39,378 bases of DNA, taken from contig JAICKK010000011.1 in assembly GCA_025927955.1 (NCBI GenBank), positions 1 through 39,378 on the forward strand, read 5' to 3'. The translations under genes and the position numbers were made by a program. The stretch is from Nocardioidaceae bacterium (GTDB taxonomy: Bacteria > Actinomycetota > Actinomycetes > Propionibacteriales > Nocardioidaceae). Shown here piece after piece: positions 1-39,378 of this stretch (its first letter is position 1; the number at the start of each line of letters is the position of its first letter). The notes under the pieces were generated by a model. It saw only the letters and a program-made list of their open reading frames with translations, was not told the DNA's origin and did no database searches.

Positions 1-66
1 GATGTCGCATCCGCTGACGGCGTTCGATACGATCTCGTGGTTGCCCGGGCGCATGACCGGGGCGGC

Positions 67-139
67 GGGGCTGTGGCGCAGCTGGTAGCGCACCTCCATG
101 GCATGGAGGGGGTCAGGGGTTCGAGTCCCCTCAGCTCCA
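67..139 (+). tRNA. tRNA-Ala(GGC)
   Basis: A full 73-nt cloverleaf can be folded by eye. The acceptor stem is GGGGCTG (67-73) with CAGCTCC (132-138), the D arm is GCGC/GCGC, the anticodon stem is CCTCC/GGAGG around loop ATGGCAT (98-104), and the T arm is AGGGG/CCCCT around TTCGAGT. The anticodon is GGC, which reads GCC. The acceptor stem carries the G3:U70 wobble pair, the classic alanine identity element. The discriminator base is A139. CCA is not encoded (the DNA continues CCC), so it must be added after transcription. No convincing promoter is visible in the 66 bases before it. Confidence 0.97.
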
Positions 140-179
140 CCCAGGCTCAGTGGTTCAGCGCCTGCTGGTCGGCTCGCTC

Positions 180-908
180 TCAGGCGAACCTCAGGTCCAC
201 GCCGTAGCCCAGTCTCGCGAAGTCCTCGCCGTAGAGCTGCCGGACCAGCCGCACGGTGTGGTCGTCGTAGTACTGCGCGATCTTGCTCCCGGCATCGGTC
301 GTGTGCGCGGAGCGCTCGGTGAGCAGGTGCCCGGGTGCCTCGAAGCCGACCCGCTCGACCACCGCGGACAGGTCCGCGTGGAAGGACTCGAAGCGGCCGA
401 GGAACCCGTAGCTCACCTTCCCCAGCGAGAGGAGCAGGGACTGCGGCGCCCAGTGGATGTCCATTTGGGCGGGTGGCTGGTCCGCGACCCGCTCGAGGAA
501 CTGCGCGAAGCTCACCTGCTCGTCCGGGGCGAACCCCAGCCGCGGCAGGCGCAGGTCACGCAGCCACTGCTCGCCGACGATCTTCTCCAGGTAGCAGGAC
601 AGGGCCCGGGAGTACGGGTTGCGCACGAACGCGAACCGGAACATCTCGCTGTCGGGGCCGAACACCTCGTCGATGTCGAAGCCGTCCCGCACGGGCGCGC
701 CCAGCGGGGACTCGGCCCGGTCGTGGACGGACGTTGGCGGCTCGAACGGCGCGCCGGCGTGCTCGCTGTGCTGCATCACCCGCTTGACGACCGTGCACCC
801 GGCCTTGGGCACCTCCACGAACACCGCTCGGTGCCGGCGGGAGATGTGGGTCAGGTAGTCGACCTTCCATCGGGGGTAGTCGAAGTACCTCCTCACCCCC
901 GCCGCCAC
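180..908 (-). CDS. Sulfotransferase family protein
   Basis: The 242-residue protein has the two PAPS-binding signatures of Golgi-type carbohydrate sulfotransferases and their bacterial relatives. The 5'-phosphosulfate loop is VPKAGCTVVK (about 33-42) and the 3'-phosphate motif is FVRNPYSRALSCY (about 94-106). It would transfer sulfate from PAPS to a hydroxyl, probably on a polysaccharide or lipid; the acceptor cannot be read from sequence. No signal peptide or membrane segment is visible, so it is probably cytoplasmic. The GTG start at 908 is supported by TAGGCT exactly 6 nt upstream, which would give a leaderless transcript. The gene stands alone, tail-to-tail with tRNA-Ala, with no polysaccharide genes next to it in the window. 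The family call is firm; the substrate is unknown. Confidence 0.85.
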   Translation of the reverse strand: MAAGVRRYFDYPRWKVDYLTHISRRHRAVFVEVPKAGCTVVKRVMQHSEHAGAPFEPPTSVHDRAESPLGAPVRDGFDIDEVFGPDSEMFRFAFVRNPYSRALSCYLEKIVGEQWLRDLRLPRLGFAPDEQVSFAQFLERVADQPPAQMDIHWAPQSLLLSLGKVSYGFLGRFESFHADLSAVVERVGFEAPGHLLTERSAHTTDAGSKIAQYYDDHTVRLVRQLYGEDFARLGYGVDLRFA

Positions 909-914
909 GCGGCC

Positions 915-920
915 AGCCTA
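915..920 (-). promoter_or_regulatory. -10 element of the sulfotransferase gene
   Basis: TAGGCT on the minus strand lies 6 nt before the GTG start at 908. Transcription would begin at or next to the start codon, with no room for a ribosome binding site. No clear -35 is seen. Confidence 0.5.
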
Positions 921-1023
921 GTGCGGCCCGGACGGGGCGCTGCACCCCTGCTGGACGGACTTCCGCGGCAAGCCGGGCGTCATCCGCACAGGGTGAGCGC
1001 CGGTTTCGAGCACCCGTGGCACG

Positions 1024-1135
1024 TTGGTCGAGGTGCCGAGGCGCTAGCCGAGGCCTCGAGACCATGGCCAGGCTCGCACCCTGGGTGATCATGGCTTCGC
1101 GGCCCTCGCCCCGGGGGCTCGGGCACCTCGACCAG
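1024..1135. repeat. Large inverted repeat, diverged member of the 30.7-kb palindrome family
   Basis: This lies in the 349-bp gap (909-1257) that otherwise holds no gene. The left arm reads GGTCGAGGTGCCGAG (from 1026). The right arm ends CTCGGGCACCTCGACC and is its reverse complement with small differences, so the whole 110-bp stretch can fold on itself. The interior also pairs roughly (GCGCTAGCCGAGGCC against GGCCCTCGCCCCGGGG; ACCATGGCC against GATCATGGC). The left arm is nearly the reverse complement of the B units at 30871-31331, sharing GGTGCCGAGGCGCTAGCCGAG and CCATGGCCAGG in the same order. It is therefore a dispersed repeat rather than a local hairpin. Confidence 0.8.
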
Positions 1136-1237
1136 ACGGCGGATGGCGAAGACCCTGCGCGGGCCGTCCTCAAGGCCCGGCCGTCGCGGCCGAGGGTGAG
1201 GGGGAGCCGAGCCCCGCCGCTCGTGTAGGACTGCCCC

Positions 1238-1261
1238 ATGGACTGCGACGGTGCCCGGTGA
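1238..1261 (+). CDS. Possible leaderless 7-codon mini-ORF (MDCDGAR) before the membrane-protein gene
   Basis: An ATG at 1238 opens the reading frame MDCDGAR and stops at TGA 1259-1261, overlapping the GTG start of the next gene (GTG 1258-1260) in the GTGA configuration. TAGGAC lies 6 nt before the ATG, the same spacing as the leaderless promoters elsewhere in the window. If translated it would couple ribosomes into the downstream gene, which has no good ribosome binding site of its own. The peptide has no recognisable content. It may instead just mark the transcription start. Confidence 0.3.
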   Translation: MDCDGAR

Positions 1262-1683
1262 GGGCCGGCTGGGCGGTCGCCGCGGCGGCGCTGCTGGTGT
1301 GGCTCGGCATGGTGCTGGCGATCTCATTCCTGGAGGCGCCGCTGAAGTTCCGGGCCCCGGACGTGACCGTGCCGATCGGTCTGGGGATCGGGCGCCTGGT
1401 GTTCCGGGCGCTCAACGCGGTCGAGGCGGGGCTCGCGACCGTCGCCGTGCTCGCCGCGCTCGTCGACCCGCCGCCGGCCGGCGCGCTCGTCGCGGGTAGC
1501 GTCGCGGTCCTGGTGCTGGCAGCCCAGCTGGCCTGGGTGCGGCCCCGGCTCACGCGGCGCTCGGACCTGGTCCTGGCGGGCCGGGAGGCCCCGCGCTCGA
1601 AGGGGCACTACGGGTACGTCGTGCTGGAGGTGGTCAAGGTGATGGCGCTGGCGGCAGCCGGGGCCTTCCTGCTGGCCGCCTGA
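1258..1683 (+). CDS. Small four-helix membrane protein, unknown function
   Basis: The protein has 141 residues with four clear hydrophobic segments: about 4-26, 50-70, 75-94 and 120-140. The motif SFLEAPLKFRAPDV after helix 1 and GRLVFRALNAVEAGL before helix 2 are polar, charged patches likely to be conserved. The layout is loosely like DUF4149/TMEM205-type proteins, but I cannot assign the family firmly. It starts at GTG 1258, overlapping the stop of a possible mini-ORF. A cupin gene follows 38 bases downstream on the same strand, so the two may be co-transcribed. No function is inferred. Confidence 0.75.
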   Translation: MRAGWAVAAAALLVWLGMVLAISFLEAPLKFRAPDVTVPIGLGIGRLVFRALNAVEAGLATVAVLAALVDPPPAGALVAGSVAVLVLAAQLAWVRPRLTRRSDLVLAGREAPRSKGHYGYVVLEVVKVMALAAAGAFLLAA

Positions 1684-1721
1684 GGCCGACCGGCCGAACT
1701 TCGACGAAGGGAACCGACGAC

Positions 1722-2078
1722 ATGGAGCAGACCTCACTGGCCACCCTGGCCGACGAGCAGATCGCGGTGGCTCGCGAGAGCCACAGCGGCCGGGCCGCGC
1801 ACACGGTGTACGGCGGGCACGAGCACGCCCTTCGCCAGACCCTCATCGCGCTCGTGGCGGGCCAGGAGCTGGCTGAGCACGAGAGTCCGGGGGAGGCCAC
1901 CCTGCAGGTGCTCAGGGGACACGTGCGGCTGTCCTCCGGCGCCGAGAGCTGGAAGGGGCGTACCGGGGACTACGCCGTGATCCCGCCCGACCGGCATGCG
2001 CTGGCGGCGCTCGAGGACTCCGTCGTCCTGCTCACCGTCGCGACCGGCCAGCCGCGAGCCGGCCGCGAGGACGGCTGA
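1722..2078 (+). CDS. Cupin-domain protein
   Basis: This 118-residue protein is one small beta-barrel. It has typical cupin spacing: a first motif around HALRQTLIALVAGQELAEHESPGEATLQVLRGHVRL (about 46-80) and a second motif GDYAVIPPDRHALAALEDSVVLLTV (about 88-112). The usual metal ligands are partly present (His and Glu in AEHESPGE, His in PPDRHAL). It may bind a metal or small ligand, but no reaction can be named. GAAGGGA lies about 8 nt before the ATG as a ribosome binding site. It converges with the stress-protein gene 15 bp away. Confidence 0.8.
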   Translation: MEQTSLATLADEQIAVARESHSGRAAHTVYGGHEHALRQTLIALVAGQELAEHESPGEATLQVLRGHVRLSSGAESWKGRTGDYAVIPPDRHALAALEDSVVLLTVATGQPRAGREDG

Positions 2079-2093
2079 GGGGAGCCGGCGAGG

Positions 2094-2603
2094 TCAGAAG
2101 GTCTGCTGCGAGGCCGTGTGACCCGGCAGCTGGGTGAGCAGCTCGCGGCCCTGGGCGGCCAGCTTGTGCTCGACGAGGACCTCGTAGCGCGTGGCGACGA
2201 TGCTGCTCACGGAGCTGAAGTCGCGCCGGCCACGGGTGAGGGAGTAGCCCACCAGCGCCCAGATGACGCCGAACAGCGCCCCGATGACCATCGTGGAGAT
2301 GATGGCCGCCGCGGCGTTGCCCTTGCCGAAGAACGAGAAGATCAGCCCGATGAACAGGCCCATCCAGAGCCCGGAGAGCAGGCCGCCGAGGGCCACCCGT
2401 CCCGTGGTGAGCCGCCCGGTGACGCGCTCCACCTGCTTGAGCTCGGTGCCGACGATCATGCAGTTCTCGACCGGGAACTCGCGGTCGGAGAGGAAGTCGA
2501 CGGCTCGCTGGGCGTCGGCGTACTTGTCGTAGACGCCCAGGGACTGGGGCCACTCCAGGGTGAACCCGGCCCGCATGTTCCGCAGGCTCTGCTGGCTGCT
2601 CAT
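2094..2603 (-). CDS. General stress protein, YflT/GSP17M-like, with two membrane segments
   Basis: The 169-residue protein starts at ATG 2603. Its N-terminal half (about 15-60, with LGVYDKYADAQRAVDFLSD and VENCMIVGTELKQVERV) matches the ferredoxin-like domain of YflT/general stress protein 17M. This is followed by a Gly-rich double transmembrane hairpin (about 70-120, with FIGLIFSFFGKGNAAAA between) and a C-terminal RYEVLVEHKLA strand. Proteins of this make-up are common in actinobacteria and are often induced by stress. The biochemical role is not known. The frame remains open far upstream through the neighbouring SDR gene, but that extension is only the antisense frame of a GC-rich gene. 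Confidence 0.82.
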   Translation of the reverse strand: MSSQQSLRNMRAGFTLEWPQSLGVYDKYADAQRAVDFLSDREFPVENCMIVGTELKQVERVTGRLTTGRVALGGLLSGLWMGLFIGLIFSFFGKGNAAAAIISTMVIGALFGVIWALVGYSLTRGRRDFSSVSSIVATRYEVLVEHKLAAQGRELLTQLPGHTASQQTF

Positions 2604-2677
2604 GACCCGATCCTCCCACGAGAGCCAAGCCCGATGACAACGCCGCGAAACGGCGGATACCGGTCGTGGGTGCCGGC

Positions 2678-3439
2678 TCAGGTGATCGTCATGCCGCCGT
2701 CGACGGCCAGCGTCTGCCCGGTCACGTAGCCGCCGGCGTCGCTGACGAGGAAGACCAGCGCCGCGGCCAGCTCGGCGCCCTCGCCCTTGCGGCCGGCGGG
2801 CACCCGCGCCAGTGCCCGCTCGAGGTACCCCTCGGGGTAGGTGTCGGTCATCTCGGAGGCGAAGAAGCCGGGGGCGAGGGCGTTGACCCGGATGCCCCTG
2901 CGCCCGGTCCACTGCTGGGCCAGGTCGCGGGTGAGGCCGATGAGGCCCGCCTTGGTCGCGGAGTACGCCGCCTGCGGCAGACCGCCGGTGGTGAGGCCGA
3001 GGACGCTGCTGATGTTCACGATGCTGCTGCCCGGCCGCATCACCCGGCCGCACGCCTGTGCCATCCAGTAGCAGCCGTTGAGGTTGACGTCGACGACCTG
3101 GCGGAACTGCTCGGGCGTCTCCCGGGTCGCGGGGACGGCGGTGCCGATCCCCGCGTTGTTGACCAGCACGTCGACCCGGCCGAGCCCGTCGACCGCGGCG
3201 TCGACCAGCGCCTGGCAGGCGGCGGGGTCGGCGACGTCGGTCTGTACGACGAGCGCGCGGCGTCCCCTGGCCTCCACCAGGTCGCGTGTCGCGGCCAGGC
3301 GGTCCAGGCGCCGGGCCGCGAGCACCACGTCCGCCCCGGCCTCGGCCAGCGCCTGGGCGAAGGCGACGCCGAGGCCCGAGGACGCGCCCGTGACGATCGC
3401 GACCCTGCCGTCGAGGCGGAACATGTCGAGCACGCTCAT
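2678..3439 (-). CDS. SDR family NAD(P)-dependent oxidoreductase
   Basis: The 253-residue protein is a classical short-chain dehydrogenase. It has the cofactor loop TGASSGLG (17-24), NNAG (94-97), the catalytic Ser in NISSV (about 144), and YSATK with Tyr159 and Lys163. The C-terminus VTGQTLAVDGGMTIT is the usual family ending. It resembles gluconate 5-dehydrogenase/3-oxoacyl-ACP reductase-type SDRs, but the substrate cannot be told. A TTG one codon upstream also fits the frame; ATG 3439 is preferred because AGGAGA sits 6 nt before it. It is the second gene of an operon with galE, 11 nt after the galE stop, so it may act on a sugar or sugar-derived alcohol. Confidence 0.9.
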   Translation of the reverse strand: MSVLDMFRLDGRVAIVTGASSGLGVAFAQALAEAGADVVLAARRLDRLAATRDLVEARGRRALVVQTDVADPAACQALVDAAVDGLGRVDVLVNNAGIGTAVPATRETPEQFRQVVDVNLNGCYWMAQACGRVMRPGSSIVNISSVLGLTTGGLPQAAYSATKAGLIGLTRDLAQQWTGRRGIRVNALAPGFFASEMTDTYPEGYLERALARVPAGRKGEGAELAAALVFLVSDAGGYVTGQTLAVDGGMTIT

Positions 3440-3450
3440 CAACAGTCTCC

Positions 3451-4419
3451 TCAGGCCGACCGTGCCGCCCGGCGGGCCTGCCAGGCGGTGGCCACCATCT
3501 CGTCCACGGAGTGTCGCATCCGCCAGCCGAGGTCACGGGCCGCGAGCTCCCCGGACGCGACGATCCGCGCGGGGTCACCTGGCCGGCGCGGGCAGATCTC
3601 CGGGTCGATGTCGACGCCGGTCACCCGGGCCATGGCCTCCATGATCTGCCGCACGGACAGGCCGTCACCGCTGCCGAGGTTGTAGACCGGCTCCAGCGTC
3701 GTACCGTCGCTGAGCGCCTCGGCCGCGGAGACGTGCGAGGCGGCAAGGTCGGCGACGTGGACGTAGTCGCGCACGCAGGTGCCGTCGGGGGTGGGGTAGT
3801 CGTCGCCGAAGATCTTCGGCCGGCGGCCTTCGACGATGGCCTCGAGCACCAGCGGGAACAGGTTGTGCGGGCTGGTGTCATAGACCTCGGACGTGCCGGA
3901 GCCCACCACGTTGAAGTAGCGCAGCGACGTGTGTCGCAGCCCGGTGGCCGTCGCCTGGTCACGCAGCAGCCACTCGCCGATGAGCTTGCTCTCGCCGTAC
4001 GGCGACTCCGGGTGCGTCCCGGTCTGCTCGGTCACCAGGTCGACGTCGGGGGTGCCGTAGGTCGCGGCGCTGGAGGAGAACACGACCCTCTCCACGCCCG
4101 TCCGCTCCAGGGCACGCAGCACGCTGAGCGTCCCGGTGACGTTCTGCTCGTAGGTGTGCAGCGGCCGCTGCACGGAGACCCCGGCGTACTTGAAGCCCGC
4201 GAGGTGGACCACGCCGACGACGTCGTTCTCACCGATGGCGCGCACCAGGAGGTCGGTGTCGAGGACGCTGCCCTCCACGAACGGCACGGATCCGGGCACG
4301 AACTCCCGGTGACCGCTGGAGAGGTCGTCGACGACGACGCAGCCCAGGTCTCGCTCGGCGAAGGCACGCACGATGTGCGCGCCGATGTACCCGGCTCCGC
4401 CGGTCACCATCCAGCTCAT
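3451..4419 (-). CDS. galE: UDP-glucose 4-epimerase
   Basis: The 322-residue protein interconverts UDP-glucose and UDP-galactose in the Leloir pathway and supplies galactose for cell-surface glycans. Visible features are the NAD-binding loop TGGAGYIG (6-13), VVVDDLSSGH (28-37), VVHLAGFKYAGVSV (70-83), the catalytic SSSAATYG (115-122) and YGESK (141-145; Tyr141, Lys145), and RYFNVVGS. The C-terminal CPRRPGDPARIVAS is also typical of GalE. GGGAGG lies about 10 nt before ATG 4419. It leads the operon with the downstream SDR. The divergent neighbour is the symporter gene, with a 185-bp shared upstream region. Confidence 0.94.
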   Translation of the reverse strand: MSWMVTGGAGYIGAHIVRAFAERDLGCVVVDDLSSGHREFVPGSVPFVEGSVLDTDLLVRAIGENDVVGVVHLAGFKYAGVSVQRPLHTYEQNVTGTLSVLRALERTGVERVVFSSSAATYGTPDVDLVTEQTGTHPESPYGESKLIGEWLLRDQATATGLRHTSLRYFNVVGSGTSEVYDTSPHNLFPLVLEAIVEGRRPKIFGDDYPTPDGTCVRDYVHVADLAASHVSAAEALSDGTTLEPVYNLGSGDGLSVRQIMEAMARVTGVDIDPEICPRRPGDPARIVASGELAARDLGWRMRHSVDEMVATAWQARRAARSA

Positions 4420-4445
4420 GGCAGCGGTTCCTCCCTGGTGTCGTG

Positions 4446-4483
4446 GGGTGTCTTGAGGCGTCTTGGGGCGTCTCGGGGCGGTC
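4446..4483. repeat. 10-bp tandem repeat in the galE/symporter intergenic region
   Basis: Three and a half direct copies run in a row: GGGTGTCTTG (4446-4455), AGGCGTCTTG (4456-4465), GGGCGTCTCG (4466-4475) and GGGCGGTC (4476-4483). They lie 27 bp upstream of the galE start, inside its probable promoter or 5' leader. One unit, GAGGCGTCTTG, is identical to the core of the inverted repeats at 37401-37568. This may be slippage-prone sequence or a multi-site operator; nothing in the window decides. Confidence 0.7.
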
Positions 4484-4604
4484 AGCGGCCGACTCTAGTG
4501 CCCGGTCGCCGCGGCTCGCCTCGACGCGGCCCGCGGATGCATGCCTTCGGAGGCCGCTGGGAGTAGCGTGCAGTCACTTCACGTCGGCTCCCCCTGGAGG
4601 CACG

Positions 4605-6296
4605 ATGCTTCTCGCTGCGAGTTCCACCCTGCGACTCGACGCCAACTGGGTCGACTACCTGCTGATCGCGCTCTACTTCGTCTTCGTCCTCGGCATCGGC
4701 ATCGCGGCGCGTCGAGCGGTCTCGAGCAGCATCGACTTCTTCCTCTCCGGCCGCTCGCTGCCGGCCTGGGTGACGGGTCTCGCGTTCATCTCCGCGAACC
4801 TCGGCGCTGTCGAGATCATCGGCATGTCGGCCAACGGGGCCGCCTTCGGCATCCCGACCGTGCACTACTTCTGGATCGGCGCGGTGCCCGCCATGCTGTT
4901 CCTCGGCGTGGTGATGATGCCGTTCTACTACGGGTCAAAGGTGCGCTCGGTCCCCGAGTTCATGAACCGGCGCTTCGGCCCGGCCGCGCACCTGGTCAAC
5001 GCGATCAGCTTCGCGATCGCCCAGCTGCTGATCGCCGGCATCAACCTGTACCTGCTGGCCAGCATCGTGGAGATCCTCCTGGGCTGGAAGCTGTGGGTCT
5101 CTCTGCTCATCGCGGCCGCGATCGTGCTCTCCTACATCACCCTGGGCGGCCTGTCAGCGGCGATCTACAACGAGGTGCTGCAGTTCTTCGTGATCGTGGC
5201 GGCGCTGCTGCCGCTGACCGTCGTCGGGCTGTACAAGGTCGGCGGCTACGGAGGCCTGAAGGACCAGATCAGGTCGACGTACACGAACGCCGGTGACCGC
5301 CTCAACTCGTGGCCGGGCACCAACATCACCGCCATCGACAACCCGTTCCTGTCCGTGCTGGGCCTGGTGTTCGGCCTCGGCTTCGTGCTGTCGTTCGGCT
5401 ACTGGACGACGAACTTCGTCGAGGTCCAGCGTGCGATGGCCTCCAGCTCGATCTCCGCGGCCCAACGCGCCCCGATCATCGGGTCCTTCCCCAAGATGTT
5501 CATCCCCTTCATCGTGATCCTCCCCGGCATGATCGCGGGAGTCGTGGTCAACGAGCTGGCGCCGAGCGCGAAGAGCCCGAACTACAACAACGCGCTCCTC
5601 TACCTCATGCGGGACCTGCTCCCCAACGGCATGCTCGGGGTCGCCATCGCCGGCCTGCTCGCCTCCTTCATGGCGGGCATGGCCGCCAACATCTCGGCCT
5701 TCAACACGGTGTGGTCCTACGACCTGTGGCAGACCTACGTGGTCAAGGACAGGGAGGACTCCTACTACACGATGGTCGGCAGGGTGGCCACGCTCGCCGC
5801 CACGCTGATCGCCATCGGCACCGCCGTGTTCGCCAGCAACTACACCAACATCATGAACTACCTGCAGACGCTGTTCGGGTTCTTCAACGCGCCGTTGTTC
5901 GCCACCTTCATCCTCGGCATGTTCTGGAAGCGGATGACCGCGACCGCCGGCTGGACCGGCCTGGTGAGCGGCACCATCGCGGCGGTCCTGCTGTCCATCG
6001 CGTCCACCGGGGTCCTCGGCAGCCTGTCCCAGGGCTGGATCGGGCTGTCGGGGCAGGGCGCCAGCTTCGTGGCCGCCGGGGCGGCGTTCGTGGTCGACAT
6101 CGTGGTCAGCGTCCTGGTCACCGCGGTGACGCAGCCGAAGCCGGACTCCGAGCTGCGGGGGCTGGTCTACTCGCTGACCCCGAAGAAGGACTTCCACGAC
6201 GCCAACGAAGGCAGCCTGGCGTGGTACCAGCAGCCGACGAAGCTCGCAGCGGTCGGCGCCGTCCTCGTCATCATCCTCAACATCCTCTTCTGGTAA
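4605..6296 (+). CDS. Sodium:solute symporter (SSS family)
   Basis: The 563-residue polytopic membrane protein has about 13 hydrophobic segments. N-terminal features are DYLLIALYFVFVLGIGIAARR, then the family-typical DFFLSGRSLPAWVTGLAFISANLGAVEIIGMSANGA and FWIGAVPAM. The SSS signature region is ITLGGLSAAIYNEVLQFF, followed by NFVEVQRAMA. Overall it resembles SGLT-like sugar/solute:Na+ symporters; the substrate cannot be fixed from sequence. The start is ATG 4605, after GGAGG with a short 4-nt spacer; the frame is open further upstream, but no signal supports a longer protein. A small membrane-protein gene follows at 11 bp and is probably co-expressed. The divergent galE-SDR pair makes a sugar or polyol substrate a mild contextual guess. 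Confidence 0.9.
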   Translation: MLLAASSTLRLDANWVDYLLIALYFVFVLGIGIAARRAVSSSIDFFLSGRSLPAWVTGLAFISANLGAVEIIGMSANGAAFGIPTVHYFWIGAVPAMLFLGVVMMPFYYGSKVRSVPEFMNRRFGPAAHLVNAISFAIAQLLIAGINLYLLASIVEILLGWKLWVSLLIAAAIVLSYITLGGLSAAIYNEVLQFFVIVAALLPLTVVGLYKVGGYGGLKDQIRSTYTNAGDRLNSWPGTNITAIDNPFLSVLGLVFGLGFVLSFGYWTTNFVEVQRAMASSSISAAQRAPIIGSFPKMFIPFIVILPGMIAGVVVNELAPSAKSPNYNNALLYLMRDLLPNGMLGVAIAGLLASFMAGMAANISAFNTVWSYDLWQTYVVKDREDSYYTMVGRVATLAATLIAIGTAVFASNYTNIMNYLQTLFGFFNAPLFATFILGMFWKRMTATAGWTGLVSGTIAAVLLSIASTGVLGSLSQGWIGLSGQGASFVAAGAAFVVDIVVSVLVTAVTQPKPDSELRGLVYSLTPKKDFHDANEGSLAWYQQPTKLAAVGAVLVIILNILFW

Positions 6297-6307
6297 GGGA
6301 GATCGCC

Positions 6308-6601
6308 ATGACGGAGACCACACCCCGGAAGAGCGGCCGCGTCCACCGCGCCGGCGCCTTCGACATCCGCAACTTCATCGGCGCGCTGATCGGCCTGTAC
6401 GGCGTCGTGCTGGTGGTCTACGGCATCGTCGGCAGCAGTGCGGCGCAGCTGAAGAAGTCCGACCAGGTCAACATCAACCTCTGGGCCGGGATCGGCATGG
6501 TCGTCGTCGCGGGGTTCTTCGCCACGTGGGCGCGGCTGCGGCCCGTCGTGGTGCCGGAGGACCCCGAGGCGGTCGACCACGAACCGACGTCGTCCCTGTG
6601 A
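6308..6601 (+). CDS. Small two-helix membrane protein paired with the SSS symporter
   Basis: The 97-residue protein has a basic N-terminus (TETTPRKSGRVHRAGAFDIRNF), a first membrane helix (IGALIGLYGVVLVVYGIVGS), a polar loop (SAAQLKKSDQVNINL) and a second helix (WAGIGMVVVAGFFATWARL), then an acidic tail. AAGGGAG lies about 7 nt before ATG 6308. It starts 11 nt after the symporter stop. Short two-helix proteins downstream of symporters are often accessory or stabilising partners; that role is inferred here only from position and topology. It is too short and too membrane-rich for a firm family call. Confidence 0.8.
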   Translation: MTETTPRKSGRVHRAGAFDIRNFIGALIGLYGVVLVVYGIVGSSAAQLKKSDQVNINLWAGIGMVVVAGFFATWARLRPVVVPEDPEAVDHEPTSSL

Positions 6602-6623
6602 GCCGGATTCTTTGCCAAGGACA

Positions 6624-6643
6624 AGTAGTAAAAGTTGCTACTA
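6624..6643. promoter_or_regulatory. AT-rich inverted repeat upstream of the MarR gene, probable operator
   Basis: AGTAG (6624-6628) and CTACT (6638-6642) form an inverted repeat; the overlapping TAGTA/TACTA (6626-6630, 6639-6643) does too. The site sits in an unusually AT-rich patch 78 bp before the MarR start. MarR dimers typically bind such 16-20-bp imperfect palindromes in their own promoters. TTGCCA at 6612-6617 may be part of the promoter. Binding is inferred, not shown. Confidence 0.45.
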
Positions 6644-6720
6644 AGTCGGTGGCGGGAGGCACAATGAACTCTTGAGGCCGGGGGGCCTGCACCACTCACT
6701 CGTGTCCGGGGGGACAGGAA

Positions 6721-7185
6721 ATGATGAAAGAGGCAGTTGACGCTGCTCTGCCGCCGGTGGGCGCGCTGCTCCGCCGGCCGGCGGTGATCGTGCGTCATGA
6801 GGTGATGGCCGGGCTGCGCGAGGCGGGCTTCCACGACGTGCTGCCGGCGCATCTGGGCGTCTTCCAGCACCCGGGCCCCGACGGCCAGCGTCCCGGGATG
6901 CTGGCCGTCCGGACGCAGGCGTCCAAGCAGGCGATGAACCACCTGCTGCACCAGCTCGAGAGCGGCGGCTACATCGTCCGGGAGGCGCATCCCGACGACC
7001 GCCGCACCCGCGTCGTGCGGCTGACCCAGCGCGGCTGGGACGCCGCCGAGGTCATCGGCCGGACCACCGCGCGGGTCGAGGCGGAGTGGTGGGAGGCGCT
7101 CGGCGAGGAGGTCTACGCCGACCTCTCCCACGCGCTGGCCCGGCTGGAGGACGTCCTGGACAAGCGGCTCAGGGGGCGCGCCTGA
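6721..7185 (+). CDS. MarR-family transcriptional regulator
   Basis: The 154-residue protein has the MarR plan: dimerisation helices at both ends and a central winged helix-turn-helix. The recognition region is MLAVRTQASKQAMNHLLHQLESGGYIVREAHPDDRRTRVVRLTQRG (about 60-105), where PDDRRTRVVRLT is the wing with the usual DxR pattern. The two tandem ATGs (6721, 6724) are both possible; AGGA stands too close to the first, which slightly favours the second. An AT-rich inverted repeat upstream suggests autoregulation. The inducer is unknown. It is followed by a strong hairpin before the leuS leader, so it is its own transcription unit. Confidence 0.9.
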   Translation: MMKEAVDAALPPVGALLRRPAVIVRHEVMAGLREAGFHDVLPAHLGVFQHPGPDGQRPGMLAVRTQASKQAMNHLLHQLESGGYIVREAHPDDRRTRVVRLTQRGWDAAEVIGRTTARVEAEWWEALGEEVYADLSHALARLEDVLDKRLRGRA

Positions 7186-7196
7186 GCCACCTGTCG

Positions 7197-7243
7197 GCAC
7201 CCGCCCGGGGGCCCTGCGCGCGCGCACGGGCCCGGGCGGGTGC
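7197..7243 (+). terminator. Strong GC hairpin after the MarR gene
   Basis: GCACCCGCCCGGG (7197-7209) pairs perfectly with CCCGGGCGGGTGC (7231-7243), and the interior TGCGCG/CGCGCA can extend it. There is no U-tract. This fits the tail-less hairpin terminators common in actinobacteria. It ends only three bases before the putative -10 of the leuS leader. Confidence 0.7.
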
Positions 7244-7245
7244 GC

Positions 7246-7251
7246 TAGTCT
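7246..7251 (+). promoter_or_regulatory. -10 element of the leuS leader transcript
   Basis: TAGTCT is followed after 6 nt by ATG 7258, the first codon of the leader peptide. Transcription would therefore begin at or next to that ATG. No -35 consensus is visible because the preceding bases are the terminator hairpin of the upstream gene. Confidence 0.5.
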
Positions 7252-7257
7252 CGGAGC

Positions 7258-7299
7258 ATGAGCATGCACACGCGACTGCTTCTTGGCCGGCCGCGTTGA
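7258..7299 (+). CDS. Leucine-rich leader peptide of leuS (MSMHTRLLLGRPR)
   Basis: This 13-codon ORF contains three consecutive leucine codons, CTG CTT CTT (7276-7284). CTT is a rare codon in a genome this GC-rich, so charging of its tRNA would be sensitive to leucine supply. The stop TGA is at 7297-7299. If the transcript starts at about 7258 the first ATG is leaderless; alternatively ATG 7264 (MHTRLLLGRPR) has GGAG 7 nt before it. It lies 97 nt before leuS and immediately before mutually exclusive RNA pairings and a U-tailed terminator, which is the textbook layout of ribosome-mediated attenuation. A leader peptide for a leucyl-tRNA synthetase gene makes direct regulatory sense. Confidence 0.8.
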   Translation: MSMHTRLLLGRPR

Positions 7300-7359
7300 C
7301 CGTTGCCCCACCGGGCAGGACGGCGACGCGGCTACCCCTCCTGCGTGAGGGGTTTTTTT
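7290..7359 (+). promoter_or_regulatory. leuS transcription attenuator
   Basis: Two alternative pairings compete. GCCGCGT (7290-7296, the last codons of the leader) can pair with ACGCGGC (7326-7332). GCAGGA (7315-7320) can pair with TCCTGC (7339-7344), which lies in the terminator stem-loop and would break it. GCCC/GGGC (7305-7308/7313-7316) can sequester GCAGGA. Stalling at the Leu codons would cover or free the first segment and shift the balance towards readthrough into leuS when charged tRNA-Leu is scarce. The direction of control is inferred from leader position; the pairings are read directly. Confidence 0.7.
7334..7359 (+). terminator. Intrinsic terminator of the leuS attenuator
   Basis: ACCCCTC (7334-7340), loop CTGCGT, GAGGGGT (7347-7353), giving a 7-bp stem, is followed by an unbroken run of T (7353-7359). 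A T-run this long is very rare in this sequence. It lies 38 nt before the leuS start codon. Confidence 0.9.
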
Positions 7360-7396
7360 GTGCCCGGAAGAGCAGCGACGAGGAAGAGTCGAGAAC

Positions 7397-9913
<2,517 letters not shown>

Positions 9914-9934
9914 GCGCTCGGGTGGGCTCCGGCC

Positions 9935-10579
9935 TCACAGCCCCGCGAGGGCGTCGTCGACGCTGCGGTCGCCGGCGAGCAGGTCGAAGGCCTTGCCGAC
10001 GGTGGCGCCGGTGAGGAGGACCTCGGCCAGCACGGCGGCGACGTCCGCCCGGGTCACCTCGCCCGGGCCCAGCGTGCCGACCCGGACCCGACCGGTCGAG
10101 GGGGCGTCGGTGAGCCGCCCGGGCCGGACGACCGTCCAGTCGAGGTCGCGGGCCATCAGGTCCTCGTCCGCGGCCCTCTTCGCCCGCAGGTAGACCTGGA
10201 ACACGTCGTGGCTGTCCGGGTCCGCACGGTCGGTGCCCATCGCGGAGACCATGACGTACCGCCGGACCCCGGCGCGCTCGGCCGCGTCCGCGAGCAGGAT
10301 CGCCGCCCCCTTGTCGACGGTCTCCTTGCGCGCCGGACCGCTGTCAGGGCCGCCCCCGGCGGCGAAGACGACGGCGTCGGCGCCGCGGACCACGCCGGCC
10401 ACGTCCTCGACGTCGGCGGCCTCGAGGTCCAGCACCACCGCCTGCGCCCCGGCCTGCTGCACGTCGGCGACGTGTGCGGGGTTGCGCACGATGCCGACGG
10501 GGGTGTCGCCGCGCTCGGCGAGCACGCTCTCGAGCAGCAGGGCGACCTTGCCGTGACCTCCGGCGACGACGACGCGCAT
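9935..10579 (-). CDS. NAD(P)H-binding protein, atypical SDR
   Basis: The 214-residue protein begins with a Rossmann loop MRVVVAGGHGKVALLLESVLAERG (GxxGxxA type) and has VVLDLEAADVEDVAGVVRGADAVVFAAG, YVMVSAMGTDRAD and LDWTVVRPGRLTDAP, the pattern of small NmrA/YwnB-like atypical SDRs. It lacks the YxxxK catalytic pair of classical SDRs. Such proteins bind NADP(H) and act as reductases or redox sensors; no substrate can be named. GAGAGGAG lies about 8 nt before ATG 10579. It converges with leuS, 21 bp away, with no obvious shared terminator. Confidence 0.85.
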   Translation of the reverse strand: MRVVVAGGHGKVALLLESVLAERGDTPVGIVRNPAHVADVQQAGAQAVVLDLEAADVEDVAGVVRGADAVVFAAGGGPDSGPARKETVDKGAAILLADAAERAGVRRYVMVSAMGTDRADPDSHDVFQVYLRAKRAADEDLMARDLDWTVVRPGRLTDAPSTGRVRVGTLGPGEVTRADVAAVLAEVLLTGATVGKAFDLLAGDRSVDDALAGL

Positions 10580-10689
10580 GCGGCGGGCTCCTCTCGGACG
10601 ACGGCGGACCGCTCCCCTCGTACCCGTCGGGTGCCCGTCGTACCCATGGGGGACGGTGCGGAGCGGGCGGACGTTGCTGGCCGCGGTAC

Positions 10690-10695
10690 TAGCCT
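10690..10695 (+). promoter_or_regulatory. -10 element of degV (leaderless)
   Basis: TAGCCT is followed by exactly 6 nt and then ATG 10702. There is no Shine-Dalgarno sequence between, so the mRNA probably starts at the initiation codon. Confidence 0.55.
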
Positions 10696-10701
10696 GTCGC
10701 C

Positions 10702-11562
10702 ATGGTCCGCACCGTCGCGCTCGTCACGGACTCGACGGCCCTGCTGCCGGCCGAGACCGCCGCTGCCCGCGACATCACCGTGGTGCCCCTGCAGGTGGTG
10801 GTCGGCTCGCAGGCGTACGACGAGGGGGCCGGCGCGGAGGCCACCCCGGAGACCATCGCCGAGGCGCTGAAGGCGTGGTCGCCGGTGAGCACCTCCCGAC
10901 CCGCGCCGGCGGTGTTCCTCGAGGCGTACGAGCAGGCGGCGCGCAGGGGAGCCGAGGAGGTCCTGTCCATCCACCTGTCGGGCGAGCTGAGCGGGACGTT
11001 CGAGTCGGCCCGGCTCGCGGCCCGCGAAGCGTCGGTCCCCGTCCGCGCCGTCGACACCCGCCAGCTCGGCATGGGGGTCGGCTTCGCGGTGCTCACGGCG
11101 GCCGACGTGCTGGACGACGGCGGGTCGGCGGAGAAGGCCGCCGGGGCCGCGCTGGCGCGCGCGGACGGCACCACCTCGCTGTTCTACGTCGACACCTTGG
11201 AGTACCTGCGCCGCGGTGGGCGCATCGGCGCCGGCGCCGCGCTGCTCGGCTCCGCCCTCGCCATCAAGCCGCTGCTGCAGATCGTGGACGGTCGGGTCGA
11301 CACGGTGGAGAAGGTGCGCACCTCCGCGCGCGCGCTGAGCCGACTGGAGGAGCTGGCGGTCGCGGCGGCCGGGGACCGCCGGGTCGACGTGGCCGTCGCC
11401 CACCTGGCGAGCCCGGACCGGGCAGAGACCCTCGCGACCCGGCTCCGCGGCCGGCTCGCTGCGCAGCTGGGCGACCACGAGGTGTGGGTCGGCCAGGTCG
11501 GCGCCGTGATCGGTGCGCACGTGGGGCCGGGCATGGTGGCCGTGGTCGTCTCCCTGCGCTGA
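10702..11562 (+). CDS. DegV family fatty-acid-binding protein
   Basis: The 286-residue protein has the DegV landmarks: VALVTDSTALLP (5-16), VSTSRPAPAVF (about 61-71), the lipid-contacting HLSGELSGTFESA (about 94-106), VDTRQLGMGVGF, and YLRRGGRIGAGAALLGSALAIKPLLQIVDG (about 169-198). Family members bind a fatty acid between two alpha/beta domains. In Firmicutes the related FakB delivers fatty acids to the kinase FakA; whether the same happens here is unknown, and no fakA-like gene is in the window. It sits at its common actinobacterial position between leuS and comEA and appears leaderless. Confidence 0.92.
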   Translation: MVRTVALVTDSTALLPAETAAARDITVVPLQVVVGSQAYDEGAGAEATPETIAEALKAWSPVSTSRPAPAVFLEAYEQAARRGAEEVLSIHLSGELSGTFESARLAAREASVPVRAVDTRQLGMGVGFAVLTAADVLDDGGSAEKAAGAALARADGTTSLFYVDTLEYLRRGGRIGAGAALLGSALAIKPLLQIVDGRVDTVEKVRTSARALSRLEELAVAAAGDRRVDVAVAHLASPDRAETLATRLRGRLAAQLGDHEVWVGQVGAVIGAHVGPGMVAVVVSLR

Positions 11563-11587
11563 GGCCCGTCGACCGGCCGACCGGGCC
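11563..11587 (+). terminator. Hairpin immediately after degV
   Basis: GGCCCGTCG (11563-11571) pairs with CGACCGGGCC (11578-11587) with one bulged C, directly after the degV stop codon. No T-run follows. Confidence 0.5.
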
Positions 11588-11668
11588 CGATCCGGTCCCC
11601 AGGACCGTCGCGGCGCCGGTCGTCCACAGGCGGCCGCATCGGTCCTTCCGCTGCCGCCAGGGCGCTCC

Positions 11669-11674
11669 TAGCGT
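11669..11674 (+). promoter_or_regulatory. -10 element of comEA (leaderless)
   Basis: TAGCGT is followed by 6 nt and ATG 11681, the same geometry as degV. It would drive the comEA-comEC-holA run. Confidence 0.55.
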
Positions 11675-11680
11675 GCGGTC

Positions 11681-12718
11681 ATGCGCTCACGCAGGTCCTC
11701 CCAGGAGCAGGTCGCCGAGGTGGCACGGCGACGCCTGGAGCTGCTGGGCGCCGAGCTCGCCGAGATCCGTCCCGTCCCCCTCGACCCCCCGAAGCCCCGG
11801 GGGCGGGACGGGTCCGGCGGGCCTGCCCCCGATGTCGACGACGCTCCTGCCCCGTGGGACGACCCGCGAGCGGACCCGGCACCACCGCCGAGACCGGGCC
11901 GGCATGCACACCGCCCGGTCAGCCGCCCCGCGGCTCTCGCCGGCTGGCTGCAGGACCGCCTGCCGCCGACCTTGCAGGGTCGGGTCCAGATGACCGTGGC
12001 GCACCTGGTGGTGGTGGTGCTCGTGCTGCTCGCGGCCGCCGGAGCCACCCTCTGGTGGGTCCGGCGCGCCCAGGGCTCGGTCACGGCGCTGCCGCGGGTG
12101 GTCACCACCGGCTCGCCCCTGGTGCCGGCCACGGCGCAGTCGCCGGCCGCCTCGCCGGTGTCGCCGGGGATGCCCACGGGCACCGCCACCGGCATCCTCA
12201 CGGGCATCCCCACGGGCATCCCCACGGGCGGTCCCGCAGCCTCGGGAGCGGGCGCGGCGGTGTCCCCGGGCGCGCGCGTCGTCGTCGACGTCACCGGCAA
12301 GGTACGCCGCCCGGGGATCGCGACCCTCCCGCCGGGGGCACGCGTGGTCGACGCCCTGCGCGCGGCGGGCGGCGCCCGGCGCGGGGTGTCGCTGGCCTCG
12401 CTCAACCTCGCGCGCGTGCTCGTCGACGGCGAGCAGGTCGTGGTCGGGGTGCGCGGCCCCGCCGGCACGGCTCCCGCCGCGGCGTCGGTCCCGACCGCCT
12501 CCCCCACGGCGGGCGGCACCCCGGTCCCCATGGTCGACATCAACACCGCCACGCAGGCCGAGCTCGAGGCGCTGCCGGGCGTCGGGCCGGTGACCGCCCG
12601 GTCCATCCTCGGGTTCCGCGCCGAGCACGGCACCTTCACCTCGGTCGACGAGCTGCTCGAGGTCTCCGGGATCGGGGACGCCACCCTCGCCAAGATCGCT
12701 CCCTATGTCACCCTCTGA
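11681..12718 (+). CDS. comEA: ComEA-family DNA-binding competence protein
   Basis: The 345-residue protein has a long, charged, Pro-rich cytoplasmic N-terminus (1-100) and one membrane helix (about 106-127). A low-complexity linker follows, including five MPTG-like tetrapeptides coded by 12-bp repeats. Next is an SLBB-type domain (VVVDVTGKVRRPGIATLPPGARVVDALRAAGG, about 204-236) and a C-terminal double helix-hairpin-helix (VDINTATQAELEALPGVGPVTARSILGFR ... VSGIGDATLAKIAPYVTL). ComEA captures double-stranded DNA outside the membrane and hands it to ComEC. The extended N-terminal region is typical of actinobacterial versions rather than of Bacillus ComEA. It is followed by comEC after 9 nt. Confidence 0.93.
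   Translation: MRSRRSSQEQVAEVARRRLELLGAELAEIRPVPLDPPKPRGRDGSGGPAPDVDDAPAPWDDPRADPAPPPRPGRHAHRPVSRPAALAGWLQDRLPPTLQGRVQMTVAHLVVVVLVLLAAAGATLWWVRRAQGSVTALPRVVTTGSPLVPATAQSPAASPVSPGMPTGTATGILTGIPTGIPTGGPAASGAGAAVSPGARVVVDVTGKVRRPGIATLPPGARVVDALRAAGGARRGVSLASLNLARVLVDGEQVVVGVRGPAGTAPAAASVPTASPTAGGTPVPMVDINTATQAELEALPGVGPVTARSILGFRAEHGTFTSVDELLEVSGIGDATLAKIAPYVTL
12170..12229 (+). repeat. 12-bp tandem repeat inside comEA
   Basis: There are five 12-bp units: ATGCCCACGGGC, ACCGCCACCGGC, ATCCTCACGGGC, then ATCCCCACGGGC twice. They encode MPTG-TATG-ILTG-IPTG-IPTG in the linker between the membrane helix and the SLBB domain. The last two are identical, suggesting recent duplication. In-frame changes in copy number would only change linker length. 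Confidence 0.9.
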
Positions 12719-12727
12719 TGCGCGCTG

Positions 12728-15058
12728 ATGGCGCGGACGTCGGACGGCGACCCCGGGGGCCGCCCGGCCGACCTGAGGGCGGTGCTGCTCGCGGTCTCGG
12801 CGTGGGCGGGCTGCCTGGCGGCGTACGGGCTGCCGGCCCCGGCCTGCCTGGCGCTGGTCGCACTGGCCGCACTCGGTGTGCTGCTGCGACGCCGCTCCGG
12901 TCGTCCGGGTCTGGCCGCGGCGGCGTGCCTGACCGTGGCGGCCGTGACCGGCGGGCTGGCGGCGGCCCGCGCGGACGCCGTCCGCAGCAGCCCGGTGGCC
13001 GTGCTCGCGGCCGAGGGGGCCGCCGTGACCCTCACCGCGTCGGTGTCCTCGGACCCCGTGCTGCGGTCCGGCCGGTTCGGCGACTACACGCTGACCCGGG
13101 TGAGCGTCCGCGAGGTCGTCGGACGCGGGGCGCGCTACCGCACCGGGGTGCCGGTGCTCGTCATCGGCGACCGCTCCTGGACCGGGGTGGCCCTCGGCGC
13201 ACGGGTCTCCGCGACCGGGCGGCTCGGTCCCGCGTCCGGTGCCGACCTCGCCGGCGTGCTGTCGACCGGCCGCGCCCCTCGGGTGCTCGACCCCGGCGGA
13301 CGCCTGCTCGACGCTGCCGCCCGGGTCCGCGCCGGCATCCGCAGGGCGGTCGCGCCCGCTCCGCGCGACGCCCGGGCGCTGGTCCCGGCGCTGGTCGTCG
13401 GTGACGACCAGCAGATGTCCGCCGAGGTCTCGCAGGACTTCCGGACCTGCGGGCTCACCCACCTCGCCGCGGTGTCCGGCACCAACCTCACGCTCGTCGT
13501 CGGGTTCCTGGTGCTGCTGGCGCGCTGGGCCGGGGTCCGCGCCCGGGGGCTGACGCTGGTCGGCGTCGTCGGGGTGGGCGGGTTCGTGCTGCTCGCCCGC
13601 CCCGAGCCGAGCGTGCTGCGCGCCGCCGCGATGGGCGCCGTGGGGCTAGCCGGCATGGGAGCCCGCGGCCGCGACCAGGGGCCGCGGGCGCTCGGGGTGG
13701 CGGTCCTGGTGCTGCTGCTGGTGGACCCGTGGCTGGCCGTGTCCGCCGGGTTCCTGCTGTCCTCCCTCGCGACCGCCGGCATCCTGTTCCTGGGGCCGCC
13801 CCTGCGCGACGCCCTGGGCGCGTGGCTGCCGCGGTGGGCCGCCGAGGGCCTGGCGGTGCCGTTCGCCGCCCAGCTGGCCTGCACGCCCGTGGTCGCGGTC
13901 CTGTCGGGTCAGGTCAGCCTGGTGGCGGTGCTGGCCAACCTTCTGGTCGCCGGCGCGGTCGGTCCGGCCACCGTGCTGGGGCTCCTCGGCGGCGTCGTGG
14001 TGCTGGCCGTGCCGGCGCTGGGTCAGGCCTGCGGAGCGCTGGCGGGGCTGTGCGCCTCGTGGATCATCCTGGTCGCCACCCATCTCGCGCGGCTGCCCAC
14101 CGCGGCGCTCGACTGGTCCACGGGGGTGCTGTCGGTCTCGGTGCTGGCAGCGGTGTGCCTGCTGGTGGGGCTGGGCGCCGGGCGGGTGCTGCGCCGCGCC
14201 GGCTGGTCGCTGGCGGTGAGCGTCCTGCTCGTGGTCGTGATGCTGCGTCCGCTGCCGACACCCGGGTGGCCGCCCCGGGACTGGGTGCTGGTGGCCTGCG
14301 ACGTCGGCCAGGGCGACGGGCTGGTCCTCGACGCCGGGCACGGCACCGGCGTCGTGGTCGACACCGGCCCGGACCCGACGGCGATGGACCGCTGCCTGGC
14401 CCGGCTGGGCGTGCGCCTGCTTCCCGTCGTGGTCCTCACCCACTTCCACGCTGACCACATCGACGGGCTGCCCGCGGTGCTGCGCGACCACCGGGTGGGC
14501 GAGGTCGAGGTGACCTCGGTGCAGGTGCCGGCCGGCGGCGCCCGGGACGTCGGGCGCTGGGCGGGCGCCGCCGGCGTCCCGGTCCGCGTCCCGTCGTACG
14601 GCGAGGTGCGGCGCGTCGGCGAGCTCACCTGGCAGGTGGTCGGGCCGGTCCGGCAGCCGGTGCCGGGAGCCGACACGGGCGAGGAGGGCTCGCTCGCCAA
14701 CAACGCCAGCCTGGTGCTGCTCGTCCAGGTGCGCGGCGTGCGCATCCTGATGGGCGGCGACATGGAGCCCGAGGCGCAGGAGGCGTTGGCGCGGTCCCTG
14801 CCCGGTCTGCGGGTCGACGTGCTCAAGGTGCCCCACCACGGCAGCCGCTACCAGGACCCGGAGCTGCTCACCGGCCTCCACGCCCGCCTCGCGGTGGTGT
14901 CGGTGGGCAAGGACAACGACTACGGTCACCCGGCCGGCTCCACGCTGCGGATGCTCCGGCGGGCCGGGATGACCGTGGAGCGGACCGACGAGGACGGCGA
15001 CGTGGCGGTGACGGTGCGCGACGGCCGGCTCGGGGTGCGCGCCGCGCACGGCCCGTGA
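12728..15058 (+). CDS. comEC: ComEC/Rec2 competence DNA channel
   Basis: The 776-residue integral membrane protein should form the channel that moves single-stranded DNA across the cytoplasmic membrane. In order it has N-terminal helices, a soluble OB-like domain (VTLTASVSSDPVLRSGRFGDYTLTRVSV), the competence domain (DFRTCGLTHLAAVSGTNLTLVVGF, then about eight helices), and a C-terminal metallo-beta-lactamase domain. The MBL motif is intact, HFHADH with His572, His574, Asp576 and His577, and is followed by VDVLKVPHHGSRY and VGKDNDYGHPA. Retained metal ligands suggest a working nuclease-like domain. The start is ATG 12728, 9 nt after the comEA stop; an earlier ATG overlapping that stop is out of frame. 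Confidence 0.95.
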   Translation: MARTSDGDPGGRPADLRAVLLAVSAWAGCLAAYGLPAPACLALVALAALGVLLRRRSGRPGLAAAACLTVAAVTGGLAAARADAVRSSPVAVLAAEGAAVTLTASVSSDPVLRSGRFGDYTLTRVSVREVVGRGARYRTGVPVLVIGDRSWTGVALGARVSATGRLGPASGADLAGVLSTGRAPRVLDPGGRLLDAAARVRAGIRRAVAPAPRDARALVPALVVGDDQQMSAEVSQDFRTCGLTHLAAVSGTNLTLVVGFLVLLARWAGVRARGLTLVGVVGVGGFVLLARPEPSVLRAAAMGAVGLAGMGARGRDQGPRALGVAVLVLLLVDPWLAVSAGFLLSSLATAGILFLGPPLRDALGAWLPRWAAEGLAVPFAAQLACTPVVAVLSGQVSLVAVLANLLVAGAVGPATVLGLLGGVVVLAVPALGQACGALAGLCASWIILVATHLARLPTAALDWSTGVLSVSVLAAVCLLVGLGAGRVLRRAGWSLAVSVLLVVVMLRPLPTPGWPPRDWVLVACDVGQGDGLVLDAGHGTGVVVDTGPDPTAMDRCLARLGVRLLPVVVLTHFHADHIDGLPAVLRDHRVGEVEVTSVQVPAGGARDVGRWAGAAGVPVRVPSYGEVRRVGELTWQVVGPVRQPVPGADTGEEGSLANNASLVLLVQVRGVRILMGGDMEPEAQEALARSLPGLRVDVLKVPHHGSRYQDPELLTGLHARLAVVSVGKDNDYGHPAGSTLRMLRRAGMTVERTDEDGDVAVTVRDGRLGVRAAHGP

Positions 15059-15086
15059 GGCCGCCTGTGGCAGGCTGAGGCCCATC

Positions 15087-16070
15087 ATGTCGTCGCTGCA
15101 CGCATCCGACGTCCTCGGTCGTATCCGGCTGGTCACCGGCCCCGAGGAGCTCCTCAACGACCGGTCGGTGGCGGCGGCGACTGCGGCCGTCCGCGCCGCG
15201 GACCCGGAGTCGGAGGTGAGCCAGGCCACCGCCGACCAGGTCACCATGGCGGTGCTCGCCGACCTCGCGTCGCCGTCGCTGTTCTCCTCCGTGAGGTGCG
15301 TGGTCGTGCGCGGGCTCGAGGACCTGCCCGACGACGCCCACGCCGGCCTGCTCGAGTACGCCGCGGCGCCCGCCGAGGATGTCGCGCTGGTGCTGGTGCA
15401 CTCGGGAGGCCAGAAGGGCAGCGGGCTGCTCACCAGGCTGCGCAAGCTGCCGACCGTCAGCGAGGTGAGGTCCGCGCCGCTGCGTCCCTCGGAGCTCACC
15501 CGGTTCGTCTCCGCCGAGGTCCGCAGCCACGGGGGCCGCATCGCGGAGGACGCCGCGGAGCTCCTCGTCCAGGCGGTCGGGCAGGACCTGCGGGCGCTCG
15601 CGGGCGCCGCCGCCCAGCTCGCCAGCGACTTCCCCGGCGAGCCGCTGACCCAGGCGGTCGTGCGTCGGTACTTCGGTGGCCGGGCCGAGGTCAAGTCGTT
15701 CACGATCGCGGATGCGGCCCTGGCCGGCCGCACCGCCACCGCGCTCGAGGAGCTGCGGTGGGCCCTGGACAGCGGGACCCCGAGCGTGCTGGTCACCAGC
15801 GCCTTCGCCAGCGGCCTTCGCGGCCTGGCCCGGGTGGGCTCCGCGCCCAGGGGGACGGCGGACGCCGACCTCGCCCGCCAGGCGGGGGTTCCCCCGTGGA
15901 AGCTCCGCACGATCCGGGAGCAGGCCCGCGGCTGGGACGAGCGCGGGCTGGCCGGCGCCATCAGGGCCGTCGCCCAGGCCGACGCCGACGTGAAGGGCGC
16001 CGCCGGCGACGCGGGCTTCGCGCTGGAGCGGATGGTGCTGGCGGTCACGTCGGCGCGCGTCCGGTCCTGA
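15087..16070 (+). CDS. holA: DNA polymerase III subunit delta
   Basis: The 327-residue clamp-loader subunit opens the beta sliding clamp. It has the RIRLVTGPEELLNDR N-terminal motif, SLFSSVRCVVVRGLEDL (about 63-80), LRKLPTVSEVRSAPLRPSELTRFVSAEV and QDLRALAGAAAQLASDFPGEPLTQAVVRRYFGGRAEVKSFTIADAAL (about 170-220), and a C-terminal helical collar domain. Delta lacks a working ATP site, as expected. It follows comEC by 28 nt on the same strand, the conserved actinobacterial arrangement, so it may share the comEA promoter. CAGGCT 10 nt before the start could also provide a local promoter. Confidence 0.94.
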   Translation: MSSLHASDVLGRIRLVTGPEELLNDRSVAAATAAVRAADPESEVSQATADQVTMAVLADLASPSLFSSVRCVVVRGLEDLPDDAHAGLLEYAAAPAEDVALVLVHSGGQKGSGLLTRLRKLPTVSEVRSAPLRPSELTRFVSAEVRSHGGRIAEDAAELLVQAVGQDLRALAGAAAQLASDFPGEPLTQAVVRRYFGGRAEVKSFTIADAALAGRTATALEELRWALDSGTPSVLVTSAFASGLRGLARVGSAPRGTADADLARQAGVPPWKLRTIREQARGWDERGLAGAIRAVAQADADVKGAAGDAGFALERMVLAVTSARVRS

Positions 16071-16096
16071 CGCCTCGGCGACAAGGCGGGCCCGGC

Positions 16097-16918
16097 TCAC
16101 ACCGGCTGTGCCGACCCGGCCAGGCGCAGGCACCCGCCGAGCGCGAGCACGAACCCGGCCAGCGCCACGAGACCGAACCCGCCGCGGAACCGGTCGCCGA
16201 GGAAGGCCAGCCCGACCGCTCCCGGGACGACGGTCTCGACCACCAGCGCGAGCGCCGTCGCGGTGGTCACCGACCCCTTCGCCAGCGCGCTCGCGTAGCC
16301 GACCGTCGACTGCACGCCGTACCCCGCGATGGACCACAGCGGCGGTCCCGCCAGCACGCGCCACAGCGGATGGGGCACGACCAGGGCGCGCGCGGAGATC
16401 GCCACACCGGCGAACCCGAGACCCGCGGCGACGGCGAGCACGGGGAAGCACCAGCGTGCCCTCCGGCGGGCAGCGGCGAAGGTGACCAGCACCAGCGGGG
16501 CGAGCCCACCGAGCAGGAGCCAGCCTCCGCTGTCGGGAAGCCCGTGCGAGGACCCGGCGGGGGCACTGGTGCCGAGGGCCACCAGGCCGATGGCCAGCGC
16601 GACCAGGGCCACCACCTGCGCACGGGTCAGCCGGGCGCCGAGGAACCCGGCCGCGAGCAGCGCGGTGACGCCGACGCTGGCCGCCACGGTCGTCTGGACC
16701 AGGAACAGCGGGAGCATCCGCAGCGCTGCGAGGGAGGCCACGAACCCGAGCGCGTCCAGTGCCAGCCCGGCGCCGTACCACCGGCCGGCGACCAGTCGGG
16801 TGGGGAGGGGGACCGCAGCGGGAAGGTCCATGGCCCGGCGCACCCCGACGGCCTGGACGACACTGGCGATCCCGTAGCAGACGGCGGCGAGCACGGCCGC
16901 GCCCAGACCCAGGACCAT
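16097..16918 (-). CDS. DMT/EamA-like multi-helix membrane protein
   Basis: The 273-residue protein has about nine to ten hydrophobic helices and almost no soluble loops. The N-terminal helix AAVLAAVCYGIASVVQAVGVRRA and the mid-protein QTTVAASVGVTALLAAGFLGARLTRAQVVALVALAIGLVALG look like one EamA half-repeat; the C-terminal half ends VVPGAVGLAFLGDRFRGGFGLVALAGFVLALGGC. It is probably a small-molecule exporter or flippase of the drug/metabolite transporter superfamily; the substrate is unknown. ATG 16918 is chosen because GGAGGGTGAG precedes it; the frame is open upstream without such support. It converges with holA. Confidence 0.78.
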   Translation of the reverse strand: MVLGLGAAVLAAVCYGIASVVQAVGVRRAMDLPAAVPLPTRLVAGRWYGAGLALDALGFVASLAALRMLPLFLVQTTVAASVGVTALLAAGFLGARLTRAQVVALVALAIGLVALGTSAPAGSSHGLPDSGGWLLLGGLAPLVLVTFAAARRRARWCFPVLAVAAGLGFAGVAISARALVVPHPLWRVLAGPPLWSIAGYGVQSTVGYASALAKGSVTTATALALVVETVVPGAVGLAFLGDRFRGGFGLVALAGFVLALGGCLRLAGSAQPV

Positions 16919-17215
16919 GCTCACCCTCCATGCCGCTGGTCGCCGCAAGGCGTCCACGGCGTCGCACGCTCGTCGTCACCTACAGGACACTGCGAGTCTG
17001 CGCCCACCCGGCACCGGCGCGAAGCGCCTCGGGGAAAGCGCGGCCAACGTTAAGCCACCTCACAGCCAGCGCGGCTACCTTCGCCGGAGAAGGCGAGGAC
17101 ACCACGGGAAGGGAGCCGAGCGATCACCTTCCTCACGCGACCGCCCCCGGTCAGAGGCAGGCTCACCGCACCGACCAGGCACCTGGACTGGGCGCCGCGG
17201 TGGGTCGCGCGCGCC

Positions 17216-18901
17216 GTGGTGGTGGTGAGCCTGCTGGCCATCGTCGGCGCGGCGATGCCGATGCCGACGGCGCTGGAGACCGTGCCCGGCCGCGTCGTCG
17301 ACCTGGCGCCGCACACCACCAGAGCGGCGACGATCAGCGTCGGGATGCTGCTGCTGGTGCTCGCCGGCGGCCTGCGACGGCGCAAGCGACGCGCCTGGCA
17401 GCTCACGGTCCTTCTCGCGGTGGCGGAGGGCGGGCTGCACCTGGCCCGCGACTTCGACCTGCCGCAGGCCGCGCTGACCGCCGTCCTGGTGGTCCTGCTC
17501 GTGTCGACGCGCGGAGCGTTCACCGGCGTCCCGGACCCCCGCACCCTCGCCCCCACCGCGGTCGTCTTCGTCGGGTCCGCGCTGCTCGCGGCGGCTACCG
17601 GCTTCGCCGCGGTCCTGCTGGACGGGATCGACCAGGGGTCGCACGGGAGCCTCTCGAGGACCGGGCGTGAGGTGCTGCTCGGCCTCGTCGGGATCACCGG
17701 CCCGTTGCGCTACCGCAGCACCGAGCATGCCGACTTCGCGGCCGTCACCCTCGCGCTGCTCGGTGGCGCGGCCCTGGTGTGCACGCTCGCGGCTGCGCTG
17801 CGGCCGCCGGGCGGACCTCGGGGCCTCAGCGAGCTCGACGAGCAGCGGCTGCGGGATCTCCTGAGCCGGTTCGGCCGCCAGGACTCGCTGGGGTACTTCG
17901 CCCTGCGGCGGGACAAGTCCGCGATCTTCTCCCCGACCGGCAAGGCGGCCATCGCCTACCGCGTGGTCGGCGGGGTGAGCCTGGCGTCCGGCGATCCCCT
18001 CGGCGACCCGGAAGCGTGGCCCGGGGCGATCCGGGAGTGGCTCGACGAGGCCCGTCGGTACGCGTGGATCCCCGCCGCCCTCGCGCCCGGTGAGCGGGGC
18101 GCGGCCGCCTACCACCGCGCCGGCCTGGAGGTGCTCGAGGTCGGTGACGAGGCCGTCGTGCACGTCGCCGACTTCACCCTGGAGGGCCGGGCCATGCGCA
18201 ACGTACGGCAGGCGGTGGGACGGGCCCGCAGGTGGGGATACCGGGTCGACGTCCGCGCGGTCGAGCTGCTGACGCCCGAGGAGCTGGCCGAGGCCCGCAC
18301 CGCGTCGGAGCGGTGGAGGGACGGGACGCACGAGCGGGGCTTCACGATGGCGCTGGGGCGTCTGGGCGACGCCGACGACCGGGGCTGCGTGCTCGTCCGC
18401 TGCCGGGACGGCGAGGGTCGGCTGGTGGCGCTGCTGCACTTCGTCCCGTGGGGACCGGACGGCCTGTCCCTGGACCTGATGCGCCGCTCCCCGCACGTCG
18501 AGCACGGTGTCGTGGAGCTGATGGTGGTGGACCTGCTGGCCGCGCCGAGCGTCCAGCCGCTGCACCGGGTCTCGCTCAACTTCGCCGTCTTCCGCTCGAT
18601 CCTGGAGCGCGGCGGCCGGCTGGGCGCCGGTCCGGTTCTCCGGCTGTGGCGCCGGGTGCTGCTCTCCGCGTCCCGGCTCTGGCAGATCGAGTCGCTGTAC
18701 CGGGCCAACGCGAAGTACCGCCCCGACTGGGTGCCGCGCTACGTGTGCTTCCCGCGCGCCGGCGACGTGCCGAAGGTGACGCTGAGCGTGCTGCAGGCGG
18801 AGGCGTTCATCACCGGGCCGAGGATCCGCCGCGCGGGGGGCCCGGTGCGCCAAGGCACTCCCGCGCCACGGCGGCGTGAGCGTGCGGGGCAGACGGCTTG
18901 A
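17216..18901 (+). CDS. DUF2156 / MprF-type protein (lysylphosphatidylglycerol synthase-like C-terminal domain)
   Basis: The annotated 561 residues have an N-terminal membrane part with about six helices (1-200) and a soluble C-terminal domain (about 210-530) of the DUF2156 type: two GNAT-like folds with AYRVVGGVSLASGDPLGDPEAWPGAIREWLDEAR, GFTMALGRLGDADDRGCVLV, LLHFVPWGPDGLSLDLMRR and SLYRANAKYRPDWVPRYVCF. This domain transfers amino acids from aminoacyl-tRNA to phosphatidylglycerol in MprF and LysX. The lysyl-tRNA synthetase domain fused in mycobacterial LysX is absent. The start is doubtful. GTG 17216 is the first canonical start in frame, yet the frame is coding-like upstream (TRHLDWAPRWVARAV), and AAGGGAG lies 7 nt before an ATC codon at 17123. 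The SGNH gene overlaps its stop. Confidence 0.85.
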   Translation: MVVVSLLAIVGAAMPMPTALETVPGRVVDLAPHTTRAATISVGMLLLVLAGGLRRRKRRAWQLTVLLAVAEGGLHLARDFDLPQAALTAVLVVLLVSTRGAFTGVPDPRTLAPTAVVFVGSALLAAATGFAAVLLDGIDQGSHGSLSRTGREVLLGLVGITGPLRYRSTEHADFAAVTLALLGGAALVCTLAAALRPPGGPRGLSELDEQRLRDLLSRFGRQDSLGYFALRRDKSAIFSPTGKAAIAYRVVGGVSLASGDPLGDPEAWPGAIREWLDEARRYAWIPAALAPGERGAAAYHRAGLEVLEVGDEAVVHVADFTLEGRAMRNVRQAVGRARRWGYRVDVRAVELLTPEELAEARTASERWRDGTHERGFTMALGRLGDADDRGCVLVRCRDGEGRLVALLHFVPWGPDGLSLDLMRRSPHVEHGVVELMVVDLLAAPSVQPLHRVSLNFAVFRSILERGGRLGAGPVLRLWRRVLLSASRLWQIESLYRANAKYRPDWVPRYVCFPRAGDVPKVTLSVLQAEAFITGPRIRRAGGPVRQGTPAPRRRERAGQTA

Positions 18902-19806
18902 GCCGGCCCCTGACGGCGGTGTCGCGTCGGCTCCTCACCGTGGTGGGGGGTGTGCTGCTCGTCCTGCTCGTCCTGCTCGCGCTGGGTCCGCAGCTGGCCC
19001 CGTCGAGCGCGCCGAAGGCGGGCCCGACGGCGAGCCAGACGGTGGGCCCGACGGCGGCCCCGCCGGCGCGCAAGCCGGCCCCGCCGGCGAGTCCGGCCGC
19101 GCGGCGCCACGTGCTGGTGGTCGGGGTCGGCGACTCCGTCACCGCCGGGTCGGCCTGTGACTGCATGGACTTCGTGCGGCTCTACGCGCGCGAGCTGCCG
19201 CCGGCCGAGGGTGGGCCGGCCAGCGTCGTGAACCTGGGGGTCCCCGGGTCGACGAGTGCCGACCTCCGACGGGACCTCGAGCACCGGGGTCCGACGACGC
19301 GGGCCGTGGCGCAGGCGTCGATCGTGCTGGTGACCATCGGCGCCAACGACCTGAACCCGCTGCTCGGGCGATGGCGGGAGGGCGGCTGCCGGGGAGACTG
19401 CTGGAGCGACGCCGTGCACGCGGTGGGCGGGAACGTCGCGGCCATCGTCGGGGACATCCACCGGCTGCGGCTCGGGCGGCCCACGACGGTGCTGGTCACC
19501 AACTACTGGAACGTCTTCATCGACGGCGACGTGGCGCGGCGCCGGCTCGGTCCGCGCTACCTGCGGTGGAGCGACCGGCTCACCAAGGCGGCGGACGCGG
19601 CCATCTGCGGGGGGTCCCGTCGCCTCGGCGCCCGCTGCGTGGACCTCTACGCGGCGTTCAAGGGCGACGGCAGCGACGACCCCACCGACCTGCTGGCCGG
19701 CGACGGCGACCACCCGAGCGCCGCGGGGCACCGGCTCATCGCCCGCGTCCTGCTGGCGGCCACCGCGCGACCGGGCGCTGGTCACCACCAGGCGCCACGA
19801 CCCTAG
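18898..19806 (+). CDS. SGNH/GDSL hydrolase, membrane-anchored or secreted
   Basis: The 302-residue protein has an N-terminal hydrophobic segment (RRLLTVVGGVLLVLLVLLALG, about 10-30) serving as signal anchor, then an Ala/Pro/Lys low-complexity spacer (about 35-70). The catalytic SGNH domain follows, with block I VGVGDSVTAG (Ser80), a Gly in NLGVPGST, IGANDLN with its Asn, and the block V DHPSAAGH (Asp/His near 271-272). It should be an extracytoplasmic esterase or lipase acting on lipids or acylated glycans. It overlaps the stop of the DUF2156 gene by three bases (TTGA), so translation is probably coupled; GTG 18919 is another possible start. The C-terminus ends inside a bidirectional hairpin. 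Confidence 0.85.
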   Translation: MSRPLTAVSRRLLTVVGGVLLVLLVLLALGPQLAPSSAPKAGPTASQTVGPTAAPPARKPAPPASPAARRHVLVVGVGDSVTAGSACDCMDFVRLYARELPPAEGGPASVVNLGVPGSTSADLRRDLEHRGPTTRAVAQASIVLVTIGANDLNPLLGRWREGGCRGDCWSDAVHAVGGNVAAIVGDIHRLRLGRPTTVLVTNYWNVFIDGDVARRRLGPRYLRWSDRLTKAADAAICGGSRRLGARCVDLYAAFKGDGSDDPTDLLAGDGDHPSAAGHRLIARVLLAATARPGAGHHQAPRP

Positions 19807-19824
19807 CGGTCCGTGGCCGCTAGG
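19802..19824. terminator. Bidirectional hairpin containing both convergent stop codons
   Basis: CCTAGCGG (19802-19809) and CCGCTAGG (19817-19824) are perfect complements with a 7-nt loop. The TAG stop of the SGNH gene lies in one arm and the TAG stop of the opposing esterase gene in the other. It can act for both strands. Confidence 0.7.
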
Positions 19825-21034
19825 AGCCGGTGTGCGGTGACGCCTGCTGGGCCAGCCTCCCGGACAGCCAGTGCAGGGCCGTCGGCAGCTCGCGGTCCCA
19901 GGTGCGGAAGTTGTGCCCGCCGTGGCTCATGACCATCGCAGTGACCTGCATCGGTGGCTTGACCTCCGAGAGGAACCGCCGGGTGTCGGGATAGCCGTCG
20001 TGACCGGTCTCCTGCTTGCTGATCGTGACGAACAGCGACACCGGAGGTGCGGGGTACAGGCGCAGCATCAGCTCGGGGTCGTTCTGCATGCGCAGTGCCT
20101 TCGAGCCGCCCCACAGGTTGCCGGTCGTCACGTCCTGTCGGGCGTCGTAGTAGCCCGACAGCGACACGGCCGCGCGGAACACGGTGTAGTGGGTCATCGC
20201 GATCTTGGCCGCGCAGTACCCGCCGGTGGAGTCCCCCACGATCCCCCAGTCGCCCGACCGGACGCGCAGCGACGCCTGGACGGCGCTCGGCAGCTCGCGG
20301 TCCAGGAAGGTCTCGACCTGCGGCCCGTTCGGGACGTCGGTGCACTCGGTGTCCCGCGGCGGGGCCACGGTGGAGGACAGCAGGACGTAGACCATCGGCG
20401 CGCTGCGGTGCTGCCGGACCGCCGTCAGGGCGCGCCGGGGGTAGTCCACCCGGTTCACCAGGGACTCCGCCGAGCCCGGGTAGCCGGTCAGCACCTCGAC
20501 GGCCGGGAAGCGGCGGTGCGCCCAGGCCGGCTGGAAGTACTGCGGGGGCAGGTAGACGAACGCCGGCGCGGCGAGCCCCGAGGCGACCCCCTCGATCGTC
20601 ACCGACTCGACCAGGCCTCGGCTGGGCCACTGGCTCCGGGTCGACCAGCCCGTCACGCCGAGGACGTGCAGCCGGCCGAGCCTCCCGGCCCGGACGTGGG
20701 TCCCGAGGGGGCCGCCGCGGTCGGTCGGCACCAGGGAGGCGGGGTTGGCGGCCCTGCCCGCTGCCGCACCGGAGCCGAAGGTCGAGACGCTCGCCGTGCC
20801 TCCAGCGCTGCCGACCAGGTCACTCCACGAGCTGTAGAACTCGCCGTAGTCGTTGGCCAGCGCGGCCACCAGGAGCACGGTGGCCAGCTGACCAGCGACC
20901 AGCATGCCGACCCGCGAGGCGACCCGGAAGGGCTGAGGACCACGCACGCGCGACCACACCAGGACCGTGGCCACCGGAGCCAGTGCGGCCAGGCACGCGA
21001 GCACGACGACCAGTGGTGTCCCGAGCAGTGCCAT
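19820..21034 (-). CDS. Alpha/beta-hydrolase esterase (EstD/antigen 85-like) with N-terminal membrane helices
   Basis: The 404-residue protein has two or three hydrophobic N-terminal segments, then an extracytoplasmic alpha/beta-hydrolase domain. The oxyanion/strand region is APAFVYLPPQYFQPAWAHRRFPAVEVLTGYPGS. The nucleophile elbow is GDSTGGYCAAKIA (GxSxG). The catalytic His is likely in SHGGHNFRTWDRELP near the end. This is the plan of esterase D/mycolyltransferase (antigen 85)-type proteins. Its relatives act on cell-envelope esters; the true substrate is unknown. ATG 21034 is preferred over the ATG 15 bases upstream because GGGAG sits 8 nt before it. It converges on the SGNH hydrolase, making a small envelope-hydrolase cluster. 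Confidence 0.83.
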   Translation of the reverse strand: MALLGTPLVVVLACLAALAPVATVLVWSRVRGPQPFRVASRVGMLVAGQLATVLLVAALANDYGEFYSSWSDLVGSAGGTASVSTFGSGAAAGRAANPASLVPTDRGGPLGTHVRAGRLGRLHVLGVTGWSTRSQWPSRGLVESVTIEGVASGLAAPAFVYLPPQYFQPAWAHRRFPAVEVLTGYPGSAESLVNRVDYPRRALTAVRQHRSAPMVYVLLSSTVAPPRDTECTDVPNGPQVETFLDRELPSAVQASLRVRSGDWGIVGDSTGGYCAAKIAMTHYTVFRAAVSLSGYYDARQDVTTGNLWGGSKALRMQNDPELMLRLYPAPPVSLFVTISKQETGHDGYPDTRRFLSEVKPPMQVTAMVMSHGGHNFRTWDRELPTALHWLSGRLAQQASPHTGS

Positions 21035-21180
21035 GGCAGCCGCTCCCATTCCTCGCGCGAGCGACCTGACGACCGCCCGCTGCCAGGATGGCCGCGCCGT
21101 CTGTGACCGCGCTGAGCGGTCGCCGTGAATTGTGCGAGAGGGCGGCGCTCTCAGTCCCCGAGCCGGCCCGCAGGCAGCAC

Positions 21181-21210
21181 AAAGGCGCCGCCCCCGCCGG
21201 GGACGGCGCC
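21181..21210 (-). terminator. Terminator of rpsT
   Basis: On the minus strand GGCGCCG (21210-21204) pairs with CGGCGCC (21190-21184), with CCCC/GGGG inside, followed by TTT (21183-21181). It begins 26 bp after the rpsT stop. Confidence 0.8.
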
Positions 21211-21235
21211 AGCGCGCGCCGACGGACGCGCCGCG

Positions 21236-21496
21236 TCAGAGGGACGAGGCGCGCTTGGCGATCGCGGACTTCTTGTTCGCGGCCTGGTTCTTGTGGATGA
21301 CACCGGCCGAGGCGGCCTTGTCGAGCTTGCGGCTCGCCGCCGCCGCGAGGGTGCGCGCCCGGTCGGTGTCGCCGGTCTCGGCGGCCTCGCGGAAGCGCCG
21401 GATGGCGGACTTGACCGCGGACTTGACCGACTTGTTGCGCTCGTGGGCGGCAGCGCTCTGTCGGTTGCGCTTGATCTGGGACTTGATGTTCGCCAC
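21236..21496 (-). CDS. rpsT: 30S ribosomal protein S20
   Basis: The 86-residue, Lys/Arg/Ala-rich protein has the usual S20 length and three-helix pattern: [35 protein letters not shown], then [33 protein letters not shown]. It binds 16S rRNA early in small-subunit assembly. The start is GTG 21496, with GAGG 9 nt before it. The gene is single and has its own terminator. A -10-like TAAGGT at 21617-21622 would give a 5' leader of about 110 nt, long enough for regulation, though no specific fold is claimed. Confidence 0.97.
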
Positions 21497-21616
21497 GGAG
21501 CAGGGCCTCGATCGTCGTGTGGGGTGGTGGGGAGGGTGTGCGGGTCCGAGAGGTGTCTGCCGACCACGGTGCGACCCGGGATGCAGGCGCGGTGACGCCT
21601 CGACACGCGAGCGCCC

Positions 21617-21622
21617 ACCTTA
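21617..21622 (-). promoter_or_regulatory. Probable -10 of rpsT
   Basis: TGGTAAGGT on the minus strand is an extended -10-like element, about 120 bp before the rpsT start. No -35 with ideal spacing is clear. Confidence 0.4.
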
Positions 21623-21661
21623 CCAGCGGCGCCGGTGGCCGCCCAAATCCGGCGCGGTCGC

Positions 21662-22648
21662 TCAGTGCCAGCCCCGCCGCTGCGCGAGCCAGGCCCAGCT
21701 CACCTCGGCGCACCAGTCCTGCTGCTCGCGCAGGTGCGGCGAGGTGTACGGCGGGGGCTGGTCGCGGCGCTCGAGGAAGTAGCCGCAGAGCAGGGCGAGC
21801 AGCGAGTCCACGTCCTGCGGGTCGACGTCTCGGGTGAGCGGCAGGCGGGCCAGCAGCGCGTCGGCGTCGACCCCGTCGCCGTACGCCGTCATCACCAGGC
21901 ACACCGTGTCCACCCACGCGGCACCGCGCACCGGGAAGTTCCAGTCGCACAGGTAGGCCGGTCCGGACTCGGAGAGCACGAAGTTGTCGTCGCGGGCGTC
22001 GGTGTGCACCAGCGTGTCGCCGGAGGTCGCCCGGGCGTACCCGGCGGCGAGCCGGGCGGCCTCCTCCACGTGCGGCCAGTCCGGGAGGTGGGCGCGGACG
22101 TGGTCCCAGCTGCCGGGCATGTCGGCGAAGTCCTGGGCGAAGGTCCGCAGCCGGGCGGGCGGGGGCGTCAGCGTGCGGGCGAGGGTCTCCAGCGTCTCGA
22201 GGCACCCGTCGAGCTCTCCCGCCGCCCAGGGGCGGGCGGGGTTGGTGCCGGCGACGTGCTCCAGGGCGAGCACCACCCACTCGTCGTCCTCGTGGGACCA
22301 GAGCAGCCGGGGGACGGGCAGGCCGTCCGGCAGGGCGCGCAGCATCCGCGCCTCCTGCGCGTAGGCCCGGGCGAAGGGCCGCTGGGCGCGCTTGCCGGCC
22401 GCCTTGAGGAAGATCCGCCGCCCGTCGTCGCCGGTCAGCGTGGCCGCGCAGCCGGGGGTGTAGCCGGCGCCGGCGGGGGTCGCCTCGACGACCGGGCTGC
22501 CGAGCCGGTCCTCGACCATCCGACGCACGCCCGGTGGCAGCAGCAGCCAGTCCAGGCGGCGCGCGGTCGCTCCGTGCGGGAGTGACGGCAGCGTCGCGAG
22601 GTCCCGCGGACCGGTGGCGGAGCCGGGTACGGCGGGCAGGGCGGCCAT
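21662..22648 (-). CDS. Phosphotransferase (APH/choline kinase fold)
   Basis: The 328-residue protein has the aminoglycoside phosphotransferase-like kinase fold. [30 protein letters not shown] contains the ATP-binding Lys and helix-C Glu. The catalytic loop is [13 protein letters not shown] (HxDxxxxN) and the metal-binding Asp is in [11 protein letters not shown]. It probably phosphorylates a small molecule, and could also be an inactive-substrate homologue; resistance should not be assumed. ATG 22648 starts the recognisable fold, and CACACT about 7 nt upstream could be its -10. It diverges from lepA with about 117 bp between start codons. Confidence 0.85.
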
Positions 22649-22765
22649 GGCGCCCAGTGTGCCGCATCCGCGCGGGCGGCCCCTGCGCCCGCCGAGAGCG
22701 GCGGGACCGTGCGGGGGCGTGTGGAACACTGGACGTCTTCCCTGGACCTGCAACGAGAGACAGCC

Positions 22766-24652
<1,887 letters not shown>

Positions 24653-24675
24653 CGCCGAGGCTCCCCGGTGTCGGT

Positions 24676-24713
24676 GGCCGGCTGCGCCACCTCTCCCGGC
24701 GGGCAGCCGGGCC
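24676..24713. terminator. Hairpin between convergent lepA and CDF genes
   Basis: CCGGCTGC (24678-24685) and GCAGCCGG (24703-24710) are perfect complements with a 17-nt loop; flanking GG/CC extend it with a bulge. It can serve both strands. Confidence 0.6.
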
Positions 24714-24716
24714 GGC

Positions 24717-25661
24717 TCACGTCACCGGGTGCTCCTCCGTGCTGGTCGCGTCCAGGAACACCTGCTTGACGTCGGGGAACCGCTCGCGCAGGTCGCGGTC
24801 GATGCGGCCGCTGACCTCCTCCACCTGGTCGGAGCTGAGGTTCTCCGCCAGGTCGAGCCGCACCGCGACGAGCAGCTCGCGGGTGCCGATCCGGATGGTG
24901 TAGAGCTCGAGGACCTTGTCGATCTCGGAGTAGCCCTCGAGCTGCTCCCGCATCCCCTCGCGCACCCGCGGCTCCGCGGACTCCCCGATGAGCAGGCCCA
25001 TGTTGTCGCGGCCGAGGGCGTAGGCGACGTAGCTGAGCAGCACGCCGATGAGGATCGAGGCGAGCGCGTCGAAGACGGGGTTGCGGGTGAGCTGGTGCAG
25101 CCCGATGCCCACGAACGCGATGACGATGCCGATCACGGCGGCGGTGTCCTCGGAGGCGACGGTCTTGACGGTCGGGTCGTCGCTGACCCGGATGTACTCG
25201 ATGAGCCCGCGCTCCGCCTCGCGGGCCTCTCGCCGTGTCTGCCGGACCGCCTTCGTCAACGAGGCGCCCTCGGCGCACAGCGCGACCGCCAGGGTGACGT
25301 AGGAGACGTAGAAGCCGAAGGTGGTCTCCGCCTCGTCCGTGGTGAGGGCGATGTAGCCCTGGAAGAAGGAGAAGATCGCGCCCGCGACGAAGATGCCGAC
25401 CGCGGCGATGAGCGACCAGAAGAAGCGCTCCTGCCCGTAGCCGAACGGGTGCTGCTCGTCCGCTGGGCGGCTGCTGCGCTTGATCGCGGTCAGCAGGAAC
25501 ACCTGGTTCATCGTGTCGCCGAGCGAGTGGGCGGCCTCCGACATCAGGGCGCTCGAGCCCGAGAGGAACCCGCCGACGCCCTTGCAGACGAAGACCAGGA
25601 AGTTCATCGACAGTGCGAGCACCACCGTGCCGGTGCTCTCGCCACCGCTTGACCTGCCCAC
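24717..25661 (-). CDS. Cation diffusion facilitator (CDF) transporter, SLC30A9-like
   Basis: The 314-residue protein has six membrane helices and a C-terminal cytoplasmic metal-binding-type domain (IDKVLELYTIRIGTRELLVAVRLDLAENLSSDQVEEVSGRIDRDLRERFPDVKQVFLD). Helix 2 has the HSLGD site (His45, Asp49). Helix 5 has ASEDTAAVIG in place of the usual HxxxD, a pattern I associate with the SLC30A9/ZnT9-like branch. HPFGYGQERFFWSL between helices 2 and 3 is a family hallmark. It would export zinc or another divalent cation by proton antiport. GTG 25661 is chosen because GGAGG lies 6 nt upstream. Confidence 0.9.
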   Translation of the reverse strand: MGRSSGGESTGTVVLALSMNFLVFVCKGVGGFLSGSSALMSEAAHSLGDTMNQVFLLTAIKRSSRPADEQHPFGYGQERFFWSLIAAVGIFVAGAIFSFFQGYIALTTDEAETTFGFYVSYVTLAVALCAEGASLTKAVRQTRREAREAERGLIEYIRVSDDPTVKTVASEDTAAVIGIVIAFVGIGLHQLTRNPVFDALASILIGVLLSYVAYALGRDNMGLLIGESAEPRVREGMREQLEGYSEIDKVLELYTIRIGTRELLVAVRLDLAENLSSDQVEEVSGRIDRDLRERFPDVKQVFLDATSTEEHPVT

Positions 25662-25799
25662 GTTCGCCTCCGACCGATGCGCGCGCCGCCGACCTCGGGC
25701 GGCGGCAGTCGCAGGTGGAGAGATACCCACCGGGACCGAAAGCCACGCGGGCCCGGCGCCCTCTGCCCGTTCCGCCGGCACGAGGCGGGGTCGGGCAGG

Positions 25800-26741
25800 A
25801 TGGCCGGTGTGCGGCTCCCCTTCGACATCCCGCCCGGCCTCACCGCGTACGGCGAGCGCGGCGATGGCTTCCGGGAGTTCCTCGACCGGCTGCCGCGGCT
25901 GGTCGCGGAGCTCCTCGAGGAGTGGGAGCTGTCCGTCGACGGCGAGCCGATGCACGGCTTCTGCGCGCTCGTCGTACCGGTTCACGGTCGCGACGGCGTG
26001 CCGGCCGTCCTCAAGGTCGGGTTCCCGCACGACGAGGGCCGGCACGAGCATCTCGCCCTGCGGCACTGGCACGGCAACGGCACGGTCCGGCTGCTGCGGG
26101 CGGACCCCCGCCGCGGGGCGCTGCTCCTCGAGCGGCTGCACGCGGAGCGGGACCTCACCGTTGTGGAGGACGTCGAGGCCTGCGAGGTGGTCGGCGGCCT
26201 CTACGGGCGCCTGCACGTCGAGCCGCCCGCGCAGCTGCGTCGGCTCTCGTCGTACGTCGACGTCTGGACGGGCGGGCTGGTCGCGCTGCCACCGGACGCA
26301 CCGCTCCCGAGACGGCTGGTCGAGCAGGCGGTCGGCCTGGGCCGCGCCTTCGTGTCGGACGGGGCCACGGACACCCGGATGATCCACGGCGACCTGCACT
26401 ACGAGAACGTGCTGGCCGGGGACCGGGAGCCGTGGCTGGTGATCGACCCGAAGCCGATGGCGGGCGACCCGCACTACGAGGTCGCGCCCATGCTGTGGAA
26501 CCGCTGGGAGGAGGTGGTGGCGTCGGGGGACGTGCGCCGCGCCGTCCGGCGCCGCTTCCACACCATCGTCGACACCGCGCTGCTCGACGAGCACCGCGCG
26601 CGGGACTGGGTGGTGGTGCGCGAGCTGCTCAACGTGCTGTGGACGCTCGAGGACGCGGTGCGCGCTCGCCGGGCGCTCAGCGTCGAGGACCAGGCCTGGG
26701 TCACGGCCTCGGTGGCCATCGCCAAGGCGGTGCAGGACTGA
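25800..26741 (+). CDS. APH(6)-type kinase (aminoglycoside/hydroxyurea antibiotic-resistance kinase family)
   Basis: The 313-residue protein resembles streptomycin 6-kinase (StrB/APH(6)). It has VPAVLKVGFPHDEGRHEHLALRHWHGNGTVRLLRADPRRGALLLERL at the N-lobe, the catalytic loop MIHGDLHYENVL, and WLVIDPKPMAGDPHYEVAPMLWNRW with the metal-binding Asp. It probably phosphorylates a sugar or aminocyclitol-like hydroxyl. In soil actinobacteria such genes are common and need not give resistance. Two starts are possible: ATG 25800, or GTG 25809 seven nt after CAGGAT, which would be leaderless like hemW. It is divergent from the CDF gene. Confidence 0.87.
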   Translation: MAGVRLPFDIPPGLTAYGERGDGFREFLDRLPRLVAELLEEWELSVDGEPMHGFCALVVPVHGRDGVPAVLKVGFPHDEGRHEHLALRHWHGNGTVRLLRADPRRGALLLERLHAERDLTVVEDVEACEVVGGLYGRLHVEPPAQLRRLSSYVDVWTGGLVALPPDAPLPRRLVEQAVGLGRAFVSDGATDTRMIHGDLHYENVLAGDREPWLVIDPKPMAGDPHYEVAPMLWNRWEEVVASGDVRRAVRRRFHTIVDTALLDEHRARDWVVVRELLNVLWTLEDAVRARRALSVEDQAWVTASVAIAKAVQD

Positions 26742-26783
26742 GGGGCGCACCACCCCGAGCGGGCGCGAGCGGCGGACCCACGC

Positions 26784-26789
26784 GAGACT
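26784..26789 (+). promoter_or_regulatory. -10-like element of the MOSC gene (leaderless)
   Basis: GAGACT is followed by 6 nt and ATG 26796. The first base departs from TANNNT, so it is a weaker match than others here. Confidence 0.4.
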
Positions 26790-26795
26790 TGGTCC

Positions 26796-27488
26796 ATGGG
26801 TGCGCACCTGGTCTCCGTCAACGTGGGCCGCGGGGTCGACGGCGAGTGGGCCGGGCGGCTGAGTCGGACGGCGATCGCCAAGCGGCCGGTGACCTCTCCG
26901 GTGCCGGTGCACCGCCTCGGTCTCGAGGGTGACGAGGTCGTGGACACCCAGTTCCACGGCGGCGTCCACAAGGCCGTGTACGCGTTCGCTCGCGAGGACC
27001 TCGACCTGTGGGCCGGCCGGCTGGGCGTGCCGCTCCCGCCGGGGACCTTCGGGGAGAACCTCACCACGGCCGGCATCGACGTCAACGAGGCGCTGGTCGG
27101 CGAGCACTGGCGCATCGGCACCGCGGTGCTGTCCCCGGCGGACGTCCGGATCCCGTGCCAGGTGTTCCGGGCGTGGCTGGGCCGGCACGGGGTGGACACG
27201 GCCGGCTGGTCTCGCCGGTTCGTGCAGGAGGGTCGGCCGGGCCCCTACCTGCGGGTCGTGCGGGAGGGCGTGCTGCGGGCCGGCGACGAGGTCGTGGTCG
27301 AGCACCGGCCCGCGCACGGGGTCACCGTCGCGGTGATGTTCCGCGCGCTGACCACCGAGCGCTCCCTGCTGCCCGAGCTGCTCGGCGTCGAGGGGCTGCC
27401 GCCGACGGCGTACGCCGCGGCCCGCCGCCACCTGCGCCGTACCGGGCGTCGCGTCCCCGCCGGTGACGGTTCGCCGCCCGGTCCCTAG
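26796..27488 (+). CDS. MOSC-domain protein, YiiM-like
   Basis: The 230-residue protein has the YiiM-type MOSC layout: LGLEGDEVVDTQFHGGVHKAVYAFAREDLDLW (about 42-73), PLPPGTFGENLTTAGIDVNEALVGEHWRIGTAVLSPADVRIPCQVF (about 78-124, with Cys in PCQVF), and GVLRAGDEVVVEHRP. MOSC proteins bind molybdenum cofactor or handle N-hydroxylated and sulfur chemistry; YiiM detoxifies N-hydroxylated compounds. The conserved Cys is the sulfur/cofactor ligand in the family. It stands between the APH(6)-type gene and the acyl-CoA synthetase, with no clear pathway link. Confidence 0.88.
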   Translation: MGAHLVSVNVGRGVDGEWAGRLSRTAIAKRPVTSPVPVHRLGLEGDEVVDTQFHGGVHKAVYAFAREDLDLWAGRLGVPLPPGTFGENLTTAGIDVNEALVGEHWRIGTAVLSPADVRIPCQVFRAWLGRHGVDTAGWSRRFVQEGRPGPYLRVVREGVLRAGDEVVVEHRPAHGVTVAVMFRALTTERSLLPELLGVEGLPPTAYAAARRHLRRTGRRVPAGDGSPPGP

Positions 27489-27498
27489 CCCGGTGGTC

Positions 27499-27504
27499 TA
27501 GTGT
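27499..27504 (+). promoter_or_regulatory. -10 element of the acyl-CoA synthetase gene
   Basis: TAGTGT lies 53 nt upstream of the start codon, so this gene, unlike several neighbours, has a 5' leader (about 47 nt) and a ribosome binding site (GCAGGAGAG). Confidence 0.4.
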
Positions 27505-27514
27505 CCGTGCCACG

Positions 27515-27535
27515 GCCCTGGGTCGTCCCCAGGGC
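27515..27535 (+). promoter_or_regulatory. 5' leader hairpin of the acyl-CoA synthetase gene
   Basis: GCCCTGGG (27515-27522) and CCCAGGGC (27528-27535) form a perfect 8-bp stem with a 5-nt loop. It lies between the putative -10 and the ribosome binding site, or it terminates the MOSC transcript. It has no T-run. Confidence 0.5.
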
Positions 27536-27556
27536 GGGCCCGAGAGCAGGAGAGCG

Positions 27557-29389
27557 ATGTCGAGCAGCCCCGTCGTCACGGCCGACCTGAGCCTCATCGA
27601 GCACCGGCCGCCCAGCGTCGGGCGGCAGTTCCTGGACCGCGTGGCCGCCACTCCCCAGCGGGAGGCCTTCCGGCATCCGCGTGGGGAGGCGTGGGAGTCG
27701 GTCACCTGGCGCGAGGCCGCCGACCGGGTCACCCGGATCGCGGCGGGTCTCGTGGCGCTCGGCATCGAGCCGGAGCAGCGGGTCGCCATCGCCTCGAGCA
27801 CCCGCTACGAGTGGATCCTCGCGGACCTCGCGGTGATGTGCGCGGGCGCGGCGACCACCACGGTGTACCCGTCCACGAACCCGGAGGACGTGAACTTCAT
27901 CCTGGCCGACTCCGAGTCGCGCGTGGCGTTCGCCGAGGACGACACCCAGGTCGCCAAGCTCACCGAGCACCGTGACGACCTGCCGCACCTGCGGAAGGTC
28001 GTCACCTTCGACGGGACCCCGGACGACCCGTGGGTCATCGGCCTGGCGGACCTCGAGCGGAGGGGGGAGGAGCTGCTCGCCCGGCAGCCGGGAGTCGTCG
28101 AGGAGCGTGTGGACGGCACCGGCCCCGACGACCTCGCCACGCTGATCTACACCTCGGGCACCACCGGACGGCCCAAGGGCGTGCGGCTGCGGCACAGCTC
28201 GTGGACCTACGAGGGCGCCGCCATCGCGGCCCTGCACATCCTCGACGAGTCCGACCTGCAGTTCCTGTGGCTGCCGATGGCCCACTCGTTCGGCAAGGTG
28301 CTGCTCTCCACCCAGCTCGCCTGCGGCTTCGCCACCGCCGTCGACGGGCGCGTGGACAGGATCATCGACAACCTCGCGGTGGTCAGGCCGACGTTCATGG
28401 GCGCCGCACCGCGCATCTTCGAGAAGGCGCACAGCCGGATCGTCACCATGCAGGCCGCCGAGGGGGGCATCAAGGAGAGGCTGTTCCTCCAGGCCTTCAA
28501 GGTCGGGCTGGAGAAGGACCGGCTCGAGCGCGAGGGCAGGCCGGTGCCGTTCCTGCTCGCCAAGCAGCACGCCGTCTACGACAAGCTGGTCTTCTCCCGC
28601 ATCCGGGAGCGCTTCGGGGGGCGCATCCGCTTCTTCATCTCCGGTGCGGCCGCCCTCAACCGCGAGATCGCCGAGTGGTTCCACGCCGCCGGGATCCTGG
28701 TCCTGGAAGGCTACGGGCTGACCGAGACCTCGGCCGGCACGTTCGTGAACCACCCCGGGGACAACCGCTTCGGCACCGTGGGGCCCGTGATGCCCGGCAG
28801 CGAGGTGAGGATCGCCGGGGACGGCGAGGTGCTGGTCAGGGGACCCGGGGTGATGGAGGGCTACCACCGTCAGCCCGAGCAGACCGCCGAGGTCCTCACC
28901 GCCGACGGCTGGCTGCACACCGGGGACATCGGGCGGCTCGACGCCGACGGCTACCTCACGATCACCGACCGCAAGAAGGACCTGTTCAAGACCTCCGGCG
29001 GCAAGTACATCGCGCCCTCGGCCATCGAGTCGCAGTTCAAGGCCATCTGCCCCTACGCCAGCCAGCTCGTCGTCCACGGCAACGAGCGGAGCTACTGCGT
29101 CGCGCTGGTCACCTTGGACCCCGAGGCCATGCAGGAGTGGGCCACGCAGAACGGCATGGCCGGCAGGTCCTACGCCGAGGTGGTCACCTCGCCCCAGGTC
29201 CACGACATGGTCGCGGGGTACGTCGACACGCTCAACGCCCGGCTGAACCGGTGGGAGTCGATCAAGCGGTGGGCCGTGCTCGACCACGACCTCACCGTGG
29301 AGTCGGGGGAGCTGACGCCGTCGCTCAAGGTCAAGCGCAAGGTCGTCGCGGAGGCCTACCGGGACGAGATCGAGCGGCTCTACGCCTGA
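27557..29389 (+). CDS. Long-chain acyl-CoA synthetase (FadD15-like)
   Basis: The 610-residue AMP-forming synthetase activates fatty acids to acyl-CoA through an acyl-adenylate. The P-loop A3 motif is YTSGTTGRPKG (198-208). The A5 motif is EGYGLTETSAGTFVNHP, and TADGWLHTGDIGRLDADGYLTITDRKKDLFKTSGGKYIAPSAIE holds the hinge and the C-terminal Lys region. The N-terminal RHPRGEAWESVTWREAADRVTRIAAGL and the long FLQAFKVGLEKDRLEREGRPVPF insertion are typical of the FadD15/plant-LACS-like branch. Acidic ends and lack of a signal indicate a cytosolic or membrane-peripheral enzyme. GCAGGAGAG precedes ATG 27557. HemW follows 45 bp downstream but appears to have its own promoter. Confidence 0.93.
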   Translation: MSSSPVVTADLSLIEHRPPSVGRQFLDRVAATPQREAFRHPRGEAWESVTWREAADRVTRIAAGLVALGIEPEQRVAIASSTRYEWILADLAVMCAGAATTTVYPSTNPEDVNFILADSESRVAFAEDDTQVAKLTEHRDDLPHLRKVVTFDGTPDDPWVIGLADLERRGEELLARQPGVVEERVDGTGPDDLATLIYTSGTTGRPKGVRLRHSSWTYEGAAIAALHILDESDLQFLWLPMAHSFGKVLLSTQLACGFATAVDGRVDRIIDNLAVVRPTFMGAAPRIFEKAHSRIVTMQAAEGGIKERLFLQAFKVGLEKDRLEREGRPVPFLLAKQHAVYDKLVFSRIRERFGGRIRFFISGAAALNREIAEWFHAAGILVLEGYGLTETSAGTFVNHPGDNRFGTVGPVMPGSEVRIAGDGEVLVRGPGVMEGYHRQPEQTAEVLTADGWLHTGDIGRLDADGYLTITDRKKDLFKTSGGKYIAPSAIESQFKAICPYASQLVVHGNERSYCVALVTLDPEAMQEWATQNGMAGRSYAEVVTSPQVHDMVAGYVDTLNARLNRWESIKRWAVLDHDLTVESGELTPSLKVKRKVVAEAYRDEIERLYA

Positions 29390-29422
29390 GGCGGCACGAG
29401 GGTCCGGTGCCCGGCCGCGTGG

Positions 29423-29428
29423 CAGCAT
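29423..29428 (+). promoter_or_regulatory. -10-like element of hemW (leaderless)
   Basis: CAGCAT is followed by 6 nt and GTG 29435. No ribosome binding site precedes the start. The APH(6)-type gene shows almost the same arrangement (CAGGAT, GGCCGGT, GTG). Confidence 0.4.
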
Positions 29429-29434
29429 GGCCGG

Positions 29435-30670
29435 GTGCCGTCCGTCCTGCCCGAGGGGGAGCCCGCGCCCGCCGACGGGTCGCTGCCTGCGACCGCCCTC
29501 GAAGGGGTCGGGAAGCGACCGTTCGGGTTCTACGTCCACGTGCCGTTCTGCACGGTGCGCTGCGGCTACTGCGACTTCAACACCTACACCGCCACCGACC
29601 TCGGCGACGGCCCCGGCGCCTCCCGAGACACGTACGTCGACGCGGCGATCGCCGAGGTCCGGCAGGCGCGCCGCGTGCTCGGGGACGTGGACGTCCCGGT
29701 GCACACGGTGTTCTTCGGTGGCGGTACCCCGACGCTGCTGCCGGCCTCGGACCTGACCCGGCTCGTCGAGGCCATCGACGCCGAGTTCGGCCTGGTCGAG
29801 GGGGTCGAGGTCACCACCGAGTCCAACCCCGACAGCGTCGACGCCGCTGCCCTGGCCCGGCTCCGCGACGGCGGGGTCAACCGGATCTCGTTCGGCATGC
29901 AGTCCTCGGTGCCCCACGTGCTGCGCGTGCTCGACCGCACCCATGACCCCGAGCGCGTCCCCCGGGTGGTGCAGTGGGCGCGCGAGGCGGGCTTCGAGCA
30001 GGTCAGCCTCGACCTGATCTACGGGACCCCGGGGGAGAGCCTCGCCGACTGGTCGGCCTCGCTCGGGGCCGCGCTCGCGTGCGGACCCGACCACCTCTCG
30101 GCGTACTCCCTCATCGTCGAGGAGGGCACCGCGCTGGGGCGGCGGGTCCGGCGCGGCGAGGTGCCCGGTGGTCGCGGGCCCGACGACGACGACCTGGCCG
30201 ACAAGTACCTGCTCGCCGACGAGACGCTGCAGCGAGCGGGGCTGGGCTGGTACGAGGTCTCGAACTGGGCGCGCACTCCCCGGGCGGCCTGCCACCACAA
30301 CCTGCTCTACTGGACGGGAGCGGACTGGTGGGGCGTCGGTCCCGGAGCGCACTCCCACGTGGGCGGCGTGCGCTGGTGGAACGTCAAGCACCCGGCGGCC
30401 TACGCCGGGCGCCTGCACCGCGACACCAGCCCGGCGCACGGCCGCGAGGTGCTCGCGGAGGAGACCCGCCGCGTCGAGCGGGTGCTGCTCGAGACCCGGC
30501 TGCGCCAGGGGCTGCCCGTCGAGGTGCTCCACGCCGCCGGCTCCGAGGCGCTCCCGGGCCTGGTCCGGCGCGGCCTGGTCGACGCCGGTCCGTTGGCGGC
30601 CGACCGCGTCGTGCTGAGCGTCACCGGGCGCCTGCTCGCCGACGCCGTCGTCCGCGAGTTGCTCGACTGA
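29435..30670 (+). CDS. hemW: Radical SAM heme chaperone HemW
   Basis: The 411-residue protein has the radical SAM cluster motif CTVRCGYCDFNTY (Cys39, Cys43, Cys46), then VFFGGGTPTLLPA, VTTESNPDSVD and RISFGMQSS, the SAM-binding and glycyl-like motifs of the HemN/HemW superfamily. The YEVSNWAR motif (YEISNYAK in E. coli HemW) followed by CHHNLLYW is also HemW-type. The true oxygen-independent coproporphyrinogen oxidase HemN has CxxxCxxCxC, which is missing, so HemW, a heme-trafficking protein, is the better call. It sits in the conserved lepA-hemW-hrcA order, with hrcA now about 3.8 kb away because of the repeat array and four inserted genes. Confidence 0.93.
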   Translation: MPSVLPEGEPAPADGSLPATALEGVGKRPFGFYVHVPFCTVRCGYCDFNTYTATDLGDGPGASRDTYVDAAIAEVRQARRVLGDVDVPVHTVFFGGGTPTLLPASDLTRLVEAIDAEFGLVEGVEVTTESNPDSVDAAALARLRDGGVNRISFGMQSSVPHVLRVLDRTHDPERVPRVVQWAREAGFEQVSLDLIYGTPGESLADWSASLGAALACGPDHLSAYSLIVEEGTALGRRVRRGEVPGGRGPDDDDLADKYLLADETLQRAGLGWYEVSNWARTPRAACHHNLLYWTGADWWGVGPGAHSHVGGVRWWNVKHPAAYAGRLHRDTSPAHGREVLAEETRRVERVLLETRLRQGLPVEVLHAAGSEALPGLVRRGLVDAGPLAADRVVLSVTGRLLADAVVRELLD

Positions 30671-30816
30671 GCCTCGACATGCCTCTCGCTGGTCGAGGTG
30701 CGAGCCTGCGAGCCTCGAGACCTGGTCACGTTGGCGGGGAGGGTGACCCCGCGCTGGTCGAGGTGCGAGCCCTGCGAGCCTCGAGACCTGGTCACGTTGG
30801 CGGGGAGGGTGACCCG

Positions 30817-30921
30817 CGCTGGTTGAGGTGCGAGCCTGCGAGCCTCGAAACCTGGTCACGTTCGCGGGGACCTGGCCATGGTATCGTGGCCTCGGCTAGC
30901 GCCTCGGCACCTCAACCAGCG
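30817..30921. repeat. 105-bp palindromic element, copy 1
   Basis: The outer arms are CGCTGGTTGAGGTGC and GCACCTCAACCAGCG, perfect complements of 15 bp. Inside, GCGAGCC...GAGCC faces GGCCTCGGCTAGCGC and CGAAACC faces GGTATCG (one mismatch; the other copies have GGTTTCG). Confidence 0.9.
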
Positions 30922-31013
30922 TGGTCAGGTTCGCGGGGAGGGTGACCCGCGCTGGTCGAGGTGCGAGCCTGCGAGCCTCGAGACCTGGTCACGTTCGCGG
31001 GGAGGGTGACCCG

Positions 31014-31118
31014 CGCTGGTCGAGGTGCGAGCCTGCGAGCCTCGAAACCTGGTCACGTTGGCGGGGACCTGGCCATGGTTTCGTGGCCTCGGCTAGCGCC
31101 TCGGCACCTCAACCAGCG
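31014..31118. repeat. 105-bp palindromic element, copy 2
   Basis: Same length and layout as copy 1. The left arm is CGCTGGTCGAGGTGC against GCACCTCAACCAGCG, so one outer pair is C-A rather than T-A. The inner CGAAACC/GGTTTCG is perfect. Confidence 0.9.
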
Positions 31119-31146
31119 TCGTCAGGTTCGCGGGGAGGGTGACCTG

Positions 31147-31251
31147 CGCTGGTTGAGGTGCGAGCCTGCGAGCCTCGAAACCTGGTCACGTTCGCGGGGA
31201 CCTGGCCATGGTTTCGTGGCCTCGGCTAGCGCCTCGGCACCTCAACCAGCG
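31147..31251. repeat. 105-bp palindromic element, copy 3
   Basis: The outer arms are the perfect 15-bp CGCTGGTTGAGGTGC/GCACCTCAACCAGCG and the inner arms the perfect CGAAACC/GGTTTCG. It begins exactly 133 bp after copy 2, with a 28-bp linker nearly identical to that following copy 1. Confidence 0.9.
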
Positions 31252-31353
31252 TCGTCAGGTTCGCGGGGACCTGGCCATGGTTTCGTGGCCTCGGCTAGCG
31301 CGCGGCTGGCGCCTCCGCACCTCGACCGGCGTGGGAGCGGGGCGAGCGCAAGG

Positions 31354-32202
31354 TCAGCCGGTGACGAAGTCGATGAGCTCCTCCACCCGGCCCAGCAGGC
31401 TCGGCTCCAGGTCGCCGTAGTCGCGTACGCCCCCGAGGATGTGCTTCCACGCGCGGGCGATGTCGGCCTGGTCGCGGTGCGGCCAGCCCAGCGACTGGCA
31501 CACGCCCTTCTTCCACTCCACGCTGCGGGGGATGGTCGGCCAGGCCGCCATGCCCAGGCGCCCGGGCTTGACCGCCTGCCAGATGTCGACGAACGGGTGG
31601 CCGACGACGAGCACGTGCCTGCCGGCCGGGCTCTTCGCGACCGACTGCGCGATGCGGCTCTCCTTGGAGCCCGGCACCAGGTGGTCGACCAGCACGCCGA
31701 CGCGCCGCTCCGGCCCGGGCCGGAAGTCGCGCAGGTGCGCGGGGAGGTCGTCGACGCCCTCGAGGTACTCCACGACCACGCCCTCCAGGCGCAGGTCGTC
31801 GCCCCACACCTTCTCCACGAGCTCGGCGTCGTGGCGGCCCTCGACGAAGATCCGGCTGGCCCTGGCCACCCGCGCCTTGGTGCCGGGCACCGCCACCGAG
31901 CCCGACGCCGTACGCGTGGGGGCGGCCGGGCCGGAGCGGGCGGGGGGCAGAAGGACCACCGGCACGCCCTCGAGGAGGAAGCCGGGGCCGAGGGGGAAGG
32001 TCCGGCGCGTGCCGCGGCGGTCCTCCAGGGTCACGGTGCCGAGGTCGCGCTCGACGGCCACGATCTCGCCGCACCAGTCGGTGGTGACCTCCTCGACGAC
32101 GAGCCCCTTGTCCGCGTCGATCTCGACGGCCCGGCCCCGCCGGGGGACGCGCCAGTCGGTGTTGAGCACATCGGAGCCGTACCGGTCGGGGAACGCGGGC
32201 AT
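31354..32202 (-). CDS. DUF3097 family protein with a Toprim-like motif pair
   Basis: The 282-residue protein belongs to a family confined, as far as I know, to actinobacteria and usually found near hemW and hrcA. The N-terminal 80 residues look like a small beta domain. In the middle RIFVEGRHDAELVEKVWGDDL (118-138) followed by GVVVEYLEGVDDLP and VGVLVDHLVPGSKESRIAQ (168-186) resembles the E...D.D layout of Toprim domains such as RNase M5 (Glu121, Asp173). The C-terminal third has VLVVGHPFVDIWQAVKPGRLGMAAWPTIPRSVEWKKGVCQSLGW. A nucleic-acid function is inferred only from that motif. ATG 32202 is preceded after 6 nt by TAGCGT, a leaderless arrangement. Confidence 0.85.
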   Translation of the reverse strand: MPAFPDRYGSDVLNTDWRVPRRGRAVEIDADKGLVVEEVTTDWCGEIVAVERDLGTVTLEDRRGTRRTFPLGPGFLLEGVPVVLLPPARSGPAAPTRTASGSVAVPGTKARVARASRIFVEGRHDAELVEKVWGDDLRLEGVVVEYLEGVDDLPAHLRDFRPGPERRVGVLVDHLVPGSKESRIAQSVAKSPAGRHVLVVGHPFVDIWQAVKPGRLGMAAWPTIPRSVEWKKGVCQSLGWPHRDQADIARAWKHILGGVRDYGDLEPSLLGRVEELIDFVTG

Positions 32203-32208
32203 CCCGGC

Positions 32209-32214
32209 ACGCTA
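32209..32214 (-). promoter_or_regulatory. -10 element of the DUF3097 gene (leaderless)
   Basis: TAGCGT on the minus strand, then 6 nt, then ATG 32202. Confidence 0.55.
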
Positions 32215-32254
32215 GCCGGGGCCCGGACGTTCTTCGAGAAGGCGCTCCGAGGTC

Positions 32255-32292
32255 TTGCGGGTGGCGTAATAGCGATATATCGTCGACCTATC
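32255..32292 (+). promoter_or_regulatory. PadR promoter and overlapping palindromic operator
   Basis: TTGCGG (32255-32260) and TATCGT (32278-32283) are separated by 17 nt, a good -35/-10 pair. CGATATATCG (32273-32282) is a perfect 10-bp palindrome overlapping the -10. A half-site TATCG recurs at 32289-32293. AT-rich palindromes of this kind are typical PadR targets, so the regulator encoded 56 bp downstream probably represses itself. Confidence 0.6.
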
Positions 32293-32348
32293 GCAGAAGG
32301 TCGCCGACAGTCGTCGGCGGTTCGTGTCGCCCGGTTGGAGGCAGGAGA

Positions 32349-33068
32349 ATGGACAACGAAGGCAGCCCGTGGGACCAGCCGTGGAGCTCCCGGCGTGCGC
32401 GCGGGCCACGAGGCGGTCACGGGGCCGGTCACGGGGGCCACGCGGGTGGTCCCTGGGGGAGGTCGTGGACGGGGGGCCCGCCGCCGTGGGTGCAGGGCCT
32501 CATCGACATGGCGCAAGGCGGCGGCCGACCGGACTTCGGTCGCGGCCACCAGGGGCCGCGCGGCCCGAGGGCCCGTCGCGGTGACGTCCGCGCCGCGATC
32601 CTCGACGTGCTCGCGGTGGAGCCGATGAACGGCTACCAGATCATCCAGCAGATCGCCGAGCGCAGCGGCGGTGCGTGGAAGCCGAGCCCGGGCTCGGTGT
32701 ACCCGACCGTCCAGCAGCTCGAGGACGAGGGGCTCGTCGAGGGCGTGGAGGGCCAGGGGCGTCGGCTGCTGCGGCTCTCCGACGAGGGCCGCCGGTACGT
32801 CGAGGAGCATCCCGACGAGCTGGCCGCGACCTGGCGGCCCTTCGACCAGCCGGCCGCGGAGGAGGGCCCCAGCGACCTCAAGCCGGTCATCGGCCAGGTG
32901 ATGGGCGCGGTCTGGCAGGTCGTGGTCTCCGGCACCCGGCAGCAGCGCGCGGAGGCGGCCGAGATCCTCGCGGACACCCGCCGCAGGCTCTACGGGATCC
33001 TCGCCGAGGGTGACGGCGACGAGACCGAGGACGACACGGAGGACGGGAGCGAGGAGGTGTCCTCATGA
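32349..33068 (+). CDS. PadR-family transcriptional regulator
   Basis: The 239-residue protein has a disordered Gly/Arg/His-rich N-terminus (1-75, e.g. RGPRGGHGAGHGGHAGGPWG). A PadR winged helix follows (RRGDVRAAILDVLAVEPMNGYQIIQQIAERSGGAWKPSPGSVYPTVQQLEDEGLVEGVEGQGRRLLRLSDEGRRYVEEH, about 76-155), then a C-terminal dimerisation helix region and a very acidic tail (EGDGDETEDDTEDGSEEVSS). It regulates transcription in response to an unknown signal. GGCAGGAG lies a few bases before ATG 32349. The stop overlaps the DUF1707 start (ATGA), so the two are translated together. Confidence 0.92.
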   Translation: MDNEGSPWDQPWSSRRARGPRGGHGAGHGGHAGGPWGRSWTGGPPPWVQGLIDMAQGGGRPDFGRGHQGPRGPRARRGDVRAAILDVLAVEPMNGYQIIQQIAERSGGAWKPSPGSVYPTVQQLEDEGLVEGVEGQGRRLLRLSDEGRRYVEEHPDELAATWRPFDQPAAEEGPSDLKPVIGQVMGAVWQVVVSGTRQQRAEAAEILADTRRRLYGILAEGDGDETEDDTEDGSEEVSS

Positions 33069-33544
33069 GCCCCCAGGGCGGTCCCGAGCTCCGGATCGGC
33101 GACGCCGAGCGGGAGGCCGCGGTCACCGCGCTCGGCGAGCACTTCGCCGCCGGCCGGCTGACCAAGGAGGAGTACGACGAGCGCGCCGGCCTGGCGTGGG
33201 CGGCCCGGACCGCCTCGGCCCTGTGGCCGCTGTTCGCCGACCTGCCCCGGCCGCGGAGCCCCCGCCCGGACGCGGCAGCCGACGGGGCGCGGCACGCGGG
33301 TCCCGGTGACCGGCCCGGTGGCCGGTCCGGTGGCTGGTCCGGCCACGGGGGCCGGCTGCGCGCCGCAGTGCTCCCGGTGTTCCTGGTCCTGGTCGGCCTG
33401 ACCGTGCTCACGCACCCGCCGGTCATCCTGCTGGCCCTGCTGATCCTCCTCGTCTGGGCGAAGCTCGGACGGCACCGGGCGCGCCACTGGCACCATCACG
33501 CCGGCTACCACCCGTACGACGACCGCGACTGGCGCCGGCGCTAG
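33065..33544 (+). CDS. DUF1707 domain protein with C-terminal membrane segment
   Basis: The 159-residue protein begins with the DUF1707 domain (LRIGDAEREAAVTALGEHFAAGRLTKEEYDERAGLAWAARTASALWPLFADLP, about 9-61). It continues with a Gly-rich linker, a hydrophobic stretch (AAVLPVFLVLVGLTVLTHPPVILLALLILLVWA, about 99-133) and a His/Arg-rich end (HRARHWHHHAGYHPYDDRDWRRR). Such proteins are common in actinobacteria and often paired with PadR regulators; their role is unknown. The ATGA overlap with the PadR gene shows co-translation. The His-rich tail could bind metal, but that is only a compositional remark. Confidence 0.88.
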   Translation: MSPQGGPELRIGDAEREAAVTALGEHFAAGRLTKEEYDERAGLAWAARTASALWPLFADLPRPRSPRPDAAADGARHAGPGDRPGGRSGGWSGHGGRLRAAVLPVFLVLVGLTVLTHPPVILLALLILLVWAKLGRHRARHWHHHAGYHPYDDRDWRRR

Positions 33545-33552
33545 GGCGCCGG

Positions 33553-34365
33553 TCACACGATCGGCAGGCGGCGCCCGGAGCGGGGAAGCTGCCGGTAGCC
33601 GCGGCCGACCGCACGCCCCAGGTGCTCGGTAGGGAACGGCCACCGCGCGCTCGCGAGCGCCCGGTCCACCGGCACGCCGCGCGAGGCGAGGTCGCGGACG
33701 GTCTCGGCGACCGTCCCGACCTTGCCGCGCTGCTCGTCGACGAAGGCGCGGTCGACCGCGGCCCCGTGCCCGGGCACCACGACGCTCCGCTCGCCGAGCA
33801 GGCTCAGCAGCAGGTCCAGCGTCGCCGGCCACTCGAGGAGGAAGCAGTCGTCGCCGAAGCCCGGGACGCCCTCGCCCGGGCCGTTCCGCACGGGGCCCGC
33901 GACGAGGTCGCCGACCAGGACGACGTCGGTGTCGGGCACCCGCGCCACCGCGTCCCCCGCCGTGTGGCCGCGGCCCAGGTGAAGCAGCTCCACCTGCCGG
34001 TCGCCGAGGTCCACCACGCGCGCGGACGAGAACGCCTCGGTCGGGGAGAGGGTCCGAGCCGCGTCGTGGGCCACGATCCGCGGCCCGCCGTACGCCTGGG
34101 AGACGACGCTGTTGCCGGACGTGTGCCCGGCGTGCTCGTGGGTGTTGAAGATCGCCACCACCTCCCCCGCACCGAGGGAGCGGACGTGCTCCACCACGCT
34201 CGACGCCGCACGCCCGGAGGAGCTGGTGTCCACCATCAGCAGGCCGGACGCGCCGCCGACCAGCCCGACGTTGACGTGCCCGGGCGCGGGGCGGGCGACC
34301 CAGCAGCGGTCCGCGACCTCCACGAAGCCGGAGCCGGGCTCGTCGACGGACGCAGTGTCGGGCAT
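33553..34365 (-). CDS. MBL-fold metallo-hydrolase with altered zinc motif
   Basis: The 270-residue protein has the metallo-beta-lactamase fold: [33 protein letters not shown] (74-85), [23 protein letters not shown] and [12 protein letters not shown]. The core motif is HEHAGH (76-81), whereas the family norm is HxHxDH. The Zn2-site Asp is Gly80. Later metal ligands (His in GRGHTAGD, Asp in VGDLV, His in PGHGA) are present, so a single-metal enzyme or a changed activity is possible. ATG 34365 is preferred because TATGGT lies 6 nt before it. It diverges from hrcA with overlapping promoter regions. Confidence 0.85.
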
Positions 34366-34371
34366 GGCCCG

Positions 34372-34377
34372 ACCATA
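34372..34377 (-). promoter_or_regulatory. -10 element of the MBL gene (leaderless)
   Basis: TATGGT on the minus strand, 6 nt, then ATG 34365. It lies 18 bp from CIRCE, so HrcA bound there might also affect this promoter. Confidence 0.5.
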
Positions 34378-34389
34378 GGGCCTTGCTTG

Positions 34390-34395
34390 TAGACT
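34390..34395 (+). promoter_or_regulatory. -10 element of the hrcA operon
   Basis: TAGACT abuts and overlaps by one base the left arm of CIRCE, the expected arrangement for a promoter blocked by HrcA. Confidence 0.5.
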
Positions 34396-34421
34396 TGGCA
34401 CTCGGATCGAGCGAGTGCCAG
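34395..34421. promoter_or_regulatory. CIRCE operator
   Basis: TTGGCACTC, a 9-nt spacer (GGATCGAGC) and GAGTGCCAG match the CIRCE consensus TTAGCACTC-N9-GAGTGCTAA; arms are complementary in 8 of 9 pairs. HrcA binds CIRCE and represses heat-shock genes until released, so the operon controls its own repressor. Confidence 0.95.
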
Positions 34422-34451
34422 AGCGACATGAGCGGGGAGAGGGAGGCGAGG

Positions 34452-35474
34452 ATGGTCGAGGACCGCAGGCTGGCGGTGCTACGGGCCATCGTCGAGGACT
34501 ACGTCTCGACGCAGGAGCCGGTCGGCTCCAAGGCGCTCGTGGAGCGCCACCAGCTCGGCGTCTCCCCGGCCACGGTCCGCAACGACATGGCGGCGCTGGA
34601 GGAGGAGGGGTTCATCACCCAGCCGCACACCAGCGCCGGACGGATCCCCACCGACAAGGGATACCGCCTCTTCGTCGACCGGCTGAGCCAGGTCAAGCCG
34701 CTGTCGGCGGCGGAGAAGCGGGCGATCACGACGCTGCTGCAGGGCGCGATCGACCTCGACGACGTCGTGCAGCGCAGTGTCCGGCTGCTGGCGCAGCTGA
34801 CCCGCCAGGTCGCGATCGTGCAGTACCCGACGCTCTCGCGCTCGACCGTCCGGCACGTCGAGGTGGTGCCCCTGTCGGCGGCCCGCGTGCTGGTCGTGCT
34901 GATCCTGTCCACGGGCCGGGTCGAGCAGCGGGTCGTGGAGCTGCCGGAGGAGCTCGACGAGGAGCAGGTCGCCGACGTCCGGACCCGGCTCAACCGCTCG
35001 ATCGTCGGTGAGCGGCTGGCCGACGCCTCGGCGACGCTGGTGTCGCTGCCCGACGAGTTCGAGCAGGGGCGCCGCGGCCCGGTGGCGGTGCTGGTCGCCG
35101 CGCTCGTGGAGGCGATGTCCGACCACCGCTCCGACGAGCGCGTCGCGGTCGGCGGCACGGCGAACCTCGCTCGCTTCGGTGACGGGTTCGAGATCGCGAT
35201 CCGCCCGATGCTGGAGGCGCTGGAGGAGCACGTCGTCCTCCTCAAGCTGCTCGGCGAGGCGACCTCGTCGTCCACGGTGACGGTGCGGATCGGGCACGAG
35301 GGCCCCTACCAGGAGCTCGCGTCGACCTCGGTCGTGGCCACCGGCTACGGCCCCGGCGAGGAGGCGCTGGCGACCCTGGGCATCGTGGGACCCACGCGGA
35401 TGGACTACCCAGGGACGATGGCGACGGTGCGCGCGGTCGCGCGCTACGTCTCCCGGATCCTCGACGAAGGATGA
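34452..35474 (+). CDS. hrcA: Heat-inducible transcription repressor HrcA
   Basis: The 340-residue repressor has an N-terminal winged helix ([72 protein letters not shown], about 5-75) and the GAF-like and inserted dimerisation domains ([33 protein letters not shown] and the C-terminal [21 protein letters not shown]). The start ATG 34452 is supported by GGGAGGCGAGG just upstream; an earlier in-frame start would run through CIRCE. CIRCE lies 30 bp before it. dnaJ follows 10 nt after the stop. Confidence 0.96.
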
Positions 35475-35484
35475 GGCACTTCTC

Positions 35485-36660
35485 GTGAGCCAGGACCTGT
35501 ACGACACGCTCGGGGTGGCTCGTGACGCCGACAGCGACACGATCAAGAAGGCGTACCGCAAGCTGGCGCGGCAGCTGCACCCCGACGTGAACCCCGACCC
35601 CACCAGCGAGGAGCGGTTCAAGAACGTCTCGCACGCCTACGAGGTGCTCTCCGACCCCGAGAAGCGGCGGATGTACGACCTCGGCGGGGACCCGTTCAAC
35701 GGTGGCATGGGCGGGGCCGGCGCCGGTGCCGGGTTCTCGTTCACCGACATCATGGACGCCTTCTTCGGCGGCAGCGGAGGTGGCGCGCAGACCGGCGGCC
35801 GCGGGCCACGGCCGCGGGTGCGTCGCGGCCAGGACGCGCTGATCCGCCTCGACGTCGACCTCGCGGACGCCGCCTTCGGCACCACCAGGGAGCTGAAGGT
35901 CGACACCGCCGTGCTGTGCGGCACCTGCCACGGCGAGGGTGCCGCGCCCGGGACGCGCCCGAAGACCTGCGAGACGTGCGGCGGGCGCGGCGAGACCGTG
36001 CACGTGCAGCGGTCCTTCCTCGGCGAGATCCGCACCACGCGCCCGTGCGCGGCCTGCCGCGGATTCGGGACGGTGATCCCGGAGCCGTGCCGCGAGTGCT
36101 CCGGCGACGGCCGGGTCCGCTCCCGGCGCACGCTGACCGTGAAGATCCCGGCGGGCGTGGACACCGGGACCCGGGTCCAGCTGTCCGGGCAGGGCGAGGT
36201 CGGTCCGGGCGGCGGTCCCGCGGGCGACCTGTACGTCGAGATGCACGTCAACGACCACCCGGTGTTCACCCGTCATGGCGTGGACCTGCTGTGCACGGTG
36301 ACCGTGCCGATGACGGCGGCGGCGCTGGGCACCACCATCTCGCTGCCGACCCTGGAGGCCGACCACGCCGTCCCCGGCAGCGACGTGGAGACGACCCTGC
36401 CGCTGGAGATCCGCCCCGGTACGCAGTCGGGCACCGAGACCGTGCTCGGCGGCCGCGGCATCCCGGCGCTGCGCGGCACCGGGCGCGGCGACCTCGTCGT
36501 ACGGGTGGTGGTGGAGACGCCGACCCGCCTCGACGAGCGGCAGGAGGAGCTGCTCCTCGAGCTGGCCGAGCTGCGCCACGAGCAGTCGCCCGACGGCCAG
36601 GCACACGCCCCGTCGAAGTCGGTCTTCGACCGGCTCCGCGACGCCTTCGGGCCGCGCTGA
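35485..36660 (+). CDS. dnaJ: Chaperone DnaJ (DnaJ2 type)
   Basis: The 391-residue type I Hsp40 has a J domain (2-70, HPD at 32-34) that activates DnaK, a Gly/Phe-rich linker (FNGGMGGAGAGAGFSFTD), and four zinc-finger repeats CGTCHGEG (145-152), CETCGGRG (162-169), CAACRGFG (188-195) and CRECSGDG (202-209). Two substrate-binding beta domains and a C-terminal dimer end follow. All zinc ligands are intact. It is the HrcA-linked DnaJ2 of actinobacteria, which usually also have a second copy beside dnaK. GTG 35485 is preceded by GAGG at 8 nt. It is the second gene of the CIRCE operon. Confidence 0.96.
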   Translation: MSQDLYDTLGVARDADSDTIKKAYRKLARQLHPDVNPDPTSEERFKNVSHAYEVLSDPEKRRMYDLGGDPFNGGMGGAGAGAGFSFTDIMDAFFGGSGGGAQTGGRGPRPRVRRGQDALIRLDVDLADAAFGTTRELKVDTAVLCGTCHGEGAAPGTRPKTCETCGGRGETVHVQRSFLGEIRTTRPCAACRGFGTVIPEPCRECSGDGRVRSRRTLTVKIPAGVDTGTRVQLSGQGEVGPGGGPAGDLYVEMHVNDHPVFTRHGVDLLCTVTVPMTAAALGTTISLPTLEADHAVPGSDVETTLPLEIRPGTQSGTETVLGGRGIPALRGTGRGDLVVRVVVETPTRLDERQEELLLELAELRHEQSPDGQAHAPSKSVFDRLRDAFGPR

Positions 36661-36667
36661 GCGCCTC

Positions 36668-37405
36668 GTGAGCCTTCCCGTCTTCGTCCATCCCGACCTG
36701 GGCTCCTTCGGCGTCGGCGAGCCCGTCGAGCTCGAGGGGGAGGAGGCCCACCACGCGGTCGTGGTCCGGCGGGTGCGGGTGGGCGAGCAGGTGGTGCTCA
36801 CCGACGGCGCCGGCACGACGGCCACGGTGACCGTCACCGGCACCGGCCGGACGTCGATGACCGGCACCGTCGAGGCGACCGCCCTCACCGATCCCGAGCT
36901 TCCACGGGTCGTGGTCGTGCAGGCGATCCCCAAGGGCGAGCGCGGCGTGCTGGCGGTCGAGATGCTCACCGAGGTGGGAGTCGACGTCATCGTGCCGTGG
37001 ACCGCCGACCGCTGCGTGGCCGTGTGGCGGGGAGCCCGGGAGGCCAAGGCGCTGGCCCGCTGGCGCGCGACCGCGCGGGAGGCGGCCAAGCAGGCCCGCC
37101 GGTCGTGGTTCCCGGAGGTCGCCGAGACGGCCAGCACCGCCGACGTGGTGCGGCTGCTGGAGAAGGCGTCGGTGCCCGTGGTGCTGCACGAGGCGGCGTC
37201 GGGACCCCTGGCGGACCTCCCGGTCCCCGGACGGGGGGAGATCGTGGTCGTCGTCGGCCCGGAGGGCGGCATCACCGAGGACGAGCTCGCGCAGTTCGCC
37301 GCCGTCGGCGCCGAGCCGGTGCGGATGGGGACGTCGGTCCTGCGTACGTCGACCGCCGGCGTCGCCGCCACCGCCGCCCTCCTCGCCCGCACCCGTTGGC
37401 GCTGA
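36668..37405 (+). CDS. rsmE: 16S rRNA m3U1498 methyltransferase RsmE
   Basis: The 245-residue SPOUT-class enzyme methylates N3 of U1498 of 16S rRNA using SAM. The N-terminal PUA-like part has LEGEEAHHAVVVRRVRVGEQVVLTDGAG. VVVQAIPKGERGVLAVEMLTEVGVDVIVPWTADRCVAVW leads into the knotted domain with WRATAREAAKQARRSWFPEV and the SAM-binding VVVVGPEGGITEDEL (about 192-206) and MGTSVLRTSTAG. GTG 36668 begins 7 nt after the dnaJ stop, making it the third gene of the hrcA operon. The stop codon lies inside the inverted repeat described at 37401-37568. Confidence 0.95.
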   Translation: MSLPVFVHPDLGSFGVGEPVELEGEEAHHAVVVRRVRVGEQVVLTDGAGTTATVTVTGTGRTSMTGTVEATALTDPELPRVVVVQAIPKGERGVLAVEMLTEVGVDVIVPWTADRCVAVWRGAREAKALARWRATAREAAKQARRSWFPEVAETASTADVVRLLEKASVPVVLHEAASGPLADLPVPGRGEIVVVVGPEGGITEDELAQFAAVGAEPVRMGTSVLRTSTAGVAATAALLARTRWR

Positions 37406-37568
37406 GGCGTCCCGTTCCGCGGTCCCGTTGACGCCGAGGCGTCCCGTTCCGTGGTCCGCGCGGGCTCCCTCCCCGCCGTACGCGCAGAACAAGACGTCTC
37501 GCCCGCACCTGCCAACGCAGAACGGGACGCCTCGGCGGGGATTCCACCGCGGAACAAGACGCCTCAGC
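37401..37568. repeat. Cluster of five inverted/direct repeats spanning two convergent stop codons
   Basis: Two forward copies of GAGGCGTCCCGTTCCGYGG (37404-37422 and 37436-37454) and three reverse copies (37481-37502, 37514-37536, 37547-37568) fill the gap between rsmE and the winged-helix gene. The outermost pair is GCTGAGGCGTCCCGTTCC against GGAACAAGACGCCTCAGC, 20 of 22 bases matching when extended. The rsmE TGA (37403-37405) is in the left arm and the TGA of the opposing gene (37566-37564) is in the right. A large bidirectional terminator-like fold is possible; the internal copies can also pair with each other. Confidence 0.88.
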
Positions 37569-38607
37569 GAGAAAGGAGCCCGCAGACCCGGTCGACCTCC
37601 TGGTCGAGGTCGGCCCGCTCGGCACGGGTGAGCGGCCGGAACGTCTCCAGGTGGACGGCGCCTTCGCGCCACCACCACAGTCCGGCCATGAAGCCGTCGA
37701 CGAAGACGGCGTTGCCCGTGCCCCCGTTGACGCCGGCCCAGCGGCGGCGTGCCGAGTCGTCGAGGACATGGTGCCGGTCGGCGTGCGAGAGCCACAGGTT
37801 GTCGTAGCCGCCCAGCAGCCGCGGCGGTGCGGGCTCGTCCCCGCGGGCGTACGGCGCGCCGGGCACGTCGTACCGGCGGCGGCCGTCCTCGCACTCGACG
37901 ACCAGGAGCTCCGCGCGCATGGAGGCGAAGACCGGGCCGAGCCGGGTGACGCGGGACCAGGCGGTCATGTCCGCGGCGGTGGCCGGACCGAACGCGGCGA
38001 GGTAGCGGCGTACGAGCCCGCGGAGGTCCACCTGGACGCACGGGCGGCGAAGATGGTTCTCGACGGTCTGGTAGACCACGCCGCCCGACCGCTGCCAGAG
38101 CCCGCGCGGCGGCAGCTGCACCAGCGGCACCCGCTCTCGTGCGACCTGCCCGAGCGCCGCGGCGGGAACGCCCGGGAAGGTGCCGGCCAGCCGCTCACCG
38201 AGGTCCTTGATCGGCATCGGTCCCTCCGACAGCAGCCGGCGGGTCGCGGCCACGACGTCGGCGACCGGGATGTCGCGAGCCGGCCGGTTGGTCTGGTTTC
38301 CCGTCGCCGCCCTGTCGATCGCGGGCTGCACCCACGCCCGCAGCGCGAGGGCGTCGTCCGGCGTCAGCACGTGGATCGTGCCTCGCAAACTCAGCAGCCG
38401 GACGAGCTGAGCGCCTTCGAGCGCCGCCGACAGCTCACGGGGGTCGAACGCGTCGATGCGTGCGGCCAGCGAGAGGTACGGCGGCAGGGTGTCCTGTGCC
38501 TGCAGACCGATGAGGTGGTCGACCATCTCGACAGCGGTGGTCGACGTGCGCTCGAGCAGGTGCTGTCGACGCAGCAGCGTGCGGTTCAGGTCGCGCCGGC
38601 TGAGCAC
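37564..38607 (-). CDS. Winged-helix DNA-binding protein, AlkZ-like DNA glycosylase family
   Basis: The 347-residue protein has tandem winged-helix repeats in the AlkZ/HTH_42 family. The family's catalytic QxQ motif is present in LIGLQAQDTLPPYLSLAARI (Gln36, Gln38), and LLSLRGTIHVLTPDDALAL and LVQLPPRGLWQRSG follow. AlkZ from Streptomyces unhooks interstrand DNA crosslinks made by azinomycin; many genomic homologues outside such clusters have undefined substrates. A general alkylation- or crosslink-repair role is inferred here. GTG 38607 is preceded by TAGGCT at 7 nt (leaderless). No biosynthetic genes are nearby. Confidence 0.85.
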   Translation of the reverse strand: MLSRRDLNRTLLRRQHLLERTSTTAVEMVDHLIGLQAQDTLPPYLSLAARIDAFDPRELSAALEGAQLVRLLSLRGTIHVLTPDDALALRAWVQPAIDRAATGNQTNRPARDIPVADVVAATRRLLSEGPMPIKDLGERLAGTFPGVPAAALGQVARERVPLVQLPPRGLWQRSGGVVYQTVENHLRRPCVQVDLRGLVRRYLAAFGPATAADMTAWSRVTRLGPVFASMRAELLVVECEDGRRRYDVPGAPYARGDEPAPPRLLGGYDNLWLSHADRHHVLDDSARRRWAGVNGGTGNAVFVDGFMAGLWWWREGAVHLETFRPLTRAERADLDQEVDRVCGLLSR

Positions 38608-38614
38608 GGCTCGC

Positions 38615-38620
38615 AGCCTA
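38615..38620 (-). promoter_or_regulatory. -10 element of the AlkZ-like gene (leaderless)
   Basis: TAGGCT on the minus strand, 7 nt, then GTG 38607. Confidence 0.5.
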
Positions 38621-38643
38621 CGGTGCCCGTCACCGGCGCCGGG

Positions 38644-39378
38644 TCAGCGGACCGTGATGGACTTCGTGTCCACGGACCGGCCGACACCCTCCCCGCCGGA
38701 GGCGTCCTCGTCGTGCACCACGAGGGTGTAGACCCCGGGCGGAGCCGAGACCTTGAAGGAGTACGGCGAGAGCGTGCAGCACTCGCGGGCGGTGGTGAAG
38801 CCGCGCCGCACGACCGTGTCGCCCTGGGTCAGCTCCCACTGCACGTTCGCCTCGAACGTCGCCGCCTGGCCGGTGACCGTGAACGGGCTGCGAACCGTCG
38901 CGTCCTGAGCCGGGCTGCGGATCGACACGGCCGCCAGCACGCTGTCGTCGCGGCGCCCGGTGACCTCGTGCCCGACCCGGAGGCCGAGGACGGTGGCGGT
39001 CGGGCGCCCGTCGAGCAGGAACCTCACCGGGTACCGGTGCCGGGTCGCGCTCTGGGCGGTCAGCACCAGCTGCTGGACGGCCGCCTTCGCCGTGCCGAGG
39101 CTCATGCCCTGCGGCCTGGTCGCGGCCCGGGCGTCGAGGTTGATCGCGATCACGCCCTGCCGCATCCGCGCGCCGCGGAGCATCTCCCCCGACGGCCACG
39201 GCGAGGTGTAGTCGGGGTCGAAGGTGACCCCTTGTACGGCGTCGGCGAGCGCCTCCTGCAGCGCGACCGGCGCGAACACCCGCCGCTGCTCGCTGAAGAG
39301 CCGGGTCCCGCCGCCGGTGTCGCCGACGAAGTACACCGACACGGTGCGCAGCGGGGTGGCGCCGGTCGGCTCGGGAGC
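38644..39378 (-). CDS. GerMN and Gmad2 domain protein (5' part outside window)
   Basis: The open frame runs off the window at 39378; 244 codons plus the stop are seen. The first half (about 12-130) fits a GerMN domain: VYFVGDTGGGTRLFSEQRRV, ALQEALADAVQG, INLDARAATRP and AVQQLVLTAQS. It is followed by a Gmad2 immunoglobulin-like domain (AVSIRSPAQDATVRSPFTVTGQAATFEANVQWELTQGDTVVRRGFTTARECCTLSPYSFKVSAPPGVYTLVVHDEDASGGEG). GerMN-Gmad2 proteins are usually cell-surface lipoproteins, so a signal sequence should lie beyond the edge. Outside sporulating Firmicutes their role is unknown. The first seen residues (APEPTGATPLR) look like a linker after a signal peptide. Confidence 0.75.
   Translation of the reverse strand, partial: APEPTGATPLRTVSVYFVGDTGGGTRLFSEQRRVFAPVALQEALADAVQGVTFDPDYTSPWPSGEMLRGARMRQGVIAINLDARAATRPQGMSLGTAKAAVQQLVLTAQSATRHRYPVRFLLDGRPTATVLGLRVGHEVTGRRDDSVLAAVSIRSPAQDATVRSPFTVTGQAATFEANVQWELTQGDTVVRRGFTTARECCTLSPYSFKVSAPPGVYTLVVHDEDASGGEGVGRSVDTKSITVR

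Follow-up and report, generated by a model that had tools for sequence, protein, structure and literature searches.

A leucine-codon leader and two conserved hairpins upstream of leuS in a Nocardioidaceae bacterium: a probable attenuator without a conserved antiterminator

The leuS leader region

The window (the whole 39,378-nt stretch of DNA that was analysed, from a Nocardioidaceae bacterium) carries the essential gene leuS, encoding leucine--tRNA ligase, on the forward strand at nt 7397–9913 (ATG at nt 7397; TIGR00396, 939.6 bits, cut-off 548.4). Upstream of it is a MarR-family gene that ends at nt 7185, and a tRNA-Ala (GGC) lies near the start of the window (nt 67–141). The region just ahead of leuS, nt 7246–7396, had originally been predicted to hold a 13-codon ORF containing CTG-CTT-CTT, two pairings, and a hairpin followed by a T-run. 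Each of these features was located by direct reading, with its coordinates correct, and all lie on the forward strand.

The region begins with a -10 box, TAGTCT (nt 7246–7251), which ends 6 nt 5' of the leader ATG and marks a probable leaderless start. The leader ORF, MSMHTRLLLGRPR* (nt 7258–7299), has 13 codons and a TGA stop at nt 7297–7299; its control codons, CTG-CTT-CTT, occupy nt 7276–7284, the last being the rare CTT (nt 7282–7284). A first hairpin, H1 (nt 7290–7332), has a stem of nt 7290–7298 with nt 7324–7332 that overlaps the leader stop codon in the window; its core is GCCGCGT (nt 7290–7296) / ACGCGGC (nt 7326–7332), and the GCCG/CGGC base is nearly invariant. It is followed by an intrinsic terminator (nt 7334–7359), in which the sequence ACCCCTC-CTGCGT-GAGGGGT (nt 7334–7353) forms a stem of nt 7334–7340 with nt 7347–7353 and a loop at nt 7341–7346, and the T-run (nt 7353–7359) ends 37 nt before leuS. 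The antiterminator originally proposed consists of GCAGGA (nt 7315–7320) as its 5' side and TCCTGC (nt 7339–7344) as its 3' side, which make six perfect pairs in the window.

A scan of 1.5 kb gave two overlapping terminator-like matches at the leader compared with 0.3 expected, and the fold of nt 7286–7362 has a z-score of -4.96, with none of 200 shuffles equally good. Within the leader region no sigma-70 -35/-10 pair passed a strict scan, so the promoter call rests on the conserved TAnnnT position described below, and no Rfam family reached its gathering threshold there. A T-box was not recognised by Rfam, the sole gathering-score match in the window being a tRNA.

Conservation of the leader and its two hairpins

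Relatives were drawn from 110 leuS loci, namely the best 80 of 593 from named genomes and thirty from 58 genomes (own genome included), at least one genome being in both; two loci with less than 200 nt upstream were left out. An ORF with LL is present upstream of leuS in 100 of the remaining 108, and 97 of these 100, which have either LLL or a correctly placed -10 box, were taken as comparable leaders (that of L024 assigned by hand), while three weak LL leaders (L049, L055, L056) were set aside. The eight loci that lack an LL leader were inspected by eye. One (L113) has an LRL variant leader with both hairpins; another (L042) appears degenerate; and the remaining six (L010, L029, L070, L071, L087, L094) show no leader or hairpin pair in the 330 nt upstream. 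Some of these six encode a LeuS that is 77–79% identical to that of the window.

Alignment A1 comprises 91 leaders, i.e. the 97 minus five that the T-run pattern missed (L033, L044, L048, L054, L060) and minus one duplicate. The second set, A2, was chosen from covariance-model matches and contains 64 loci (61 distinct sequences), of which two have no LL leader and 59 were scored; it was aligned to the covariance model and leans towards it. The original prediction of a leucine leader peptide with the synthetase gene behind it is borne out by the 97 leaders among 108 loci and by TIGR00396, and the terminator covaries in the 91 leaders of A1. The sequence-level condition under which the original prediction would have failed, relatives lacking a Leu leader or the terminator, was thus not what the comparison showed.

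In A1, 96.2% of cells across the 16 pairs of H1 and the terminator are paired, and 10 of the 16 have changed on both sides, giving 145 double-changed cells. None of 500 shuffles reached any of five measures for these helices, and slid versions dropped to 41–57% paired. Changes on both sides were seen in seven of the nine H1 pairs in A1 and in six of nine in A2. RNAalifold, run on A1, recovered 15 of the 16 pairs and no other helix, and the 61 distinct sequences of A2, aligned to the model, agree on the pairing of both hairpins. In a covariation screen of all column pairs the four strongest were in the H1 and terminator stems; other pairs scored up to 0.26 and were canonical in a fraction of at most 0.89, mostly far less, and we think that these scores are lineage effects.

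The spacing of the elements is fixed at two points: 5 nt separate the last Leu codon from H1 in 85 of 91 leaders in A1 and in 59 of 61 in A2, and 1 nt lies between H1 and the terminator in 86 of 91 (A1) and 49 of 61 (A2). The span of H1 itself ranges from 21 to 47 nt (A1) and from 25 to 63 nt (A2). With H1 folded out, a distance of 6 nt separates the last Leu codon and the terminator hairpin in 80 of 91 leaders (A1) and 47 of 61 (A2), and the standard deviation of the codon-to-terminator distance is 1.3 (A1) and 0.9 (A2), compared with 6.9 and 9.7 when H1 is counted. The leader stop codon, located by a crude pattern, ranges between -3 and +22 when measured against H1, so it is the Leu codon, not the stop, that sets the geometry. 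With a spacer of only 1 nt, too little loop remains for pairing between the adjoining bases of the terminator arm and the 3' arm of H1, and together with the fixed spacings this suggests, from comparison of sequences, that the working part is the junction between ribosome, H1 and terminator. The 5-nt spacer seen here may resemble that of frameshift-stimulating hairpins. No pairing partner was identified for the bases after the T-run (nt 7360–7363 in the window), which across relatives are often GTGC or CATG.

Control codons and leader start

Of the 82 LLL leaders, 77 have CTT as third Leu codon, whereas CTT makes up 37 of 6083 Leu codons (0.6%) in leuS of 92 scored loci and none of 65 in leuS of the window. 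Among the 59 scored leaders of A2, the Leu run ends on CTT in 53 cases and on CTC in 6. A different role for the run would be control of translation, the Leu codons pairing with the ribosome-binding site of leuS, as has been proposed for the LEU element, a conserved pseudoknot, of a different gene, leuA (PMC1262725). The run is rich in pyrimidines and the stretch before leuS in purines, but a conserved intrinsic terminator stands between the two, and the leader stop is separated from leuS by a variable distance in relatives (59–230 nt as measured), so that this kind of control is hardly to be expected.

In 96 of 97 leaders the end of a TAnnnT motif lies 6 or 7 nt upstream of the start codon, while among 927 other ATG or GTG triplets in the same regions only 4 have TAnnnT 4–8 nt upstream. 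This fits the original suggestion that the leader may lie at the 5' end of its mRNA. The leuS leader of Streptomyces lividans TK24, LeuL2, was reported as leaderless in 2021 (PMC8079986). Given the conserved -10 spacing, with which a leaderless transcript agrees, and this published case, translation in the window organism probably also begins on a leaderless end. That such a start would be unusual for an attenuator, as first thought, does not hold in this group, since the accessible text of PMC8079986 lists eight leader peptides of S. lividans and calls seven of them leaderless.

Search for an antiterminator

In the classical scheme, a ribosome stalled on the Leu codons would free GCAGGA (nt 7315–7320) to pair with TCCTGC (nt 7339–7344) and so block the terminator. 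The two pairings predicted to be mutually exclusive do cross in the window, but only that of nt 7290–7296 with nt 7326–7332 is conserved in relatives. Across A1, the proposed antiterminator is paired in 39.5% of cells compared with 37.0% after shuffling (36 of 500 shuffles reach the observed value), and sliding it by one column does as well (40.5% paired; covariation 0.077 vs 0.071 unslid). Two covariation measures were reached by only 10 and 8 of the 500 shuffles, scores that relatedness alone can cause.

A first test, the probability of the terminator at equilibrium for every state of the ribosome, was discarded as uninformative (median 0.98 throughout), because five attenuators of Escherichia coli also gave 0.95–1.0. 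The test used instead was occupancy, the extent to which the terminator 5' arm is paired to upstream RNA immediately before synthesis of the 3' arm, when the leading edge of a ribosome of assumed footprint is at +12 from the start of the last control codon. The positive controls, from NC_000913, were all above their shuffled upstream sequences (0.43–0.54): thrL 0.77, leuL 0.60, trpL 0.71, hisL 0.64 and pheM 0.75, hisL being imperfect as it is 0.63 occupied even with the ribosome at its stop. The leuS leaders had a mean of 0.20 vs 0.41 shuffled (11 of 90 above shuffles, 12 of 90 over 0.5) and the A2 leaders 0.18 vs 0.45 (7 of 59 above, 3 over 0.5), a comparison that favours a low observed value because shuffling the upstream RNA destroys the rest of H1 and itself raises the shuffled occupancy. 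Six distinct rows with MRAVRLLLSE/GPR leaders gave 0.03–0.14 vs 0.38–0.68, none being above. At later edges the leuS leaders were still not above shuffles, with 0.27 vs 0.34 at +24 (32 of 88 above) and 0.25 vs 0.32 at +27 (27 of 85 above).

Other pairings were no better. Pairing between the top of the terminator and the 3' arm of H1 was rejected, as its energy (-5.70) was weaker than that of permuted partners in all 2000 permutations (-6.30) and than that of shuffled loops (-6.26). Allowing any upstream pairing gave no gain in the loop-shuffle test (45 of 90 above), and among upstream-to-terminator column pairs that are canonical in at least 0.75 the best covariation was 0.085 (background sd 0.038). 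For the leuS-leader family, no antiterminator mutually exclusive with the terminator was found.

In the window itself the best upstream duplex with the 5' arm and loop is stronger than in shuffled loops (-13.3 vs -10.6), and occupancy of the 5' arm is 0.53 once the edge has reached +24 or +27 from the start of the last Leu codon. At +12 or +15 it is only 0.03, so the terminator would be opened near the stop codon and not at the Leu stall. Modelled in this way, the window species could have a private antiterminator that forms when the edge is at least 24 nt past the last Leu codon, near the stop codon. The classical scheme, which has on its side the six perfect pairs, these window values and the antiterminator stated for two Streptomyces leuS leaders (PMC1262725), is nonetheless unlikely, given the low pairing in relatives, the 1-nt gap between H1 and terminator in 86 of 91 leaders, and the occupancy of 11 of 90, 7 of 59 and 0 of 6 rows above shuffles compared with five of five E. 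coli controls. What had been described as a complete attenuator consequently retains its leucine leader, its conserved terminator and leuS, but the antiterminator is not conserved and the E. coli-controlled test found none in the family.

Similar leaders upstream of cimA and ilvB

Twelve loci have a leader with Ile codons, a GCGCG hairpin and a terminator upstream of cimA (citramalate synthase). One is in the own genome (L209 from 1327, before G000:C267:28549), and the others are L183, L185, L186, L188, L190, L192, L193, L196, L199, L200 and L202. The gene was confirmed by TIGR00977 in the own genome and in L185, L188, L192, L193, L199 and L202; the other five were assigned by sight or by likeness of the leader. 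The last codon of the run was scored as ATT in 9 of the 12, the control codon of L200 having been wrongly picked in scoring. A search of the open-access literature, from which subscription journals are largely missing, found no paper on a cimA leader, and the main text of PMC1262725 contains neither 'cimA' nor 'citramalate'.

The own genome also has a leader before ilvB, MRFEILVCPGRRC, with the codons ATT CTC GTA (L211 from 1324, before G000:C267:12386), and related ilvB leaders carry rare ATT, GTA and CTT codons. Leaders of ilvB are already known in Actinobacteria. Occupancy was 0.14 vs 0.28 shuffled for ilvB leaders (2 of 9 above) and 0.24 vs 0.28 for cimA leaders (5 of 12 above).

Comparison with known leaders

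Attenuators of leuS were predicted in 2005 for S. coelicolor and S. avermitilis (PMC1262725), so this kind of leader is already known and that of the window is a further member of the type predicted in Streptomyces. As in leuL2 of S. lividans and the leaders of those two species, an LLL leader (MRAVRLLLSEPR there, MSMHTRLLLGRPR in the window) precedes leuS and is followed by a hairpin and U-run terminator. LeuL2 is leaderless, a start with which the 6-nt -10 spacing in the window agrees; loci with exactly the MRAVRLLLSEPR leader were recovered by the covariance model of the window family. The differences are that leuS of the window is only about 40% identical to that behind MRAVRLLLSEPR, and that the antiterminator published for the type finds no support here in either group. 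In the accessible part of PMC1262725 the label 'classical attenuator' rests on two Streptomyces sequences, and its central part is unsupported by the present analysis. The open-access literature, again with subscription journals largely missing, yielded no experiments on leuS leaders.

With the thr, leu, trp, his and pheST attenuators of E. coli, the last of which also belongs to a synthetase operon, the leuS leader shares codons for the amino acid concerned and an intrinsic terminator between leader and gene. Unlike the leuS-leader family, all five pass the occupancy test for an antiterminator. Polycysteine leaderless ORFs of mycobacteria, reportedly described by Canestrari in 2020, are likewise leaderless short ORFs that read an amino acid, in their case cysteine. 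They have been described as translation attenuation (PMC13236596). The ilvB1 leader of Mycobacterium tuberculosis is also a short actinobacterial ORF with branched-chain codons and a terminator; it stands before another gene, has a proposed mutually exclusive anti-terminator and is not called leaderless in the accessible text of PMC13236596. Changing its four branched-chain codons to Ala in a reporter led to low, inducer-independent expression (PMC13236596), evidence of codon dependence that belongs to ilvB1.

Proposed mechanism

The leuS leader is very probably a transcription attenuator that senses leucine tRNA, in which stalling, readthrough and the response to leucine would proceed as follows. 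The transcript would begin at or next to the leader ATG, and a ribosome would load on the leaderless end and read the 13-codon peptide. With charged tRNA-Leu plentiful, it would pass the three Leu codons, finish and leave, after which H1 and the terminator would fold and most transcripts would end before leuS. With charged tRNA-Leu short, it would stall at the Leu codons, above all at the rare third CTT exactly 5 nt before H1; termination would decrease and more LeuRS would be made. In this way the cell could tune LeuRS by the very tRNA that the enzyme charges.

Since one defining feature of the classical system fails at the family level, it is more accurate to say that the leader works like an attenuator than that it is a classical one. 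A model with no antiterminator lacks the step that would lead from a stall to readthrough, which counts against attenuation, and this raises the testable question of how a stalled ribosome turns off a terminator without a conserved competing RNA fold. The switch is most likely something at the junction of ribosome, H1 and terminator rather than a classical antiterminator. Tentatively, the terminator may be blocked directly by the stalled ribosome, with H1 as a folded spacer and not a competitor. A ribosome that stalls on the rare CTT and has H1 docked at its entry would sit against the emerging terminator and prevent its folding; once it had passed and left, the terminator would fold freely. 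If this is true, the design would be a general actinobacterial one, built alike in the cimA leaders with ATT and in the ilvB leaders with rare Ile, Leu and Val codons.

A further reading is that the terminator is constitutive and partial, a fixed readthrough setting the level of leuS and the peptide being a relic or an aid to ribosome loading. The finding of no antiterminator in leuS leaders is compatible with this, as is the S. coelicolor ilvB leader, in which changes of the candidate codons were without effect, as cited in PMC1262725. The evidence from related leaders is mixed, since the codon changes in M. tuberculosis ilvB1 abolish induction (PMC13236596). A relic should not, however, keep a rare codon, and the last-Leu CTT and the 5-nt gap are kept across genera; moreover, the codons of the cimA and ilvB leaders fit the pathway of the gene behind them. 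A constitutive terminator is thus very unlikely, and attenuation remains the preferred reading.

Distribution and LeuS lineages

Covariance model R1 had a single match at E <= 1 in the own genome, at the leuS leader of the window. Among 394 genomes of the class, 215 match at E <= 0.01, which for leuS can only be a maximum, as the weak second matches precede other genes; of 20 picked places, 19 were before leuS and one before ilvB. A wider search of 149 genomes in the phylum gave matches in 16 at E <= 0.001, including eight outside the class. Of the latter, two precede leuS and three ilvB, two stand in front of a CimA-like gene (28% identical to CimA), and one gave no hit. This CimA-like gene is probably leuA; one of the two leaders before it is MSQNLLLT, and the other was not read in frame.

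The element is present in many actinobacterial families and stands before two divergent LeuS lineages that are only about 40% identical (L166–L171 are among such loci). A leuS gene was present in 63 of the 64 loci of A2 (counted as presence in the locus only), 34 being closest to LeuS of the window and 29 to the second type. It is as if leuS had been exchanged behind a leader that was kept, or the leader copied. One genome (G263; L163 and L164) has both types of LeuS, each with its own leader.
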